Source: Natronobiforma cellulositropha (GTDB lineage Archaea > Halobacteriota > Halobacteria > Halobacteriales > Natrialbaceae). From it: a DNA stretch of 64,000 bases. The notes beneath the pieces were generated by a model. The model worked only from the letters and a program-made list of their open reading frames with translations, did not search any database and had not been told where the DNA came from. The first letter of the stretch is position 1. Every line of letters begins with the position of its first letter. The position numbers and the translations under genes are program-made. The stretch spans positions 52,858-116,857 of the forward strand of contig NZ_JANZXN010000004.1 of NCBI RefSeq assembly GCF_025629245.1, in the 5' to 3' direction. This document shows positions 1 to 64,000 of this stretch, one piece after another.

Positions 1-160
1 ACGGTCGGACGTGCTCGCTTCGCTGCGCGCGACCTCCCTGATTAGAATCCCGCTCGGTCCGTAACAGACGCTCACGGTCGTTCGCGCCTGTTACGGGCGT
101 GACGGGAGTGAGCGGGCGCAGAGCGCTCGCGAGCTACGTCACGTCCGCGAACGGAGTGAG

Positions 161-233
161 CGGGCGTGACGGGATTCGAACCCGCGATCAGAAGGTTAGG
201 AACCTTCTGCCCTCTCCGCTAGGCCACACGCCC
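161..233 (-). tRNA. tRNA-Arg (anticodon CCT)
   Basis: On the minus strand a full cloverleaf can be folded. The 7-bp acceptor stem GGGCGTG/CACGCCC pairs 227-233 with 162-168, the anticodon stem is GAAGG/CCTTC with loop TTCCTAA, and the T arm contains GGTTCGAATCC. The loop places CCT at positions 34-36, so it reads the AGG arginine codon. No CCA is encoded and no intron is visible. The end at 161 includes the discriminator base. Confidence 0.95.
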
Positions 234-251
234 CGAGTGGGGTAAAAAGCG

Positions 252-566
252 TCAGTTCGGGTTCGTCTCGGTGTCGGTTTCGGTAACCGTGTTGGACTCA
301 GCCCCCGCCTCGGCCCCCTCGGTGCTGACAGGCTCGCCGTCGATTTCTTCGTCCTCGACGCTTTCGAAGCCAGTCTGGCGCATCTCTTCGAGTTCAGTCT
401 CGACCTTTTCTCGCCCCTTCTGGAATTCGCCCATTGCCTCGCCCGTCGAGCGCGCGAGTTTCGGGATCTTGTTCGCCCCGAACAGCAATATGGCGATGAA
501 GAGGATGATCAACAGTTCCGGTCCCCCTGGCGTTGGCACGAACAGGGGTGCGATGTCAGTTGCCAT
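252..566 (-). CDS. tatA: Twin-arginine translocase subunit TatA/E
   Basis: This is a small membrane component of the Tat pathway, which exports folded proteins and is the main secretion route in haloarchaea. About 104 residues: a short N-terminus, one hydrophobic segment with the family motif FGANKIPKLARSTG (the TatA hinge F-G plus amphipathic helix), then a long acidic tail rich in Glu and Thr. The ATG at 566 (MATDIAPLF) is preferred over an upstream start because a TATA-like TTATAAT element at about 592-598 lies 26-32 bases upstream, as expected for a leaderless gene. Several Tat substrates occur in this window (22275, 29939 and 54280 genes). Confidence 0.9.
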   Translation of the reverse strand: MATDIAPLFVPTPGGPELLIILFIAILLFGANKIPKLARSTGEAMGEFQKGREKVETELEEMRQTGFESVEDEEIDGEPVSTEGAEAGAESNTVTETDTETNPN

Positions 567-576
567 CTCTATACGT

Positions 577-598
577 CGCTTAAGCGCTGGCAATTATA
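577..598 (-). promoter_or_regulatory. tatA promoter with 10-bp palindrome
   Basis: On the minus strand the sequence GTTATAATTG (591-600) is a good archaeal TATA box. It is followed by the perfect palindrome CGCTTAAGCG (577-586), which would sit just before the transcription start of tatA and could be an operator. The rest of 599-800 shows nothing but the promoter region of the peroxiredoxin gene. Confidence 0.5.
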
Positions 599-800
599 AC
601 CTTTTTGCTCCAACCAGTCAACCAAGAATCATAGTTCGAGCCGCCGACTGTCACGGCGTTCGGATCGACGGTACCGATCGCGAGACGCCGACGGCCCGAC
701 CGCACTCACGCCGACGAAACGAGTGGAGCACAGACAGGTTCGACTGCAGAGCCGTTGCCGAACGAAACGGTCTTTTCTCCGAACACACAACCCTCGAGCG

Positions 801-1280
801 ATGCCACGAACAGGCGACACGGCCCCCGACTTCACAGCACCGCTCGCGACCGGCGACGTCGAATCGATCACGCTCTCGGAACGGCTCGAGGAAGGCGGTC
901 CGCTCGTCCTCGCGTTCTTCCCCGGCGCGTTCACCGGCGTGTGTACGGCAGAGATGTGTACCTTCGAAGACCGACTCGCGGCGTTCGAGGACCTCCAGGC
1001 AGCCGTCTACGGCGTGAGCGTCGACTCGCCGTTCGCGCTGAACGCCTTCCGCGAGGAGAACGACCTCTCGTTCGACCTGATCAGCGACTTCGAGAAGGAA
1101 CTCATCGACGAGTACGACGTCCGCATGGATTTCGAAGAACTGGGCGTCTACGGCGTCGCCAAGCGCTCGGTGTTCGTCGTCGACGGCGACGGTGAGATCA
1201 CCTACGCGTGGGTGAGCGACGACGCCGGCGTCGAACCCGACTACGACGAGGTCGAGCAGGCAGTCGAAGCGGCCATCTGA
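801..1280 (+). CDS. Peroxiredoxin (AhpC/TSA, BCP-type)
   Basis: A 159-residue thioredoxin-fold peroxidase that would reduce hydrogen peroxide and organic hydroperoxides in the cytoplasm. The peroxidatic motif is PGAFTGVCTAEMC, with Cys48 as the likely catalytic residue and Cys53 five residues later as a possible resolving cysteine. FDLISDFEKE and the later VFVVDGDGEI stretch are typical of bacterioferritin-comigratory (PrxQ-like) proteins. The ATG at 801 gives the usual family length; the in-frame upstream extension is basic and not halophile-like. A T-rich tract at 1298-1304 may end its transcript. Electron donor not identifiable here. Confidence 0.9.
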   Translation: MPRTGDTAPDFTAPLATGDVESITLSERLEEGGPLVLAFFPGAFTGVCTAEMCTFEDRLAAFEDLQAAVYGVSVDSPFALNAFREENDLSFDLISDFEKELIDEYDVRMDFEELGVYGVAKRSVFVVDGDGEITYAWVSDDAGVEPDYDEVEQAVEAAI

Positions 1281-1331
1281 TCGGGCCCGCCCGTCGGAGT
1301 GTTTTTCTCACCAGCGGCCGACCGTTCGGGT

Positions 1332-2147
1332 ATGAGTGATGCAACATCCCCCGAGACGGGTCACCGCGTCTACGACCCCGACGCCGAGCACGCCTTCCCC
1401 ACCGAGAAACTCCACGAGGTGCTCGCGTTCGTCGACGCCGACGAGGAGATTCAGACCTACCTCGAGGCGCAGAACGTCAACGCGGTCGACCGGATGCGCT
1501 ACAACGACCACGGCCCGAAGCACATCTCGATCGTTCGCAACCGGGCGCTCTGTCTGTACGACCTGCTCAAGGCGGGCGGTGTCGAGTTCAACGGCGCGCG
1601 CGAGCAGGGACTCGAGGAGGCCGACGAGGCGGTGATCATCGCGCTCGCGGCGATGTTACACGACGTCGGCCACGTCGTCCACCGCAACGACCACGCCTAC
1701 TACTCGATTCCGCTCGCCTCAGACATCCTCGACCGGATCCTCCCCGAGTTCTACGACGTTTCAGAACGCGTGCGCGTGAAAGGCGAGACGCTCCACGCCA
1801 TCCTCTGTCACCACTCACACGAACTGCCGCTGACCAAGGAGGCGGGCGTCATCCGGGTCGCCGATGCCCTCGACATGGAGCGCGGGCGCTCGCGAATCCC
1901 CTACGAACAGGGCGGGCGCGGGATCAACACCCTCTCGAGTCAGGCGATCGATCGCGTCACCCTCCGTGAAGGCGAGAGCCGGCCGGTGCTGGTCGAAATC
2001 GCGATGACGAGCGCCGCAGGCGTCTACCAGGTCGACAACCTGCTGAAGGCGAAGCTGCGCGACTCTGGTCTCGAAGACGAGATTCGGATCGTCGCGGTCA
2101 ACACGAACGAGAACCGCGACCAGCTAGTCGAGCGGATCGAACTCTGA
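1332..2147 (+). CDS. HD-domain metal-dependent phosphohydrolase
   Basis: A 271-residue HD-superfamily protein. The metal-binding signature is visible as His64 (GPKHIS), the paired MLHDVGH (His110-Asp111), later His160-His161 (LCHHSHE) and Asp178 (VADALDMERGR). The family hydrolyses phosphate esters, often nucleotides, using two divalent metals. The true substrate cannot be told from sequence. The start at 1332 lies 30 bases after a T-rich stretch and gives the acidic N-terminus expected of a halophile. It is followed with a one-base overlap by a tiny ORF and then by a small membrane protein, so the three could be cotranscribed. Confidence 0.85.
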   Translation: MSDATSPETGHRVYDPDAEHAFPTEKLHEVLAFVDADEEIQTYLEAQNVNAVDRMRYNDHGPKHISIVRNRALCLYDLLKAGGVEFNGAREQGLEEADEAVIIALAAMLHDVGHVVHRNDHAYYSIPLASDILDRILPEFYDVSERVRVKGETLHAILCHHSHELPLTKEAGVIRVADALDMERGRSRIPYEQGGRGINTLSSQAIDRVTLREGESRPVLVEIAMTSAAGVYQVDNLLKAKLRDSGLEDEIRIVAVNTNENRDQLVERIEL

Positions 2148-2191
2148 TGGGCGAAGACACACTCGAGCGGCGGAGGGCCGACGAGTCATGA
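2147..2191 (+). CDS. Possible 14-residue linking ORF
   Basis: Its ATG overlaps the stop of the HD gene (TGATG at 2145-2149) and its own stop overlaps the next start (ATGA at 2188-2191). It would encode MGEDTLERRRADES. Such double overlap can couple translation from one gene to the next. It may equally be chance; no protein family is recognised. Confidence 0.2.
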   Translation: MGEDTLERRRADES

Positions 2192-2469
2192 CCGACGAGG
2201 AGGAGTGGACCGACCCGGTACTCGAGTCACGGGAGGTCGATCGGACGCGTCTGGCCGTCCGGTTGGCGTGCTCGTTCGCCACGTTGCTCGTCCTCGTCGT
2301 CCTGACGCGGGGCTTTCTCGCGGAGGCGACGGCGGCGCTCTGGCCGCCCACGGAGCCGACCACGCAGTGGCTGACGCTCGTCTCGTTGCACGCGTTCGCC
2401 TACGTGCTCGTGCCGCTGCTGGTCGGCTCGTTCGTCGCGGACGTCGCGCTCGAGCGTGTGCGCGCGTAG
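2188..2469 (+). CDS. Small membrane protein, unknown function
   Basis: A 93-residue protein with an acidic cytoplasmic N-terminus (MTDEEEWTD) and two hydrophobic helices at about residues 25-45 and 63-85, ending in a basic RVRA tail. It follows the HD hydrolase closely and is probably in the same transcription unit. I do not recognise the family. The acidic N-terminus and codon use fit a real haloarchaeal gene. Confidence 0.65.
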   Translation: MTDEEEWTDPVLESREVDRTRLAVRLACSFATLLVLVVLTRGFLAEATAALWPPTEPTTQWLTLVSLHAFAYVLVPLLVGSFVADVALERVRA

Positions 2470-2499
2470 TGGAGTCGTACGGTGACGGAAGAAACGGAC

Positions 2500-2724
2500 C
2501 TACGCAACGCCGTACCGGCCGTCCTCCTGGTGGAGTAGGCCGCGTTCGCGAAGCGTCGCGGCGATGCGAAGGACGGAGCCTTTGTCGATGTGGAGCGCCT
2601 CACAGACGTCGTCGGCTGTCGCACTGCCGCGGACGGCGACGTAGAGGTAGACGAGTTTCGCACGTGCCGACTCGAGTTCTGCTGGGATCGAGACGTCCTC
2701 CTCGTAGGCCACGGATGCGTTCAT
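2500..2724 (-). CDS. Small winged-helix transcription regulator
   Basis: A 74-residue DNA-binding protein consisting almost only of a winged helix: helix 2 and recognition helix fall in TADDVCEALHIDKGSVLRIA, followed by the wing (RGLLHQEDGRYGV). It resembles the HTH of MarR/TrmB-type haloarchaeal regulators. A TATA-like TTTTATTATC at about 2748-2757 on the minus strand lies 24-33 bases before the ATG, so the gene is probably leaderless. It is divergent from the XapX-family gene at 2939, and paired palindromes lie between them, which suggests local or autoregulation. Confidence 0.75.
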   Translation of the reverse strand: MNASVAYEEDVSIPAELESARAKLVYLYVAVRGSATADDVCEALHIDKGSVLRIAATLRERGLLHQEDGRYGVA

Positions 2725-2860
2725 ACAGAACAGTCCCGACTTCGACGATAATAAAACCTACTCTCGACGATCGACGTAATATTTCGCGCACGTTGGTAAC
2801 ACACCCGCGCGAATCCGGTCTCGAGTGGCTGACGTGGCGCTCAGGCGGCCGGAAGGGTGT

Positions 2861-2886
2861 GACGATCGTCGTTGTTAACGATCGTT
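2861..2886. promoter_or_regulatory. Tandem 10-bp palindromes (operator-like)
   Basis: Two perfect palindromes, GACGATCGTC at 2861-2870 and AACGATCGTT at 2877-2886, share the core RACGATCGTY and have centres 16 bp apart. They lie between the divergent regulator (start 2724) and the XapX gene (start 2939). This arrangement fits two dimers of one DNA-binding protein, but no binding data exist. Confidence 0.5.
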
Positions 2887-2891
2887 CATTC

Positions 2892-2924
2892 CCCGTGAGC
2901 GGACTGCTTTTGTAGGTTCACGGG
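2892..2924 (+). promoter_or_regulatory. Inverted repeat around the XapX promoter
   Basis: CCCGTGA (2892-2898) and TCACGGG (2918-2924) form perfect 7-bp arms that enclose the T-rich CTTTTGTAG, the likely TATA region about 25-32 bases before the ATG at 2939. A repressor or activator bound here would directly control this start. Confidence 0.4.
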
Positions 2925-2938
2925 ATGGGAAATACACG

Positions 2939-3133
2939 ATGTCGACACAGTTGACGATGCTGGCGCTTCTCACCGGGTTGCTCACCGGTGGCCTGTTTCG
3001 GTTCCTGAACATTCCGATTCCCGCGCCGCCGGAGCTGCCGGGGCTGATGGGAATCGTCGGCATATACGTCGGCTACAGGATCATCGACCACTTCGACGTC
3101 GGCGTCGACGTACTCGAGGCACTCGGGATGTGA
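2939..3133 (+). CDS. XapX-domain small membrane protein
   Basis: A 64-residue protein matching the short XapX (DUF1427) family: an N-terminal hydrophobic helix, the conserved proline-rich centre FLNIPIPAPPELPGLMGI, and a second hydrophobic helix. These proteins are found in bacteria and archaea; the cellular function is unknown. It stands alone, convergent with the sdh operon, downstream of a promoter region with several inverted repeats. Confidence 0.8.
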   Translation: MSTQLTMLALLTGLLTGGLFRFLNIPIPAPPELPGLMGIVGIYVGYRIIDHFDVGVDVLEALGM

Positions 3134-3178
3134 TCGGCGACCGGAGAACGTCGGCCGGCTGTGAACCGCGCCGGGCGA

Positions 3179-5017
3179 TCAGTACGAACGGATTTTCGGC
3201 TCGTAGGTCTTGTCCTCGCCCTCGAGGATGACCGGGCGGTACCAGATCGACGGCTTGCCGCCGTTCCAGGAGATGAGGGTGTGTTTGAGCCAGTTCTCGT
3301 CGTCTCGAATCTGGTTCTCCTGACGCCAGTGTGCGCCACGGAACTCGTTTCTGACGAGCGCACCGAGCGCGATGGTCTCGGCGACGTCGATCAGGTTGCG
3401 CGTCTCGTAGGTCATCTGGAGGTCCGTGTTGAACGTCCGCGAGGGGTCGGCGACGTAGACGTCGCGGTACTCCTCTCTGCACTCGCGGATGACGCGAAGG
3501 GCGCGTTTGATTCCGTCCTCGTTGCGGAAGACGTTGACGTCGGCGGTCATCGCCTGCTGGAGTTTCGAACGGATCTCGGCGTGCTGGATGCCCTCGTCTC
3601 TCTCCATCAGGTACTCGACGCGCTTGCGCTCGGTCTCGACGGCCCCCTCGAGCACGCCATCAGTGTCTGCGAGCTGGCCGCCGTCGGCGACGGCGTCGTC
3701 ACCAGTCTCGGCGAGACCGGTCTCGCCGGGCGCGATCGGCAGCTCCATGTCCTCCTCTTCGACACCCTCGCGGTAGCCGGTCTCGATCTGTGCCTCTCCG
3801 AGGTCCTTGCCGGCGGCGTGGTAGCCGGCGCGCTTGCCGAAGACGACGAGTTCCGGCAGCGCGTTACCGCCGAGGCGGTTCGCGCCGTGGACGGAGACGC
3901 AGGCGCACTCGCCCGCGGCGTACAGCCCGGTGATGCAGGTCTCGCCGTTCTCGTCGGTCTCGATCCCGCCCATCTCGTAGTGCTGGCCAGGTTTGACCGG
4001 CATCGGTTCGACCAGACCGTCGACGCCCTCGAAGTCCTCGGCGAGGTGGAGGATGTTCTCGAGTCGGTCGACGATGCGCTCGGCTCCGAGGTGGCGCATG
4101 TCGAGGTGGACGTACTCGTCTTCGACGCCGCGGCCCTCGTTGACCTCCGTCAGCTCCGCACGCGAGACCACGTCACGGCTGGCGAGTTCGCCCGCGTTGT
4201 TCGCGTAGCCGTGTTCGAACATGAAGCGCTCACCCTCGTTGTTGTAGAGAATGCCACCTTCCCCGCGGACACCTTCGGAGATCAACACCCCCGTCGAGGG
4301 GAGCGTCGTCGGGTGGAACTGGACGAACTCCATGTCCTCGAGCGGGACGCCCGCGCGGTAGGCGATGGCGTGGCCGTCGCCGGTACAGGAGACGGCGTTG
4401 GTGGTGTGGTCGAACGCCTGGCCGGGACCGCCGGTCGCGAGGATGACCCCACGGTTGGCCTTGAAGCCCTCGACGGCACCGCTCTGGACGTCGTAGGCGA
4501 CGACGCCGTGGCAGGTGCGGTCGTTCGGGTCCGGTTCGTCGCTCACGGCCAGGTTCATCACGTACCACTCGTCGTAGACCTGGATGCCGCGTTTGACGAC
4601 CTGTTCGTAGAGGACGTGCAGCAGGTGGTGGCCCGTCTCCGCGCCCGCGTAGGTCGTCCGCGGGAACGAGAGACCGCCGAACGGTCGCTGTGAGACCGTC
4701 CCGTCTTCCTCACGCGAGAAGGGCATCCCCCAGTGCTCGAGCGTGATGGTGTCTTTTGGGGCGTCCTTCGCGAGGGTCTCGATGGCGGGGGCGTCCCCGA
4801 GGTAGTCCGACCCTTTCATCGTGTCGTAGGCGTGCAGTTCCCAGTCGTCGCCCTCGCGCAGTGCGGCGTTGATTCCCCCTTCGGCCGCCCCGGTGTGGCT
4901 GCGGACCGGGTGGAGTTTCGTGACCATGGCCACGTCCGCTCCCGCTTCGTGTGCGGCGATGGCGGCCCGGAGTCCGGCACCGCCAGCGCCGACGACGATG
5001 ACGTCGTGTTCGTACAT
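3179..5017 (-). CDS. sdhA: Succinate dehydrogenase flavoprotein subunit
   Basis: Catalytic FAD subunit (about 612 residues) that oxidises succinate to fumarate in the TCA cycle. Seen: the N-terminal dinucleotide-binding VVGAGGAGLRAAIAA, the covalent-FAD histidine region RSHTGAAEGGINAAL, the FQFHPT-type active-site segment (VQFHPTTLPSTG), a capping domain, and the C-terminal helical domain with the conserved LENLIDVAE-like ENL/RNLIDVAETIALGA stretch. The ATG at 5017 gives MYEHDVIVVGAGG; the upstream in-frame extension overlaps sdhB. It is the last gene of sdhCDBA, five bases after sdhB. Confidence 0.95.
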   Translation of the reverse strand: MYEHDVIVVGAGGAGLRAAIAAHEAGADVAMVTKLHPVRSHTGAAEGGINAALREGDDWELHAYDTMKGSDYLGDAPAIETLAKDAPKDTITLEHWGMPFSREEDGTVSQRPFGGLSFPRTTYAGAETGHHLLHVLYEQVVKRGIQVYDEWYVMNLAVSDEPDPNDRTCHGVVAYDVQSGAVEGFKANRGVILATGGPGQAFDHTTNAVSCTGDGHAIAYRAGVPLEDMEFVQFHPTTLPSTGVLISEGVRGEGGILYNNEGERFMFEHGYANNAGELASRDVVSRAELTEVNEGRGVEDEYVHLDMRHLGAERIVDRLENILHLAEDFEGVDGLVEPMPVKPGQHYEMGGIETDENGETCITGLYAAGECACVSVHGANRLGGNALPELVVFGKRAGYHAAGKDLGEAQIETGYREGVEEEDMELPIAPGETGLAETGDDAVADGGQLADTDGVLEGAVETERKRVEYLMERDEGIQHAEIRSKLQQAMTADVNVFRNEDGIKRALRVIRECREEYRDVYVADPSRTFNTDLQMTYETRNLIDVAETIALGALVRNEFRGAHWRQENQIRDDENWLKHTLISWNGGKPSIWYRPVILEGEDKTYEPKIRSY

Positions 5018-5022
5018 TGTAA

Positions 5023-5928
5023 TCACCAGAATTTCAGGTTCTTCTTGACCGCTTCCCGCTTGAGCTCCTGAATGTGCTCGGTGAGCGGGATGTCTTTCGG
5101 GCACACCTCGGTACAGGAGAACTGGGTCTGACAGCGCCAGACGCCGTGTTCCTGCTCGATGATGCGCAGTCGGTGCTCTTTGATCTCCTCGTCTTCGCGT
5201 TCGTCCATCGCGAACCGGTAGGCCTTGTTGATCGCGGCGGGACCGAGATACTGGTTGTCGCCCGCGGCGATGTTACACGAGGACATACAGGCCGCACACC
5301 AGATACAGCGCGTGCTCATCTTGACCTTCTCGCGGTTCTCCCGCGTCTGGCGCTGTTCTGCTAACTCGCCCGCCGGGAGGTCCTCCTGCTGGAAGTAGGG
5401 CTCGACCGAGTGCATCTGGTCGTAGAAGTGCTCCATGTCCACGACGAGGTCTTTGACGACCTCCTGGTGGGGCAGTGGCTCGATGCGAACCGGCTGGGAG
5501 AGTTCCGATAGCTGGGTCTTACAGCCGAGACGCTGTGAGCCGTTGACGAAGAAGGCGTCGGAGCCACAGATCGCCTGCCGACAGGAGTGTCTGAACGTCA
5601 GCGACGGGTCGAACTCGTCTCGAGCGTAGATGAGCGCGTCGAGGACCGTCATCCCGCGGGTGTAGGGGACGTAGAAGTCGTCGAAGCGCGGTTCCTGTTT
5701 CGCCTCGACCTCGGGGTCGTAGCGGAACACCTTGATGTGGACGGTGTCGCCCTCGAGTTCCGTCTCGTCGGCGGCGCGTTCGCGCGCGGCCAGACCGTCC
5801 TGTTTGCGCTGGAGACGCGCCTGCTGGGGCGAGGACTGCGCTTTCATCTCGTGGCTCTCTGGCGGTACTTCGGCGGCCTCCGGGTCGGTCTCGGGGGCCT
5901 CTTCGGGTTCTTGCTGTTGTGTACTCAT
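5023..5928 (-). CDS. sdhB: Succinate dehydrogenase iron-sulfur subunit
   Basis: A 301-residue electron-transfer subunit of complex II. The plant-type [2Fe-2S] site is SCRQAICGSD...GC, with Asp at the third ligand position as in E. coli SdhB. The C-terminal ferredoxin domain has CIWCAACMSSC and CQTQFSCTEVCPKD for the [4Fe-4S] and [3Fe-4S] clusters; the usual proline after the first motif is Asn here. An unusual acidic, Glu/Pro-rich N-terminal extension of about 75 residues precedes the core, a common haloarchaeal feature. It lies one base after sdhD. Confidence 0.95.
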   Translation of the reverse strand: MSTQQQEPEEAPETDPEAAEVPPESHEMKAQSSPQQARLQRKQDGLAARERAADETELEGDTVHIKVFRYDPEVEAKQEPRFDDFYVPYTRGMTVLDALIYARDEFDPSLTFRHSCRQAICGSDAFFVNGSQRLGCKTQLSELSQPVRIEPLPHQEVVKDLVVDMEHFYDQMHSVEPYFQQEDLPAGELAEQRQTRENREKVKMSTRCIWCAACMSSCNIAAGDNQYLGPAAINKAYRFAMDEREDEEIKEHRLRIIEQEHGVWRCQTQFSCTEVCPKDIPLTEHIQELKREAVKKNLKFW

Positions 5929-5929
5929 A

Positions 5930-6295
5930 TCAGACCATCCCTCGCATGACGAGTGCGACGTAGACTCCCTGGATGACGAGCGCCAGTCCCGCGAGCGTCA
6001 GGACGGCGAGCACGACCTTCTTCGGTGTGCCCGACAGTCCCTGGTTGACCAGTGCGTTGTAGACGCCGTTGATGCCGTGGAACGCTGCGGTGATGAGAAA
6101 GAGCACCATCGTCAGGAAGTAGCCGAGGTCCTGCATGCGCATCTGGGTGCCCTGCCAGGTGATGTCGGCGGCGTGGTTGACGAAGTGCAAGAGGAAGAAG
6201 TGGAACGCGAGCACGACGACGAGAAACGCCGCCGTGATGCGCTGGAGAAGCCACATCGTGCCGCCGGGCGTAAAGGAGGAGTAGTGTTCCGCCAT
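5930..6295 (-). CDS. sdhD: Succinate dehydrogenase membrane anchor SdhD
   Basis: A 121-residue membrane anchor with three hydrophobic helices, starting MWLLQRITAAFLVVV after a short polar N-terminus. The histidine-rich first helix (AFHFFLLHFVNH) is a candidate for haem or quinone binding. It forms the membrane part of complex II with SdhC and passes electrons to menaquinone. Its ATG overlaps the sdhC stop by one base (TGATG), which suggests translational coupling. Confidence 0.9.
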   Translation of the reverse strand: MAEHYSSFTPGGTMWLLQRITAAFLVVVLAFHFFLLHFVNHAADITWQGTQMRMQDLGYFLTMVLFLITAAFHGINGVYNALVNQGLSGTPKKVVLAVLTLAGLALVIQGVYVALVMRGMV

Positions 6296-6726
6296 CAGAG
6301 ACCCACCCCCTGCATGAACGTCGGCACGCTGGCGACGACGATGATCCCCGTGAGGACCAGCGACGCGTAGAAGCTCTTATCCTGTGCCTCGAGTCCGATA
6401 CCGAGGTCGACCATCAGCAGGCGACAGCCGTTCAGGATGTGGAAGACGGCGACGGCGAGCAAGCCGACCTCCATCACGCGGACGATGAAGAGGCTCTCGA
6501 GACCCTGTAACGTCCCCGTGTAGGCATTGACCGTTTCCCCACCGACGACGATCGTCTGCCCGTCGGCTGCGGCGATCGCACTACTCAGTACGGCGATGTG
6601 GGTGAACAGGTAGCCGATGAGGATCCACCCCGTGAACTTGTGGAAGATCCACGCCCACATGCCCGCCGAGAACTCCTTCCACCGCCCGAAGTCCTCGATG
6701 AGACCGCGATTGTAAGACTGACTCAT
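6295..6726 (-). CDS. sdhC: Succinate dehydrogenase cytochrome b556 subunit SdhC
   Basis: First gene of the sdhCDBA operon; about 143 residues with three hydrophobic helices. The SdhC family motif is visible as [18 protein letters not shown], with histidines that could bind haem b, plus [14 protein letters not shown] (the family's HxxxGxRHL-type helix). The ATG at 6726 is used because the upstream extension is basic and proline-rich and carries the promoter. The name SdhC versus SdhD follows gene order. Confidence 0.9.
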
Positions 6727-6732
6727 ACTCTC

Positions 6733-6762
6733 ACCCCGAGGGTTGGACCCTGGGGGTATAGA
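6733..6762 (-). promoter_or_regulatory. sdh promoter with imperfect dyad
   Basis: The arms ACCCCGAGGGT (6733-6743) and ACCCTGGGGGT (6747-6757) pair with a single mismatch around a TGG centre, right before the sdhC start. On the minus strand CTCTATACC at about 6755-6763 resembles a TATA box. It could be an operator or a leader hairpin. The remaining spacer to 6884 shows no gene. Confidence 0.4.
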
Positions 6763-6884
6763 GGTTACTTTCCTCACTCGCCATCCCGGCACACGAATCG
6801 ACGTTCGTGACGAACTACCGGGAGGTAACGGACGAATACGCAAAAATCCGGCAATCGGTGCGAAGGTGGCCACCGCGAGATGGC

Positions 6885-7970
6885 TCACTTGACGCTCTCG
6901 ACGAACGGCCGGGGATCAGCGTACTCGCGCTCGAGTGCGTGGAGGGTGTCCTCGCTGAGACCGACCAGGTGACACAGTGGGTTGCCGGGGTAGACGACCG
7001 GATTCTCGAGGACGCCGACGAGCAGACCGGTGAAGGGGGCGTCGACGGTGACGATGTCCTCTTCTTCTTTGAACGGGTTGGTGATGGTACCGATCACGTC
7101 GCCCTCGTGGACGAGGTCGCCGCTGCCGACTTTCATGTCGACGATGCCGCCCGCGTCGGCGCGCAGCCAGGTCTTCTCCTGGTCGTCGCTGATGACGGTT
7201 CGCCAGCCCGGCCAGTGGACCGACGAGTCGGGGTGGAGACCGAACTCCGCGAGGACGCTCGCGACGCCGGTGAGCGCGCGGTCGATCAGCCGCCGCTGGA
7301 AGCGGTGGGCTTCGCCCATCTCGATGGTGATCGTCGGGATGCCGGCGTCGGACGCCTCCCGGCGGAGGGTTCCCGACGCGCCCTCACCGGCGATGATGAC
7401 GTTCGAACTGAACGCGTGAGCGAGGCGTTTGACCTCGGGTTCGTCCATGTTCGCCCGGACGTGGAGCATGTTGGTCCGCCCGCGCGTAGAGGTGTGAAAG
7501 TCGATGCCGAGATCACACGGTTCGATGAAGTTGGTGAAGATACGGTGGGCCATCCGGTTGGCGCTCGTGCTGTCTTCTCGTCCGGGGAACGAGCGGTTCA
7601 GGTCGCGGTCGTAAATCGGCAAGTACCGTTGCTGGGCCAGGAAGCCGGGGACGTTCAACACGGGCAGGCAGACGAGCGTCCCGTGGAGGTCGGCGTGGCT
7701 CCAGTCGTGGGCGACCTCGCGGACGACCTCGATACCGTTGAGTTCGTCGCCGTGGGAGGCCGCCGAGAGGAAGATCGTCGGACCCGGGTGTTCGCCGTTG
7801 ACGACCGTCACCGGAATCCTGACCGGGTCACCGAGGTAGGTCTCGCTGATACCGTAGCGGATGTTCACCGACTCGCCGGGGTCGACGCGTCCACCGTTGT
7901 AGGTGAACACGTTCTCGTCGTCTGCGTCGATTCGATCGGGTGGGGCCGACGGGGAGAGATCGTCGCTCAT
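6885..7970 (-). CDS. Succinylglutamate desuccinylase/aspartoacylase family zinc hydrolase
   Basis: A 361-residue M14-type zinc carboxypeptidase-fold amidohydrolase (AstE/AspA family). The zinc site is read from SHGDELNG (His73 and Glu76) and a later DFHT histidine; [12 protein letters not shown] probably holds the catalytic glutamate. The C-terminal third contains a barrel/lipoyl-like segment ([17 protein letters not shown]). The family removes acyl groups from amino acids. RimK-type ligase genes commonly occur beside this family, and one lies about 1 kb away at 8987, so an amide formed by that ligase is a plausible substrate. Confidence 0.85.
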
Positions 7971-8096
7971 TGTCCCCCTCTCTGAGGGGAGAAGTATAAA
8001 TGATGTGCCACAGCGACGTGAGCGCACGCACCGGCCGAGACGCTGGCGTTGCGACTCGGCGACCACCTTTAGTACCATGCTACCGTAGCACACGCT

Positions 8097-8864
8097 ATGA
8101 ACCTCCGGGACGCCACCGAAGACGACGTCGAGGCGATCCGAACGGTCGCGAGCCGATCGCTCACCACCTCATACAGCCACTTCCTCGCGGACGAGACCAT
8201 CGACGACGCCGTCGCCTCGTGGTACGGCGAGTCGTTCGAGGACGAACTCACGAGCGACGGAACCGTGATCGTCGTCGCCGAGACCGACGACGGCGTCGTT
8301 GGTTTCGCCCAGAGTGAACTCGTCGGTGAGGGGCACAACACGGGCCAGATCCTCTGGATACACGTCGACCCCGACCACCGCGGAGACGGGAGTGGCGTGC
8401 GGCTCCTCGCACGAACGCGCGAAGAACTCCTCGAGTCGGGCGCGGACCTCATCCGCGCGACGGTACTCGAGCGAAACGAGGAGGGCAACGAGTTCTATCG
8501 GAGCCACGGCTTCGAGGAGGCGGGAACGGTCGAAATCGACGTGGGTGACGAAACGCACACGGAGAACGTCTTCGTCGAGCGTGACTTCGACGCGGCGGAC
8601 GGAGACGATGGCTGGCGCTCGCTCACCCCCGTCGCGACCGGCAACGGCGACGGCGAGGTCTACGTCAGCTACGGCGAAGTCACTCGAGGGTCGGACGCAC
8701 CCTTTTATACGGCCTACGAGAGCGACGAGGGGACGCGCCGGTACGGCTGGTTCTGTGGTAACTGTGACTCACTCGACAACGCGATGGACGCGATGGGGCG
8801 CATCGAGTGTAACGTCTGTGGAAACCGCCGGAAGGCGACCCGGTGGGACGCGTCGTACCTCTGA
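8097..8864 (+). CDS. GNAT acetyltransferase with C-terminal zinc ribbon
   Basis: 255 residues. The first 160 form a GNAT domain: ILWIHVDPDHRGDGSGVRLL carries the acetyl-CoA pyrophosphate loop (R/Q-x-x-G-x-G/A type) and YRSHGFEEAG the C-terminal strand region. The last 70 residues are a separate haloarchaeal domain (DUF5816-like) with two zinc pairs, Cys220/Cys223 and Cys238/Cys241. The substrate is unknown. It is divergent from the AstE-like gene and just before the RimK-like ligase, suggesting a role in the same modification pathway. Confidence 0.8.
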   Translation: MNLRDATEDDVEAIRTVASRSLTTSYSHFLADETIDDAVASWYGESFEDELTSDGTVIVVAETDDGVVGFAQSELVGEGHNTGQILWIHVDPDHRGDGSGVRLLARTREELLESGADLIRATVLERNEEGNEFYRSHGFEEAGTVEIDVGDETHTENVFVERDFDAADGDDGWRSLTPVATGNGDGEVYVSYGEVTRGSDAPFYTAYESDEGTRRYGWFCGNCDSLDNAMDAMGRIECNVCGNRRKATRWDASYL

Positions 8865-8986
8865 ACGAGAACGAGTGTGGCGCCATCGGTGAATCCGGAC
8901 GGCTCACCGCCCGAGGTGGCTGTACACAGGTGGCAAGGCTGAGATAACTGGCAACGCTTTTCCGACGGGGCGGAGAGTATCGAGTA

Positions 8987-10342
8987 ATGAGCGCCGAGGA
9001 GTCCGTCCGCGTTGGGGTACTGAGTCTACACACGAGCAAGGAGTCGAAGGCGATCTGTAACGCAATCGAAGACCTCGGCCACCATCCGGAGTGGCTCAGA
9101 GCGGAGAATACGATGATTCGAGTCACCGACGGGACGGTCACCCTCGAGCCGGAAGTCGACGTGGTCGCCAACCGGATGCTCCTCTCGAACACTGAACAGC
9201 CCTGTGAGGAACTCGGTCTCGCGAACACGCTGGCACAGCTGGTGCCGATGCTCAACGAGCCACAGACGACACTGACGTCGTTTCACAAGCTCTCGACGGC
9301 GACCACCCTCGCGGCCAACGACATCCGCGTCCCCGACGTGCTCCTCTCACTCAGCAGCGATCGACTCAACGCCGCCCGCGGCGATTTCGGCGACGAAGCG
9401 GTCTACAAGACGGCGATCGGCACCCACGGCGGCGGCACCTGGAAGGTCGGGCCGAACGAGGCCGTCAACGCGAAGGTCGGCAACCGATACGCGTTCTTAC
9501 AGCGACTCATCGAGCGGGACAACGAACGCCACCGCGACGTACGCGTCTACGTCGTCGGCGGCGAGGTCATCGGGGCGATGTACCGCTACGCGCCCGACAA
9601 CGACTGGCGGACCAACGTCGCCCTCGGCGGCGACGTCGAGGACGCGACGAACGAACTCCCCGACGAGGTCGCCGAGATGGCCCGCCGGTCGACGGAGGTC
9701 ACTGGCCTCGACTACGCGGGCGTCGACCTCGTCGAAGGAGAAGACGGCTGGTTCGTCCTCGAGGTCAACCCGACGGCGGGCTTCAAAGGACTGTTCGAGG
9801 CGTCCCGCATCAGCCCAGCACCGTACATCGCCAAACTCGCCATCGAGCGGGCGGGCGGGACGGTCGACGACGACCGCGTCGAGCAGCTCTCGACGACGCT
9901 CGACGATTCGATGCCGTCGACGATGCCCGTCCCGATGACGACCGACAACGGCGAACCCACCGTCGTCGGCTACACCGAAGAGGTCGTCCTCTCGGGCACC
10001 CGCGGCTCGAAGTCCATCTACGCGAAGTCGGACACCGGCGCGACCCGAACCAGCATCGACACCCGCCTCGCCGCCGACATCGGCGCCGGTCCCATCAAAT
10101 CGATCACGCGTGTGAAATCCGGCAGCCGAAAGACCTCGCGGAGCCGACCCGTCGTCGACGTCGTCGTCGGCGTCGGCGGCAACCAGCACACCGTCACCGC
10201 CAGCATCGAGGACCGCAGCCACATGGATTACCCCGTCATCCTGGGCCGGGACATCTTAGAGAACTACCGCGTCGACGTCGGCCGCCGCGTCGACCGCGAC
10301 ACCCCCGACAGTCCCGAAGAGGAAGAAGAAGACCTCGAGTGA
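8987..10342 (+). CDS. RimK-type ATP-grasp ligase fused to retropepsin-like domain
   Basis: 451 residues in two parts. Residues about 1-300 form an ATP-grasp ligase of the RimK/LysX group: ATP-binding GTHGGGTWKV loop (145-154), RVYVVGGEVIGAM, and the metal-binding FVLEVNPTAGFKG (256-268). The family joins an amino acid such as glutamate to a carboxylate. Residues 325-430 resemble the RimB retropepsin-like zinc-protease family: a DTGA catalytic aspartate (349-352) and the DYPVILGRDIL strand (414-424), typical of single-domain aspartyl proteases. Fusing both in one chain, near an AstE-like hydrolase, points to a dedicated peptide-tag addition and removal system. Confidence 0.85.
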   Translation: MSAEESVRVGVLSLHTSKESKAICNAIEDLGHHPEWLRAENTMIRVTDGTVTLEPEVDVVANRMLLSNTEQPCEELGLANTLAQLVPMLNEPQTTLTSFHKLSTATTLAANDIRVPDVLLSLSSDRLNAARGDFGDEAVYKTAIGTHGGGTWKVGPNEAVNAKVGNRYAFLQRLIERDNERHRDVRVYVVGGEVIGAMYRYAPDNDWRTNVALGGDVEDATNELPDEVAEMARRSTEVTGLDYAGVDLVEGEDGWFVLEVNPTAGFKGLFEASRISPAPYIAKLAIERAGGTVDDDRVEQLSTTLDDSMPSTMPVPMTTDNGEPTVVGYTEEVVLSGTRGSKSIYAKSDTGATRTSIDTRLAADIGAGPIKSITRVKSGSRKTSRSRPVVDVVVGVGGNQHTVTASIEDRSHMDYPVILGRDILENYRVDVGRRVDRDTPDSPEEEEEDLE

Positions 10343-10367
10343 TCGCTCACGGTGACACCGGTCCGGC

Positions 10368-11687
10368 TCAGGGCTCGTCGTGGCCGCGTAAGACGACCTC
10401 GTCGTCGGTGATGTCCTCGATTTCCGTGACCGAGACCGGGTAGGCGTCCCGGTCGGGTTCGCCCCAGTTGAACCGGGCTTTCAGCCGGTCCGTGAGACCT
10501 GCCTCCGGATCGATGTAAAAGCGCTCCTCCTCGATATCCGCGACGATACCCACCTGCTCGCCAGCGGCGTCGACGACCGCCTTCCCCCGGTCGTGGTCGG
10601 CCAGCTGTATCGGCTCCTCCGCCCCGGCGGTGTGAGCAGGCTCACCCTCGACGGGCGCTGTGTCCGCGTCGGTAGGCGTATCGGCTGGCGACGTGGCCGC
10701 CGGGTCGGCTCGCGGACCGCTCGCCTCCGCGTAGTCACCCACGTCGAGCAGTTCCGCGTCGATGAGCGTCCGGTCGACGACCTCCGTCTCGACGATTTCG
10801 GATTCCTCGAGCGTGAACACGAGGCGGCGGCGGTCTCTGACCTCGGTCTCGAGCGTCCGGCGCTCGACGACGCGGCTCTCGATCGTCTCACCCTCGGTCC
10901 GGCGCGTCTCGATGCGCCCCTCCTCGAGGTAGGTGTCGACGTCGCCGCTCGTGTGTACCACGTCGCTCTCGACGATCGCCCGCTGGATCGTCTCGTCACC
11001 CACCCGGGTCCGGGCCCCCTCGAGTTCGAGTTCGTCCCGCTCGTCGACGTCCACGTCCACGTCGACGATCCGGCTCTCGACGGTCAGTAACTCGAGTTCC
11101 TCGATGGTGTCGATGCGACGCTCCTCGACGAAGACCTCGAGGACGCCAGCGGTACCGACCTCGAGTGCGTCGTCGGTGAGGAACTCGACCTCGATCGGAT
11201 CGCGCTCGAGTATCTCGGTCGCGACGACCTCCCGGTCGACGAGTTCGGTGTCGATTAGTTCTGTCTCGATCGTGTCCGTCTCGACGATTTCGCGCTCGAC
11301 GACGCGTGTCTCGACGAGTTCGGTCGTCACCGTCTCCCCCTCGCGGAGCGCCGCCTCGAGTCGGTCGTCCTCGAGCGCCGACCGGTCGAGCATCGCCTCG
11401 CGCTCGAGCAGTTCGACCGACTCGAGACCCTCGTCGCTGTCGCGGTAGACGAATACCAGCCCCTCGTCTTCGATGGTCGAAAAGAAGGTCTCCCACTCGA
11501 GTTCGTCGTACTCCTCGCCGAGGCGGTCGCGTGTAGCCACCGTGTACTCGTGTGAGGTGGCCGTCCGGTCGTCGGGTTCCGAGGCGTCCGTGCGACGGGT
11601 CGCCGGAACCGCGTCCCGGTCGTCGAGCCAGCGCCTGATCTCCTCTCGGTCCGTCGTGACGCGCCGTTCGTGTGGATTCTCGCTCAT
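10368..11687 (-). CDS. Repeat-rich acidic protein with C-terminal PRC-barrel-like domain
   Basis: 439 residues. The N-terminal 90 residues form a globular segment (WETFFSTIEDEGLVFVYRD). Residues about 105-310 are a long run of short beta-like units of the pattern T-E-hydrophobic-[VI]-[ED]-x-E-[VI]-[VI], for example ETDTIETELIDTELVDREVV, resembling the DUF2382/YsnF stress-protein repeats. The C-terminal 80 residues (GKAVVDAAGEQVGIVADI...DRLKARFNWGEPD...) look like a PRC-barrel. No signal peptide or membrane helix is seen. In bacteria such pairings occur in general-stress proteins; the function here is unknown. Convergent with the RimK-like gene. Confidence 0.7.
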   Translation of the reverse strand: MSENPHERRVTTDREEIRRWLDDRDAVPATRRTDASEPDDRTATSHEYTVATRDRLGEEYDELEWETFFSTIEDEGLVFVYRDSDEGLESVELLEREAMLDRSALEDDRLEAALREGETVTTELVETRVVEREIVETDTIETELIDTELVDREVVATEILERDPIEVEFLTDDALEVGTAGVLEVFVEERRIDTIEELELLTVESRIVDVDVDVDERDELELEGARTRVGDETIQRAIVESDVVHTSGDVDTYLEEGRIETRRTEGETIESRVVERRTLETEVRDRRRLVFTLEESEIVETEVVDRTLIDAELLDVGDYAEASGPRADPAATSPADTPTDADTAPVEGEPAHTAGAEEPIQLADHDRGKAVVDAAGEQVGIVADIEEERFYIDPEAGLTDRLKARFNWGEPDRDAYPVSVTEIEDITDDEVVLRGHDEP

Positions 11688-11964
11688 CGCCCGCGTGAGT
11701 ACGGCAGTCACGACTTAGCTCAGCAGGGTCGTTGTCGCCGGTCAGTGTGCGATTCAGCGAGCGACAGCGCCCGCCCCGGAACTGGAGCCGACCGCGAGCG
11801 CGAGTAATACCCGATTGGTCGGCGGTGCCACCGCCCGAAGGCACGCGGCGCAGGCGTCAGCGGTTCGAGCGCGGGTGCGTCCGACTCGCGTGACCGTTTC
11901 ACTCCCGAAACGAGTCGCTGTCCGCGAGAGCGTCGCTTTTGGTCCGTCGGCCGCTAGACGGGCC

Positions 11965-12549
11965 ATGGACGAACTGCGGCGCGATCCGGTGATGGCGGGA
12001 CTGATCGAGGAACACGGCCCGCTCGAACTCGAGCCAGCGGCCGACGAGTTCGAACGCCTCGTCGTCTCGATCATCAACCAGCAGATGTCGACCGCCTCGG
12101 CGACGGCGATTCGCGAGCGCGTCTTCAGCCGGGTCGAGATCACGCCCGAGGGGCTGCTCGCCGCCGACGCGGCGGTGTTGCGCGACGCTGGACTCTCCAC
12201 ACAGAAGGTCGAGTACGTCAGAAACGTCGCGCGGGCGTTCCGGGAGCGGGACCTCTCGGCGGCGCGCTTCGCCGACGAACCGGACGAGGTGGTGATCGAC
12301 GAACTCACCGACATTCGCGGCGTCGGCCCGTGGACGGCGAACATGTACCTCATGTTCGCGCTCGGACGGCCCGACGTCCTCCCGCTCGGCGACCTCGCCG
12401 TCCGACGCGGCATCGAAGCGCTCTACAACGACGGTGCGAGCCTCACCCGCGCGGAGATGCGCGAGATTGCCGCCGCCTGGCGACCGTACCGCTCACTCGC
12501 GACGCTCTACATCTGGGCGGCCTACGAAGCGCCCGACTCGAGCGTCTGA
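11965..12549 (+). CDS. DNA-3-methyladenine glycosylase (AlkA/HhH-GPD)
   Basis: A 194-residue base-excision repair enzyme of the HhH-GPD superfamily that would remove alkylated purines. The helix-hairpin-helix is LTDIRGVGPWTANMYLMF (115-131), with the conserved GVGPWTA, and the catalytic aspartate is Asp143 in PLGDLAVRRG. It lacks an iron-sulfur loop, as expected of the AlkA group, and lacks the N-terminal AlkA domain of E. coli, so it is a short form. The ATG at 11965 follows a T-rich promoter (CGCTTTTGG at about 11935); the longer upstream reading frame is basic and not coding-like. 11688-11964 otherwise holds only promoters. Confidence 0.85.
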   Translation: MDELRRDPVMAGLIEEHGPLELEPAADEFERLVVSIINQQMSTASATAIRERVFSRVEITPEGLLAADAAVLRDAGLSTQKVEYVRNVARAFRERDLSAARFADEPDEVVIDELTDIRGVGPWTANMYLMFALGRPDVLPLGDLAVRRGIEALYNDGASLTRAEMREIAAAWRPYRSLATLYIWAAYEAPDSSV

Positions 12550-12554
12550 CCGTC

Positions 12555-12680
12555 TCACAGCTCCATCAACCCCTCGTAGGTCGTCGTCCAGTCACACTCA
12601 CCGCAGCCGAAGTCGCGCGATCGTTTCCCGAAGTCGACGTTCTCGGAACCACATTTCAGGCAGCTCTCTACCGTGGGCAT
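12555..12680 (-). CDS. 41-residue zinc-finger microprotein
   Basis: A short ORF with two zinc knuckles: SCLKCGS (Cys7, Cys10) and FGCGECDW (Cys26, Cys29). It has an ideal leaderless promoter, TTTATAAA at 12703-12710 on the minus strand, 23-30 bases before the ATG. Small two-CxxC proteins are abundant in haloarchaea and some are global regulators of growth and biofilm, but I cannot assign this one. Convergent with the glycosylase gene, with six bases between the two stops. Confidence 0.75.
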   Translation of the reverse strand: MPTVESCLKCGSENVDFGKRSRDFGCGECDWTTTYEGLMEL

Positions 12681-12702
12681 ACAACTCGATTAGTTACACT
12701 AG

Positions 12703-12710
12703 TTTATAAA
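12703..12710 (-). promoter_or_regulatory. TATA box of the zinc microprotein
   Basis: TTTATAAA on the minus strand, 23-30 bases before the ATG at 12680, matches the haloarchaeal TATA consensus and predicts a leaderless transcript. Confidence 0.65.
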
Positions 12711-12719
12711 ACTCCGTTA

Positions 12720-13160
12720 CTACGGCTCGAGTTATCGCTCACCGGGAGTGTGTGGGCGAGGTGAGCGTGTGGAGGCGACGGAGGCGAGGCGAACTCGAGT
12801 GAACGCGGGTGTGGGATGGGACAGAGCGAAAGGCGAGTCCAGGCGGTGAGTCGACTCGAGAGCATCGAGAGCCACCTGAGCGGGAGGAGCGCGACGGGAG
12901 CGTAGAGACCCAGTGAAACCCGCTGAAAGGTAGTGACTACCAAAAGCCGGTAGTAGCCCCATCGAGTGGTGGCTGGTGGTCCAGTGTGGTATATAATGGT
13001 AGTGTATGCTAGGACCATCCCACAGGTGCAAACACCACCGAAGGTGACCATACACTACCCCACAGTACCAACGAATATTCACACCAAACCGCTAGCGGGC
13101 GGTCGGTTAGGGTCCGTATTCAGGGGTAGGGTTAAGCGCGTCCGCCACTATGACTGATAC
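12720..13160. other. 440-base noncoding region rich in dyads
   Basis: No convincing gene lies here; frames give Trp/His/Ser/Pro-rich products unlike the acidic neighbours. It contains GGTAGT-G-ACTACC (12929-12941) continuing into ACTACC-7-GGTAGT (12936-12954), then an 11-bp perfect inverted repeat GGTAGTGTATG (12998-13008)/CATACACTACC (13049-13059). Inside that loop are GGTG-CAAA-CACC (13025-13036) and CACC-GAA-GGTG. TATATAAT at 12990-12997 could be a promoter for the thiolase operon with a structured leader of about 140 bases, or for an unrecognised RNA. Confidence 0.5.
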
Positions 13161-14327
13161 ATGACACCCGTACGCGTCGCCGGCGTTGGACTCACGTCGT
13201 TCGGGACCACCCCCGAACGGACGAGTCGCGACCTCTTCGCCGAGGCGGCCACCGCGGCGTTCTCCGACAGCGATGTCCCCCGCAGCGACGTCGACGCGGT
13301 CCTCTACGGCAACTTCATGGGTGAACTGGCCGAACACCAGGGCCACCAGGGACCGCTGATGGCCGAAGCCGCGGGCGTCGCCGCCCCCGCGACCCGCTAC
13401 GAAGCCGCCTGCGCCTCGAGCGGCGCGGCCGTCCGCGACGCCGTCGTCCGTCTCCGAAGCGGCGTGGACGACGTCGTCCTCGTCGGCGGTGCCGAACGGA
13501 TGACCAACCTCGGAACCGCGGGCGCGACCGAAGCGCTCGCCATCGCGGCCGACGACCTCTGGGAGGTCCGCGCCGGGATGACCTTCCCCGGCGCGTACGC
13601 GCTGATGGCGCGGGCGTACTTCGAGCGCTACGGCGGCACTCGGGAGGATCTCGCCCACGTCGCGGTGAAGAACCACGCGAACGCCCTCGAGAACGAGAAG
13701 GCCCAGTACCAGCGCGAAATCGGCGTCGCGGACGTACTCGAGGCCCCGATGGTCTCCTCGCCGCTCGGTCTCTACGACGCCTGTCCCATCTCCGACGGCG
13801 CGGCGGCGCTCGTCCTCGTCAGCGAGCGCTACGCCGACGAGCACGGACTCGACGTGCCGGTGGCGATCACCGGCACCGGCCAGGGCGGCGACCGACTGGC
13901 GCTCCAGGACCGAACACACCTCGCGCGGACGCCCGCCGGGCGCGAGGCGGCCGAGGCGGCCTACGCCGACGCCGGCATCGGCGCCGACGCGGTCGACCTC
14001 GCCGAGGTCCACGACTGTTTCACCATCGCCGAGGCGCTCGCACTCGAGTCGGTCGGTCTCGTCCCCACCGGCGAGGCCATCACGGCCGCTCGAGACGGCC
14101 TGACGACGGCCACCGGAGCGCTCCCGGTGAACCTCTCGGGCGGGCTGAAGGCGAAGGGCCACCCCGTCGGCGCGACCGGAGCCTCACAGATCGCCGAGAT
14201 GGCGCAGCTACTGCGCGGCGACCACGTCAACAGCGCGGCGGTTCCCGACGCGACCGTCGGTCTCACCCACAACGCGGGTGGGACGGTCGCGAGCGCGTTC
14301 GTCCACGTCCTGGAGGTGAGCCGATGA
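13161..14327 (+). CDS. Thiolase (acetyl-CoA acetyltransferase)
   Basis: A 388-residue thiolase-fold enzyme. The nucleophile is Cys84 in EAACASSGAA; the second active-site region is KAKGHPVGATGASQ and the third motif is HDCFTIAE. It makes or cleaves acetoacetyl-CoA or longer 3-ketoacyl-CoA. Its stop overlaps the start of a DUF35 zinc-ribbon protein (ATGA at 14324-14327). In archaea this pair forms a complex that channels acetoacetyl-CoA, often to HMG-CoA synthase for isoprenoid lipids; a degradative role is also possible because methylmalonyl-CoA genes are nearby. Confidence 0.9.
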   Translation: MTPVRVAGVGLTSFGTTPERTSRDLFAEAATAAFSDSDVPRSDVDAVLYGNFMGELAEHQGHQGPLMAEAAGVAAPATRYEAACASSGAAVRDAVVRLRSGVDDVVLVGGAERMTNLGTAGATEALAIAADDLWEVRAGMTFPGAYALMARAYFERYGGTREDLAHVAVKNHANALENEKAQYQREIGVADVLEAPMVSSPLGLYDACPISDGAAALVLVSERYADEHGLDVPVAITGTGQGGDRLALQDRTHLARTPAGREAAEAAYADAGIGADAVDLAEVHDCFTIAEALALESVGLVPTGEAITAARDGLTTATGALPVNLSGGLKAKGHPVGATGASQIAEMAQLLRGDHVNSAAVPDATVGLTHNAGGTVASAFVHVLEVSR

Positions 14328-14725
14328 GCGACGACCCCGTCGGCGACGCCGGATTCGACGACTGGCTCGAGGCGGTCACAGCGGGACGGGCGTACTACCT
14401 CGAGTGTGAGAACGGCCACGGCTCGCTCCCGCCTCGCCGGGTGTGTCCGGAGCCGGGCTGTGGCTCGACGGTCCTCGAGGAGCGACCCCTGCCGGAGACC
14501 GGCGAACTCGAGACCTACACGGTGACGACGGTGGCGACACCGGCGTTCGCCGACGACGCACCCTACGCGATCGCAATCGCGGACTTCGGACCCGTCCGCA
14601 TCACCGGGCAGGTCGTCGACGTCGACCCCGCCGAGGTCGAGACGGGCCAGCGCGTCGCGTTGACGGTTCGGACCGCCGGGACGACCGGCGACCGGGTGGT
14701 CGCACTCGAGGTCGTCGGAGACTGA
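14324..14725 (+). CDS. DUF35 zinc-ribbon/OB-fold thiolase partner
   Basis: A 133-residue protein with an N-terminal zinc ribbon (YYLECENGHG... VCPEPGCGST) followed by an OB-fold (TYTVTTVAT...ITGQVVDVDP). DUF35 proteins bind acyl-CoA and bridge thiolase to the next enzyme in archaeal complexes. Its start overlaps the thiolase stop by four bases and is preceded by a strong Shine-Dalgarno GGAGGTGA (14312-14319), so the two are translationally coupled. Confidence 0.9.
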   Translation: MSDDPVGDAGFDDWLEAVTAGRAYYLECENGHGSLPPRRVCPEPGCGSTVLEERPLPETGELETYTVTTVATPAFADDAPYAIAIADFGPVRITGQVVDVDPAEVETGQRVALTVRTAGTTGDRVVALEVVGD

Positions 14726-14756
14726 CGCGGTGGCCCCAGCTGTACCCGACGGCCGC

Positions 14757-15686
14757 TCAGGCGTGCTCGAGCCGTGCGAACGACTCGGTGAGAAACGCCC
14801 CGACGGCATCCGGCTGTTCGAGGTGGACGAGGCGACCGGCGGCGTCGACGACGGCGAGGTCAGCGTTCACCGCCTCGGCCAGCGCCCGCCCCTCCTCGAG
14901 CGAGGGGCGGTCGGTCTCCCGCCCCCACAGGAGCGTCACGGGCGTCTCGAGGTCGGAGAGAACGGCCGTGAGATCGCTGGCTGGGTCGAGGTCGCCGCCG
15001 AGGAGCGAGGCGGGGGCGAACCGAGCGCCCGGCAGACGTGCGCTCTGGCGGGCGTACTCGAGGTGTGAGTCCGGGACGGCCGCCGTCTCGTGACAGCCTC
15101 TCTGCAGCAGGTAGCGTCCCACCGGAGCGCTCGCTATCGCGTCGAAGAGGAGGGTCCCGAGGACGGGCGTGCGCACCAGCGAGCGGAGCCAGCGCCGTTT
15201 CGAGGCAGTGTCGACGACCGGACAGACCAGAACGAGGCGCTCGAGCGACGACTCACGTGCGGCGAGCGCCGCGAACGCGGCGGTACGCGAGGGGGCCAGA
15301 ACGATCGGATCGTCGGCCACCTCGGCTGTGAAGTCGCGGAGGAACTCCGTGTAGAGCGTCGTCGAGTAGACGAGCGGCGGCCGATCCGACCGGCCGAAGC
15401 CGGGGAGGTCGACCGCGTAGACGTGAAAGTCGTCGGCGAGGCGTTCGGTGAGCGGGCCGAACTCGTGGCTCGTGGTCCCCGGCGTTGGACGGTGGACCAG
15501 GAGGAGGTCGGGAGCGTTCGGGTCGCCCACGACGGTGTAGGCGACGTCCATCCCCCGCCAGCGGTAGGTTCGCTCGACGCCGGAGAGCGGCGATTCGAGG
15601 TCCCCAGTACGCCGTCGCAGGAGCCGGTAGGTGAGCGCCCCGGTCGCGAGTGCGACGGCACCTCCGGCGAGTGAGCGGCGGTTCAT
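14757..15686 (-). CDS. Alpha/beta-hydrolase fold protein
   Basis: 309 residues with an N-terminal twin-arginine-like hydrophobic segment (MNRRSLAGGAVALATGALTY) that could anchor or export it. The fold is recognised from LLLVHRPTPGTTSHEF (oxyanion loop), YAVDLPGFGRSDRP, and a late LLWGRETD strand, with His near the C-terminus (GRLVHLEQPDA). The nucleophile elbow is degenerate: APSRTAA (Ser133) replaces the usual G-x-S-x-G, a form seen in some haloarchaeal relatives. Substrate unknown. Confidence 0.8.
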   Translation of the reverse strand: MNRRSLAGGAVALATGALTYRLLRRRTGDLESPLSGVERTYRWRGMDVAYTVVGDPNAPDLLLVHRPTPGTTSHEFGPLTERLADDFHVYAVDLPGFGRSDRPPLVYSTTLYTEFLRDFTAEVADDPIVLAPSRTAAFAALAARESSLERLVLVCPVVDTASKRRWLRSLVRTPVLGTLLFDAIASAPVGRYLLQRGCHETAAVPDSHLEYARQSARLPGARFAPASLLGGDLDPASDLTAVLSDLETPVTLLWGRETDRPSLEEGRALAEAVNADLAVVDAAGRLVHLEQPDAVGAFLTESFARLEHA

Positions 15687-15760
15687 ACGGGACGTTCGAC
15701 GGAGAGGTCCTTAGTGGTGGGCGGTCGTGACGGCGAGCGCGACGAGCGACGAGGTGCGCG

Positions 15761-16900
15761 TCACTCGAGCAGCGCCTCGAGGTCACCCTCGGCGCGGTCG
15801 CGAACGTCTTCGTCGGCCAGACAGCGCTCGAGCGGCTCGACGAGCGCGTCGACGAGGCGGTAGGGGTCGCTCCGGCCGTCGGCGACCGCCTCGGCGAGGG
15901 CGTCGACGCCGCCGACTGTCTCGAGTTCGCGCGCGACGAGCGCGCCCAGGTCGTCTCGCAGGAGGGCTTCGATGTCTGCGCCGTGGCGGGCGCGCCGACG
16001 GGCCGCCAGTTCGCCCGAGCGCTCGAGGTAGGTGCGGTGGTCCTCGAGCGACTCGAGCAGTGCCGAGAGACCGGTCCCCCGCGTGGCGACGGTCTCGAGC
16101 ACCGGCGGCGACCACCCCTCCTCGAGATGGTCGTCACCGTCGGGGTCCGAGTCGTGGCCCGCTACCCCCCGAACGCCGTGGTGGCCGGCGTCGTGTGCGG
16201 TGAATCCGCTGGTCCCGCCGTCGCCGCCGGGACCGTGAGCGCCGACCTGGAGCATCTCCTGCAGTTCCTGGACCGTGCGGTCTGCGCCCTCGCGGTCGGC
16301 TTTGTTGACGACGAAGCAGTCGGCGATCTCGAGGATGCCCGCCTTCAGCGTCTGGACGGTGTCGCCCGCGCCTGGCGGGACGAGGACGACGACGGTGTCG
16401 GCGGTGCGGACGACGTCGATCTCGTTCTGGCCCGCACCGACGGTTTCGACGAGGATGCGGTCCTTGCCGAAGGCGTCCATCGCGACGACGGCGTCGGCGG
16501 TCGCACTCGAGAGACCGCCGAGGCGGCCGCGGGCGCTCATCGAGCGGACGAAGACGTCCATGTCGCCGACGGTCGACGCCATCCGGATGCGGTCGCCGAG
16601 GACGGCCCCGCCGGAGAACGGCGAGGAGGGGTCGATCGCCACGACGCCGACGGTCTCGCCGCGCTCGCGGTAGTGTTCGGCGAGTTTGTCGACGAGCGTC
16701 GACTTTCCGGCCCCGGGACTGCCGGTGATGCCGACGACGGTCGCGTTGCCCGTGTGGCCGTAGAGCGCCGAGACGAGACCACGGTAGCCGGGTGCGCGGT
16801 CTTCGATCCGCGAGATGGCCCGCGCCAGCGCCCGGTGGTCGCCCTCGAGCAGTCGCTCGAGGAGGGCTTCGTCGGCGTCGTGGAGACCGGCGTCGCTCAT
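15761..16900 (-). CDS. meaB: Methylmalonyl-CoA mutase-associated GTPase MeaB
   Basis: A 379-residue G3E-family GTPase that loads or protects the adenosylcobalamin cofactor of methylmalonyl-CoA mutase. Walker A is GSPGAGKS (60-67), a further switch region is VETVGAGQNEIDV, and the NKAD base-specificity motif is at 199-202. Residues about 219-262 form a Gly/His/Asp-rich insert (AHGPGGDGGTSGF and on) that is not part of the usual fold. The C-terminal helices are the MeaB dimerisation region. It overlaps the B12-binding subunit upstream by four bases (ATGA). Confidence 0.9.
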   Translation of the reverse strand: MSDAGLHDADEALLERLLEGDHRALARAISRIEDRAPGYRGLVSALYGHTGNATVVGITGSPGAGKSTLVDKLAEHYRERGETVGVVAIDPSSPFSGGAVLGDRIRMASTVGDMDVFVRSMSARGRLGGLSSATADAVVAMDAFGKDRILVETVGAGQNEIDVVRTADTVVVLVPPGAGDTVQTLKAGILEIADCFVVNKADREGADRTVQELQEMLQVGAHGPGGDGGTSGFTAHDAGHHGVRGVAGHDSDPDGDDHLEEGWSPPVLETVATRGTGLSALLESLEDHRTYLERSGELAARRRARHGADIEALLRDDLGALVARELETVGGVDALAEAVADGRSDPYRLVDALVEPLERCLADEDVRDRAEGDLEALLE

Positions 16901-17340
16901 CGATCGTGTCCGCGCGCGGGAGCGTGCTCTCTGACGAAGTCGATGGTCTCGTCGATCGGCGTGCCGGGACCGAAGACGGCGGCGACGCCCGCCTCGAACA
17001 GCGCCGGGCGGTCCTCCTCGGGGATGACGCCGCCGACGAGGACGAGCGTGTCCTCGGCCGCGCCGTAGGACTCGAGACCGTCGACGATCTTGGGGACGAG
17101 CGTGTTGTGCGCCCCAGAGAGAATCGAGATGCCGAGAACGTCGACGTCCTCCTGGACGGTCGCCTGGACGATCTCCTCGGGTGCGTTGTGCAGGCCGGAG
17201 TAGATGACCTCGAAGCCGGCGTCGCGGAACGCACGGGCGACGACGTGTGCGCCGCGGTCGTGGCCGTCCAGGCCGACCTTCGCGACGAGACAGCGAATCG
17301 AGCGCCGCTCACCGTCGTGTTCGTGCTCCTGTTCGCTCAT
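16897..17340 (-). CDS. Methylmalonyl-CoA mutase, B12-binding subunit
   Basis: A 147-residue free-standing cobalamin-binding domain. The B12 motif is LDGHDRGAH (Asp25, His27, Gly30), followed by the SILSGAH and LVGGVIPEED loops typical of the Rossmann-like domain. In archaea the mutase is split into a large catalytic subunit and this small one; the large subunit is not in this window. Together with MeaB it would convert methylmalonyl-CoA to succinyl-CoA in propionate or odd-chain metabolism. The ATG at 17340 is used; GTG at 17346 is an alternative. Confidence 0.9.
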   Translation of the reverse strand: MSEQEHEHDGERRSIRCLVAKVGLDGHDRGAHVVARAFRDAGFEVIYSGLHNAPEEIVQATVQEDVDVLGISILSGAHNTLVPKIVDGLESYGAAEDTLVLVGGVIPEEDRPALFEAGVAAVFGPGTPIDETIDFVREHAPARGHDR

Positions 17341-17532
17341 AGGCACTCATTCACACGCGAGCAGTTTCACTCTACCGGAGACGGGTCACGCTGTGATCCG
17401 ACGCGAGCGCCGCGCTGGGCGCTGTCAGTTTGGTCTGAGATACTATCACGAGGGCGTGAAGATTCCCCTGAACCAAAGGCTAAAGAGTGGAACTGACCAA
17501 CATTCGTATAATGACTACCGTTCATCTACTGC

Positions 17533-17538
17533 GGAGGG
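17533..17538 (+). promoter_or_regulatory. Shine-Dalgarno deciding a GTG start
   Basis: GGAGGG at 17533-17538 ends seven bases before the GTG at 17546 and decides the start of the following HD protein. A TATA-like CGTATAATG at about 17505-17513 lies upstream. Confidence 0.6.
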
Positions 17539-17545
17539 ATCTCTC

Positions 17546-18217
17546 GTGGGCGTCGAGATAAAAGAGACGCGAGTGAGCGATGCGGAGTTCGAAGAGATGA
17601 AACACTTCGTCTTCGAGTACCTCGCCGCCAGCGTCGAGAAAGAGAGCGAGGGCGGCCGGATGCGCTGGTATCCGTGGCACTCGGCGGAGTACCGCCACAA
17701 CCACATCCTCAACGTCGTCTCCCTCGCCGAGCGAATCGCCCAGAAGGAGGGCGCAGACGTCGACGTCACCCGCGTCGCCGCGCTCTTTCACGACGTGGCG
17801 AAACTCGAGACCGACCAGGAGCGCCACGCCGAAGCGGGCGCACACGTCGCCCGCGAGTACCTGGAGGCGCGCGGGGAGTTTCCCGAGTCGTTCATCACGC
17901 AGGTCTGTCGTGCCATCGAGCAACACTCCTACCAGGGTGACCTCCAGGAGGTCACCCTCGAGAGCCAGTGTCTGATCGAGGCCGACTTACTCGACAAGAT
18001 CGGGGCGAACGGCACGGCACTCATGCTGTTGCGCATGGGCTACGAGGCGCGGACGCACATGGAGACCGACGAGATGGTCGACCGCGTCTTAGAGCGCGGT
18101 CTCGAGGCGGCGAGCCAGGTCCAGAGCGACACCGCAGAGAGCATCGCCCACCAGCGACTCAAGCGCGTGCGCTGGTTCCGCGAGTGGCTCGAGGACGAAA
18201 TCGCCGGGATGGGCTGA
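17546..18217 (+). CDS. HD-domain hydrolase
   Basis: A 223-residue HD protein, distinct from the one at 1332. Metal ligands appear as His51 and His53 (EYRHNHILNV), His82-Asp83 (ALFHDVAKLE) and later VCRAIEQHSYQG and EADLLDKIGANG. The pattern H...HD...H...D fits the uncharacterised YedJ/RsgI-like group of HD phosphohydrolases. The GTG start is supported by a Shine-Dalgarno sequence; the longer upstream frame has a basic, non-halophilic composition and crosses the promoter. The substrate is unknown. Confidence 0.85.
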   Translation: MGVEIKETRVSDAEFEEMKHFVFEYLAASVEKESEGGRMRWYPWHSAEYRHNHILNVVSLAERIAQKEGADVDVTRVAALFHDVAKLETDQERHAEAGAHVAREYLEARGEFPESFITQVCRAIEQHSYQGDLQEVTLESQCLIEADLLDKIGANGTALMLLRMGYEARTHMETDEMVDRVLERGLEAASQVQSDTAESIAHQRLKRVRWFREWLEDEIAGMG

Positions 18218-18269
18218 GTTGCGAACGACCGACGACGTTAACTGACCTGTCCCCGTCGTCTCGGGAGAG

Positions 18270-18764
18270 ATGGTTGGGTCGCTCGAGCGAGCGCTCGAAG
18301 CGGACGTCGTAGACGCCGCCGAGGAGAACGCGACGACGCCGATACACGTCTACGCGCTGTTCAACGACTACCCACCAGCCCCGGCCCTGTACGGCGAGTT
18401 CGACGTCGCCGTCGACGGACGGGTCGTCGACATCCCCGTGATCGTCCACAACTTGCGCTACTACGAACTCGGGATGGCCGAGTGGGACGTCGGTCTCGTC
18501 GAACTCATCGTCCTGAACGAACTCCACGAACTCACCCACTGGGCGATGACCGACGAGGAACGCACGTTCGTCGACCGACGAAGCCGACGCACCCGCCGGC
18601 CGGACGGCGACTGGTTCAACCCGACGCTGCTCGAGGTCATCGACTCGTTGCCAGGGCAGTATCCGCCCGTCGTCGAGCGGCCGCTGGTCACCTCGAGGGT
18701 CTCGCGGCTTCGCGTACGGATTCGCCACCTGCTCACTCGTCTCTGGAAGCGAGCGCGCGAGTGA
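18270..18764 (+). CDS. Uncharacterised protein with HExxH zincin motif
   Basis: 164 residues. The N-terminal half is a compact alpha/beta region (IHVYALFNDYPPAPALYGEFDV, read in parts) and the centre holds ELIVLNELHELTHWAM, in which His86-Glu87-x-x-His90 is an exact zincin motif on a predicted helix. The C-terminus is strongly basic (RVRIRHLLTRLWKRARE) and may contact membrane lipids or nucleic acid. No signal peptide is present. I cannot name a family; a small cytoplasmic zinc peptidase or a metal-binding domain are both possible. Confidence 0.65.
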   Translation: MVGSLERALEADVVDAAEENATTPIHVYALFNDYPPAPALYGEFDVAVDGRVVDIPVIVHNLRYYELGMAEWDVGLVELIVLNELHELTHWAMTDEERTFVDRRSRRTRRPDGDWFNPTLLEVIDSLPGQYPPVVERPLVTSRVSRLRVRIRHLLTRLWKRARE

Positions 18765-18773
18765 GCGAGACGG

Positions 18774-19454
18774 TCACGACAGCCCCGAGAGTCCCAGCCA
18801 ACAGAAGACCACGCCGAACCCCGCCAGCACGAGCGCGCTCGAGACCGCGACGGCCGGCGCGAACGAATCGATTCGGCGGCCGACCGCGGCGAGAACGGCC
18901 GGAAAACAGACGATCCAGACGACGATGCCGCCGAAGAAGCCGACGAGCAGCGTCGGGTGGCCGGTCTCGACGACGGCAGCGCCGGCGACCCGCTCGAGCG
19001 CGGGAACGTGCCGCGTGAGGTCGACGTGGCCGGGTGTGACGAGTCCGACGCCAGCCGTGAGCCAGAACGTGAGCTGATACGGGTTGGTCAGCGAGAGGAC
19101 GAACGTCTTGCGAAAGCCGGCCGTCGACTCCTCGGTGCCCGTGTCCGTGTACGACCCCACCGCGTACGCCGCTCGCGCGGCGTCGGCGGCGAACCACACC
19201 ATCAAGAGTCCGCCGAGAACGAACAGCAGGGACTCGAGCGTGGCGAAGGCAGTGACGACTGTCGCGACGCCGACGACCGTCAGGACGAAGAAGACGACGT
19301 CGGCAGCCATCGCCCCGCCACCGGCGCGGACGCCGGACCGAAACCCGCGGACGACGCTCTCTTCGGCGATGATCGCGTTCATCGGCCCGGGTGGAGCGGC
19401 GAGTGCGAGTCCGAAGAGGACACCGACGGCGAACGTCGAGAGCCACGACAACAC
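18774..19454 (-). CDS. LysE-family exporter
   Basis: A 226-residue membrane protein with about six hydrophobic helices. The opening LSTFAVGVLFGLALAAPPGPMNA, which spans helix 1 and the conserved P-G-P-x-x loop, is the LysE/RhtB signature. Members export amino acids or related solutes by proton exchange. The GTG at 19454 is chosen because it begins just before helix 1; an ATG at 19562 would add a Trp/Arg-rich leader unlike haloarchaeal protein. Specific substrate unknown. Confidence 0.8.
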   Translation of the reverse strand: MLSWLSTFAVGVLFGLALAAPPGPMNAIIAEESVVRGFRSGVRAGGGAMAADVVFFVLTVVGVATVVTAFATLESLLFVLGGLLMVWFAADAARAAYAVGSYTDTGTEESTAGFRKTFVLSLTNPYQLTFWLTAGVGLVTPGHVDLTRHVPALERVAGAAVVETGHPTLLVGFFGGIVVWIVCFPAVLAAVGRRIDSFAPAVAVSSALVLAGFGVVFCWLGLSGLS

Positions 19455-19613
19455 GACTGGGCTGGGTGACGAAGGGGCAAAAGGTCCACGAATCGTCGCC
19501 CACCACCGACCGCGACGACACGGGTGTGCGGTCGCCGGGCAGCCGAGAGCGGCCTCCGACACATCACTCTGTACTAGAATTTATTGTGAAGAGTCACGTA
19601 CGGAGAAGTAACG

Positions 19614-20354
19614 ATGTCGTTCAGTATCGCGGACGCGGTGACGAGAGGAATCGATCGGACGCTCGAGCGAAACAGTGCGGTACTGGCGGCCGTCTTCTTC
19701 GTCCTGGCGACGCTCAGCGCGTTCGCCGTCCCGGCGATCGTCGCACCGTTCGTCGACGAAGCGCTCGCTGGACCGTTGGTGCTCGACATCTCGCCGGCGC
19801 TTGCGGGTCTGCTCTACGTGCTCGCGGTGGTCGCGATGAGTGCGACGAGCGTCGTCGCCCTCCGCGTCTACGTCACCGAAGAGCGAGAGGCGATTCCCGA
19901 AGCGTACTACAGAGAGGGGATCGGATTCGCCGTGGCGAACCTCGTCGTCGGTGGGTTCGTCTTCAGCATCCTCGTGACCATCGGCTTCGTGCTGTTCATC
20001 CTCCCGGGGCTCTTCCTGCTCGTCGCGCTCTACTACTGGACGGTCTTCGTCGCCGTCGAAGACGACAACTTCGTCTCCGCGATGAAACGAAGCTGGGCGC
20101 TGACGAGCGGCGCTCGCTGGCCGTTGTTCGGTCTCGGTGTCGTCGTCGTCTTGCTCGTCACCGCGGTTACGATGGTCGTGACGATCCCCGGCGAACTCCT
20201 CGGTGGCGGCGTCGCAATCGTCCTCTCGGGACTCTCCGCGTCGATCGTCACCGTGTTCACGCTCGCGACGACGGGGGCCGCATTCGTCCAGTTACAGGAC
20301 CGCGAGCACGACGACGACGGACCCGACCCGACACCGCAGGCCGCCTCGGCGTGA
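19614..20354 (+). CDS. Multi-helix membrane protein, unknown
   Basis: A 246-residue protein with about six transmembrane helices and an acidic, disordered C-terminus (DREHDDDGPDPTP). The segment FVAVEDDNFVSAMKRSW followed by TSGARWPLFGLG is typical of a widespread haloarchaeal membrane family related to the GlpQ-type membrane domain (glycerophosphodiesterase membrane domain). No catalytic residues are evident. A TATA-like AATTTATTG at about 19577-19585 lies 28-36 bases before the ATG. It is followed by the CPBP gene 65 bases on. Confidence 0.7.
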   Translation: MSFSIADAVTRGIDRTLERNSAVLAAVFFVLATLSAFAVPAIVAPFVDEALAGPLVLDISPALAGLLYVLAVVAMSATSVVALRVYVTEEREAIPEAYYREGIGFAVANLVVGGFVFSILVTIGFVLFILPGLFLLVALYYWTVFVAVEDDNFVSAMKRSWALTSGARWPLFGLGVVVVLLVTAVTMVVTIPGELLGGGVAIVLSGLSASIVTVFTLATTGAAFVQLQDREHDDDGPDPTPQAASA

Positions 20355-20383
20355 GGACGGGCGCCACACTCGAGTGAAAACCA

Positions 20384-20400
20384 GGCTATTTTATATAGCC
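20384..20400 (+). promoter_or_regulatory. Promoter with dyad around TATA
   Basis: GGCTAT (20384-20389) and ATAGCC (20395-20400) are perfect inverted arms around TTTAT, so the dyad covers the TATA box TTTATATA itself. The CPBP start at 20420 lies 23-30 bases downstream, as in leaderless genes. A bound protein would directly block TBP. Confidence 0.5.
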
Positions 20401-20419
20401 GACGTGGCGAGCCATCGAC

Positions 20420-21190
20420 ATGGATGGAGAGACCGCTTCGTCGACGGGAACAGACGCGCCGGATACGAACGCGGACCGTGGATACCCGAGGCTCTGGGCA
20501 GTCGCCGTCGCCATCGTGCTCACGGTCGCTGCGCTCGCCCTCTCGACGGTACTCACGCTCGTCACCGCTGGCCTGCTGATGGTGACGCTCGACCTCAGTC
20601 TCGAGGAGGTGTTCGCGACGTCGAGTACGGTCGTCTTCGCAACGTTGCTCATCGCGACCCAGCTCGGATTTTTACTGACCGGTCTCGCCTACACCTGGGC
20701 GCGCTCGTTCTCCGTGCCGATCGCCGTCCCGGACGGACGTGACCTCCTCTACGCGGTCGGCGGCGCACTCGTCGCGCTCGTCGCCGCCGGAGCGTTGCTC
20801 TACGTCGCCGACCTGCTCGGCGTCACTCCCGAGGCCGTCCTCGACGAAGAAGTCGCACTGAACGAGGAGGTGCTGATCGTCCTCGCCGTCCTCTCGATTC
20901 TCATCGTCGCCCCCGCCGAGGAGTACCTCTTCCGCGGCGTCGTCCAGGGCCGCCTGCGAACCGTCATGGGTCCCGTCGGGGCGATCGTCGGCGCGAGCCT
21001 CGTCTTCGGCGGGATGCACGCGTTCAACTACGTCGGTCTCCAGTCGGTGGTCGTCGGCGTCCTGCTCATCAGCAGCGTCAGCCTCGTCTTCGGCTACATC
21101 TACGAACAGACCGACAACCTCACCGTCCCGGTCGTCGCTCACGCAGTGTACAACGTGATCCTCGCGGCCGGTACGTACGTCGCACTGTAG
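20420..21190 (+). CDS. CPBP-family intramembrane glutamic endopeptidase
   Basis: A 256-residue membrane protein with about seven helices. The CPBP/Abi signature is present: EEYLFR (Glu167-Glu168...Arg172), FGGMHAFNY (His200), and HAVYNVIL near the C-terminus. These are the catalytic residues of Rce1-like intramembrane proteases, which in eukaryotes process prenylated CAAX proteins and in bacteria include bacteriocin self-immunity proteins. The archaeal substrate is unknown. The start follows a dyad-bearing TATA box. Confidence 0.85.
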   Translation: MDGETASSTGTDAPDTNADRGYPRLWAVAVAIVLTVAALALSTVLTLVTAGLLMVTLDLSLEEVFATSSTVVFATLLIATQLGFLLTGLAYTWARSFSVPIAVPDGRDLLYAVGGALVALVAAGALLYVADLLGVTPEAVLDEEVALNEEVLIVLAVLSILIVAPAEEYLFRGVVQGRLRTVMGPVGAIVGASLVFGGMHAFNYVGLQSVVVGVLLISSVSLVFGYIYEQTDNLTVPVVAHAVYNVILAAGTYVAL

Positions 21191-21191
21191 C

Positions 21192-22154
21192 TCAGACCGA
21201 GAACGCACGCTCGAGGTCCAGCAGTCGATAGCCGTCGACCGGTTTTTCGACGTCGAACAGTCGACCGTAACACTCGAGACGCCGACTGGCGACGGTCTGG
21301 CGGTGTATCCCGGGTCCGAGGATCCGCAGGCACGGCGGCAGGTCGACGCCCATCTCGAGGAAGCGGTCGCGTGCCTGACAGCACAGGTGGAGGACGAGGA
21401 GCTGCTGGAGACCGCCCTCGAGCGGTTCGTACGCCTCGATCGGTGCGGTATCGGGGTTCATCTCGAGTCGGACGGGAAACTGCCCCGAGTTCGGGTCGTC
21501 GCCGTCGGAGACGATGTCTCGAGTGCGCCCCTCGTAGTGGACACCGATGTCGGAGACGCCGGAGACGGCGAGTCGGAGAGCACGACCGGGCGGAGCCGAC
21601 GCACCGATCGCACGGGAGACCGCGACCGTGAGCGCATCGAAGTCGTCGGCCGCCCGTAGCTCCGTCGCCACCGCCTGCGAGATCGGCTCGAAGGTCGTCT
21701 CGTCTGCGAACTCGAGGTGGACCGATAGTCGGTAGACGGTCGCCCCGTCGACGGTGACTGCTGGGGGGTCGACGACCGGCTCGATGGCCGGGTCGACCGC
21801 ACTTCGAAGCTGTCTGGCGAACTGCCCGAACTGTGCCTCGAAAGACGCCGGTGGAATCGAGGCGACCGTCACCGCCGCAACTGCGACCCACTCGGGGAGC
21901 GTGCGTGGCGCCCTGGCGGGATAGCCCCGCTCGCGGACGAGGAGGTACCGCGCGAAGCGACGAGCTTGTGCGGTGCGTTCGTCGCGCACGGATGGATCCG
22001 ACGACGAGTCGGGTGGTGACGCCTCGGGTTCCTGACGACGCACCGTCCACCCGTCGGTCTCGAACGTAACGCGGTGAGACCGCCCGTCGGCATCGGTCAC
22101 CTCGACGCACACCGACCCGTCGACCTCGCGCGTAATCCGGCCTTCCATGCACAC
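21192..22154 (-). CDS. Uncharacterised haloarchaeal protein
   Basis: 320 residues, soluble, no signal peptide. It begins with a small beta segment (GRITREVDGSVCVEVTD...), then a basic helix region (ARRFARYLLVRERGYPA) and an alternating alpha/beta body, with a C-terminal FDVEKPVDGYRLLDLERAF. Three cysteines (LHLCCQAR, PPCLRI) are present but no clear metal site. An alternative start is the Met at 22148. I do not recognise the family. It ends two bases after the CPBP stop, in convergent orientation. Confidence 0.6.
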   Translation of the reverse strand: MCMEGRITREVDGSVCVEVTDADGRSHRVTFETDGWTVRRQEPEASPPDSSSDPSVRDERTAQARRFARYLLVRERGYPARAPRTLPEWVAVAAVTVASIPPASFEAQFGQFARQLRSAVDPAIEPVVDPPAVTVDGATVYRLSVHLEFADETTFEPISQAVATELRAADDFDALTVAVSRAIGASAPPGRALRLAVSGVSDIGVHYEGRTRDIVSDGDDPNSGQFPVRLEMNPDTAPIEAYEPLEGGLQQLLVLHLCCQARDRFLEMGVDLPPCLRILGPGIHRQTVASRRLECYGRLFDVEKPVDGYRLLDLERAFSV

Positions 22155-22274
22155 CGATTCGGTGGGGAGACGATGAGTGGTGTGGGTTCGGTCTCGCCGG
22201 GGCGAACGGCGGTGGGTCCGTCAGGCGGGTCGCCGCCGGGAGCGAACGAGGCGAATTCGGCCAGGGTGTCGCCG

Positions 22275-22937
22275 TCAGTTCGACTCGACGGTCTCGACGA
22301 TGCCGTCGTACATCCCCTGGAGCGAGCTCGCTTCGATCCGCTCGTCCTCGACGAACACCGTCGGCGTCCCAGTCACGCCGCGGTCGACGGCTGCCGAGCG
22401 ATCCGCTTCGATCACGGGGTAGTAGGTGCCCTCCTCGAGCGCCGACGCCACCGCGTCCCCGTCGACACCGACGTCCTCGGCGAGCGCGACGAGGTTCGAA
22501 TCGCTCCAGTCGCTCGTCCGGAACACCGCAGCCTTGTAGGCGAACAGGTCCCCCGCCGGCTCGTCGTCGGTGTAGGTCTCGGCCTGGACGGCGCGGGCGG
22601 CGTTGGCCATGTCGACCGAACGATCCTCGTCGACGGGAATCGGGAAGTCGAAGTAGCGGTAGGTGATCTCACCCGTGTCGATCAGGTCCGACTCGATCGA
22701 GGGGAACACCTGTGCCTCGAACTGGTGACAGAAGGGACAGGCGAGGTCCTCGTAGACGTCGACGGTGACGGGACCGCTCCCGAGTGCTGGCCGGGGAAAC
22801 TCGTCGGGGTCGACCCCGACCCCGTCCCCGTCTCCGTCGACGTCGTCGAGCTCCTCTGGACCGGAATCGGACGTGCAGCCAGCGAGGGCGACGCAACCAG
22901 CGCCCGCGGCCACGGTGAGAAACGTTCTGCGGTTCAT
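22275..22937 (-). CDS. DsbA-like thioredoxin-fold lipoprotein
   Basis: A 220-residue exported protein. The N-terminus has a twin-arginine motif (NRRTFL) and a lipobox (LAGC, Cys21), so it is probably a Tat-exported, lipid-anchored protein. An Asp/Gly-rich linker follows, then a DsbA/thioredoxin domain with the active-site CPFC (67-70) and the cis-proline loop GVTGTPTVFV. It would form or isomerise disulfides, or reduce substrates, outside the membrane. Topoisomerase I follows on the same strand after 88 bases. Confidence 0.9.
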   Translation of the reverse strand: MNRRTFLTVAAGAGCVALAGCTSDSGPEELDDVDGDGDGVGVDPDEFPRPALGSGPVTVDVYEDLACPFCHQFEAQVFPSIESDLIDTGEITYRYFDFPIPVDEDRSVDMANAARAVQAETYTDDEPAGDLFAYKAAVFRTSDWSDSNLVALAEDVGVDGDAVASALEEGTYYPVIEADRSAAVDRGVTGTPTVFVEDERIEASSLQGMYDGIVETVESN

Positions 22938-23026
22938 GCCGCTACGAAAGCAGTCGACGTCCGTAGACCTGTCGGCTCACGAGCGGAACGCGTCCGCTCG
23001 AGCGACCGTGGTGAGGAACTGACGGC

Positions 23027-25516
23027 TCAGGCCTTCGCCTGCCAGCCGCGGACGCGGTCGGCGCTGACTCCCTCGACATCGGCGGCGATATCGTCCGGGT
23101 CCGCCTCGGTCAGGTCCTCGAGCGACTCGATCCCGGCGGCGGCGAGTTTCTCGACGGTCTTCGCGCCGACGCCCTCGAGCGTCTCGAGGTCGGAGCCGGA
23201 GGAACTCTCTCGCGCCTGGAACTCGCGGTAGTTACAGATGGGACAGCCCAGTTCCCAGGGCTCGTCGCCGTTGTGGATCACGAGTTCGGGGAGGTCGTGT
23301 TCCTCACAGACGGCGTCGGTCACCTCGATGTCGCCACGGCGAGGCAGCGGCAGGGAGTACTCACAGTCGGGATAGCGCGTACAGCCGACGAGTCGGGAGC
23401 CGCTCTGGAGGGTCTTGACCGCGAGTTCGCCGCCCTCGTCCTCGCCGCAGTCGGGACAGGTGCCGAGAATCGGTCCCTCACCGGCCGCCTCGGCCTTACA
23501 GAGCGGACAGCCGTGGACGAACGTACTCCGCCCGGCGAGCATCTTCACCTCGTTGAGCCCGTGGTCGTCGCACTCGTCTTCGAGAATGAGGGGCTTGCCC
23601 GTCGAGGGCAGCGGCAGCGTGTACTCACAGTCGGGGTAGCCGTCACAGCCGACGAAGTACGAGCCGTAGCGGCTACGCCTGACGAGTAAGTCCTCGCCAC
23701 AGTCGGGACACGGTCCGAGCCGTTTGTCGTCTTTGAGCGACTTCCGGAGGTGGTCGCCGATCTCCTCGCGCGACTCGCCCAGTTCGGCGAAGATGGCCTC
23801 GAGCATCTCTCTCGACTCGTCGGTGACGTCCTCGAGCGTCGCCTCGCCGTGGGCGATGGCGTCCATGTCGGTCTCTAGCTGGGCGGTCATCTCCTCCGAG
23901 ATGACGCGGTCGGCGTAGTTCTCTGCGGCCTCGACGACCGCCATCGCGAGGCGGGTCGGCCGCGGCGGATCGTTCTCGATGTAGCCACGGTCGTAGAGTT
24001 TCTGAATAATCTCGTGGCGGGTCGCCTTCGTCCCGATGCCCATCTTCTCCATCGTCTCGATGAGCCGCGACTGGCCGTAGCGCCGCGGCGGCTGGGTCTC
24101 TTTCTCCTCGAGTTCGACCGCCGAGAGGGCGAGGTCCTCGCCCTCGGAGACGTCGGGGACGAAGCTCTCCGACGTGGAGAAGTAGGGGTAGACGGCGTGG
24201 TAGCCGGGTTCGACGAGGCGTTTGCCGTTGGCTTTCAGCGACCGGCCGCTCGCCTCGGCGACGACGCGGAGGTGTTCCCAGATGGCCGCCTCCGCGACGG
24301 TCGCGTAGAACCGCCTGACGACGAGTTCGAAGACGCGCCACTCGTCGTCGTTGACGTCGCCGCGGGTCGGAATCTCGCCGGTCGGGTGAATCGGCGGGTG
24401 GTCGGTCGTCTCCTCGTCACCGCGGGTCGGCTCGATCTCGTCGGTCTCGAGCAGTGATTCGGCATCCTCACCCAGCGTCGGGTGGCCGACGAAGGCGTCG
24501 AGGAGTTCGTCCGGCTCGAGGTCGTCGGGGTAGACGGTGTTGTCGGTTCGCGGGTAGGTGATGTAGCCGGCGGTGTAGAGGTCTTCGGCGATGGACATCG
24601 CGCGCTTGGCCGAGAAGCCGATGGCGCTCGCCGCGCGGATGAACTGGGTGGTGTTGAACGGCGTCGGCGGCGAGTCGGTGCGCGTCCGGCGGGTGACGTC
24701 GACGACGGTCGCCGTCGTCGCGTCGGTGAGTGTGGCGTAGGCCTCGTCGGCGGCGGTCTCCTCCCAGATGCGTTCGGCCTCGTTCTCGTCGTCGTCTAAG
24801 TAGAAGTACTGCGCCTCGAAGCCCTCGCCGTCGCCCTCGTCTTTGGTGAGCGCGGCGAACAGCTCCCAGTAGGTCTCGGGGTCGAACGCCTCGATCTCGC
24901 GCTCGCGGTCGACGATGAGTTTCAGCGTCGGCGACTGGACCCGGCCGACGGAGATGAAGTCGTGGCCGAGCTGGCCCGCCGAGAGCGAGAGAAACCGCGT
25001 CAGCGCCGCCCCCCAGACGAGGTCGATGATCTGGCGAGCCTCGCCCGCAGCGGCCAGATCGAAGTCGAGTTCCTCGGGTTCGGCGAACGCGTTCGTCACC
25101 TCGTTTTCCGTGATCGAAGAGAAGCGGACGCGACGGATCGGGACCGTCTCGTTGACGTCGCGGACGATCTCGTAGGCCTCCTTGCCGATCAACTCCCCCT
25201 CGCGGTCGTAGTCGGTCGCGATGGTGACGACCTCCGCCTGTCGGGCGAGAATGCGAAGCGTGGCGACGATGTTCTCTTTGGTCGCCGACTTCTCGACGTC
25301 GGCGGCGATCAACTCGACCGGTTCGACGTCGCGCCAGTCGTTGTACTCCGGCGGGAAGTCGACGCCGACGACGTGGCCCGACAGCCCCACACAGCGGGTG
25401 CCGCCCCACTCGTAGACGTTCACGCCGTTCTCGCGGCTGGCGTCTCGGCTGTCACCGCTCAAGATGTCGGCGATCCGCCGTGCAGCGTTGTCCTTCTCCG
25501 TAATAATCAGCTCCAC
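23027..25516 (-). CDS. topA: DNA topoisomerase I (type IA)
   Basis: An 829-residue type IA topoisomerase that relaxes negative supercoils. Toprim domain with ITEKDN (Glu7) and the acidic TDYDREGE (101-108); catalytic Tyr321 in GYITYPRTDNT; a central ring domain; then four zinc fingers of mixed type (CPDCGED...CDGYPDC; CDDHG...CPLC; CPDCGED...CTRYPDC; CEEHD...CPIC) and a C-terminal helix-hairpin-helix (LEGVGAKTVEKLAAAGIESL). The start codon is GTG at 25516. No reverse-gyrase helicase part is present, as expected in a mesophile. 25517-25810 holds no further gene. Confidence 0.95.
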   Translation of the reverse strand: MELIITEKDNAARRIADILSGDSRDASRENGVNVYEWGGTRCVGLSGHVVGVDFPPEYNDWRDVEPVELIAADVEKSATKENIVATLRILARQAEVVTIATDYDREGELIGKEAYEIVRDVNETVPIRRVRFSSITENEVTNAFAEPEELDFDLAAAGEARQIIDLVWGAALTRFLSLSAGQLGHDFISVGRVQSPTLKLIVDREREIEAFDPETYWELFAALTKDEGDGEGFEAQYFYLDDDENEAERIWEETAADEAYATLTDATTATVVDVTRRTRTDSPPTPFNTTQFIRAASAIGFSAKRAMSIAEDLYTAGYITYPRTDNTVYPDDLEPDELLDAFVGHPTLGEDAESLLETDEIEPTRGDEETTDHPPIHPTGEIPTRGDVNDDEWRVFELVVRRFYATVAEAAIWEHLRVVAEASGRSLKANGKRLVEPGYHAVYPYFSTSESFVPDVSEGEDLALSAVELEEKETQPPRRYGQSRLIETMEKMGIGTKATRHEIIQKLYDRGYIENDPPRPTRLAMAVVEAAENYADRVISEEMTAQLETDMDAIAHGEATLEDVTDESREMLEAIFAELGESREEIGDHLRKSLKDDKRLGPCPDCGEDLLVRRSRYGSYFVGCDGYPDCEYTLPLPSTGKPLILEDECDDHGLNEVKMLAGRSTFVHGCPLCKAEAAGEGPILGTCPDCGEDEGGELAVKTLQSGSRLVGCTRYPDCEYSLPLPRRGDIEVTDAVCEEHDLPELVIHNGDEPWELGCPICNYREFQARESSSGSDLETLEGVGAKTVEKLAAAGIESLEDLTEADPDDIAADVEGVSADRVRGWQAKA

Positions 25517-25810
25517 GACGGTTCACCTCTCGGTGTGCGAGTCCCGATCATCGTCGCTCGCTACGAGAGTTGGTCGGATAACCCTTTCGCCAGGAATCGG
25601 GCGACTGCGCGGGTGTACGCGCGGTCTGCGAGCGCGAGTGAGTGGAACACCCGTCCCTGACAGTCACGTCTCCTGGTCGAAGCCAGCGCCGCATTCGGCG
25701 GACGTCTCAGCCAGCGTTCACTCGAGTGTGGACGGTGACCACGACGGAAAGGGGGCAAGTCCGACGCGAAAGCGCAGCCTTTTCGCTCACCCGGGCGTCC
25801 CCTCGCGAAC

Positions 25811-27283
25811 GTGGCAGAGACTGACCGGTCAGGCGTCGACATGACCACCGGCGCGATCACGCCCAAACTCGCCCACCTGGCGTGGCCGCTGGTCCTCGGC
25901 AACCTCGTACAGACGTTCTACAACCTCGCCGATATGTTCTGGGTGGGCCGACTCGGTTCGGAACCAGTCGCGGCCGTCGCGCTCATGTTCCCGCTGACCT
26001 GGATGTTCGTCTCGACCGCCATCGGTCTCACCGCCGCCACCATCGCCCTCGTCTCCCAGCACGTCGGCAGCGGCGACCGGCGCGAAGCCGACCGCGTCGT
26101 CGGCCAGACCATCCTCCTCGCACTCGTCGTCTCGAGCGCCCTCGCGGCGCTCGGTCTCGCCGCACGGCGGCCGCTGCTCCACCTCGTCGGCGCGCGCGAT
26201 CAGGTGTTCGTCGAGGCACTCGCCTACATCGAAGTCATCTTCCTCACCCTGCCGCTGACGTTCCTCTTTCTCGCCTTCCGCTCGGCGCTCCAGGGGGCGG
26301 GCGACACCAAGACGGCGATGTGGCTCGTGTTCATCTCCGCCGGGTTGAACGTCGTCTTAGATCCCTTCTTCATCCTCGGCTGGGGACCGTTCCCCGAGAT
26401 GGGCACCCGCGGGGCGGCCGTCGCGACGCTCGTCGCCCGCGCGTTCGCGACCGCCGCCGGCATCTACATCCTCCTCGAGGGAACCTACGGCGTCAGGCTC
26501 AGGCTGGCCGACCTGCGCCCGAATCCCGGCCTGCTGCGGAAACTCGTTGGCATCGGCTACCCCGCCTCGTTCGCCGGGTGGGCCAACAGCTTCGCGGCGG
26601 TGATCATGGCCGGCTTCGTCGCCCGCTTCGGGGCGACGCCGACGGCCGCCTACGGCATCGGCGTCCGACTCATGTCCATCTCCTGGATGGTCGCGGGCGC
26701 GGTCGGCGGCGCGACGGCTACCGGCGTCGGCCAGAACCTCGGCGCTCGCTCGCCCGAGCGGGCCGCTCGAGTCGTCTTCGTCGCGACGGTCGCCACGATG
26801 GGGCTGTTAGCCGCCGTCGGCGCGTTCGTCCTCCTCTTCCCCGCCCAGCTCATGGCCATCTTCATCGACGACCCCGACGTGATCGCCGAGGGCGTCGTCC
26901 TCTTACGGATCACCGCCCCGTTCTGGGCCCTCTTCGGCGGCGTGATGGTGCTGCGCGGCGCGTTCGAGGGGGCCGGGAAGACCAAAGTGTCGCTCGTCCT
27001 CGAGTTGCTCTCTCAGTGGGTGTTGCGCATCCCCGTCGTCGTCGTATTCGCGTTCACCTGGGCCGTGACGATTCCCGTCGTCGGGATCACGCTCGACGCG
27101 GGCATCGTCGACCTCGGCGTCAGCGGCGTCTGGTGGGCGTTCTCGGTCGGAGCGTTCGGCACCTTCTTCGTCGCCGTCGTCTGGTTCAGACTCGGCACCT
27201 GGCGCGAGGGCATCCTCGAGCGAGAGTCGGACGGGGAAGGGCAGGCGGAGCGGGCCGACGAACACACGCCGACGGAAGACTGA
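25811..27283 (+). CDS. MATE-family multidrug efflux transporter
   Basis: A 490-residue transporter with twelve predicted helices in two homologous halves. Characteristic segments are LAWPLVLGNLVQTFYNLADMF (read in parts) at the start of half one, RSALQGAGDTKTAMW, and RGAFEGAGKTKVSL in half two; the GAG-DTK/TK pairing is the MATE duplicated motif. It exports cationic drugs or metabolites by sodium or proton antiport. The start is GTG at 25811; an ATG at 25841 (MTTGAIT) is an alternative. A paralogue is at 38098. Confidence 0.9.
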   Translation: MAETDRSGVDMTTGAITPKLAHLAWPLVLGNLVQTFYNLADMFWVGRLGSEPVAAVALMFPLTWMFVSTAIGLTAATIALVSQHVGSGDRREADRVVGQTILLALVVSSALAALGLAARRPLLHLVGARDQVFVEALAYIEVIFLTLPLTFLFLAFRSALQGAGDTKTAMWLVFISAGLNVVLDPFFILGWGPFPEMGTRGAAVATLVARAFATAAGIYILLEGTYGVRLRLADLRPNPGLLRKLVGIGYPASFAGWANSFAAVIMAGFVARFGATPTAAYGIGVRLMSISWMVAGAVGGATATGVGQNLGARSPERAARVVFVATVATMGLLAAVGAFVLLFPAQLMAIFIDDPDVIAEGVVLLRITAPFWALFGGVMVLRGAFEGAGKTKVSLVLELLSQWVLRIPVVVVFAFTWAVTIPVVGITLDAGIVDLGVSGVWWAFSVGAFGTFFVAVVWFRLGTWREGILERESDGEGQAERADEHTPTED

Positions 27284-27292
27284 GACGCTCGG

Positions 27293-28288
27293 TCACAGGA
27301 GGTCGACCCGCCAGGCGTAGGCGTTTCGACACGGTGCCCCGAGCGCGTAGGTGACCGTCCCCGCACCGGGTTCGGCCACACACGACCAGAAGGTCGAGAG
27401 GCCGTCTTCGTGCCCGCAGACCGGCGCGTCGTGGTCACAGAGCGCGCTCTCGAGGGCGTCACGGCCGGGCGACTCGAGTGTCGCGAGCGCGCGCAACCGC
27501 TCGTAGCGCCGCTGGGAGTTCTCCCACGGCGGCTGGTAGGCGGTCATCGCCGGGTCGACGAAGTGGTTCGTCAGCGCGAGCACGCCTGCCGTCGGCTCAC
27601 GGACGGCCGTCCGCTCGGGGTGTGCCTCCACGACGAACGCGTCGTCACCGTCGACCAGGAGATAGCCCTTCGGCTCACGGAGCGGGAGCGAGCGCAGCGT
27701 CTCGAGGGCGTCGCGCGCGGAGTCACAGCGCTCGAGGAGGTAGCGAACCGCGAGGTGAAACGCCATCCCGGCGACCGAGTCGTCGGGTTCCCCGGCAGCG
27801 GTGAACGCCACGAACAGCCCCCGTTCGTTCAGGCCGTCGAAACGCCCGCCGACCAGCCCCTCGTGCGTCCCAACGTGGGCGTAGCCGACCTCGGGCGTGG
27901 TGTAGACGAGGTGTCTGCGCGTCACGTCGTAGAAGAAGTCGTAGTTGCGCCCGACGAGGAGACCGTCGTCGGTCTCGAGCGCGACTGCACTGCACGCCCC
28001 CTCGACACCCGGCGCGAAGTGCCAGTACAGGTCCGCCTCCGGCAGGTCGAGCGCCTCGGCGTAGCCACGGAACTCCTCGAGCAGCTCGGGAAATACTCCT
28101 GCAACCGCCTCCCGCGACTCCTCGGCGACCGCTCGAGCGCCCGGGGTGAGGTCGATTCCTGCCTCGGGCGTGATCGCCGTCGTGCTGTGTCCGGCCGTCC
28201 TGACGCCGATGTCGTAGTGGGAGCCGTCGACGTGGTACGAGCGGTAGTCGGCGGCGAGTTCGTACTCGAGATCGTCGGTTCGAGTCAT
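27293..28288 (-). CDS. C45-type peptidase/acyl-transferase-like Ntn hydrolase
   Basis: A 331-residue protein resembling acyl-CoA:6-aminopenicillanate acyltransferase/C45 peptidases and related linear-amide hydrolases. The predicted N-terminal nucleophile after self-cleavage is Cys99 in VEGACSAVAL, followed by the family's GRNYDFFYD segment (113-121); a later GLNERGLFVAF matches the family core and LTNHFVDP carries the conserved NH pair. Such enzymes cleave amide bonds, including acyl-homoserine-lactones and bile salts in other organisms. The substrate here is unknown. Confidence 0.8.
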   Translation of the reverse strand: MTRTDDLEYELAADYRSYHVDGSHYDIGVRTAGHSTTAITPEAGIDLTPGARAVAEESREAVAGVFPELLEEFRGYAEALDLPEADLYWHFAPGVEGACSAVALETDDGLLVGRNYDFFYDVTRRHLVYTTPEVGYAHVGTHEGLVGGRFDGLNERGLFVAFTAAGEPDDSVAGMAFHLAVRYLLERCDSARDALETLRSLPLREPKGYLLVDGDDAFVVEAHPERTAVREPTAGVLALTNHFVDPAMTAYQPPWENSQRRYERLRALATLESPGRDALESALCDHDAPVCGHEDGLSTFWSCVAEPGAGTVTYALGAPCRNAYAWRVDLL

Positions 28289-28397
28289 GTTCCGGACACG
28301 ACTGGCGGGGAGAAAAACGCTCGCCGAGCGAGGTGAAAGTGACCGGCGGCCGTGAATGCCGTGGCCGGTCGGCCAGCGCAGGGTCACTCGAGTGGTG

Positions 28398-29885
28398 TCA
28401 CTCGAGTTCCTCGCGCAACAGTCCGTTCACGTCACCCGGGTCGGCACTGCCGCCGGTCTTGGCCATGACCTGGCCGACCAAGAAGTTGATCGCGCCGGCC
28501 TCGCCCGCCTCGTGGTCGGCGACCGCCTCGGGATTCTCCTCGATGGCCTCGAGGACCGCCTGCTCGACTTCGTCCGCGCCGGTCTTGCCGAGTCCCTCGC
28601 GCTCGACGATCTCGTCGGGGTCGTCGCCGTCGTCTAACATCCCGCGGAGGACGACCTCTCTGGCGTTCTTCGCCGTGATCTCGTCGCCGTCGACGAGTTC
28701 GATCAGCCGGTGGACGGCGTCGAGACGGCCCGCAACGTCCGTGATCTCGAGGTCACGGTAGTTGAGTTCGCCGAGCAGTTCGTCGGCGACCCAGGTCGCC
28801 GCGAGGTCGGGGTCGAACTCGCGGGCGACGTCCTCGTAGAAGTCGGCGACCTGCTTCGTCGAGGTGAGTTTCGAGGCCGCCTCCTCGCCGAGAGCGTACT
28901 CCTCGCGAAAGCGCTCGCGGCGTGCCGTCGGGAGTTCGGGGATGGGAATCTCGTCTTTCCAGTGAGAGACCCGCAGCGGCGGGAGGTCCGCCTCGCGGAA
29001 GTAGCGGTAGTCCTTCTCGGCCTCTTTCGAGCGCATCGAGACGGTGATGCCGCGCGATTCGTCCCAGTGGCGCGTCTCCTGTTCGACCACCCGGCCGCGC
29101 TGGATGGCGTTTCGCTGGCGGGTCTCCTCGTAGGCCAGCGCCTTCTCTGCGCCCTTGTGACTCGAGATGTTCTTCACCTCGGTCCGGTTGGCCGCTTCGA
29201 GCGCCTCGGTGCCGATCCGGCCCTCGTCGTCGACCTCCTCACCGTCGACGATCGAGAGGTTGGCGTCGACGCGGAGGCTGCCGTCTCGGCCCGCGTCGAA
29301 GACGCCGAGATACTCGAGGACCTCCTCGAGTTCGGCGAGGAAGGCCCGGGCCTCGGCGGCGGTGCGGAAGTCAGGTGCGGTGACGATCTCCATCAGGGGG
29401 ACGCCCGCGCGGTTGTAGTTGACGAGGGTGTACTCGGCCGTGTCGATGCCGCCTCCACCGCCGACGTGCTGGAGGCTGCCGGGGTCTTCCTCTAAGTGCG
29501 CGCGCTCGATGGTGATGGTCCGGCGCTCACCCTCGACGGCGATCTCGAGTTCGCCATCCTGACAGATCGGCTCGTCGTACTGGGTGATCTGGAAATTCTT
29601 GGGCAAGTCGGGGTAGTAGTAGTTCTTGCGGTGAAAGCGCGTCTCCTCGGGGATCGAGGCGTCGATGGCCTTGCCGATCTTGACCGCGGCCTCGACGGCG
29701 GTCTCGTTGAGCACCGGGAGCGCCCCCGGCAGGCCGAGACAGACCGGACAGACGTTCGTGTTCGGCTCGTCGGTCTGGGCGGTCGGACAGCCACAGAAGA
29801 TCTTCGTCTCCGTCTCCAGCTGAACGTGTACCTCGAGACCGATGACGGTGACGAGGTCGCCCCGCTGGACGGTTTGTGCGGTCAT
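28398..29885 (-). CDS. gatB: Aspartyl/glutamyl-tRNA amidotransferase subunit B
   Basis: A 495-residue subunit of GatCAB that converts Asp-tRNA-Asn and Glu-tRNA-Gln to the amidated forms. Visible: the opening VIGLEVHVQLETETKIFCGCP, GLPGALPVLNE, PDLPKNFQITQYDEP, the EEDPGSLQH segment, and the C-terminal YqeY-like tRNA-binding domain ending TGGSADPGDVNGLL. Two Cys pairs (CGCP, CPVCL) form the zinc site. GatA and GatC are not in this window. The ATG at 29885 is the correct start; upstream in-frame sequence is not coding. Confidence 0.95.
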   Translation of the reverse strand: MTAQTVQRGDLVTVIGLEVHVQLETETKIFCGCPTAQTDEPNTNVCPVCLGLPGALPVLNETAVEAAVKIGKAIDASIPEETRFHRKNYYYPDLPKNFQITQYDEPICQDGELEIAVEGERRTITIERAHLEEDPGSLQHVGGGGGIDTAEYTLVNYNRAGVPLMEIVTAPDFRTAAEARAFLAELEEVLEYLGVFDAGRDGSLRVDANLSIVDGEEVDDEGRIGTEALEAANRTEVKNISSHKGAEKALAYEETRQRNAIQRGRVVEQETRHWDESRGITVSMRSKEAEKDYRYFREADLPPLRVSHWKDEIPIPELPTARRERFREEYALGEEAASKLTSTKQVADFYEDVAREFDPDLAATWVADELLGELNYRDLEITDVAGRLDAVHRLIELVDGDEITAKNAREVVLRGMLDDGDDPDEIVEREGLGKTGADEVEQAVLEAIEENPEAVADHEAGEAGAINFLVGQVMAKTGGSADPGDVNGLLREELE

Positions 29886-29938
29886 TGCGAGGCGCTTCGG
29901 CGCGCGTGAGGTAAAGGATACCGGACCTGGGGCGAGCG

Positions 29939-31306
29939 TCAGGAGCCGTCCGAACGGGCGAACGCACCGACGCCCTCGCTCGTGGCCACGTACAGGCGGT
30001 CGTCGACGACCGCCGGGTACTGAACGTACGGGAGCGGTGAGCCGTCGAGCGCGGCAGTGGCGAGTACGTCGCCGTCGCTCGGGTCGACGGCGGCGACTCC
30101 ACCCGCCGCGTGGACGTACACCGTCCCGTCCGAGCCAGCGGCGAGTCCGGTCGAGCCGACCTCGTCCTGGTACCAGCGGATCGAGCCGTCGACGGCGTCG
30201 AGACCGAACAGTCCCCACTCACCGTACTCTCGTCCGTACGCACAGACCGTATCATCGACGACGACCGGCAGTCCGTACAGCCCCGCGAACTGTTCGTCCT
30301 CGGAAGATTCCCCCTCCTCGAGCGAGGCTCGTGCTGGCTGCGTCTTCCAGAGACGCTCGCCGTCTGCGGCCGAGTACGCGACGAGTCCGCCGAGGTCGAG
30401 CGAATCGAGGCCACCGGTCGCCGCGTAGACGACCTCGTCGACGACGACCGGAGACGAAACCCACGTCCCTCCCTCACTCGTCGACGAATCGAACGGCGAA
30501 GTCCCCTCCCAGCGCAGCGAGCCGTCGTCTCGGTCGAGCGCGCGAAGGCGGTCACCGACGCCGACGTACACCGCCTCGTCGGTGACCGTCGGCCGGTTCG
30601 AAAACCACCACCGACGGTGGTCGTCGCCGTCCGGTCCGTCCCACTCGTCACGGAACTCGAGGCTGCCGTCGCTCGCGTCGAAGACCGTGAGCGCGGACCC
30701 ACCAGCGTACAGCGAGCCGTCGAACGCCGTCACCGAGGAGTGAAGCGGCTCCTCGAGCGATTCACGCCAGTGTTCCTCGCCCGTCGCCGGGTCGAGACCA
30801 CGGAGCGACCAGCCGGCAGCCTCCTTGGTGGCGAGAAAGAGCGTCTCGCCGTCCGACTCGAGCGTGAGCGCCGGTGGCGGCGTCTCCCCCGAGTCCGGTT
30901 CGAACGGAAACTCCTCGACCCACTCGCGCCCACCCCCGTCGCGATCGAGGGCGACGAGGCGGGTTCTCGACCCCGTTTCGAGCGTCCCGCGGAAGTCGAA
31001 CGCGACGAAGACGCGGTCGCCGAGGACGAGGGGCGACGAAATGTCGTGTGGTGGGAGTTCGATGTCGAGAGACTCGAACGCGGCTGGTTCGACGTCGACG
31101 CTCCAGTCGATTTCGAGGTCCGGTCCCGGTCCCGGTGAATCGGGGTTCGAACCGGTGTTCGAAGCGTCGTGACGAAACGAGGGCCACTCGGCCGTCGAAT
31201 CGCCGCCCGACTGTCCCGGCAGAGAACTAGTACAGCCAGCGAGACCGAGCGCGAGCGCGACACTTCCGCTCGCGAGCACCGCGCGGCGGGTTGGTGTGAG
31301 GACCAT
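29939..31306 (-). CDS. PQQ-like beta-propeller lipoprotein
   Basis: A 455-residue exported protein. The signal has TRRAVLASG and a lipobox (LAGC, Cys25), so Tat export and lipid anchoring are likely. The body has seven to eight PQQ-like repeats, each with an AxD..G...W core, such as LVALDRDGGGREW, LRGLDPATGEEHW, LRALDRDDGSLRW, LVAYSAADGERLW, LFGLDAVDGSIRW, VAAVDPSDGDVL. This resembles BamB/YncE-type scaffold propellers, not a catalytic PQQ enzyme, as no extra active-site residues are obvious. It is divergent from the coiled-coil/smc cluster across a TAGATA dyad array. Confidence 0.85.
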   Translation of the reverse strand: MVLTPTRRAVLASGSVALALGLAGCTSSLPGQSGGDSTAEWPSFRHDASNTGSNPDSPGPGPDLEIDWSVDVEPAAFESLDIELPPHDISSPLVLGDRVFVAFDFRGTLETGSRTRLVALDRDGGGREWVEEFPFEPDSGETPPPALTLESDGETLFLATKEAAGWSLRGLDPATGEEHWRESLEEPLHSSVTAFDGSLYAGGSALTVFDASDGSLEFRDEWDGPDGDDHRRWWFSNRPTVTDEAVYVGVGDRLRALDRDDGSLRWEGTSPFDSSTSEGGTWVSSPVVVDEVVYAATGGLDSLDLGGLVAYSAADGERLWKTQPARASLEEGESSEDEQFAGLYGLPVVVDDTVCAYGREYGEWGLFGLDAVDGSIRWYQDEVGSTGLAAGSDGTVYVHAAGGVAAVDPSDGDVLATAALDGSPLPYVQYPAVVDDRLYVATSEGVGAFARSDGS

Positions 31307-31320
31307 ACCTAACCGACGAG

Positions 31321-31384
31321 TAGATACGTACTAATAACTTATGCATATTATCTACAGTAGATATCTGTGGTATCCAGATATCTA
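31321..31384. promoter_or_regulatory. Array of TAGATA/TATCTA inverted repeats
   Basis: Four half-sites occur: TAGATA at 31321-31326, TATCTA at 31349-31354, TAGATA at 31358-31363 and TATCTA at 31379-31384. Two arrangements are perfect: TATCTA-CAG-TAGATA (31349-31363), and the 10-bp arms TAGATATCTG (31358-31367)/CAGATATCTA (31375-31384). One half-site sits 15 bases before the propeller start, beside its TATA-like TTATTAG (31330-31337). The array lies between that gene and the coiled-coil/smc cluster and looks like a multi-site operator. 31385-31535 holds nothing further. Confidence 0.6.
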
Positions 31385-31568
31385 TTGAGAGGGTGCCGAG
31401 CGGCTCAGCCGATGTGGAACGTGCGGGAGAACGGGGAGGGATGTCGGCCGACACGCGTCGTGACCACCGGCATCCAGTGAAACGAGGAGCCAGCGAACGT
31501 ACACAAATGTATACGAGTTGATGGGTGTCTGACGTACGTTTAAGTGGCGAGACGAACCCCTAGGTGGT

Positions 31569-31853
31569 ATGTCGAAAAACCGCGTCGAGGAACTCGAGGC
31601 GTCGGTCGCAGAGTTGCAGTCGACGGTTCGCGGACTCACCGAGGAACTCGTCGAATCGAAAGAGCGCATCCGCGTGCTCGAGGCCGAACTCGACACCGAG
31701 GTACCGACGCGCGTCCCGCCACGGCGGGCGGACGCCGAGGCGAACGAGGCGGAGCCAGACGAGGTCGCCGAAGCGACCGCCGACGCCGACACGGACGACG
31801 AGTCCGTCGACGAAACGGAAGAGACACGTACCGACGACATCATCGTCGCGTAA
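31569..31853 (+). CDS. Coiled-coil protein preceding smc
   Basis: 94 residues. Residues 5-45 form a regular heptad coiled coil (VEELEASVAELQSTVRGLTE), and the remainder is an acidic disordered tail ending DDIIVA. Haloarchaeal relatives are often labelled bZIP-like, but there is no basic DNA-binding region here. It sits 36 bases before smc and probably shares its transcript, so a role in chromosome condensation, perhaps as a partner of SMC, is a reasonable inference. A TATA-like GTTTAAG at about 31536-31542 precedes the ATG by about 27-33 bases. Confidence 0.75.
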   Translation: MSKNRVEELEASVAELQSTVRGLTEELVESKERIRVLEAELDTEVPTRVPPRRADAEANEAEPDEVAEATADADTDDESVDETEETRTDDIIVA

Positions 31854-31889
31854 GGACCGACGGTCGAACACACCGGACCCGAGGAGAAG

Positions 31890-34800
31890 ATGCACATAAA
31901 GGCGCTCGTCCTGGACGGCTTCAAGAGTTTTGGTCGAAAGACGAAGATCCCGTTCTACGAGGATTTTACCGTGGTTACGGGCCCGAACGGCTCCGGGAAG
32001 TCGAACATCATCGACGCCGTGCTCTTCGCGCTCGGACTCACCCGGACGCGCGGGATCCGCGCCGAGAAACTCACCGACCTCATCTACAACCCCGGCCACG
32101 ACGGCGGCGCGGAGACGGCCGGACCGCGTGAGGCCATCGTCGAGGTCGTCCTCGACAACTCGGACGGCACGCTCGAGCGCTCACAGGTCACGAGCGCCGC
32201 GGGCAGCGACGACGTGGGCGACTGCGAGGAGATTTCGATCCGGCGGCGGGTCAAACAGACCGAGGACAACTACTACTCTTACTACTATCTGAACGAGCGC
32301 GCGGTCAACCTCTCTGACATCCAGGACCTGCTCGCCCAGGCCGGGGTCACCCCCGAAGGCTACAACGTCGTCATGCAGGGTGACGTCACCGAGATCATCA
32401 ACATGACGCCCTACCTCCGGCGAGGGATCATCGACGAGATCGCGGGCGTCGCCGAGTTCGACGCGAAGAAAGAAGACGCCTTCGGCGAACTCGAGATCGT
32501 CTCCGAACGCATCGACGAGGCCGAACTCCGGATCGGAGAGAAACGCACCCGCATCGACCAGCTCGCAGACGAGCGCCGGAGTGCGATGCGCTACCGACGG
32601 CTTCGCCGCGAAAAAGACGAGTACGAAGGCTACCGCAAGGCGAGCGAACTCGAGGAGAAACGCGCCGACCTCGAGCGCGCCGAAGGCCGCGTCGACGGAC
32701 TCGAGGAGACGCTCGAGGAACGCCGACGGGTGCTCGACGAACGCCGCGGCACCGTCGTCCGCCTCCAGGAGGACCTCGAGGACCTCAACGCCGAGATCGA
32801 ACGCAAAGGCGAGGACGAACAGCTCGAGATCAAACGCGAGATCGAGAGCGTCAAAGGCGAGATCTCGCGGCTCGAAGACCGCATCGAGGCGAGCGAAGAA
32901 CAGATCGAAGCGGCCGAGAACAAGCGCCGCGACGCCTTCGTCCAGATCGATCGCAAACAGGAGCAGGTCGACGAACTCACCGCCGAGATGCGCGAGTGTA
33001 AGCTCGAGAAGGCCTCGATCACCGCCGAGATTACGGAGCGCGAGCGCGCCCGTGAGGAGGTCCAGGCCGAAATCGACGACGTCGACACCGAGTACGACGA
33101 GGTGAAAGCCGACCTCGCCGAACGGAAGGAGGCGCTCGAGGAAGCGAAGACGGCGAAGAACGACCACCAGCGCGAGCAGGATCGGCTCTTAGACGAGGCC
33201 AGACGGCGCTCGAACGCCATCGCCGAGACGTCAGATGCGATCGAGGAGAAACGCGAGGCGATTCCGGAACTCGAGACCGAACGCACCGACTTAGCGCGCG
33301 AGCTGTCGAAGGCGGAGGCGAACTTCGAGAACATCGAGGCGGTCGTCGACGACCTGCGAGACGAGAAGCGCCGCCTGCAAGACGACCTCGACGATCTCGA
33401 CTCGAAACTGCAGGCGAAACAGGCCGAGTACGCCGAACTCGAGGCGAACGCCAGCGAGAGCGGTGACTCCTCGTTCGGCCGCGCGGTGACGACGATTCTG
33501 AACTCGGGCATCGGCGGCGTCCACGGCGCGGTCGCCCAGCTAGGGAGCGTCTCCGGGGAGTACGCCGTCGCCTGCGAGACCGCTGCGGGCAACCGCCTCG
33601 CGAACGTCGTCGTCGACGACGACGTGATCGGCCAGCAGTGTATCGAGTACCTCAAGTCGCGAAACGCCGGCCGGGCGACGTTCCTCCCGATCACGAAGAT
33701 GCGCTCGCGGTCGCTGCCGAACGCGCCGAACGACCCCGGCGTCGTGGGCTTCGCCTACGATCTCGTCGACTTCGACGCCCAGTACGAGGGCATCTTCTCG
33801 TACGTCCTGGGAGACACCCTGGTCGTCGAGGACCTCGAGACCGCCCGCGCCTACACAGGCGACTTCCGCATGGTCACCCTCGACGGCGACCTCGTCGAGA
33901 AGAGCGGGGCGATGACCGGCGGCTCCCGGAAGGGCTCTCGCTTCTCGTTCACCGCCAGCGGCGAGGGCCAGCTCGAGCGCGTCGCGACCGAGATCACGCG
34001 CCTGCAGGACGAACGCGACGACGTGCGCGACCAGCAGCGCAGCGTCGACGACCGCCTCGACGACGCCCGCGACCGCCAGAGCGACGCCGGTGACGAGGTC
34101 CGCTCGATCGAGACCGCACTCGAGCGTCTCGACGAGCGCCGCGAGCGGCTCGAGGACGAGATCGAGGGGCTCGAGGACGAACTCGAGGAACTCGAAGCCG
34201 AGCGCGAGTCGGTCGACGAGCGCATGAGCGAGATCTCGAGTGCAATCGAGGCGAAAGCCGAGGCGATCGAGGGCATCGAGGCCGAGATCGCCGACCTCGA
34301 GTCCGAGCTCGCCGACTCGAAGATTCCCGAACTGAGCGCCAGACTCGAGGAGATCGACGCCGAGATCACCGAGCGCCAGGAGCGCATCGACACGCTCGAC
34401 GCGAGGCTCAACGAACTCGGTCTCGAGAAGCAGTACGCAGAGGAGGCCGTCGAGACCCTCCACGACGAGATCGAGACCGCCCAGAACAGCAAGGCAGAGT
34501 ACGAAGCGCGCATCGCCGACTGCGAGGACGAAATCGAGGCGAAACACGAGGAACTCGCCGAGAAACACGCCGCCGTCGAGGAACTCGAGGGAGAGCTGAC
34601 CGAGCTCAAAGACGAGCGGACGACGCTCAAAGACGAGCTTTCGGACGCGCGGACGAAACGCGACGCCCAGCAAGAGCGGGTCAACACCGTCGAGAGCAAA
34701 CTCGAGGGCAACCGCGAGCGGGTGCGCGAGCTGACCCGCGAGATCGAAACCCTCGAGATCGACGTCGGCGAGTACGACCCCGAGGACGTCCCCGACCACG

Positions 34801-35465
34801 AGACCGTCCTCGAGATGATCGAGGTACTCGAGGCTGACATGGCGGCGATGGAGCCAGTGAACATGCTCGCGATCGACGAGTACGACGAGGTCCGCGAGGA
34901 GCTCGAGACGCTCGAAGAGGGGCGGGAGACGCTCGTCGAGGAGGCAGACGGCATCCGCGAGCGGATCGACCAGTACGAGACCCAGAAGAAGAAGACGTTC
35001 ATGGACTCGTACAACGCCATCGCCGAGCACTTCACCGAGATCTTCGAGAAGCTCTCCGAGGGGACCGGCACACTCCACTTAGAGGACGAGGAGGACCCGT
35101 TCGAGGGTGGGCTGACGATGAAAGCCCAGCCGGGCGATAAACCCATCCAGCGCCTCGATGCGATGTCGGGCGGGGAGAAGTCGCTGACCGCGCTCGCGTT
35201 CGTCTTCGCGATCCAGCGGCACAACCCCGCGCCGTTCTACGCGCTCGACGAGGTCGACGCCTTCCTCGACGCGGTCAACGCAGAGCGCGTCGGCCAGATG
35301 GTCGACGAACTCGCCGGACGCGCCCAGTTCGTCGTCGTCTCGCACCGCTCGGCGATGTTAGACCGCTCAGAGCGCGCCATCGGCGTCACCATGCAACAGG
35401 ACAACGTGAGCGCGGTGACCGGCATCGACCTCAGCGGCGAGACGGAGGTGCCCGCCGATGACTGA
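31890..35465 (+). CDS. smc: Chromosome segregation ATPase SMC
   Basis: A 1191-residue structural-maintenance-of-chromosomes protein. The ATPase head halves carry Walker A GPNGSGKSNI (31-40), signature LDAMSGGEKSLTAL and Walker B FYALDEVDAFLDAVN. Between them are two long acidic coiled-coil arms flanking a hinge at about residues 515-670 (GVHGAVAQLGSVSGEYAVA and FLPITKMRSR... GDLVEKSGAMTGGS). It compacts and organises the chromosome as a dimer with the kleisin ScpA, whose gene overlaps it by eight bases. Length and domain order match the family. Confidence 0.95.
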   Translation: MHIKALVLDGFKSFGRKTKIPFYEDFTVVTGPNGSGKSNIIDAVLFALGLTRTRGIRAEKLTDLIYNPGHDGGAETAGPREAIVEVVLDNSDGTLERSQVTSAAGSDDVGDCEEISIRRRVKQTEDNYYSYYYLNERAVNLSDIQDLLAQAGVTPEGYNVVMQGDVTEIINMTPYLRRGIIDEIAGVAEFDAKKEDAFGELEIVSERIDEAELRIGEKRTRIDQLADERRSAMRYRRLRREKDEYEGYRKASELEEKRADLERAEGRVDGLEETLEERRRVLDERRGTVVRLQEDLEDLNAEIERKGEDEQLEIKREIESVKGEISRLEDRIEASEEQIEAAENKRRDAFVQIDRKQEQVDELTAEMRECKLEKASITAEITERERAREEVQAEIDDVDTEYDEVKADLAERKEALEEAKTAKNDHQREQDRLLDEARRRSNAIAETSDAIEEKREAIPELETERTDLARELSKAEANFENIEAVVDDLRDEKRRLQDDLDDLDSKLQAKQAEYAELEANASESGDSSFGRAVTTILNSGIGGVHGAVAQLGSVSGEYAVACETAAGNRLANVVVDDDVIGQQCIEYLKSRNAGRATFLPITKMRSRSLPNAPNDPGVVGFAYDLVDFDAQYEGIFSYVLGDTLVVEDLETARAYTGDFRMVTLDGDLVEKSGAMTGGSRKGSRFSFTASGEGQLERVATEITRLQDERDDVRDQQRSVDDRLDDARDRQSDAGDEVRSIETALERLDERRERLEDEIEGLEDELEELEAERESVDERMSEISSAIEAKAEAIEGIEAEIADLESELADSKIPELSARLEEIDAEITERQERIDTLDARLNELGLEKQYAEEAVETLHDEIETAQNSKAEYEARIADCEDEIEAKHEELAEKHAAVEELEGELTELKDERTTLKDELSDARTKRDAQQERVNTVESKLEGNRERVRELTREIETLEIDVGEYDPEDVPDHETVLEMIEVLEADMAAMEPVNMLAIDEYDEVREELETLEEGRETLVEEADGIRERIDQYETQKKKTFMDSYNAIAEHFTEIFEKLSEGTGTLHLEDEEDPFEGGLTMKAQPGDKPIQRLDAMSGGEKSLTALAFVFAIQRHNPAPFYALDEVDAFLDAVNAERVGQMVDELAGRAQFVVVSHRSAMLDRSERAIGVTMQQDNVSAVTGIDLSGETEVPADD

Positions 35466-36405
35466 GGAGCGAGCGGGCGACGAGGACGACATCCCGCTCC
35501 AGATCGTCGGCCACGACGAGCGCGAGCGCCCCGGCGAGTCGGAGGCGGCCGAATTCTCCTTCACCGAGTCGGAGCTGAGCGGGGAGACCGAGGCGGACGC
35601 GGACTCGCTCGAGGACGACGAGTCGGTCGAACCCGTCGAACTGCTGGTCCAGCTGGCGAAAAACGGCGAGATCGACCCCTGGGACATCGACATCGTCGCC
35701 GTCACCGACAAGTTCCTCGCCGCGCTCGACGAGACCGACCTGCGGACCTCGGGGCGGGCGCTCTTCTACGCGAGCGTTCTCTTACGGATGAAGAGCGACG
35801 AACTGTTCGCCATCGACGAGCCCGACGAGGAGGAACTCCCGCCGTGGGAAGCGCCCTTCGCCGACGACGACGCGGCGTTCGACCCCGGCTTCGACCCCAT
35901 CGCCGGACTCGAGGCCGAGATGGAGCGCCGGCTCGAGCGCAAACACGCCCGCGGCAAGCCCGAGACGCTCGACGAACTGGTGCGCGACCTACGCGAGGCA
36001 GAGCGGGGCACCTGGTGGAAAGAGTCGCGCACCTACGATACGAGCGACTCCCCACGCGGATGGGACCGCGGGATGCAGGAGTTGAGCTACCACTCCGCGG
36101 ACGACTTCCGCGTCGACGACGAGCCGACCGCAGACGACGTCACCCACACTGCCCACGCCGAAGACATCGAGTCGGTGATCGACGACGTCGAGGACGCCCT
36201 CGGCGAGCACTACGAGAAGGGCCGCGAGGAAGTCCTCTACGCCGAAATCGACCACGTCGGTGGCTCACGGGTGATGACCTACCTCGCACTCCTGTTCCTG
36301 GCCCACCGCGGCCGCGTCTTCTTAGAACAGGACGAACTGTTCGGCGACCTCTGGATCCAGCGGGTCACGGTGGAGGCGACGCCCGAAGAGGCGGTCGCCG
36401 ACTGA
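35458..36405 (+). CDS. scpA: Kleisin ScpA
   Basis: A 315-residue segregation and condensation protein A that bridges the two SMC heads. The N-terminal core is seen in EPVELLVQLAKNGEIDPWDIDIVAVTDKFLAAL (read in parts) and ALFYASVLLRMKSDELF, with an acidic middle and the C-terminal winged helix (VMTYLALLFLAHRGRVFLEQDELFGDLWI, read in parts) that binds the SMC head. A Shine-Dalgarno GGAGGTG (35444-35450) lies seven bases before the ATG, inside smc, so it is translationally coupled. No scpB is seen nearby. Confidence 0.9.
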   Translation: MTEERAGDEDDIPLQIVGHDERERPGESEAAEFSFTESELSGETEADADSLEDDESVEPVELLVQLAKNGEIDPWDIDIVAVTDKFLAALDETDLRTSGRALFYASVLLRMKSDELFAIDEPDEEELPPWEAPFADDDAAFDPGFDPIAGLEAEMERRLERKHARGKPETLDELVRDLREAERGTWWKESRTYDTSDSPRGWDRGMQELSYHSADDFRVDDEPTADDVTHTAHAEDIESVIDDVEDALGEHYEKGREEVLYAEIDHVGGSRVMTYLALLFLAHRGRVFLEQDELFGDLWIQRVTVEATPEEAVAD

Positions 36406-36471
36406 GTCGCACTCGAGCGCGGCCGTAGCGATCACAACAGCTTTTGTACCGCTCTCGACTAGCACGTAGCG

Positions 36472-36927
36472 ATGACGCGCCCGGACAGCCTCGACCGGCG
36501 GCTGAGACGGCTCACGGAGCGCGCCGCCTTCGTGGCGCTGTGGGGCTGGATCCTGCTCTCCTCGCTGTTCTTTCCGGCCTGGCTCGGCTATCCGCTGGTG
36601 GGTCTCGCCCTCGCTGGGGTCGTGTTCCTCGTCGGCTGGCAGGCCGCGAGGGCTGCGAGCCACCCGGTCTACACGGTTGGCACCCGACGCGAGGTCGACG
36701 TCGAGGCGATTACCGATCCGCGGTGTCGGTGTGACGAGTGTGGTCGCCGGGCCCGAGACGGCGAGCGCAGGCGCTACACCACGCGGCGCATCCTCTTCGG
36801 GACGACCATCGCCGTGCCCGAGTGGGGCGTCAACGAGTACTGTCCAGCCTGTGTCGGCGACGAGCGTCTCGAGGAGTCTGTGGACCCACACGAGCGAACG
36901 CGAGCGCTCGAGCGCGAGCGTGCCTAA
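36472..36927 (+). CDS. Small membrane protein with zinc-ribbon tail
   Basis: 151 residues: a basic N-terminus (TRPDSLDRRLRRLTERAA), two hydrophobic helices at about 20-55, then a cytoplasmic part with Cys-x-Cys-x-x-Cys (RCRCDECGRR) and a distant CPACVG, forming a likely zinc ribbon. The end is charged (DPHERTRALERERA). It follows scpA by 66 bases on the same strand. The family is not recognised. Confidence 0.7.
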   Translation: MTRPDSLDRRLRRLTERAAFVALWGWILLSSLFFPAWLGYPLVGLALAGVVFLVGWQAARAASHPVYTVGTRREVDVEAITDPRCRCDECGRRARDGERRRYTTRRILFGTTIAVPEWGVNEYCPACVGDERLEESVDPHERTRALERERA

Positions 36928-36982
36928 CTGGCCGTCGGCCGAGCGTGATGCAGGCCGGCAGACGCCGCCGGTCGTCGGTGCG

Positions 36983-37858
36983 TTAGTCGTCGAGGTAGTG
37001 CCCCGCCAGGAGGTCGACGCGCTCGCGTGTCTCCTCGGGAATCGCCTCGGCGGGGGTGTTGATCGTCCCCTCGAGTGCGTGCCAGGCGTCGCTCTCGAAG
37101 TCGTCGGGCATCGTCTCGATGGCACGGTCGACGACGGCGGTGATCGACGCGCGGTTTTCGGCGGCGTTCTCGAGGACCTCCTCGAGTGTGACCTCGCGGT
37201 CGTCTTTCCAGACGTCGTAGTCGGTGACGCCCGCAACGGTGGCGTAACTCAACTCGGCCTCGCGGGCGAGTTTCGCCTCGGGGATGGCGGTCATGCCGAC
37301 GACGTCCCAGCCCTGGGCGCGGTAGAACTCGCTCTCGGCCCGCGTCGAGAACTGCGGGCCTTCGATGCAGACGTAGGTGCCGCCTTCGACGACGGCCGGT
37401 GACGCGTCTGGGTCGGTCTCGAGTGCGTCGCGGGCACTGGCAGCGAGGTGGGCGGATAAGGCGGGACAGTAGGGGTCAGCGAAGCCCATGTGGACGACCA
37501 CCCCGTCGCCGAAGAAGGTGGGCGTCCGGTGTTTCGTCCGGTCGAAAATCTGGTCGGGGACGACGAGCGTCCGCGGCGGGAGGTCCTCGCGGAGGCTGCC
37601 GACGGCGTTCGTCGAGATGACGCGGTCGACGCCTGCGGCCTTCAGCGCGTAGAGGTTCGCCCGGTACTGGGCGTCGGTCGGGGTGTGGCTGTGGGCCTCG
37701 CCGTGGCGTGGGAGGAAGACGACCTCGTGGCCGTGGCACTCACCCACCGTGAGCGGGGCGCTCGGCTCGCCGTAGGGGGTCGAGACGGTCTCCGTCCGGA
37801 CGTGCTCGAGTGTGAGTGCCTCGTAGATGCCGCTGCCGCCGATGACGCCGATGGTCAT
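36983..37858 (-). CDS. mtnP: S-methyl-5'-thioadenosine phosphorylase
   Basis: A 291-residue purine nucleoside phosphorylase family enzyme that cleaves methylthioadenosine, the by-product of polyamine synthesis, to adenine and methylthioribose 1-phosphate. Visible are IGVIGGSGIYE at the N-terminus, VFLPRHGEAHSHTP (phosphate and nucleoside binding), VISTNAVGSLREDLPP, CIEGPQFSTRAESEFYRAQGWDVVGMTAIPEAKLAREAELSYATVAGVTDYD (read in parts), all typical of MtnP. Length matches the family. Confidence 0.9.
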   Translation of the reverse strand: MTIGVIGGSGIYEALTLEHVRTETVSTPYGEPSAPLTVGECHGHEVVFLPRHGEAHSHTPTDAQYRANLYALKAAGVDRVISTNAVGSLREDLPPRTLVVPDQIFDRTKHRTPTFFGDGVVVHMGFADPYCPALSAHLAASARDALETDPDASPAVVEGGTYVCIEGPQFSTRAESEFYRAQGWDVVGMTAIPEAKLAREAELSYATVAGVTDYDVWKDDREVTLEEVLENAAENRASITAVVDRAIETMPDDFESDAWHALEGTINTPAEAIPEETRERVDLLAGHYLDD

Positions 37859-37966
37859 GGGGCGAGGATACGGGAGGCGGCGGCTAAACCGTACGGGTCG
37901 GCGGCCGGTCGGGAGTTGGAGAGGAGCGCTCTCGAGTGGCGAGGCGGAGCGGCGTGTAGAGACGAA

Positions 37967-38010
37967 GCGGCGTGGCGGCGTGGCAGCGTGGCGGCGTGGC
38001 GACGTGGCGG
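37967..38010. repeat. 8-base tandem repeat
   Basis: Five tandem units related to GCGGCGTG start at 37967, 37975, 37983, 37991 and 37999; the third (GCAGCGTG) and fifth (GCGACGTG) have one change each, then a partial GCGG follows. It lies between mtnP and the second MATE gene, about 90 bases before the latter's start. Such tracts can change length by slippage. Confidence 0.7.
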
Positions 38011-38097
38011 GTCACAACAGCGTGTCAGGGGCCATCCAGGATCCGTGGTATCACTTCCCACGAGAGTTAAAGTAGCCGGAGTGTATTTCGATTCGTA

Positions 38098-39546
38098 ATG
38101 GTTTCGGGGGGTGAGACGAGCGGCGGTGAGCGTGACCGAACGAGCGATCTCACCGAGGGGACGCTCGTCCGGCCGATGTTTCGCCTCGCCTGGCCGCTCG
38201 TCGTGATTCAACTGCTGCAGGTCGCCTACAACGTCGGCGACACCTTCTGGCTCGGGATGCTCTCCGAGACCGCCGTCGGGGCGATCAGCCTGGCGTTTCC
38301 GCTGATCTTCCTGTTGATCTCGCTGGGTGGTGGCTTCACCGCCGCGGGGGCGATTCTCATCGCCCAGCACACGGGCGCACGAACCGGCGACGACGGCCTG
38401 ATCGCTGGCCAGACGGTCACGTTCATCTCCATCGTCGCGATCTGTCTCGGGGTGCTCGGCTACGTCGTGACCGACCCGATGCTCTCGATGCTCCCCGCAG
38501 ACGCCGAGACGCAGGCCGAGATCATCCCCCAGGCGGCCGCCTACATGCGCGTCTTCTTCCTCGGGATGCCCTTCCTGTTCGGCTTCTTCGTCTTCGTCTC
38601 GCTGATGCGCGGCTACGGCAACACCCGCGCGCCGATGCGCGTGATGTTCATCAGCGTCCTCGTCAACCTCGCGCTCGACCCGCTGCTCATCTTCGGCGTC
38701 GGTCCCTTCCCGCGCATGGAGATTCAGGGAGCGGCGGTCGCGACCGTCGTCTCGAGAGGTCTCGCCACTGCGATCGGCTTCTACATCCTCTTTTACACCG
38801 ACGTCGGCCCGACGATCGAACGCGCCCACCTCAGGCCGCGCCTCGAGTACGTCTCGAAGATCACCCGTCTGGGCGTACCGACGGCGCTCGAGCAGTCGAT
38901 GAGTTCGCTCGCGATGGTTACGCTGACGGCGATGATCGCGACCTTCCCGCCCGCCGTCGTCGCCGCCTACGGCCTGGGTAACCGTCTGATCTCGCTGGCG
39001 TTTCTCCCCGCGATGGGGATGGGCCAGGCGACCGATACGATCGTCGGGAAGAATTTGGGTGCCGGGAAGCCAGAGCGCGCCGAGCGGGCGACCTGGATCG
39101 CCTCCGGAGTGATCGGTGCGATCATGTTCGCGGGCGCGCTCGTCGCCTACGTCTTCGCCGAACCGATCGTCGGCGTCTTCATGATGGCGGACACCGAGGG
39201 TGCGGCCGCGACCATCGCCTACGGGACGACCTACCTGCGTTTCGCCGCGGTGATGTTCGTCTTCATGGGCGTCTTACAGGTCATCCTCGGCGCGTTCCGC
39301 GGCGCGGGGAACACGAAGACGGCGCTCGCGTTCTCCGTCGTCACCCTCTGGCTGGCGCGCGTGCCGGTCACCTACGTCCTGGTGTTCGTCGAGGGCTGGG
39401 GCACCACCGGCATCTGGCTCGGTGTCGTCGTCGGCGACATCGTCGGCGCGACCGCCGCCATCGCCTACTTCACCCGTGGTACCTGGAAGGGGTCGCTCGT
39501 CGACGAGCGAGAGGACTCGAGCGGCGTCCCACCGACCGACGACTGA
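38098..39546 (+). CDS. MATE-family multidrug efflux transporter (second copy)
   Basis: A 482-residue, twelve-helix transporter paralogous to the one at 25811. Family landmarks: LAWPLVVIQLLQVAYNVGDTF (read in parts), RGYGNTRAPMRVMF in half one and FRGAGNTKTALAFS in half two. It exports drugs or metabolites by ion antiport. A likely TATA-like AAAGTAG and a T-rich TATTTCGATTC at about 38084-38096 precede the ATG. Acidic cytoplasmic ends fit a halophile. The substrate is unknown. Confidence 0.9.
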   Translation: MVSGGETSGGERDRTSDLTEGTLVRPMFRLAWPLVVIQLLQVAYNVGDTFWLGMLSETAVGAISLAFPLIFLLISLGGGFTAAGAILIAQHTGARTGDDGLIAGQTVTFISIVAICLGVLGYVVTDPMLSMLPADAETQAEIIPQAAAYMRVFFLGMPFLFGFFVFVSLMRGYGNTRAPMRVMFISVLVNLALDPLLIFGVGPFPRMEIQGAAVATVVSRGLATAIGFYILFYTDVGPTIERAHLRPRLEYVSKITRLGVPTALEQSMSSLAMVTLTAMIATFPPAVVAAYGLGNRLISLAFLPAMGMGQATDTIVGKNLGAGKPERAERATWIASGVIGAIMFAGALVAYVFAEPIVGVFMMADTEGAAATIAYGTTYLRFAAVMFVFMGVLQVILGAFRGAGNTKTALAFSVVTLWLARVPVTYVLVFVEGWGTTGIWLGVVVGDIVGATAAIAYFTRGTWKGSLVDEREDSSGVPPTDD

Positions 39547-39635
39547 GACGGACACCACGAGCCACGACACCGCGGTGCCCGCCGAGTTCGTCCCGGCCAT
39601 CGCCCAACCTGGCCGTCCCGGCTCGAGCGACACCG

Positions 39636-42188
39636 TTAGGAGTCGGCGGCCGCAGGGAGCGTAAACGAGAACGTCGTCCCCTGCCCGGGTTCGGAGTCGA
39701 CCTCGATCTCACCGCCGTGGCGCTCGACGATGCGTTCACACAGCGCCAGGCCGATGCCCGTCCCCTCGAACTCCTCACGGGTGTGGAGCCGTTCGAAGAC
39801 GTCGAAGATCCGGTCCTGACTGCCGGAATCGATCCCGATGCCGTCGTCTGAAACCGTAATCAGCCACTCGTCTCCAACGCGTTCGGTCTCGACCTCGATC
39901 TGTGGTGGCACCTCGCCGGAATACTTGACCGCGTTGCTCAACAGGTTCTGGAACAACTGTCGAAGCTGGTTCCCGTCACCTTCGACCACTGGGAGCGAGT
40001 CGGCCGTGAGGTGCGCCTCGCTCTCCTCGAGTTGAAAGTGGAGGTCGTCACAGACGTCCGCGAAGACGGCGTCGAGATCGACCGGCTCGAGCGGCTCTCC
40101 TCGCGTCTCGATGCGCGAGTACGCGAGCAGGCTCTCGATCATCTCGCGCATCCGTTCGGCACCGTCGACGGCGAACGCGAGAAACTCCCGACTCTCCTCG
40201 GAGAGCCCATCCTCCCGGTCCTCGATGAGCCGGAGGAAACTCGAGACCATCCGTAACGGCTCCTGGAGGTCGTGAGAGGCAGCGTAGGCGAAGTCCTCGA
40301 GGCGCTCGTTGGAGGCCTCGAGACGCGTAATCGTCCGCTCGAGCAGGCGACGAGTCTCCTCGAGTTCTTGCTCGTACTCGCGCTGGTCGGTGACGTCGAT
40401 GATGACGCCTTCGATGGTCTCGACCGAGCCGTCCGCAGCGTAGACGCCTCGGCCCTGTTCGCTGACCCAGCGCCGCTCGCCGTCGGCGGTCTGGATCGGA
40501 TAGATCAGCTGGAACGGCTCGCGTCGCTCGAGAGCAGTCTGTACCGTCTCCCAGATCCAGTCCCAGTCGACGTCCGCCGCGTAGATATCGTGCCACGACA
40601 CCTCTCCACGCTCCAGCGCGGCCGAGTCGTACCCCGTGATATCGGCGACACCCTCGCTGACGAACGTGGTGGGCCACCCGGGGGCGTTGTCGACGCGATA
40701 GACCAGCCCCGGGATGTTGCTGATCAGCCGCGAGAGCTGGCGTGCTTTCTCGACGCGCTCACTGATGTCGCGTCCGATACCGGTCAGCACCGTCTCTCCA
40801 TCGAGGTCCTCGAGTGCAACGGCGACGAACTCGTAGGGAATCTGTTCGCCGTCGGCCGTCAGGACCGCCGACTCGACGCGAGCGTCACCGGTCTCGAGCA
40901 CCTCCTCGATGGCAGCGACGATGTGGGGCTGTTCCGCTTCGTCGAAGAACTCGAGTGCGTGCATCTCGGCGATCTCCGCGTCCGAGTACCCCGTCACGTC
41001 GGCCAGACTCCGGTTCCAGCGCTGGAGGAACCCCTCGGCGTCGATCACGTAGAACACGTCGTCGATGGCGTCGAGAACGTCGTCGGTGTAAGCTTTGTAC
41101 CGCTGGAGTTGCCGCTCGCGTTCGCGGGCCTCTCGCTCACGCATTTTTCGTTCGGTGACGTCGCTCAGAATGCCGATCATACGTCGGTCGCCCCCCTCGT
41201 CTGCGATCAGCCGGCCGCGGGCTTCGACCCAGATCCAGCCTCCATCCGCGTGTCGGAGGCTGAACTCCGTCTTGTACGGCTCGCTGTGCGCAACGGTCCG
41301 TTCGACCGCCGACTCGACGCGTGGCCAGTCGTCCGGATGGACGTACCGTTCGACCGCCTGGATCGTCCCCTCGAACGCGCCCGGTTCGAGTCCGAGCAGC
41401 CGCTCGAGCGACTCGCTCCAGGTGACCTCGTCGGACGCCAGGTCCCACTCCCAGACACCCGTATTCGATCCCTCGAGTGCGAGCGCGAGTCGCCGTTTCG
41501 TCTCGCGGAGTTCGCGTTCGCGTCGTCTGCGTTCGGTGACGTCTCGAGCGGAGACGACGATCGAGACGACCGCTCCCGTCTCGTCTACCACCGGTCGGAA
41601 CGTTCCCTCCACCCAGAAGCGACCCGCGTCTGGAACGTCGAGGTGAGCCTCGTACCCGACGTACTCGCCCGTGATGGCGCGGTCGATCCACCGCTCGAGC
41701 GCCTCCGTCGGTGTGTCCTTCCACCACGGCGTCTCCGGGAACGGGTCGCCGAGTACGGTCTCACGGTCGGCGTCGACGTACTCGAAAGCCGTCTCGTTGA
41801 CGTGTCGTAACGTCCCGTCCGGGTCGATCAGCGCGACGAGCATATTCGGGTCGTCGAAGACGGCCTCGAACCACTGTTCGCTCCGGTGTCGTTCCCGCTC
41901 GCGGTGTTGCAATTCGTCCGCCAACTCCTCGACCGCTTCGGCCAACTGGCCCACCTCGCCGGTTCGATCCGTCGGCACGTCCACGTCGTACTCGCCCGCT
42001 GTGAGTCGGTCGACCGCTTCCGTCAGCCGGTCGAGGGGGCTCCCCGAATCCACTCGAGCGACGAGTCCAACGAGGGCGCTCAGCAAAACGGCGTTCAGTA
42101 CCGCCGGCCCGCTCCCGATCCCAGGAGTCACACGGACATCGAGCGAAACACCGTCGGCCGCGAGGGCAGCCACCCAACCGAATGCCAT
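39636..42188 (-). CDS. Membrane sensor histidine kinase with multiple PAS domains
   Basis: About 850 residues. One transmembrane helix (AVLNAVLLSALVGLVARV) and a HAMP segment (LTEAVDRLTAGEYDVDVP) are followed by four PAS domains, each ending in PAC-like strands (VVSIVVSARDVTERRRRE, RRMIGILSDVTERKMRE, TVLTGIGRDISERVEK, TIEGVIIDVTDQREYEQ). HisKA has the phosphorylated histidine in YAASHDLQEPLRMVSSF, and the ATPase domain shows LLSNAVKYS and GIGLALCERIVERHGG. It senses redox, light or small molecules through PAS and passes phosphate on; no response regulator is adjacent. ATG at 42188; GTG at 42281 is an alternative. Confidence 0.85.
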   Translation of the reverse strand: MAFGWVAALAADGVSLDVRVTPGIGSGPAVLNAVLLSALVGLVARVDSGSPLDRLTEAVDRLTAGEYDVDVPTDRTGEVGQLAEAVEELADELQHRERERHRSEQWFEAVFDDPNMLVALIDPDGTLRHVNETAFEYVDADRETVLGDPFPETPWWKDTPTEALERWIDRAITGEYVGYEAHLDVPDAGRFWVEGTFRPVVDETGAVVSIVVSARDVTERRRRERELRETKRRLALALEGSNTGVWEWDLASDEVTWSESLERLLGLEPGAFEGTIQAVERYVHPDDWPRVESAVERTVAHSEPYKTEFSLRHADGGWIWVEARGRLIADEGGDRRMIGILSDVTERKMREREARERERQLQRYKAYTDDVLDAIDDVFYVIDAEGFLQRWNRSLADVTGYSDAEIAEMHALEFFDEAEQPHIVAAIEEVLETGDARVESAVLTADGEQIPYEFVAVALEDLDGETVLTGIGRDISERVEKARQLSRLISNIPGLVYRVDNAPGWPTTFVSEGVADITGYDSAALERGEVSWHDIYAADVDWDWIWETVQTALERREPFQLIYPIQTADGERRWVSEQGRGVYAADGSVETIEGVIIDVTDQREYEQELEETRRLLERTITRLEASNERLEDFAYAASHDLQEPLRMVSSFLRLIEDREDGLSEESREFLAFAVDGAERMREMIESLLAYSRIETRGEPLEPVDLDAVFADVCDDLHFQLEESEAHLTADSLPVVEGDGNQLRQLFQNLLSNAVKYSGEVPPQIEVETERVGDEWLITVSDDGIGIDSGSQDRIFDVFERLHTREEFEGTGIGLALCERIVERHGGEIEVDSEPGQGTTFSFTLPAAADS

Positions 42189-42325
42189 GTGCGAACGTAC
42201 CCCGTCCACGGTGAAGACTGTCCGGTATCGTTCCCAAACGGCACCTGTAGTATCTAACGGAGTATCAGCCGGACCGGGCACGCATCGGGCGGAACCGACA
42301 CCAGTCGCACTCGACGGAGCGGCGC

Positions 42326-43027
42326 TCAGTCACCGGTCGTGAGCCGCCACTCGTCGTCTCGCGTCGCCTCGAGCAGCCCACGGCGTTCCATCTCGGTCAG
42401 CACCTCGAGCACGCGCCCTGGCTGGGCGATCTCCATCTCGATGCGGCGGATGTCGTGGGAGGCGGTGAGCGCGTGGCAGATCTCGTCGACGGTGAACGAC
42501 TCCTGGTCGGCCCGCGCCATCGCACTCGAGATGAGGTCGACCATGTCCTCGATGAAGTTCCACGGGTAGACGACCCAGGTCCACTCCTCGAGCCGTTCGC
42601 CGACGTAGTCGGGTTCGAACGCGCTGGTCTGGAGGAGCTGTAAGGTGGCGGTTCTGACCCGGCGCGCGCCACGGTCGGTGACGTACTCGTGGGCGCGCTC
42701 GATCGAGCCGCCGGTGTCGGCGATGTCGTCGATGATCAGGACGTCTTTGTCTCTCACACTGCCCTCGGGCATCGGGTAGCGGATCGTCGGCTCACCCGAC
42801 TTCTGGGCGGTGCCGACGTAGTGTTCCATCTTGAGGCTGGTCAGGTCGTCGAGACCGAGAAAGTCACAGAGACACCGGCCGGCGAACCAGCCACCGCGCG
42901 CCAGCGCGACGACGACGTCGGGTTCGAACGAGTCACGGCGAACCTCGGTGGCGACGTCGCGACACAGCCCGTAGATGTACTCCCAGTTGGTGATCGTACA
43001 GTCGAAGTCCTCCGGTAGGTCGGACAT
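42326..43027 (-). CDS. Phosphoribosyltransferase with C-terminal winged helix
   Basis: 233 residues. The PRTase fold shows VVVALARGGWFAGR (N-terminal strand and helix) and the PRPP-binding loop VLIIDDIADTGGSIERA. It resembles haloarchaeal PRTases annotated for hypoxanthine/xanthine or for regulatory roles. The last 70 residues form a winged helix (DEICHALTASHDIRRIEMEI... VLTEMERRGLLEATRDDEWRL), so the protein may couple a purine or PRPP signal to DNA binding. Stands downstream of the unknown operon at 43091 by 63 bases, on the same strand. Confidence 0.85.
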   Translation of the reverse strand: MSDLPEDFDCTITNWEYIYGLCRDVATEVRRDSFEPDVVVALARGGWFAGRCLCDFLGLDDLTSLKMEHYVGTAQKSGEPTIRYPMPEGSVRDKDVLIIDDIADTGGSIERAHEYVTDRGARRVRTATLQLLQTSAFEPDYVGERLEEWTWVVYPWNFIEDMVDLISSAMARADQESFTVDEICHALTASHDIRRIEMEIAQPGRVLEVLTEMERRGLLEATRDDEWRLTTGD

Positions 43028-43090
43028 GCTCTCGAGTGTGCACTCGTGAGCGACCGGTATAAGTGAGACCGAAAGCGGCCAGCGAGACCG

Positions 43091-45709
43091 TCAGCGACGC
43101 AGTGGCTCGCGCTGGAGTGTCTCGGGTTCGAGATCCATCCCGCGAACGAGCGCCGACCGGATGGGATCGGCGTCGAAGCGGGCGGTGTCACGGTCGAGAC
43201 CCTCCGCGGGCAGGTCGAACCGGTCGGTGACGACCGATTCGACGAAGCGCTCGAGGTCGGGAGTCCGTTCGATCGGAGTCGTGACGGGACCGACGTCGGG
43301 GAACCGTCCGGGGATCGGCACGGGTGGCTTCGGGAACGGCCCGTCCCAGAAGTCGGGGTGGAGCGGCCGGAGGTCTTCCCGGAGGATGTCGAGACCGGCC
43401 AGACAGCCCGGAATCGACGTGCCCGTCGCCGGTGGCTTGCCGCCGCTCTTCTGCGTACCCGCGAGATCGAACCACTCACACCCGGCGAGGGCGAGACCGC
43501 GGTCGTCGACGACCGCCCCACAGAGGTCCGCCTCGAGCGGCGTGCCGAGTTCGGTCGTCAGTTCACACTCGGTGCCGTCGACGTCGTACGAGATCGGGTA
43601 GCCGTCTACGTCGAGGACGCCCTCGCCCTCGATGACGGTGCCGTCGAGACGCCACTCGACCGTCTCGAGCGGGTAGGCGAGCAGGGACTTCTCGAGCGAG
43701 GCGGTGATCCGTCTGGCGACGGTCTCGACGGTGTAGGTCGCCGAGTGTTCGATGGGGACGAGTCCGCCGCCGAACCGGCCACCGCCGAGACCGTAGGAGG
43801 AGCGACACTCGAACTCGGTCCAGGTCTCGACACCACTGTCGATCTCCTCGCGGTCGGTGATCTCGACGACGGTGTCGACCTCGACGCCGGGCTGTGGCCG
43901 CTCGTAGGTGACGAACGTCAACTCGAGGACGGCACCGACCCGACGTACCCGACACTTCGCGTAGCGCTGGTCGGCGGTTCTGACGGCGAACGTGGTCCAG
44001 CCTGGCGACCAGGGTGAGAAGGGCGTGCTTGGAATCGCCGAGGCCGAGACGAACGTCGTCCCGTCGCCCTGGTAGTCGAGTTGCTCGAGGTCGATCGGCG
44101 TCAGGTTGGCGAAGGACGTCCACCCGAGGGGGACGATCGTCGCCCCGTTGTGGGCGCGAACGCCGTCGCCCGAGGCGCGCCAACTGAGATCGATTCCCGA
44201 CTGGACGGGAGTGGCGAGTGAGTCGACCGTGCCCGTGTCGAGGTCGACGCCGTTTCCCGGCGCGAGCCCGACCATCCCGGAGGCGGCGAGCGGGAGCGAC
44301 TCGTCGTAGGCGGCGTTTCCGGCGAGGAGCAGGCTATCGGGGGTGATCTCGACCGACTCGACGGTGAACACCTCCGCGAGCGGACCGAGCGGGATCGACA
44401 GCGAGTCGACGTCGGCGAGTTCGGAGCCGACAAAGTCGTCGACGAAGCCGCTCGCCATCCGGTCACCGATGACGTCGACGAGTTTGATGACGACGAACGC
44501 GGTGATCGCCCCCGCGATACCGCCCGTGATGGCCCCGATGACGGCACCGGCAATCGACGCCCAGGTCGACAGCTTGACGTCGACGTCGATGTCCTCCTCG
44601 ATGTTCACGACGATCTCGCCATCTTCGAACTCGAGGGTGATCTCGAGGAGGATGTCCGCCTCGACGTCGAAGGGGATTTTTTTGTAGCTGCCACTGCCCT
44701 CGGCAGTCCCCGTGACCTCGATGTGGCCGTCGACGAACCGGACCTCGAGCGACTCGAGCGAGAGATCGTCCACCTCGTCGACGTCGTCGACCGGAATCGG
44801 CGCAGAGCCGGTGAAGCGACACGGCGAGTCCAGCACGTCCGGATCGACGTCGAGCGCCTCGGCGAGTTCCGAACAGAGCAGCCGCGAGATGACCGTCTCC
44901 TCGTCGACCATGACGACGATGGGGTTCGCCGCCGTCGTCTGGCTCGTCTGGAAGGCGTCCGGGTTGCCGGTCGTCTCCGGATGGGTCGCCATGAGGAACG
45001 CCAGACAGTTGCTCGAGTCGGTCCTGATGAGACGGGCGTCGAGGTCGACCGGCGTCGCGACGTCGTACTCGTGGTCGGGGTCGGAGACGACCGGCTGCAA
45101 CTCGAGGGGCTGTGGCGTCAGCGGAATCTCCTCGCTGATCTCCTCGAGTTCGTCCCGGACGGTGATCGCCATCGCCTGGCTGATCGAATCTGCGTCACCG
45201 AGGAGTCCGTCACCGGCGTCGATGGTGGCCGCTGACTCGGCGGTGAAGCCGACGGCGACCTCGTCGACGTCCTCGTCGATCGGGAGGACGACCTCGCGCG
45301 CCTCGTCCTGCCCCGGGGCGTCGCGGATCTCGAACTCCTGCTGGATGAGAAAGCAGCCGTCGAGGTCCGGTGCGTCGACCTGTCCGGAGATCTCGATCAG
45401 CGAGGAACTGAACGGCAGACAGAACGTCACCGTCCGGTCGGTCGCCGGCTCGAGTCCGGCCACGCCGTGCTGGCCCCAGTCGTACTTACTGAGCAGGGGC
45501 GTCGTCGCCGGATCGTCGCTGAAGTCGACGAACGGCGTGTCGAAGAGGAAGTTGAACTCGATCTCGAGGGCGAAAATCGCTTCCGTATCGCGGATCTGTA
45601 GCGGCATCCCGAACTCGTCTCCGCCGGTGGCGAACTGGAGGGCGACCTGGTCGTTGAACTCGCGTTCGTCGATCTGGACGACCACGTCGTAGCCGTGCGT
45701 CGAGGTCAT
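43091..45709 (-). CDS. Large beta-rich protein, P-47/TULIP-like
   Basis: 872 residues, no signal peptide. The start THGYDVVVQIDEREFND closely recalls clostridial P-47 (which begins with T-x-G-W-D-I-V and a short helix), a member of the tubular lipid-binding (TULIP) fold. Long beta strands fill residues 35-380, with a second family-like segment VVMVDEETVISRLLCSELAE at 266-286. Residues 384-412 are a Gly/Ala/Ile helix (AGAVIGAITGGIAGAITAFV), a feature also seen as a Gly-rich helix in P-47 proteins. The C-terminal half (TPIDLEQLDYQGDGTTF... RVRRVGAVLELTFVTYE...) is all-beta, and it ends in a Pro-rich segment. Its start overlaps the HhH gene by four bases (ATGA). The TULIP call is an inference from short similarities. 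Confidence 0.6.
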   Translation of the reverse strand: MTSTHGYDVVVQIDEREFNDQVALQFATGGDEFGMPLQIRDTEAIFALEIEFNFLFDTPFVDFSDDPATTPLLSKYDWGQHGVAGLEPATDRTVTFCLPFSSSLIEISGQVDAPDLDGCFLIQQEFEIRDAPGQDEAREVVLPIDEDVDEVAVGFTAESAATIDAGDGLLGDADSISQAMAITVRDELEEISEEIPLTPQPLELQPVVSDPDHEYDVATPVDLDARLIRTDSSNCLAFLMATHPETTGNPDAFQTSQTTAANPIVVMVDEETVISRLLCSELAEALDVDPDVLDSPCRFTGSAPIPVDDVDEVDDLSLESLEVRFVDGHIEVTGTAEGSGSYKKIPFDVEADILLEITLEFEDGEIVVNIEEDIDVDVKLSTWASIAGAVIGAITGGIAGAITAFVVIKLVDVIGDRMASGFVDDFVGSELADVDSLSIPLGPLAEVFTVESVEITPDSLLLAGNAAYDESLPLAASGMVGLAPGNGVDLDTGTVDSLATPVQSGIDLSWRASGDGVRAHNGATIVPLGWTSFANLTPIDLEQLDYQGDGTTFVSASAIPSTPFSPWSPGWTTFAVRTADQRYAKCRVRRVGAVLELTFVTYERPQPGVEVDTVVEITDREEIDSGVETWTEFECRSSYGLGGGRFGGGLVPIEHSATYTVETVARRITASLEKSLLAYPLETVEWRLDGTVIEGEGVLDVDGYPISYDVDGTECELTTELGTPLEADLCGAVVDDRGLALAGCEWFDLAGTQKSGGKPPATGTSIPGCLAGLDILREDLRPLHPDFWDGPFPKPPVPIPGRFPDVGPVTTPIERTPDLERFVESVVTDRFDLPAEGLDRDTARFDADPIRSALVRGMDLEPETLQREPLRR

Positions 45710-46581
45710 CGGTGCCCCTCCTCGACGGCAACAGACAGCGAACGCATCGAGACCGGCGGCTGAGCGCTGACCTGCTCGTCAGCCAGGATCGCACGGAGCC
45801 GACGCGTCTTCTCGGGAGCGATCTCGGCGAGCGCCGACGCCGGATCGAGGACGAACTGTGCGGCGTGTTCCGGATCGGCGTCGATCCACTCGAGGAGGTG
45901 TGGTTCGAGTTGGTTCACGAGCTCGAGGTCGCGCTCGTCGACGCCATCGGGGAGTGTCCCCTCCTCGAGGGCACGCCTGAGCCAGGGACCGAACGACTCG
46001 CTCGGCCTGAACGTGACCGTCACGTCCACGTCGACATCGTGTCCGGTGAGCGGCGTCGAGCCGACGCGGCCGTCCTCGTCGATCTCGGCTTCGAGAACCC
46101 GCTGGAGCAACGCCCCGCGGACACCAGCCGCCTCACTCGAGACCGGGCGTGCGCGTTCACGCGCCTCGTCGATGGCCGACTCGAGTGCGGCCGACGACGA
46201 GGGCCGACAGCGTCTCGATGTCGCCGTCTCGCGACGCGTCGCCTCTGCCTCGCGTCGGGCGGTCTCCTCCTCCTCGCGCCGAGCGATCTCCTCCTCCTCG
46301 AGCCGGTCGCGTTCGACGACGACCGCGTCGCCGTCGCTCGAGCGCTGACGGGTCAGGCGCTCGCGCGTCTTCGACTCCTCGTAGGAGAGTTCACGCGTCT
46401 CAGAGATCAGTTCGGCCGCCGATTCGATCATCGAACGCGCCGTCGCGTCACCGATACCGGAGATGGCAGTCAGCTCGGTTCGCGAGGCGCGGCCGATATC
46501 GTCGATCGTCTCGAATCCCGACCGCCGGAGCAGCGTCGCCCGCGACGGGCCGACGCCGTCGAGATCCTCGAGTGACGTCAT
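45706..46581 (-). CDS. HhH/coiled-coil protein, partner of the P-47-like gene
   Basis: 291 residues in three parts: helix-hairpin-helix pair at 1-58 (LDGVGPSRATLLRRSGFETI and ISGIGDATARSMIE); a highly charged coiled coil at 62-145 (EEEEIARREEEETARREAEA); and a C-terminal domain with DVDVDVTVTF and EWIDADPEHAAQFVLDPASAL. HhH usually contacts DNA or proteins; the C-terminal part is unrecognised. It is cotranscribed with and overlaps the P-47-like gene, so the two very likely act together. ATG at 46581 is used because MTSLEDLDGVG starts the HhH; a GTG at 46611 is possible. Confidence 0.65.
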   Translation of the reverse strand: MTSLEDLDGVGPSRATLLRRSGFETIDDIGRASRTELTAISGIGDATARSMIESAAELISETRELSYEESKTRERLTRQRSSDGDAVVVERDRLEEEEIARREEEETARREAEATRRETATSRRCRPSSSAALESAIDEARERARPVSSEAAGVRGALLQRVLEAEIDEDGRVGSTPLTGHDVDVDVTVTFRPSESFGPWLRRALEEGTLPDGVDERDLELVNQLEPHLLEWIDADPEHAAQFVLDPASALAEIAPEKTRRLRAILADEQVSAQPPVSMRSLSVAVEEGHR

Positions 46582-46740
46582 CAGACACCACTCCCCTGAC
46601 CGACCGGGCACCGTTTCTCACAATTCATCACACACATGTCTATCTTCCACCAATGGGTATTCCCCATAACCACAAATTCGCCACCATCGTAATAATACAT
46701 CAGGTGAGTGAAGTTTCGATGGGCGCACATCCGGTGGAGT

Positions 46741-46768
46741 TATAACTGAGTTGTATTCTCTAGTTATA
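46741..46768 (+). promoter_or_regulatory. thiC promoter with 7-bp inverted repeat
   Basis: TATAACT (46741-46747) and AGTTATA (46762-46768) form perfect arms ending two bases before the thiC ATG. The first arm coincides with the expected TATA position 24-30 bases before the start. Occupancy would block both TBP and the start site. No TPP riboswitch sequence is visible. Nearby ATGGG-TATTC-CCCAT (about 46653-46667) is a smaller dyad on the divergent HhH side. Confidence 0.55.
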
Positions 46769-46770
46769 CG

Positions 46771-48195
46771 ATGACGACGCAACGACAGGCCGCTCGAGAC
46801 GGGACGATCACACCCGAGATGGAACGCGTCGCACAGCGAGAACGGTGTGAGCCCGAGTTCGTCCGCGAGCACGTCGCGGCCGGAACCGCCGTTATTCCGG
46901 CGAACGTCCACCACGACTCGCTCGACCCGATGATCATCGGCGAGGCGTTCTCGACGAAGGTCAACGCCAACATCGGCAACTCGGAGACGACGAGCGACCT
47001 CGAGGAGGAACTCGAGAAACTCCACACGGCGGTCCACCACGGCGCGGACACGGTGATGGACTTAGGTACCGGTGGCGACCTCGACCGGATCCGCGAGGCG
47101 AACGTCGAACACTCACCGATCCCCGTCGGGACCGTCCCCATCTACGAGGCGGTCAAGCGCGCGGGCGGCCCGGACGAGTTGACGCCCGAGTTGTTACTCG
47201 AGGTGATCGAGAAACAGGCCGAGCAGGGCGTCGACTACATGACGATCCACGCGGGCATCCTCGCCGAGCACCTGCCGCTGACGGAGGGGCGAAAGACGGG
47301 CATCGTCTCCCGGGGCGGGTCGATCGTCGCGAAGTGGATGGAGACCCACGGCGAGCAGAACCCGCTCTTTCAGGTCTACGACGAGATCTGTGAGGTCTTC
47401 GTCGAACACGACGTGACCTTCAGCCTCGGCGACAGTCTGCGGCCAGGCTGTCTCGCCGACGCCTGCGACGAGGCACAGTACGCCGAACTCGACACGCTGG
47501 GCGAACTCACCCGCATCGCCACCGAGCGCGGCGCGCAGGTGATGGTCGAAGGTCCCGGCCACGTCCCGATGGACCGCATCGCCGAGAACGTCGAACGCCA
47601 GCGGGAGGTCTGTGACGGCGCGCCATTCTACGTCCTCGGCCCGCTCGTCACCGACATCGCCCCCGGCTACGACCACATCACGAGCGCCATCGGCGCGGCC
47701 ATCGCCGCCCAGGAGGGTGCCGCCATGCTCTGTTACGTCACCCCCAAAGAGCACCTCGGCCTGCCCGAAAAGCAGGACGTCCGCGACGGACTCGCTGCCT
47801 ACCGGATCGCCGCCCACGCGGGTGACGTGGCCAACGGTCTCCCCGGCGCGCGCGACTGGGACGACGCCCTCTCGGAGGCGCGCTACGCCTTCGACTGGAC
47901 CGAGCAGTTCCGCCTCGCGCTCGACCCCGAACGCGCCCGCTCGTTCCACGACCAGACGCTCCCCGGCGACAACTACAAGGAGGCGCGCTTCTGCTCGATG
48001 TGCGGCGTCGACTTCTGCTCGATGCGCATCGACCAGGACGCCAGAGACGGCGACAGTCTCGAACACCTCGTCGCCGACACCGACCTCGAGACCTCCGCCG
48101 CCGCCGAGGTCAACCTCCCGCCGGTCGGCACCCACCACGACGCCCACCCCGCGAACGACGGAGCCGACCCGGCCGCCTCGAGTTCCGACGACTAG
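46771..48195 (+). CDS. thiC: Phosphomethylpyrimidine synthase ThiC
   Basis: A 474-residue radical-SAM enzyme that converts aminoimidazole ribotide to hydroxymethylpyrimidine phosphate for thiamine synthesis. Landmarks: [64 protein letters not shown] and [12 protein letters not shown]. The C-terminal cluster motif is CSMCGVDFC (408-416), the C-x2-C-x4-C pattern of the family. A leaderless start is supported by the promoter dyad just upstream. Acidic C-terminal tail after the motif. Confidence 0.95.
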
Positions 48196-48295
48196 ATTCT
48201 CGGTCCCCGCTGGCGCACGCTCCCGGTCGACCGATACGCCCTCCTCCCGACGCCGATGCGAACCGGTTTGACGCTCGAGACACAACCGGACGGCG

Positions 48296-48676
48296 ATGCT
48301 CGAGGTCACACCCACGCTCGTCGTCGCCGCCGTCTCGCTCGCCGGTGCGGCCGGGCAGGCGGCGGTCACGGTCCGGTGGTACGAACCGCCGACGATCGAC
48401 GAGCGCGAGCCGAATCCCGCCTTCGAGGCCGGGATCTTCTACCTCGTCTTCGCGGTCGCGTTCGCGGTGCTGGGGCTGGTGCTCTCGTCGCTGGCGGGCG
48501 CGTTCCCGCCGTACAGTCGGTTCCTCCCGCTCGTGCTCGTCCCGTTCGGCGCGTTCACCGTCTACGCCGCGGCGACGGGCCGGTTCGACGGCCGGGCGAC
48601 CAGGGCCCAGATCGGAATGGGGGCGGTCTGCGGTCTCGTCCTGATCGTCTATCCGATCGCGTTCCTGGTCGTCTGA
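48296..48676 (+). CDS. Four-helix membrane protein, unknown
   Basis: A 126-residue protein that is almost entirely membrane: four hydrophobic helices at about 5-22, 46-68, 73-92 and 104-124, with short charged loops (RWYEPPTIDEREPNPAF between 1 and 2). No catalytic residues or family are recognised. It lies between thiC (100 bases) and the PhzF gene (61 bases) on the same strand. Confidence 0.65.
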   Translation: MLEVTPTLVVAAVSLAGAAGQAAVTVRWYEPPTIDEREPNPAFEAGIFYLVFAVAFAVLGLVLSSLAGAFPPYSRFLPLVLVPFGAFTVYAAATGRFDGRATRAQIGMGAVCGLVLIVYPIAFLVV

Positions 48677-48737
48677 GCGGGGACACGCGTCGGCCGACGG
48701 CGGTGGCTTGATAGCCCGCCCGCTCGAGCGAAGTCGT

Positions 48738-49637
48738 ATGGAGACGATTCGCGTCCGGACGGTCGACGCGTTCACGGACGAGCCGTTCGCCGGGAACCCC
48801 GCGGGAGTGGTGTGTGACGCCGACGGACTCACAGGCGACCAGCAACAGGCCATCGCATCCGAACTCGCGGTGAGCGAGACCGCCTTCCTGACGGCCAGTC
48901 CGCGCGCTGACTACCGGATTCGCTACTTCACGCCGACCCAGGAGGTACCCCTCTGTGGGCACGCGACGGTCGCCGCGGTGGCACACCTCCACGAGTCGGG
49001 CGCGCTCGAGGGCGAGCGGCTGACGCTCGAGACGGACGTCGGCGTCCTCGAGACCCGCGTCGACGACGACGGCACCGTCTGGATGGACCAGGACGCCCCG
49101 AGCGTCCGGCCGGCCGACCTCGCCTACAGCAGGCTCGCAGACGCCCTCGGCGTCGAGCAGGGCGCACTCGAGAGCGTCGGCCAGGACCTGCCGCTCGCGG
49201 TCGCCTCGACTGGGCTGCCCGCACTGGTGGTCCCGATCACCTACCTCTCGGAACTCGGCGATGCAACGCCGTCGGCCGCCGCCGTCGAGGCGCTCTGTGC
49301 GGAGGTCGACGCGACCGGCCTCTACCTGTTCACCTTCGATACGCTCGCCGCCGACGCGACGCTCCACGGCCGCTTCTTCGCACCCGGTGCCGGTGTCCCC
49401 GAGGACCCCGTGACCGGCACCGCCAGTGGCGCGGTCTGTGCCTACCTCGAGCGCTACGGTGCGTTCGACACCCCACCCGAGGAGTTCAGACTCGAGCAGG
49501 GCCACTTCCTCGAGCGGCCGGGCCAGGTCCGCGTCCGCCTCGCCGGCGGGGTGTCCGTGGGTGGGACGGCGGTGACGACGCTCGAGGGGACGCTCGTCGT
49601 ACCCGACGCAGACGAGGAAGACATCATCGAAGTGTGA
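48738..49637 (+). CDS. PhzF-family isomerase
   Basis: A 299-residue enzyme of the PhzF/diaminopimelate-epimerase fold. The opening VDAFTDEPFAGNPAGVV, the catalytic glutamate in ELAVSETAFL, FTPTQEVPLCGHATVAAV and the C-terminal RFFAPGAGVPEDPVTGTAS are characteristic. PhzF isomerises phenazine precursors in pseudomonads; most family members, including archaeal ones, have unknown substrates. ATG at 48738 matches the family start. Confidence 0.9.
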   Translation: METIRVRTVDAFTDEPFAGNPAGVVCDADGLTGDQQQAIASELAVSETAFLTASPRADYRIRYFTPTQEVPLCGHATVAAVAHLHESGALEGERLTLETDVGVLETRVDDDGTVWMDQDAPSVRPADLAYSRLADALGVEQGALESVGQDLPLAVASTGLPALVVPITYLSELGDATPSAAAVEALCAEVDATGLYLFTFDTLAADATLHGRFFAPGAGVPEDPVTGTASGAVCAYLERYGAFDTPPEEFRLEQGHFLERPGQVRVRLAGGVSVGGTAVTTLEGTLVVPDADEEDIIEV

Positions 49638-49716
49638 GATAGTAGCCACTGCCAGTCAGTGCACACCCGGCCGCCAGATGGGGCGGCGATCAGTGTGTGA
49701 ATCGTTGCAGTTGTTA

Positions 49717-50786
49717 GATGGTGTCATACAATTCATCTCATGCCACGAGCTTAGTTCGGCCCGGATTTTCACCTTGTTCGTAGTTCGTGATGGCGACGAT
49801 CACTCGGAGACACAGTCCAAGATACGCTTGTACCCGCGCATGGACGCGGCCTCGGGCGCGCAGCGTCCCGAGGCCGCAGTCTAAACACGCTCCAAACGTC
49901 CGCTCAACTTGCGTTCGACGCTTGTACGTCTCATTAAGGATCAAACGCTTGAGCGTTACATCCTCGGGAAATTCGTTAATTCGGTCTTCGATGCGGTATT
50001 CGATATCGAGCGGATCAGTGGTGTTTCGTGCGTTGTACGGGGCGATCGGCACGACTCCTGCTTCCAGCAGGAAGTCGTGCCAGTCGAGAATGTCGTAAGC
50101 ACTGTCCCCAAGCATCCAGATCGGACATTTGATGGCGAGCGCGTCACACGTGACGCGCATCGCCGTCTCCTTCGAGGCCTGTTTCGCCTGCGTAAACTCC
50201 GCTGCGGTCGGAATATTTGACCCTGCCGAAGCGATCGTGAGGCCGAATCCGTAGTAGTATTCTTCGGCCGTTAGATCGTAGTTCCACGACGCGTCACCGT
50301 TCCACGCGAGAGCTTCGAGATCGGTTGAATCGATACGGAAGGTAGAGTCGAGCAGGCCACGAGCGGCGGCCTGCTCGACGAGGCGGCTGAACACGTCGTC
50401 AACGACGAGTCCGAGATCGGTGAGGAAGCGATCGGCCGCGTCTCTCGACGGCGATCGATCGAACCCACAGCTGAGCCAAACGGCCGTATTCTGGAGTTCT
50501 CGGGTGACAGGACGAGGCCCGTAGATTCCCCTGTAGAAGCAGTGAAGAAAGCCTCTGAACAGTTCTGGCGGGTGATGGTCTCGTGTTCTCCCCCGATGAG
50601 CGGGGGCGAACACGTCATACTCACTGAGAAAGTCAAAGCTGAGGTATTCGAAGAGCGGAAGCGTCTCGACTGCCACGAGATTAAAGAACTCGTCTATCCA
50701 AGGCTCATCTTGCAGGGTCGCTGAACTCATTCCACCTCAGCGTTCACCCTGCTCTTTGGTATGCTAACTGTTCTATGACACCCTCT
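49717..50786 (-). mobile_element. Insertion sequence (IS4/IS5-like), about 1.07 kb
   Basis: One transposase gene is flanked by imperfect terminal inverted repeats. The left end AGATGGTGTCATACAA (49717-49732) matches the reverse complement of the right end AGAGGGTGTCATAGAA (50771-50786) at 14 of 16 positions. The exact ends and any target duplication cannot be fixed by eye. It separates PhzF from a lower-GC remnant. Confidence 0.8.
49738..50730 (-). CDS. DDE transposase (IS4/IS5 superfamily)
   Basis: A 330-residue transposase. The DDE residues are readable as Asp134 in RIDSTDLEAL, Asp209 in MLGDSAYD and Glu276 in YKRRTQVERTFG; the last shows the Y-x2-R-x3-E signature (Tyr269, Arg272, Glu276) of the IS4 superfamily. 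The N-terminus is a helical DNA-binding region (PPELFRGFLHCFYRGIYG, RDAADRFLTDLGL). No frameshift or truncation is visible, so it may be active. G+C is lower than that of its neighbours. Confidence 0.9.
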   Translation of the reverse strand: MSSATLQDEPWIDEFFNLVAVETLPLFEYLSFDFLSEYDVFAPAHRGRTRDHHPPELFRGFLHCFYRGIYGPRPVTRELQNTAVWLSCGFDRSPSRDAADRFLTDLGLVVDDVFSRLVEQAAARGLLDSTFRIDSTDLEALAWNGDASWNYDLTAEEYYYGFGLTIASAGSNIPTAAEFTQAKQASKETAMRVTCDALAIKCPIWMLGDSAYDILDWHDFLLEAGVVPIAPYNARNTTDPLDIEYRIEDRINEFPEDVTLKRLILNETYKRRTQVERTFGACLDCGLGTLRARGRVHARVQAYLGLCLRVIVAITNYEQGENPGRTKLVA

Positions 50787-51217
50787 TCAACGACCCAACG
50801 GATGTGACTGCGGGCGTACTCCAAAACGCGATCTGTGAAGCGATACAAGACCTTCGTGATGAGCACATTATCGAGCTGAGTGCCGACGATAGTGCTGGTG
50901 AGCTCACGGCACACAGCGAACTCGAGGCCCACACGCCCTGGAAATTGCTTGCCGGTGCCGCCAAGGCAGTCATTTGCGGAATCAATCTCAGCGATCATAT
51001 TGCCGACCGACTGCACGATGCAGAACCTACGGGACAGGTCGACTACACCATTGGTCTCTGGGACACTAGCGCGTGTAGCTGGGGGCAGTGCATCCCAACC
51101 GTAACCCGTGGAGAACGGCTCCATCGGCACACCACAGATATATCTGATCTCCGATATACGTACAGTTGGCCCAGTGCCCGCCTCGGTCTAAGCGAGAGGC
51201 TTTCCAGCTACCTCTGA
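50768..51217 (+). pseudogene. Probable gene remnant beside the insertion sequence
   Basis: The plus frame is open from 50768, across the right end of the insertion sequence, to the stop at 51217. It reads NAICEAIQDLRDEHIIELSA... TPWKLLAGAAKAVICGINLSDHIADRLHD... QVDYTIGLWDTSACSWGQC, with the first residues contributed by the element end. The central part looks protein-like, but no start with a promoter is seen and the C-terminus is Ser/Arg-rich, so I read it as the 3' part of an interrupted gene. The opposite strand (50744-51130) is an alternative reading. Family unknown. Confidence 0.35.
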
Positions 51218-51291
51218 CCGCTTCTCGCTGTCTGACCGATCCGTTTGCTTCCAACACAAAAGTTTCAATAATGCCCATTGGTTATTAGATA

Positions 51292-51684
51292 ATGGATTCA
51301 CGAATGACCTACAACCGTCGACTCGACATCGTTGCTGAACGCTTTCGTCTTCCGGGTTTCGTTGGATTTCTCCTCATCGCGTTTTGGGGTTCGCTAACCC
51401 TCGGTGCATTTTGGGTCGAAATCCCCTCAGCCCAGGGTCTCGTCGCTGGCATCCTCTGGGGTATCCTCTTTTTCGGTTCGAACCTCGCTGCTCGCAGGCG
51501 TATCACGAACTGGATCGCATCTAGTGTCGTAATACTACTTGGGCTCGTCTACATCCGTATCTTCGTACACGAAGCACCCGAGTTCATCGGCGTAGTGGCT
51601 GGTCTCATCGCGACGATCTTCGTCTTGTTCATCTGGGCGACTTACGTCCATCCGTTTCTCTCGGCCGATCGGGAAGAGCGGTGA
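51292..51684 (+). CDS. Four-helix membrane protein, unknown
   Basis: A 130-residue protein with a basic N-terminus (TYNRRLDIVAERFRLPG), four hydrophobic helices (about 20-40, 45-65, 72-92, 97-118) and a polar end (SADREER). TTTCAATAAT at about 51261-51270 is a fair TATA box 22-31 bases before the ATG. No family recognised. Its G+C is lower than the flanking housekeeping genes, consistent with the insertion-sequence region being accessory DNA. Confidence 0.6.
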   Translation: MDSRMTYNRRLDIVAERFRLPGFVGFLLIAFWGSLTLGAFWVEIPSAQGLVAGILWGILFFGSNLAARRRITNWIASSVVILLGLVYIRIFVHEAPEFIGVVAGLIATIFVLFIWATYVHPFLSADREER

Positions 51685-51912
51685 TGGGCTCGATCACTCG
51701 AGGGCGTCTCGCTAATTCGAACTGGACCCGCCTACCCGTCGAAATGTTACTATACCAGCGGGCAGGCCGGTGACCGACGAGCGAGCGCGAGAACCCGGCG
51801 AGGGTGGGCCGACGATCGGCCGAATGACGAAACATTCACTCGGATCGAAGTAGTGATTTGTCAGATTTCTTCACAACATTCATTGTCCGGACGGTGGTCC
51901 ACTCCAGTACAG

Positions 51913-54273
51913 ATGGCAGTACGCTGGCTGGCAGAGATCGATGCCACCGACGTAGAGAGCGTCGGCGGCAAAGGTGCATCCCTGGGTGAACTCACCGGCG
52001 CGGGGCTTCCCGTACCACCCGGCTTCGTCGTGACCGCCCCCACGTATCGCGACTTCATCGAGCGCGCGGGGATCGACGAAGAGCTGTTCGCGGCCGTCGA
52101 CGTCGACGTCGACGACTCGGCGGCGCTGGCGACGGCGGCGAGACGCGCGCAGGAACTCATCCTCGAGACGCCGTTTCCGGCGGATCTCGAGGAGGAGATC
52201 CTCGAGGCCTACCACGAGATCGACGCGAGCCACGGCGAGGAGGCGTTCGTCGCCGTCCGCTCGTCGGCGACCGCAGAGGACTTACCCGACGCCTCCTTCG
52301 CCGGGCAGCAGGAGACCTTCCTGAACGTGAGGAGCGAGACGCTCCTCGAGCGGGTGCGTGCGTGCTGGGCCTCGCTGTTCACCCAGCGGGCGATCTACTA
52401 CCGGACCGAGCAGGGCTTCGACCACGACGTGGTCAACATCGCCGTCGTCGTCCAGCGGATGGTCGACGCCGAGAAGTCGGGCGTCATGTTCACGAGCCAC
52501 CCCTCGACGGGCGAGGCGACGACCATCGTCGAAGCCGCCTGGGGTCTCGGTGAGGCGGTCGTCTCGGGTGCAGTCTCACCGGACAACTACGTCGTCGACC
52601 GCGGGGACCGGACCGTCGACGTGACGGTGGCGACGAAGAAGCTGATGTGCGTCAAAGACGAGGAGACCGGCGAGACCGGCGAGCGCGAGGTTCCCGCGGA
52701 GAAACAGGACGAACGCGTCCTCTCGGATGCGGACCTCGAGCGCCTCGTCGACCTCGGCGAACGCGTCGAGGCCCACTACGGGACGCCCCAGGACGTCGAG
52801 TGGGCGATGGTGGGCGAGGAGGACTTCATGCTCCAGTCTCGCCCGATCACGACCATCGCACCGGGAGCCGACGAGGGCGACGAGCCGACCGAGCGCCTCG
52901 TGGGCGTCACGGCGAGAGGGGAGGACCAGCGGGCGAACGCGACCGACGGCGGGAGCGGCGGCGGCCGGGTCCAGACGGTCGAACGCGCCCAGCGCGAGAC
53001 GACGGACGTGCTCGTCGACGGCCTGGGCTCGAGTCCGGGCAAGGCGAGTGGAGCGGCCCGGATCGTGACCAAACTCGACGAACTCGACAAGGTCGGCGAA
53101 GGCGACGTGATCGTCACCGAGATGACGACGCCCGACATGGTGCCCGCGATGAAACGCGCCTCGGGAATCGTCACCGACGAAGGCGGGATGACCAGCCACG
53201 CCGCCATCGTCTCCCGCGAACTCGGCGTCCCCGCCGTCGTCGGCACGACCAACGCGACGCGCGTGCTCGAGGACGGCCAGGCGATCACCATCGACGGCGA
53301 GATGGGGACGGTTCTCGAAGGCGAGACCGCACCCAGTGACCAGCGCAAGCCCGTCGAAGAGGTGCGCCCGCAAGCGCCGGTCAAGCCGATGACCGCGACG
53401 GAGGTCAAGGTCAACGTCTCGATTCCCGAGGCGGCCCAGCGGGCGGCCGCGACCGGTGCCGACGGCGTCGGCCTGCTGCGCATCGAACACATGATCCTCT
53501 CGCTCGGGCAGACCCCCGAGACGTTCGTCGCCGAACACGGCGCGGACGCCTACGTCTCGGAACTCGTCGACGGCATCCGCGCGGTCGCCGACGAGTTCTA
53601 CCCCCGGCCCGTCCGCGTGCGCACCCTCGACGCCCCGACCGACGAGTTCCGCCAGCTCGAGGGCGGCGCGGACGAACCGGTCGAACACAACCCCATGCTC
53701 GGCTACCGCGGCATCCGGCGCAGCCTCGAGAAACCCGAGGTGTTCGCCTACGAACTCGAGGCCCTGCGAAAGGTCTACGACATGGGCTACGACAACGTCG
53801 AGATCATGCTGCCGCTGGTCAACGACGCCGAGGACGTCTACCGGGCGACGGCGGCGTTCCGCGAGGTGGGTATCGACCCCGAGAAGCGCCGCTGGGGCGT
53901 GATGGTCGAGACGCCCGCCGCGGCACTCGTCGTCGAGGAGTTGATCGAGGCGGGCATCGACTTCGCCTCCTTCGGGACGAACGACCTCACCCAGTACACG
54001 CTGGCGGTCGACCGGAACAACGAACACGTCGCCGGGCGCTTCGACGAACTCCACCCCGCCGTACTGCGCCTGATCGGCGACGTGATCGCGACCTGCCGCG
54101 AACACGACGTCGACACCAGCATCTGCGGACAGGCGGGCTCGAAACCCGAGATGGTCCGCTTCCTCGTCGAGGCTGGCGTCAGTTCCATCTCGGCGAACAT
54201 CGACGCCGTCCGCGACGTCCAACACGAGGTCAAACGGGTCGAGCAGAAACTGTTACTCGAGTCGGTCCGATAG
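51913..54273 (+). CDS. ppsA: Phosphoenolpyruvate synthase
   Basis: A 786-residue enzyme that makes phosphoenolpyruvate from pyruvate and ATP for gluconeogenesis. N-terminal ATP-grasp domain: VGGKGASLGELTGAGLPVPPG, VRSSATAEDLPDASFAGQQ, QSRPITT. Central swivelling domain with the phosphorylated histidine in GGMTSHAAIVSRELGVPAVVG. C-terminal PEP/pyruvate TIM barrel: GVGLLRIEHM, NPMLGYRGIRRS, SFGTNDLTQYTLAVDRN, ICGQAGSKPE. A haloarchaeal linker rich in Gly/Arg/Asp (about residues 325-370) joins the first two. ATG at 51913 begins at AVRWLAEID. 51685-51912 holds only promoter sequence. Confidence 0.95.
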   Translation: MAVRWLAEIDATDVESVGGKGASLGELTGAGLPVPPGFVVTAPTYRDFIERAGIDEELFAAVDVDVDDSAALATAARRAQELILETPFPADLEEEILEAYHEIDASHGEEAFVAVRSSATAEDLPDASFAGQQETFLNVRSETLLERVRACWASLFTQRAIYYRTEQGFDHDVVNIAVVVQRMVDAEKSGVMFTSHPSTGEATTIVEAAWGLGEAVVSGAVSPDNYVVDRGDRTVDVTVATKKLMCVKDEETGETGEREVPAEKQDERVLSDADLERLVDLGERVEAHYGTPQDVEWAMVGEEDFMLQSRPITTIAPGADEGDEPTERLVGVTARGEDQRANATDGGSGGGRVQTVERAQRETTDVLVDGLGSSPGKASGAARIVTKLDELDKVGEGDVIVTEMTTPDMVPAMKRASGIVTDEGGMTSHAAIVSRELGVPAVVGTTNATRVLEDGQAITIDGEMGTVLEGETAPSDQRKPVEEVRPQAPVKPMTATEVKVNVSIPEAAQRAAATGADGVGLLRIEHMILSLGQTPETFVAEHGADAYVSELVDGIRAVADEFYPRPVRVRTLDAPTDEFRQLEGGADEPVEHNPMLGYRGIRRSLEKPEVFAYELEALRKVYDMGYDNVEIMLPLVNDAEDVYRATAAFREVGIDPEKRRWGVMVETPAAALVVEELIEAGIDFASFGTNDLTQYTLAVDRNNEHVAGRFDELHPAVLRLIGDVIATCREHDVDTSICGQAGSKPEMVRFLVEAGVSSISANIDAVRDVQHEVKRVEQKLLLESVR

Positions 54274-54279
54274 GGCCGC

Positions 54280-55938
54280 CTACTGGATTTCGTAGCCGAA
54301 GTGCGTCGCCCAGTTGCCGCGCTGGACGAAGCGCTCGCCAGCGCCCCAGGCGCTCTCGCTCTCGGTACCGTCGTCGCGCTCGAGGGCGGCGTGGGCGGCG
54401 ATGACGACCTCGTCGCCGGGTTCGACGCCGACGTCCTCGAGCGAGACCGTGTACGTGGTCTCCTCGGTGCCGTCGTAGCTGTCACCGTGTGGGAAGCGAC
54501 CCGGGCGCGGGTTGCCCGGCCGGTTGGTCCAGCCCTCGGCGTCGAAGGTGTCGAACGACGCGCCGACGGCGAGGTGGGTTTCGGTGATCTCCCAGCCGTC
54601 GTCGGTCGCGTAGGTCACCGTCAGGTGCTCGCCGTCGTTGACGACACAGACAGATCCGGCCTCGATGTGCTGGCCAGCCAGGAGGTCGACGCACTGTTCG
54701 ACGATCGGTGGCTCGAGCACGTCGACGTCGTGGCTCGTACGCGCGTACACCGTCCCGGTGTCGACGCCGACGACAGTCGCCTCGAGCGTGTACGTGTCGA
54801 GTTCGGCGAAGGCCGCGCGCAGTGGCGTCGTCTCCTCGAAGCCGTTCGGCAGGGCGACGTCCTCGGCGAGCGCCACCGTGAGCGCGTCCCCGTCCGCGCT
54901 CAGTGAGAGGCCACTCCACGCCCCCTCGTCGTCGGCCTCGAGCGAGACGTCGCCGTCCTCGATACCCGCAGTTCGAGTGATCGCGAGGTCGACGGAGGTC
55001 TCCTCCGGCGTCGGGTCGCCGGTGTTGGTCACGGTCAGGTCGTACTCCTCGGCCGTGCCGACGTACGTCTCGTCTGCGCCGTCGATGGCTACGGAGACGG
55101 TCGGAACGACGACCTGCACGCCACCGATTGCCGCCGCGTCACCCGACGGGTTGTAGGCGAGCACGTCGAGAAAGTCGGGGAACGCGAGGAAGAGGTCGTG
55201 CCAGCAACAGACGTTGAGGTCGGTCGTGATTCCGATCTCTGCGCCCTCGTCGGTCGGCTCGATCGTATTGTAGCCGAGTCCACCCTGGGTCTCGAAGTCG
55301 CCGATGTCGGCGAGGTAGCCGAACTGGCTCGAGAGACCGCTCTGGGAGAAGCCGAGTAGGCCACCACCGGCGTTGACGTGGTCTGCGACCTCGGCGACGC
55401 GCGCGGTGAACGCCTCGTTCTCCGCTTCCGTGAGTCCCTCACCCGCAGGGACGCCGGGTCCCGTCTGGAACATCTCGTACTCGCTCGAGACGACCGCGAG
55501 CATCGCGTAGCCGTCGAAGTCGACCGTCTCGATGTCGTCCGCCCCGCCGACGTAGCTGACTGGTTCGCCCGTCAGGAGTCTGATCTCCTGCCAGAACTGA
55601 AAGACCGTGTTCGGCATACCGGACTCACCGACGACGAGAATTCCCTGGCCGCCGTTGGTGACCGCCTCGAGCACGCTGTCGACGACGTCGGCGTACACCT
55701 CGATGGGTCCGTGGCCGCCGATGCCGCCGTCCTCGGCGTCGATTCCCATGAGCACGACCGGGCCGCCCGCGCCATCGCTCGAGCCAGCCGCCGTTCCTGC
55801 GCCCGCGAACGAAACACCGACGCCAGCGAGCGCCGCACCCGCGGTCGCCGTGAGGTACGACCGGCGGTTCATCGCCGTGGTCTCGCTCGAGGCATCTTCG
55901 TCGTCGGCTCCAGCGCCACGGATTCGTCTTGGTGACAT
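54280..55938 (-). CDS. Secreted Tat-substrate protein, unknown
   Basis: About 552 residues. A 22-residue acidic N-extension precedes the twin-arginine signal MNRRSYLTATAGAALAG, then the mature protein. Residues after the signal form a Rossmann-like region (VVLMGIDAEDGGIGGHGPIE... GILVVGESGMPN); the middle has CARDB-like beta strands (YDLTVTNTGDPTPEETSVDL), and the end holds a domain of secreted bacterial proteins (EITETHLAVG... AWGAGERFVQRGNWATHFGYEI). Start at 55938 fits a leaderless promoter; the Met at 55872 is an alternative. Function unknown; surface or extracellular binding is likely. Confidence 0.75.
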   Translation of the reverse strand: MSPRRIRGAGADDEDASSETTAMNRRSYLTATAGAALAGVGVSFAGAGTAAGSSDGAGGPVVLMGIDAEDGGIGGHGPIEVYADVVDSVLEAVTNGGQGILVVGESGMPNTVFQFWQEIRLLTGEPVSYVGGADDIETVDFDGYAMLAVVSSEYEMFQTGPGVPAGEGLTEAENEAFTARVAEVADHVNAGGGLLGFSQSGLSSQFGYLADIGDFETQGGLGYNTIEPTDEGAEIGITTDLNVCCWHDLFLAFPDFLDVLAYNPSGDAAAIGGVQVVVPTVSVAIDGADETYVGTAEEYDLTVTNTGDPTPEETSVDLAITRTAGIEDGDVSLEADDEGAWSGLSLSADGDALTVALAEDVALPNGFEETTPLRAAFAELDTYTLEATVVGVDTGTVYARTSHDVDVLEPPIVEQCVDLLAGQHIEAGSVCVVNDGEHLTVTYATDDGWEITETHLAVGASFDTFDAEGWTNRPGNPRPGRFPHGDSYDGTEETTYTVSLEDVGVEPGDEVVIAAHAALERDDGTESESAWGAGERFVQRGNWATHFGYEIQ

Positions 55939-55968
55939 TTTAACCGCCGTCCTCAACGAGGGACGACG

Positions 55969-55975
55969 TATATAA
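55969..55975 (-). promoter_or_regulatory. TATA box of the secreted protein
   Basis: TTATATA on the minus strand lies 31-37 bases before the ATG at 55938, predicting a very short leader and favouring that start over 55872. The remaining divergent spacer to mfnA (55976-56137) is A/T-rich near 55995-56004 and shows no gene. Confidence 0.6.
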
Positions 55976-56137
55976 TCTAATCTATTTGTTGATGGAAAAT
56001 ATATCGAACCGCAACACACCGCGACGACACACAGGGCGGTGATAGCCCGCAGCGAGGCGTGTGGTTTCGGGTCAGCGGAGAGTCGCGGTGCAGGAGAGAA
56101 CACAACCCATAAACCGATGAACCACCATGAGCGTGAT

Positions 56138-57226
56138 ATGCAGGCCGAGCCGCAGGCGTTCGACCGGGTGCTCTCCTCGATGTGTACGGAGCCTCACCCG
56201 GCCGCCCGCGACGCGGCCATCCGCTTTCTCGCGACGAATCCGGGCGACCCGGCGACCTACCCGGCCGTGGCAGCACTCGAGAGCGCCGCCGTCGACACCC
56301 TCGGCGAGATTGCCGGTCTCGAGAATCCAGGTGGGTACGTCGCCAGCGGCGGCACGGAGGCGAACATCCAGGCGGTGAGGATCGCCAGAGAACGCGCCGG
56401 ACGCACGAAGCGGGCGAACGTCGTCATGCCCGAGTCCGGCCACTTCAGCTTCCAGAAGGCCGCCGACGTCCTCGGAATCGAGTTACGAATCGCGCCGGTC
56501 GACGACGACCTGCGGGCCGACCCGGCGGCGATGGCCGCCTGCGTCGACGACGAGACGGCGCTGGTCGTCGGCGTCGCAGGGACGACCGAGTACGGCCGGG
56601 TCGACCCCATCCCCGAACTCGGCGAGATCGCCGCCTCGGCCGACGCCTTGCTCCACGTCGACGCCGCCTGGGGCGGCTTCCTCCTCCCCTTTACCGACCA
56701 CGCCTGGAACTTCGCGGACGCACCGGTCGACACGATGGCGATCGATCCACACAAGATGGGCCAGGCCGCCGTTCCCTCGGGCGGACTCCTCGCCCGCGAG
56801 GAATCTCTCCTCGACGCGCTCGCCGTCGACACACCCTACCTCGAGTCGACCTCACAGGCGACGCTCACCGGCACGCGCTCGGGCGCTGGCGTCGCGAGCG
56901 CCGTCGCGGCGATGGAGGCGCTCTGGCCCGACGGCTACCGCCGCCAGCACGAACGCTCACAGGCGAACGCGGAGTGGTTCGCCGAGGCGCTCCTCGCTCG
57001 CGGCTACGACGTCGTCGACCCCGAACTACCGCTCGTCTCGGCGTCGGTTCCCGAACCCGTCTTCTACGCGCTCCGCGAGGAAGGCTGGCGCATCTCGCGC
57101 ACCGGCGCCGGCGAACTAAGGGTCGTCTGTATGCCCCACGTCACCCGGGAGATGCTCGAGTCGTTCCTCGCCGACCTCGACCGCCTGGCACCGCGTGCGA
57201 GCGCGACGGTCACCGGCGACGACTGA
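56138..57226 (+). CDS. mfnA: MfnA-type tyrosine/aspartate decarboxylase
   Basis: A 362-residue PLP-dependent group II decarboxylase. Landmarks: [49 protein letters not shown], and the PLP lysine in [14 protein letters not shown]. In methanogens MfnA makes tyramine; in haloarchaea and Thermococci the relatives decarboxylate aspartate to beta-alanine for coenzyme A, which is the more likely role here. ATG at 56138 has a CATAAAC element about 25-31 bases upstream; the in-frame ATG at 56117 is an alternative. Confidence 0.9.
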
Positions 57227-57300
57227 GCCGAACGGACAGATCCGGGTCGCACACCGACGAATCAACTCGCTTTTGACGGCGTACCACCCACGGGACGACC

Positions 57301-57642
57301 ATGGCGATGGACGCGCTCGATTACGCGGCAGTGGTGGGTATCCTCGGACTCGTCGCCGCGACGCAGGTTCTCGAAGGGACATTAGTCGCGGTCCTCCTGG
57401 CTGGATTCGCCCTCTCACTGTCGACGTGGCGCCTCTACGGCGGCCGACTCTGGGAAGCGCTGGCCTGGCTCGCGTGGGTTGGAACCGCCGTCGTCACCGC
57501 CTTCGGACCCGACAGTCACCCGGTGTTGCTCGCGGCCTTCTTCACCACGATGGCCCTCGGCATCGCCCTCCTCTTCGGGTCCAGACTCGGCCTTCTGCCA
57601 GACCTCGCCAGCGACGACGCGGGCACGAGCGACCGGGCGTGA
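57301..57642 (+). CDS. Small membrane protein, unknown
   Basis: 113 residues with four hydrophobic helices (about 8-22, 25-42, 52-69, 76-95) and an acidic tail ending SDDAGTSDRA. It follows mfnA by 74 bases and precedes metG on the same strand. The start may be the ATG at 57301 or 57307. The family is not recognised. Confidence 0.6.
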   Translation: MAMDALDYAAVVGILGLVAATQVLEGTLVAVLLAGFALSLSTWRLYGGRLWEALAWLAWVGTAVVTAFGPDSHPVLLAAFFTTMALGIALLFGSRLGLLPDLASDDAGTSDRA

Positions 57643-57760
57643 CCACCGACCGCTCGAGGTGACAGCACTGGTTCGATCCGCCGAAGCGACAGGTGACGGG
57701 GGGTGAGACGAGCGAGGCGAAACCGGCGGGTTTTACGCTCGCAGACGAGACACATCGAGT

Positions 57761-59851
57761 ATGAGCAGCGACGAGTTTCCGACGGAGCGGACCGCAGTCG
57801 TCACCTGCGGGTTGCCCTACGCCAACGGCGACCTCCACATCGGCCACCTGCGCGGCTACATCGGCGCGGACGCCTTCTCGCGCGCGCTGAAGACGCTCGG
57901 CCAGCGCACCGCGTACGTCTGTGGCTCCGACATGCACGGGACGCCGGTCGCCGTCAACGCCGAGAAAGAGGGCGTCGACCCCGAGGAGTTCGCCCTCCGC
58001 TGGCACGAGCAGTACAGCGAGACGTTCCCGAAGTTCAGCGTCGAGTTCGACAACTACGGCCACACCCACGACGAGACCAACACCGAACTCACCCGCGAGA
58101 TCGTCACCACGCTCGACGAGGAGGGCTACGTCTACGAGAAGGAGATCAAAGTCGCCTACGACCCCGACGCAGACCAGTACCTCCCCGACCGCTACGTCGA
58201 GGGGACCTGCCCCTACTGCGGGTCGAAAGCCCGCGGCGACGAGTGTGACGAGGGCTGTCAGCGCCACCTCGAGCCTGGCGAGGTCGAGAATCCGACCAGC
58301 AGCATCACCGGCAACACCGCCGAGTACCGCGAGCGCGCCCACAAGTTCTTCCGCGTCTCCGAGTTCACCGACTACCTCACCGAGTTCCTCGACGGACTCG
58401 AGGGGACCCCCAACGCCAGAAACCAGCCGCGTCAGTGGATCGAAGACGGTCTCCAGGACTGGTGTATCACGCGCGACATGGACTGGGGAATCGACTACCC
58501 CGGCGAGGGCGCGGACGGTCTCGTCCTCTACGTCTGGGTCGACGCCCCCATCGAGTACATCGCGAGCACGAAACAGTACACAGAGCGCGTCGGCTCCGAC
58601 GCCTACGACTGGGAAGATGTCTGGAAAGACGGCGGCGACATCGTCCACGTCATCGGCCGCGACATCATCCAGCACCACACGGTCTTCTGGCCCGCCATGC
58701 TCGAGGCCGCAGGCTACACTGCCCCACGCGCCGTCGCGGCCACCGGCTTCATCACCATCGACGGCAAGGGCCTCTCGACGAGTCGCAACCGCGCCATCTG
58801 GGCGAGAGAGTACCTCGAGGAGGGCTTTCACCCCGACCTGTTGCGCTACTACCTGACGACGACCGGCGGCCTCCAGCAGGACGTCGACTTCACCTGGGAG
58901 GCCTTCCAGGAGAAGGTCAACGGCGAACTCGTCGGCACGGTCGGCAACTTCTGTTACCGCTCGCTGCTGTTCGCCCAGCGCAACTACGAGGGGACCCCGG
59001 AGACCGACGTCTCAGACGAGGTCGAAGCGCGAATCGAGGGCGCCATCGGCGAGGTTCGCGAGGCGGTCAACGACTACTCACTCCGGGGCATCGGCCAGGC
59101 GACCACCCGCCTCGCCCAGTTCGGCAACGAGTACATCCAGCGCAACGAACCCTGGAAACTCACCGACTACGACCCCGAGCAGGCCGCCCAGGTCATCCGC
59201 GACTGCGTCCAACTCGCGAAGGCCATCGCCGTCCTCTTCGAACCCATCGCCCCCGGCAAGGCGCAGGCGCTCTGGGAACAGCTCGGCGAAGACAGTGCCG
59301 TCGGCGACACCGGTCTCGAGGCCGCCCTCGAGCAGCCACCCCGACACTTCGACGCCCCGAGCGAACTCTTCGAGAAACTCGAGGACGACCGCGTCGAGGA
59401 GCTGACCGAACAACTCGAGGCGAAGATCGACGCCGCGAGCGACGACGGAGACGACGATGCAGCCGACGACGCGCCCACAGACGCCGACGACGAGGAGGCT
59501 GGCGGAGACGCGGACCTCGAGCCACTGCTCGAAGAGCGCATCAGCTTCGACGACTTCCAGGACCTCGACATCCGCGTCGGCCGCATCGAGTCGGCAGAAG
59601 GCATCGAGGGGGCCGACGCACTCGCCAGACTCGAGGTCGACATCGGTCTCGAGACGCGTCAGGTCGTCGCCGGGATCAAACAGCTACACGACCTCGAGAA
59701 CCTGCCCGGCGAGAAGTGCATCCTGCTGGCGAACATGGAACCCGCGACGCTCTTCGGCGTCGAGTCCAACGGCATGATCCTCGCGGCGGGCGAGGAGGCC
59801 GACCTGCTGACGACCCACGGTGACGCCGACCTGGGTGAGAAGGTTCGGTAA
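57761..59851 (+). CDS. metG: Methionyl-tRNA synthetase
   Basis: A 696-residue class I synthetase. The HIGH motif is in LPYANGDLHIGHLRGY, the KMSKS-equivalent is GKGLSTSRN, and the zinc knuckle is CPYCGSKARGDECDEGC. The anticodon-binding helical domain follows, then an acidic Asp/Ala linker of about 45 residues and a C-terminal OB-fold tRNA-binding domain (FQDLDIRVGRIESAEGI... KCILLANMEPATLFGVESNG, read in parts). Length matches archaeal MetG with fused C-terminal domain. ATG at 57761 follows a TTTTACGC tract. Confidence 0.95.
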   Translation: MSSDEFPTERTAVVTCGLPYANGDLHIGHLRGYIGADAFSRALKTLGQRTAYVCGSDMHGTPVAVNAEKEGVDPEEFALRWHEQYSETFPKFSVEFDNYGHTHDETNTELTREIVTTLDEEGYVYEKEIKVAYDPDADQYLPDRYVEGTCPYCGSKARGDECDEGCQRHLEPGEVENPTSSITGNTAEYRERAHKFFRVSEFTDYLTEFLDGLEGTPNARNQPRQWIEDGLQDWCITRDMDWGIDYPGEGADGLVLYVWVDAPIEYIASTKQYTERVGSDAYDWEDVWKDGGDIVHVIGRDIIQHHTVFWPAMLEAAGYTAPRAVAATGFITIDGKGLSTSRNRAIWAREYLEEGFHPDLLRYYLTTTGGLQQDVDFTWEAFQEKVNGELVGTVGNFCYRSLLFAQRNYEGTPETDVSDEVEARIEGAIGEVREAVNDYSLRGIGQATTRLAQFGNEYIQRNEPWKLTDYDPEQAAQVIRDCVQLAKAIAVLFEPIAPGKAQALWEQLGEDSAVGDTGLEAALEQPPRHFDAPSELFEKLEDDRVEELTEQLEAKIDAASDDGDDDAADDAPTDADDEEAGGDADLEPLLEERISFDDFQDLDIRVGRIESAEGIEGADALARLEVDIGLETRQVVAGIKQLHDLENLPGEKCILLANMEPATLFGVESNGMILAAGEEADLLTTHGDADLGEKVR

Positions 59852-59881
59852 GACGGGCGCTCGAGCGCTAGTCCGTGGCCA

Positions 59882-60064
59882 TCACTCGAGTTCCGCCGGC
59901 GTCTCGCGAAGCGCTCGCGCCTCGTTCTGCGTGAGATAACAGCCACAGGAGGCGACGATGGTGTCCGGACCCGTCGCCGTCACCCCCACGACGACGCTCT
60001 CACAGTGGGGACAGCGCGGCGGATTCCAGTTCTCACCGCCCCACCGGCCGAGATCCTCGCTCAT
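59882..60064 (-). CDS. 60-residue zinc-ribbon protein
   Basis: A small protein with CPHC (residues 18-21) and CGC (40-42), a likely zinc-binding fold, and a polar C-terminal helix (LTQNEARALRETPAELE). N-terminal SEDLGRWGGENWNPP is typical of short haloarchaeal proteins. Convergent with metG. The function is unknown. Confidence 0.65.
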   Translation of the reverse strand: MSEDLGRWGGENWNPPRCPHCESVVVGVTATGPDTIVASCGCYLTQNEARALRETPAELE

Positions 60065-60545
60065 CGACGCCCCACTGACGGGGTAACTCGAGCGGGACGC
60101 AGTTGCAATGGTGTGGTGAGAGGCGTGGCTCGAGCGGTCGGGTCACTCACACGAGAGCGAGCGTATCCACTCCGAGAATCGGCGTTTCGCGGGCTGTACA
60201 GCGTGTTTGCGAGCCTTTTAAGGTCGCGTGGTTGGTACTGAGTCATGGCTTCAAAACCCTGCTTGGGTTGTGGAAGCCACGCCTCGGGTGTGGCTGCACC
60301 CGGGGCACTTTCTGTGCGTGCCCCACCTCCGCGGCGGGCGTCGCTTCCACGAGAGAGTTTCACGGACAGATACATATAATTTCTGGAGATGGCTAGTGGT
60401 GATACGAGGAAGTGGGCCCGAACCACTGGCCAACGGGGGTCGGGATGGGGTACTCGAGCAAACTCATTACAATTCGGGAACAGTACGTTCAGACAATAAA
60501 TAAAGCGGACAAAACAGTGTTAGATGTGGTCGTTTTAGCTGTAGT
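60065..60545. other. Spacer with one possible microgene and a hairpin
   Basis: Apart from the tentative ORF at 60245, no gene is seen. GGCTAGTGG (60391-60399) pairs with CCACTGGCC (60423-60431) with one G-U, while AGTGG (60411-60415) can pair with CCACT (60423-60427) instead, so two exclusive hairpins are possible. TACATATAAT at 60371-60380 looks like a promoter for them. From about 60440 base composition becomes distinctly A/T-richer and leads into the Doc-like gene. Confidence 0.4.
60245..60379 (+). CDS. Possible 44-residue CxxC protein
   Basis: It would encode MASKPCLGCGSHASGVAAPG and on, ending TDRYI. A TATA-like CTTTTAAG at 60214-60221 lies 24-31 bases before the ATG, as for a leaderless gene. 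Only one CxxC pair is present and the tail is Pro/Arg-rich, unlike halophile protein, so it may be a truncated or frameshifted zinc protein. Low confidence. Confidence 0.3.
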   Translation: MASKPCLGCGSHASGVAAPGALSVRAPPPRRASLPRESFTDRYI

Positions 60546-61313
60546 ATGGTTGAGCCTGCACAGTGGATGGAACCGGAAGACCCAGAGATTTTGCAGACAT
60601 TTCGAGAAAACCAAACATCTTGGCTCAGAGACCTCGATGAGAGTGGGGAACTAAACTGGAGCATCGAGTATACGTACTCGCGGTGTAAGCAGCTAGCGTT
60701 GCATGGGCTATTACAGGACCTTGGTTGTCGAACCTACCACCTTACAGAAGCGGGATCACAGTATTTGAGCGAGGAGTTCGATCCAGACAACCCACATACA
60801 ATCGATAGAATTATAGATTTATCAACAATTAGCGCAGCGAACTTCAAATACCGGAACATGAAGTTCCTACATGGGAGTACACCATACGAGTTACAAAGTC
60901 ACAAACGGCTCGTCGACGCACGGACCGAAATTTGGCGGGTTCGAAACGGTGACCTCCGAAGCGTTCTCCGACGGTTTCCGCGAGACGAGCCACTCATCAA
61001 CCAGTGTGCACTGTGGATGCGAGCGTGGACTGGAAAACACTTTTTTCCAGATGCGAATCACCGAACGGCGATTGCGACGCTGAGAGAACTGTTGGTCTCG
61101 AGTGGGTTCGAAATTACACAGTGGCCGGTCCATAGAACAGTAAGTGCAATTAGGGAGTCGAAAGCGATTCGTGTCCAAACGAGATACGAACTCGATACAC
61201 TGTATAGTAAAGATATGCACTACTACGTGTGGTGGTTTCACTTCGTCGACGTGCTCAAGACCGAGCTAAAAGAAGCGAGTTACTCAGCTTCGACTTCACC
61301 GAGGGCGCGGTAG
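60546..61313 (+). CDS. Winged-helix protein fused to Doc/Fic-like domain
   Basis: 255 residues. The first 78 form a winged helix like phage-type archaeal repressors (LNWSIEYTYSRCKQLALHGL... LTEAGSQYLSEEF). Residues 95-250 resemble Fic/Doc enzymes: the core motif HFFPDANHR (165-173) matches H-x-F-x-[DN]-[AG]-N-x-R of Doc. The residue after the Asn is His172, where AMP-transferring Fic has Gly and Doc has Lys, so the chemistry is uncertain. Low G+C against its neighbours suggests transfer. The role may be a self-regulated toxin; no clear antitoxin is visible besides the tiny opposing ORF. Confidence 0.7.
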   Translation: MVEPAQWMEPEDPEILQTFRENQTSWLRDLDESGELNWSIEYTYSRCKQLALHGLLQDLGCRTYHLTEAGSQYLSEEFDPDNPHTIDRIIDLSTISAANFKYRNMKFLHGSTPYELQSHKRLVDARTEIWRVRNGDLRSVLRRFPRDEPLINQCALWMRAWTGKHFFPDANHRTAIATLRELLVSSGFEITQWPVHRTVSAIRESKAIRVQTRYELDTLYSKDMHYYVWWFHFVDVLKTELKEASYSASTSPRAR

Positions 61314-61369
61314 TACTCCTCGTTTTCCCGAACGTCCTCTTGCATTCGCTTCTCTGCTTCCCAGTTCAT
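61280..61369 (-). CDS. Possible 29-residue charged ORF opposite the Doc-like gene
   Basis: It would encode MNWEAEKRMQEDVRENEEYY and a short acidic end. Its 3' end overlaps the Doc-like gene tail in antisense. TTAATA at about 61397-61402 on the minus strand is a plausible TATA box 28-33 bases before the ATG. The acidic helix-like content is protein-like, but the size makes it uncertain. Confidence 0.35.
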   Translation of the reverse strand: MNWEAEKRMQEDVRENEEYYRALGEVEAE

Positions 61370-61511
61370 ACTACGCTATTCACCTTGTTGGGTATTAATC
61401 TTCTGTTCAGACGCGGGTAGTTTCGGCTGCCGCCGTAGATCGGCGGAATCAGACTGTCTGTTTTCCAGAGCTGGAGACCACCGCCGAGATCCAAAGCGAA
61501 CGCCGGTCCAC

Positions 61512-62198
61512 CTACACCCGAATCGCCCGCGCAGCCGTCGCCTTGAACGCCGCGGTGATCGCCCGCCCGGTCTCGAGTCCCAGTCGGTCGACGCTCGCGT
61601 TCGTGACGAGCGCCTCGAGTGTGACCCCCTCTCCGAGCGCGACGGTGACGCGTGTGATCGCCTCACCCGACTCGAGGGCGGTGACGGTGCCGGAGAAGGT
61701 GTTCCGGAGGCTGGTGTCGTTGCCATCCGGAGTCTCGTCGGGGTCGGTCAACACCACCGCGTCGGATCTGACGGTGATCTCGACGTCGCTCGCGCCCTCG
61801 GGGACGAGCGCGAGGACGGGACCGACGGCCGTCTCGACGGTCGCGAGTTCGCCGGTGCGCTCGCCGACGGTGCCAGAGAGCACCGACTCGGTGACGCGGG
61901 CGACACCCTCGAGTTCGGTCTCGTGGCGCTCGAAACGCCGCCGCAGGTCGAAGGCGGTGGCGGTCAACTCGGTACCGCCGCCGCCGCTGCCGCCGCGACG
62001 GCGCTCGGTGAGCGTCCCCACGGCGGCCTCGAGTTCGACGACGCGACGCTGGAGGCGGGCGTAGGAACGCCCGAGATCGGTCGCCGCGGCGTGGAGCGAG
62101 CCACAGCGGTCGATCGCCTCGAGCATCTCGATGTCGCGGCGGTCGACGGTGACCTCGCCGACGGCGAGTTTCGGGCTGTAGTCCTTCTCGATGGTCAT
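61512..62198 (-). CDS. ModE-like regulator with TOBE domain
   Basis: 228 residues. The N-terminal LysR/ModE helix-turn-helix is MLEAIDRCGSLHAAATDLGR with a following helix SYARLQRRVVELEAA; the C-terminal half has TOBE/MOP-type strands (LRNTFSGTVTALESGEAITR and VALGEGVTLEALVTNASV), which bind molybdate or tungstate. It probably represses or activates the adjacent transporter according to oxyanion level. It lies 14 bases after the transporter ATPase, on the same strand. Confidence 0.85.
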   Translation of the reverse strand: MTIEKDYSPKLAVGEVTVDRRDIEMLEAIDRCGSLHAAATDLGRSYARLQRRVVELEAAVGTLTERRRGGSGGGGTELTATAFDLRRRFERHETELEGVARVTESVLSGTVGERTGELATVETAVGPVLALVPEGASDVEITVRSDAVVLTDPDETPDGNDTSLRNTFSGTVTALESGEAITRVTVALGEGVTLEALVTNASVDRLGLETGRAITAAFKATAARAIRV

Positions 62199-62212
62199 CG
62201 GCGCGTCTCGGC

Positions 62213-62977
62213 TCAGTATATCAGTTCGCCGTCGATAAACTTCCGGGTTCGTTCGTCTGCCGGGTTCTCGAAGACGGTTTCGGCGTCACCGACGTCGATG
62301 ACGCCGCCGTCCAGTAAGACGGCGACGCGGTCGGCGATGCGCTCGGCCTGGTGCATGTCGTGGGTCGCGACGACGACGCCGATGTCGCGGCGGCGGGCCT
62401 CGAGTACGGCGCGTTCGATGAGGGCGGTGTTTCGCGGGTCGAGGTCGGAGGTCGGTTCGTCGAGGAGGAGTACGTCGGGGTCGTAGGCCAGCGCACGGGC
62501 GAAGGCGACGCGCTGAGCCTCGCCGCCCGAGAGCGACGCGGCGTGCTGGTCGAGCTGGTCGGCGAGACCGACGGTCTCGAGCGCGTCGAGGACGGCGGCG
62601 TCGGTCGGCATTCCGAGACGGGTCGCGAGTTCGTGACGGAGCCGGGCGGGCCAGGATTTGCGCACCCGGAGACCGTACTCGACGTTCCGGCGGACGCTCG
62701 CGCCGAAGAGACTCGCCTCCTGGAAGACGGTGGCGACCCCACGGCGAGCGGCGAGGCGTTCCTGTGTCGAGAGCGTCCAGACGTCGGTTCCGTCGTCGGT
62801 GACCGATCCCCGGTCCGGCCGCTCGAAGAGGGCGAGCAGGCGCAGGAGCGTCGACTTGCCGACGCCGGAGGGACCGATGACCGCGAGCACCTCGCCGGAG
62901 TGGGCCGTCAGCGAGACGTCTTCGAGAACGAAGCCGTCACCGTAGCCGTGGGAGACACCCTCGAGGGCGAGCGTCAT
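62213..62977 (-). CDS. tupC: ABC transporter ATPase, tungstate/molybdate type
   Basis: A 254-residue ATPase. Walker A is GPSGVGKST (35-43), the signature is LSGGEAQRV, Walker B is [14 protein letters not shown] and the H-loop VVATHDMHQ. It drives uptake with the permease at 62974, which overlaps by four bases (ATGA). Assignment to the Tup (tungstate) subgroup is by operon content and similarity of the permease, not by ligand residues. Confidence 0.85.
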
Positions 62978-63690
62978 CGGTACCTCCCGCCCGTGCCGCC
63001 GAGGCGGATCACGATGGCGTTGACGACCAGCACGAGGGCGACCAGAATCGCGCCGAGGAGCATCGCGGTCTCGAAGCGCCCCTGGCGTGCCTCGAGTTGG
63101 ATCGCGGTGGTGAGCGTCCGGGTGTAGGAGGTGCCGTCGGCGCTGGCGATGTTGCCGCCGACGATGAGGACGGAGCCGACTTCGCTGACTGCACGGCCGA
63201 AGCCCGCGAGAATCGCCGTCGCGATGCCGTAGCGCGCCTCCTTGATGACGACGAGGGCGACGTCGAGACGCGTCCCGCCCATCGCGTAGGCCGCGTCGCG
63301 GACGCGCCGGTCGACGCCGCTCACCGCCGCGAGGCTGACGCCGGTGACGACCGGGGCGGCGAGAACGAACTGTGAGAGGATCATCGCCTCGGGGGTGAAG
63401 ACGAGGTTCAGCGGGCCGAGCGGTCCCTGGTTCGAGACGGCGAAGAGCACGACCAGGCCGACGACGACGCTCGGAAAGCCCATTCCCGTGTTGATCACGG
63501 CGGTCACCAGTCGCTTGCCGCGGAACTCGGAGAAGCCGATCGCGAGCGCGAGCGGCAGACTGAACAGCGTACTCAACGCCACGGCGACGAGGCTCACGTA
63601 GAGCGAGACGCGAACGATGCTGCGGACGTAGTGCCACTCGAAGGGAAACTCGACGAACGACGAGGCGAGAATCGCGGTCTCGAGTGTCAT
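62974..63690 (-). CDS. tupB: ABC transporter permease, tungstate/molybdate type
   Basis: A 238-residue permease with five to six helices. The EAA-like loop is [28 protein letters not shown], typical of TupB-like permeases (GRAxSEVG). It starts just after the substrate-binding gene (four bases) and forms the membrane channel for TupA-delivered oxyanion. TupB-like families also include other anions, so tungstate is the most likely but not proven substrate. Confidence 0.85.
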
Positions 63691-63694
63691 AGGC

Positions 63695-64000
63695 TCAGTC
63701 GTTGCCCGCCCTACTCCAGTCTGCTGGAACGTACTGCTCGAAGTTCGGGTCGGCCGAGAGCGCCTCGGGGAAGAACAGTTGCTCGCCGTTGGCGGTGTAG
63801 GATTCGATCCGGTCGTGGCCCTCGGGACCGGTCAGGTAGCCGATGTACGCCATCGCCAGGTCGTACTCGACGTGGTCGTAGACGGCGGGGTTGACCGCGA
63901 CGATGCCGTACGGGTTCGCGAGGCGGTCGGGACCGTCCTCGATCGGTCCCTCGAGCAGAATCTCGAGGTCGAGGGTCTCGCGCATCGAGAGGTAGGTTCC
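63695..64000 (-). CDS. tupA: ABC transporter substrate-binding protein, partial (C-terminal end)
   Basis: Only the last 101 residues lie in the window; the gene runs off the right edge. The visible part shows [37 protein letters not shown] and [10 protein letters not shown], typical of the C-terminus of tungstate-binding TupA lipoproteins. It heads the tupABC-regulator cluster. The signal peptide and ligand site are outside. Confidence 0.8.

What the first reader, a model, noticed from the sequence alone, without database searches (positions are those of the whole stretch)
43091..46581. Two-gene operon: P-47/TULIP-like protein with an HhH/coiled-coil partner
The 872-residue protein begins THGYDVVVQID, much like clostridial P-47 (T-x-G-W-D-I-V), has a Gly/Ala helix at 384-412 and is otherwise all beta. 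P-47/OrfX are known from botulinum and insecticidal toxin loci. No signal peptide is seen here. It overlaps by four bases a protein with HhH domains, an 80-residue Glu/Arg coiled coil and an unrecognised C-terminus containing EWIDADPEHAAQFVLDP. An archaeal, cytoplasmic TULIP-like system with a DNA- or protein-binding partner would be new to me.
Basis: partly seen in the sequence, partly recalled or inferred. Interest (0 to 1): 0.8.

Follow-up and report, generated by a model that had tools for sequence, protein, structure and literature searches.

The report
Archaeal P47/OrfX-like lipid-binding gene pair
Some salt-loving archaea carry a small, sparsely distributed two-gene unit that encodes a large protein predicted to fold like the lipid-binding P47/OrfX proteins known from botulinum and insect-toxin loci, always next to its own partner protein; this appears not to have been described in archaea before.

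Summary
The two genes are real and placed as described: an 872-aa protein (P1) and a 291-aa partner (P2), minus strand, overlapping by 4 bases. By sequence P1 matches no Pfam, NCBIfam, PHROG, PADLOC or PDB entry, and the Pfam P47 model does not hit it. AlphaFold2 models are low in confidence because only three sequences could be used. Even so, for residues 1-476 all ten Foldseek PDB hits with E<=1e-3 are TULIP entries: OrfX3 (2.2e-7, prob 1.00), P47, OrfX2 and LBP. The same model against the viral library gives no hit at that level. I found the gene in 7 haloarchaeal genomes (6 genera, 4 families), one copy on a plasmid. All 7 keep a P2 homologue directly upstream, and a profile of the P2 C-terminal domain finds strong matches only beside P1. 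In two genomes of the same family, gpt and thiC sit 115-146 bp apart, so the pair is a clean two-gene difference. In one species pair both genes evolve much faster than their neighbours. The HhH domain and the Glu/Arg linker are not the conserved core: one partner lacks HhH. P1 also carries an unnamed mobile domain. I read the pair as a TULIP lipid/membrane-binding protein with a dedicated partner; its role is open.

The parts
43091..45709 (-). P1: 872-aa P47/OrfX3-like TULIP protein with C-terminal extension
   Evidence: ORF; homologues in 6 other haloarchaeal genomes; no Pfam/NCBIfam/PDB sequence match
44282..45709 (-). P1 residues 1-476: predicted tandem TULIP region (same length as OrfX3)
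   Evidence: AF2 model of this region; Foldseek top hits OrfX3 8bgm 2.2e-7, LBP 4m4d, P47 6ekt, OrfX2 6ekv
44459..44902 (-). P1 residues 270-417: helix, five strands (four of them long) and a Gly/Ala-rich hydrophobic helix (388-417); best-confidence part of the TULIP region
   Evidence: secondary structure and pLDDT of the models; hydropathy
43892..44272 (-). P1 residues 480-606: unnamed mobile domain (FDLDTG ... DLxW ... GA ... LG ... FAVRT ... YAKCRV ... VTY)
   Evidence: profile-profile match to a haloarchaeal propeller-like protein P0003 (E 6.9e-7) and to Sinorhizobium/Streptomyces plasmid proteins (2.7e-5); those proteins have no Pfam name for it
43442..43888 (-). P1 residues 608-756: all-beta, Ig-like or sandwich-like region
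   Evidence: strands 608-756 with blocks of pLDDT 70-89 in the full-length model
43094..43432 (-). P1 residues 760-872: Pro-rich tail ending in a conserved short motif (about xxALxRG)
   Evidence: alignments, invariant A853 and G857
45706..46581 (-). P2: 291-aa partner protein
   Evidence: ORF; homologue directly upstream of P1 in all relatives
46414..46575 (-). P2 residues 3-56: HhH_5 domain
   Evidence: PF14520 E=1.1e-12; absent in the partner of the divergent relative L013
46132..46404 (-). P2 residues 60-150: Glu/Arg-rich linker, not conserved
   Evidence: composition; alignment
45709..46122 (-). P2 residues 154-291: conserved C-terminal domain, proposed P1-binding part
   Evidence: alignment A8; in 242 genomes strong profile matches only beside P1
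45706..45709 (-). 4-base stop/start overlap of P2 and P1
   Evidence: coordinates of the two ORFs
42326..43027 (-). flank: phosphoribosyltransferase gene (gpt-like)
   Evidence: PF00156; lies 115-146 bp from thiC in relatives G021 and G051
46771..48195 (+). flank: thiC
   Evidence: PF01964 E=2.5e-185

Best explanation
The pair is a self-contained, sparsely and probably laterally distributed two-gene unit. P1 is a haloarchaeal protein whose first 470 residues form two TULIP-like units laid out as in OrfX3/P47; the hydrophobic tunnel or helix holds a lipid or engages a membrane, and C-terminal beta domains, including a mobile module, give the protein its surface or target. P2 is a dedicated partner. 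Its C-terminal domain, the only part present in all members, is the part that binds P1, much as OrfX1 binds OrfX3, while its N-terminal HhH domain is an optional attachment that could contact nucleic acid or another protein. Co-translation through the 4-base overlap favours assembly of the complex. Shown here: the genes, their linkage, patchy spread, empty sites and fast evolution. Supported by prediction: the TULIP fold. Inferred only: P1-P2 binding, lipid binding, and a non-housekeeping role (outward-facing or in conflict with other organisms).
For: Foldseek on residues 1-476: OrfX3 8bgm_D 2.2e-7 (prob 1.00), P47 6ekt 2.5e-5 (1.00), LBP 1.7e-5, OrfX2 2.9e-5 to 5.9e-4; all ten hits at E<=1e-3 are TULIP entries, followed by BPI, BSP30, SPLUNC1 and SMP domains. 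The full-length model ranks OrfX3 first and P47 fourth and fifth. The viral library gives no hit at E<=1e-3. Pair kept in 7 of 7 genomes; P2 C-terminal domain found strongly only beside P1. No other gene is plainly shared between loci except between two close relatives. Empty gpt-thiC sites in G051 and G021; one copy on a Haloplanus plasmid. In the Halobellus pair dN/dS is 0.34 (P1) and 0.67 (P2) against 0.10-0.18 in five neighbours. No signal peptide in any member. P47 aggregates liposomes and OrfX1 binds OrfX3 (PMC13030710); P47 can be extended by C-terminal domains in insect pathogens (PMC7020563).
Against: Both models are low-confidence (mean pLDDT 43 and 50; pTM 0.29 and 0.37) and TM-scores to P47/OrfX3 are 0.20-0.27. 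No sequence-level link to PF06597: none at E<=1 for any of six homologues, none in the own genome at E<=10, and none over cut-off in 145 Halobacteria genomes. No toxin, export or lipid gene is shared between the loci. Nothing here shows that P1 binds lipid or P2. The Gly/Ala helix is weak or missing in the two most divergent members.
Confidence: 0.55

Rival explanations
1. P1 has a TULIP-derived fold but is a structural scaffold rather than a lipid carrier: it assembles with P2 as a carrier or protective shell for another protein encoded elsewhere, as OrfX2 anchors on NTNH in botulinum complexes.
For: OrfX2 binds NTNH through protein contacts (PMC13030710); extra beta domains and a mobile module in P1; rapid evolution.
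Against: No shared cargo gene at any of the loci; TULIP domains elsewhere usually hold lipids (PMC5507252).
Confidence: 0.2
2. Intracellular membrane-nucleoid or membrane-ribosome link: the TULIP part sits on the membrane and the HhH domain of P2 binds DNA or RNA.
For: HhH_5 domain in 6 of 7 partners; no signal peptide.
Against: HhH is absent from the L013 partner, where no HhH is seen in any frame just upstream; very patchy distribution is unlike a housekeeping link.
Confidence: 0.12
3. P1 is not a TULIP; the low-confidence models happen to resemble one and P1 is some other large beta-rich protein.
For: Low pLDDT and TM-scores; no sequence match to any TULIP family.
Against: Two models of different length both point to OrfX3/P47; every hit at E<=1e-3 for residues 1-476 is a TULIP entry; the viral library control is empty.
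Confidence: 0.13

Closest known systems
P47 / OrfX3 (Clostridium_P47, PF06597) of botulinum and insect-toxin OrfX clusters
   Same: Best fold matches; same length for the TULIP region; no signal peptide seen in P1 (that P47/OrfX lack one is my own knowledge); a small protein partner exists (OrfX1 binds OrfX3, PMC13030710); C-terminal extension domains occur in some P47 (PMC7020563).
   Different: No detectable sequence homology; archaeal; no toxin, NTNH or OrfX2 genes nearby; partner with HhH plus a new C-terminal domain rather than OrfX1; about 400 extra residues with a mobile domain.
BPI/LBP/CETP and SMP-type TULIP proteins
   Same: Fold-level hits to LBP, BPI, BSP30, SPLUNC1 and SMP.
   Different: Eukaryotic, mostly secreted or at organelle contact sites; weaker match than OrfX3/P47.
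YceB, DUF4403, DUF2140, DUF2993 bacterial TULIPs (PMC6791001)
   Same: Prokaryotic TULIP proteins.
   Different: Known from bacteria, short or anchored at the envelope; none appears among the listed PDB hits or Pfam hits.

Membership tests
TULIP superfamily | Long helix wrapped by a twisted antiparallel beta-sheet | tested here: inconclusive
   Foldseek matches are all TULIP at E<=1e-3 and the element order fits, but model confidence is low
TULIP superfamily | Binds a lipid or other hydrophobic ligand in the tunnel | not testable with these tools
   needs purified protein
Clostridium_P47 family (PF06597) | Sequence match to the family model above its cut-off (27 bits) | tested here: not met
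   no match in own genome at E<=10; none of six homologues at E<=1
Clostridium_P47 family (PF06597) | Two TULIP-like domains in about 410-480 residues | tested here: inconclusive
   alignment to OrfX3/P47 spans nearly all of residues 1-476, TM 0.20-0.27
orfX-p47 gene clusters | Neighbouring orfX1/orfX2/orfX3 and a toxin or NTNH gene | tested here: not met
   only P1 and P2 are shared between the loci; window neighbours are gpt, a histidine kinase and thiC
HhH_5 domain proteins (partner P2) | HhH_5 match above cut-off | tested here: met
   PF14520 48.7 bits vs cut-off 27 in P2; not met in the L013 partner

The most novel reading that the evidence does not exclude
Archaea possess their own P47/OrfX-type TULIP complexes, spread as mobile two-gene cassettes with a new partner family, acting on membranes of other cells or viruses. 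This would mean that the TULIP scaffold used by botulinum and insecticidal toxin loci is a general microbial device that also exists apart from toxins.
Probability: 0.25. Interest if true: 0.82.

Novelty: new variant of a known kind. Interest (0 to 1): 0.6.

Why it matters
The four TULIP or P47 papers read here describe these folds in eukaryotes and bacteria (P47 also in some fungi) and report no archaeal case; one notes that archaeal sequences had yet to be mined. An archaeal P47/OrfX-like protein without any toxin nearby, and with a small obligate partner, offers a harmless system in which to ask what this fold does on its own. That is an open question for the OrfX/P47 proteins too. It also gives a dating point for the TULIP fold in prokaryotes, and draws attention to an unnamed mobile domain shared by archaea, rhizobia and streptomycetes.

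Tried and rejected
Sequence-only routes to a family failed: Pfam, NCBIfam, PHROGs, PADLOC and PDB by HMMER, single and profile. Scans of viral contigs (two) and phages found no relatives; genome contigs gave only Halobellus captivus and a Salinarchaeum MAG. tblastn of the P2 C-terminal domain and of the divergent P1 on plasmids found nothing beyond chance, apart from the known Haloplanus copy. A RiPP-leader reading of the P2 C-terminus (one weak Frankia_peptide hit, E=0.026, in one member) was dropped: it is far below cut-off and the protein has no core-peptide layout. Weak hits in other Halobacteria (L006-L008, L023, L024) look like chance or other families; L024 is a UPF0179 protein. A defence-system reading was dropped (no PADLOC hit). 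No direct repeats of 9 bp or more were found at the insert edges. Deeper alignments could not be used for structure prediction because its stated rule admits only window sequences and loci from certain tools; I kept to that.

Full report
Observation. P1 (43091-45709, minus, 872 aa) and P2 (45706-46581, minus, 291 aa) are intact open frames that overlap by 4 bases. They lie between a phosphoribosyltransferase gene and thiC. GC content there is 64-68%, like the surroundings.

Relatives. P1 has no match in Pfam, NCBIfam, PHROGs, PADLOC or PDB sequences. Genome searches find it in 7 haloarchaea: the window's genome (the only one of 125 in its family); G131 and Halobellus captivus (G374), same genus; G191; G232; a Salinarchaeum MAG (G423); and G477, whose coordinates match the Haloplanus rubicundus plasmid pCBA1112-02. 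Identity to P1 is 25-41%.

Linkage. In all seven the P2 homologue is directly upstream of P1, same strand, overlapping or within a few bases. A profile of the P2 C-terminal domain run over 242 Halobacteria genomes gives four strong matches, all beside P1; the rest are at E of about 5e-4 or worse. Apart from P1 and P2 no gene family is plainly shared between the loci, except between the two Halobellus genomes, which are syntenic.

Mobility. In G051 and G021, of the same family as the window, gpt and thiC are divergent neighbours 146 and 115 bp apart, with promoter-like stretches that can be recognised on both sides of the window's 3.5-kb insert. G107 carries a different insert at the same place. 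No flanking direct repeats were found. In the Halobellus pair, P1 (dN/dS 0.34) and P2 (0.67) evolve faster than five neighbouring genes (0.10-0.18). This is one species pair with a simple Nei-Gojobori count, so I treat it as suggestive.

Fold. AlphaFold2 with a three-sequence alignment gave mean pLDDT 42.9 for full-length P1 and 50.3 for residues 1-476. The best-resolved part is a helix (270-285), five strands, four of them long (297-380), and a helix (388-417). Foldseek on the full-length model ranks OrfX3 first and P47 fourth and fifth. On residues 1-476 all ten matches with E<=1e-3 are TULIP entries: OrfX3 8bgm (2.2e-7, probability 1.00) and 8fbd, LBP, P47 6ekt and 5wix, and OrfX2. BPI, BSP30, SPLUNC1 and SMP domains follow. 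The same model against viral predicted structures gives nothing at that level. TM-scores are only 0.20-0.27, so I take the fold class as likely (about 0.85) and the model itself as unreliable.

Other parts of P1. Residues 480-606 match a domain also found in a haloarchaeal propeller-like protein, a Sinorhizobium plasmid protein with two copies and a Streptomyces plasmid protein beside a C1 peptidase and an I42 inhibitor. It has no Pfam name in these proteins. Residues 608-756 are modelled as beta strands with pLDDT of 70-89 in many blocks. The Pro-rich tail ends in a short conserved motif.

Partner P2. The HhH_5 domain is present in six of seven and absent in the L013 partner. The Glu/Arg linker is particular to this copy. 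The C-terminal domain is the only part present in all, so I propose that it binds P1.

Comparison with the known. By fold the nearest are OrfX3 and P47; by sequence the P47 family test is not met, and the gene context lacks every other element of an orfX-p47 cluster. So it works like, at most, a P47/OrfX3-type TULIP protein, and should not be filed as a P47 family member. The four TULIP or P47 papers examined do not report archaeal members (PMC6791001, PMC7020563, PMC13030710, PMC5507252); the library holds open-access papers only, so absence of a report is not proof. That P47 and OrfX proteins lack signal peptides is my own knowledge.

Verdict. The pair is best described as a probably laterally spread, two-gene archaeal TULIP unit with a new partner family; its physiological role remains inferred.

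Noticed in passing
P1 residues 480-606 (window 43892-44272); L026:9320-11476; L032:5797-7353; L033:5971-6990: Unnamed mobile domain (FDxDxG...DVWW...RxLVP...GA...LG...FAVRT...KV.V...YG..L..W) shared by haloarchaea, Sinorhizobium (two tandem copies) and Streptomyces (next to a C1 peptidase and I42 inhibitor); no Pfam model found.
   Followed up: partly
gpt-thiC intergenic region (window 43028-46770; G107:C3:98088-100451): Same gpt-thiC gap holds the P1-P2 pair here, is empty in G051 and G021, and holds unrelated genes in G107: possibly a favoured insertion spot.
   Followed up: partly
window 49741-50730: DDE transposase (PF01609) in a low-GC patch (about 56%) at 50-52 kb, downstream of thiC and not bordering the pair.
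   Followed up: no
L010/L011 (Halobellus) P1 and P2: Both genes, P2 most of all, diverge much faster than syntenic neighbours between two Halobellus species.
   Followed up: yes
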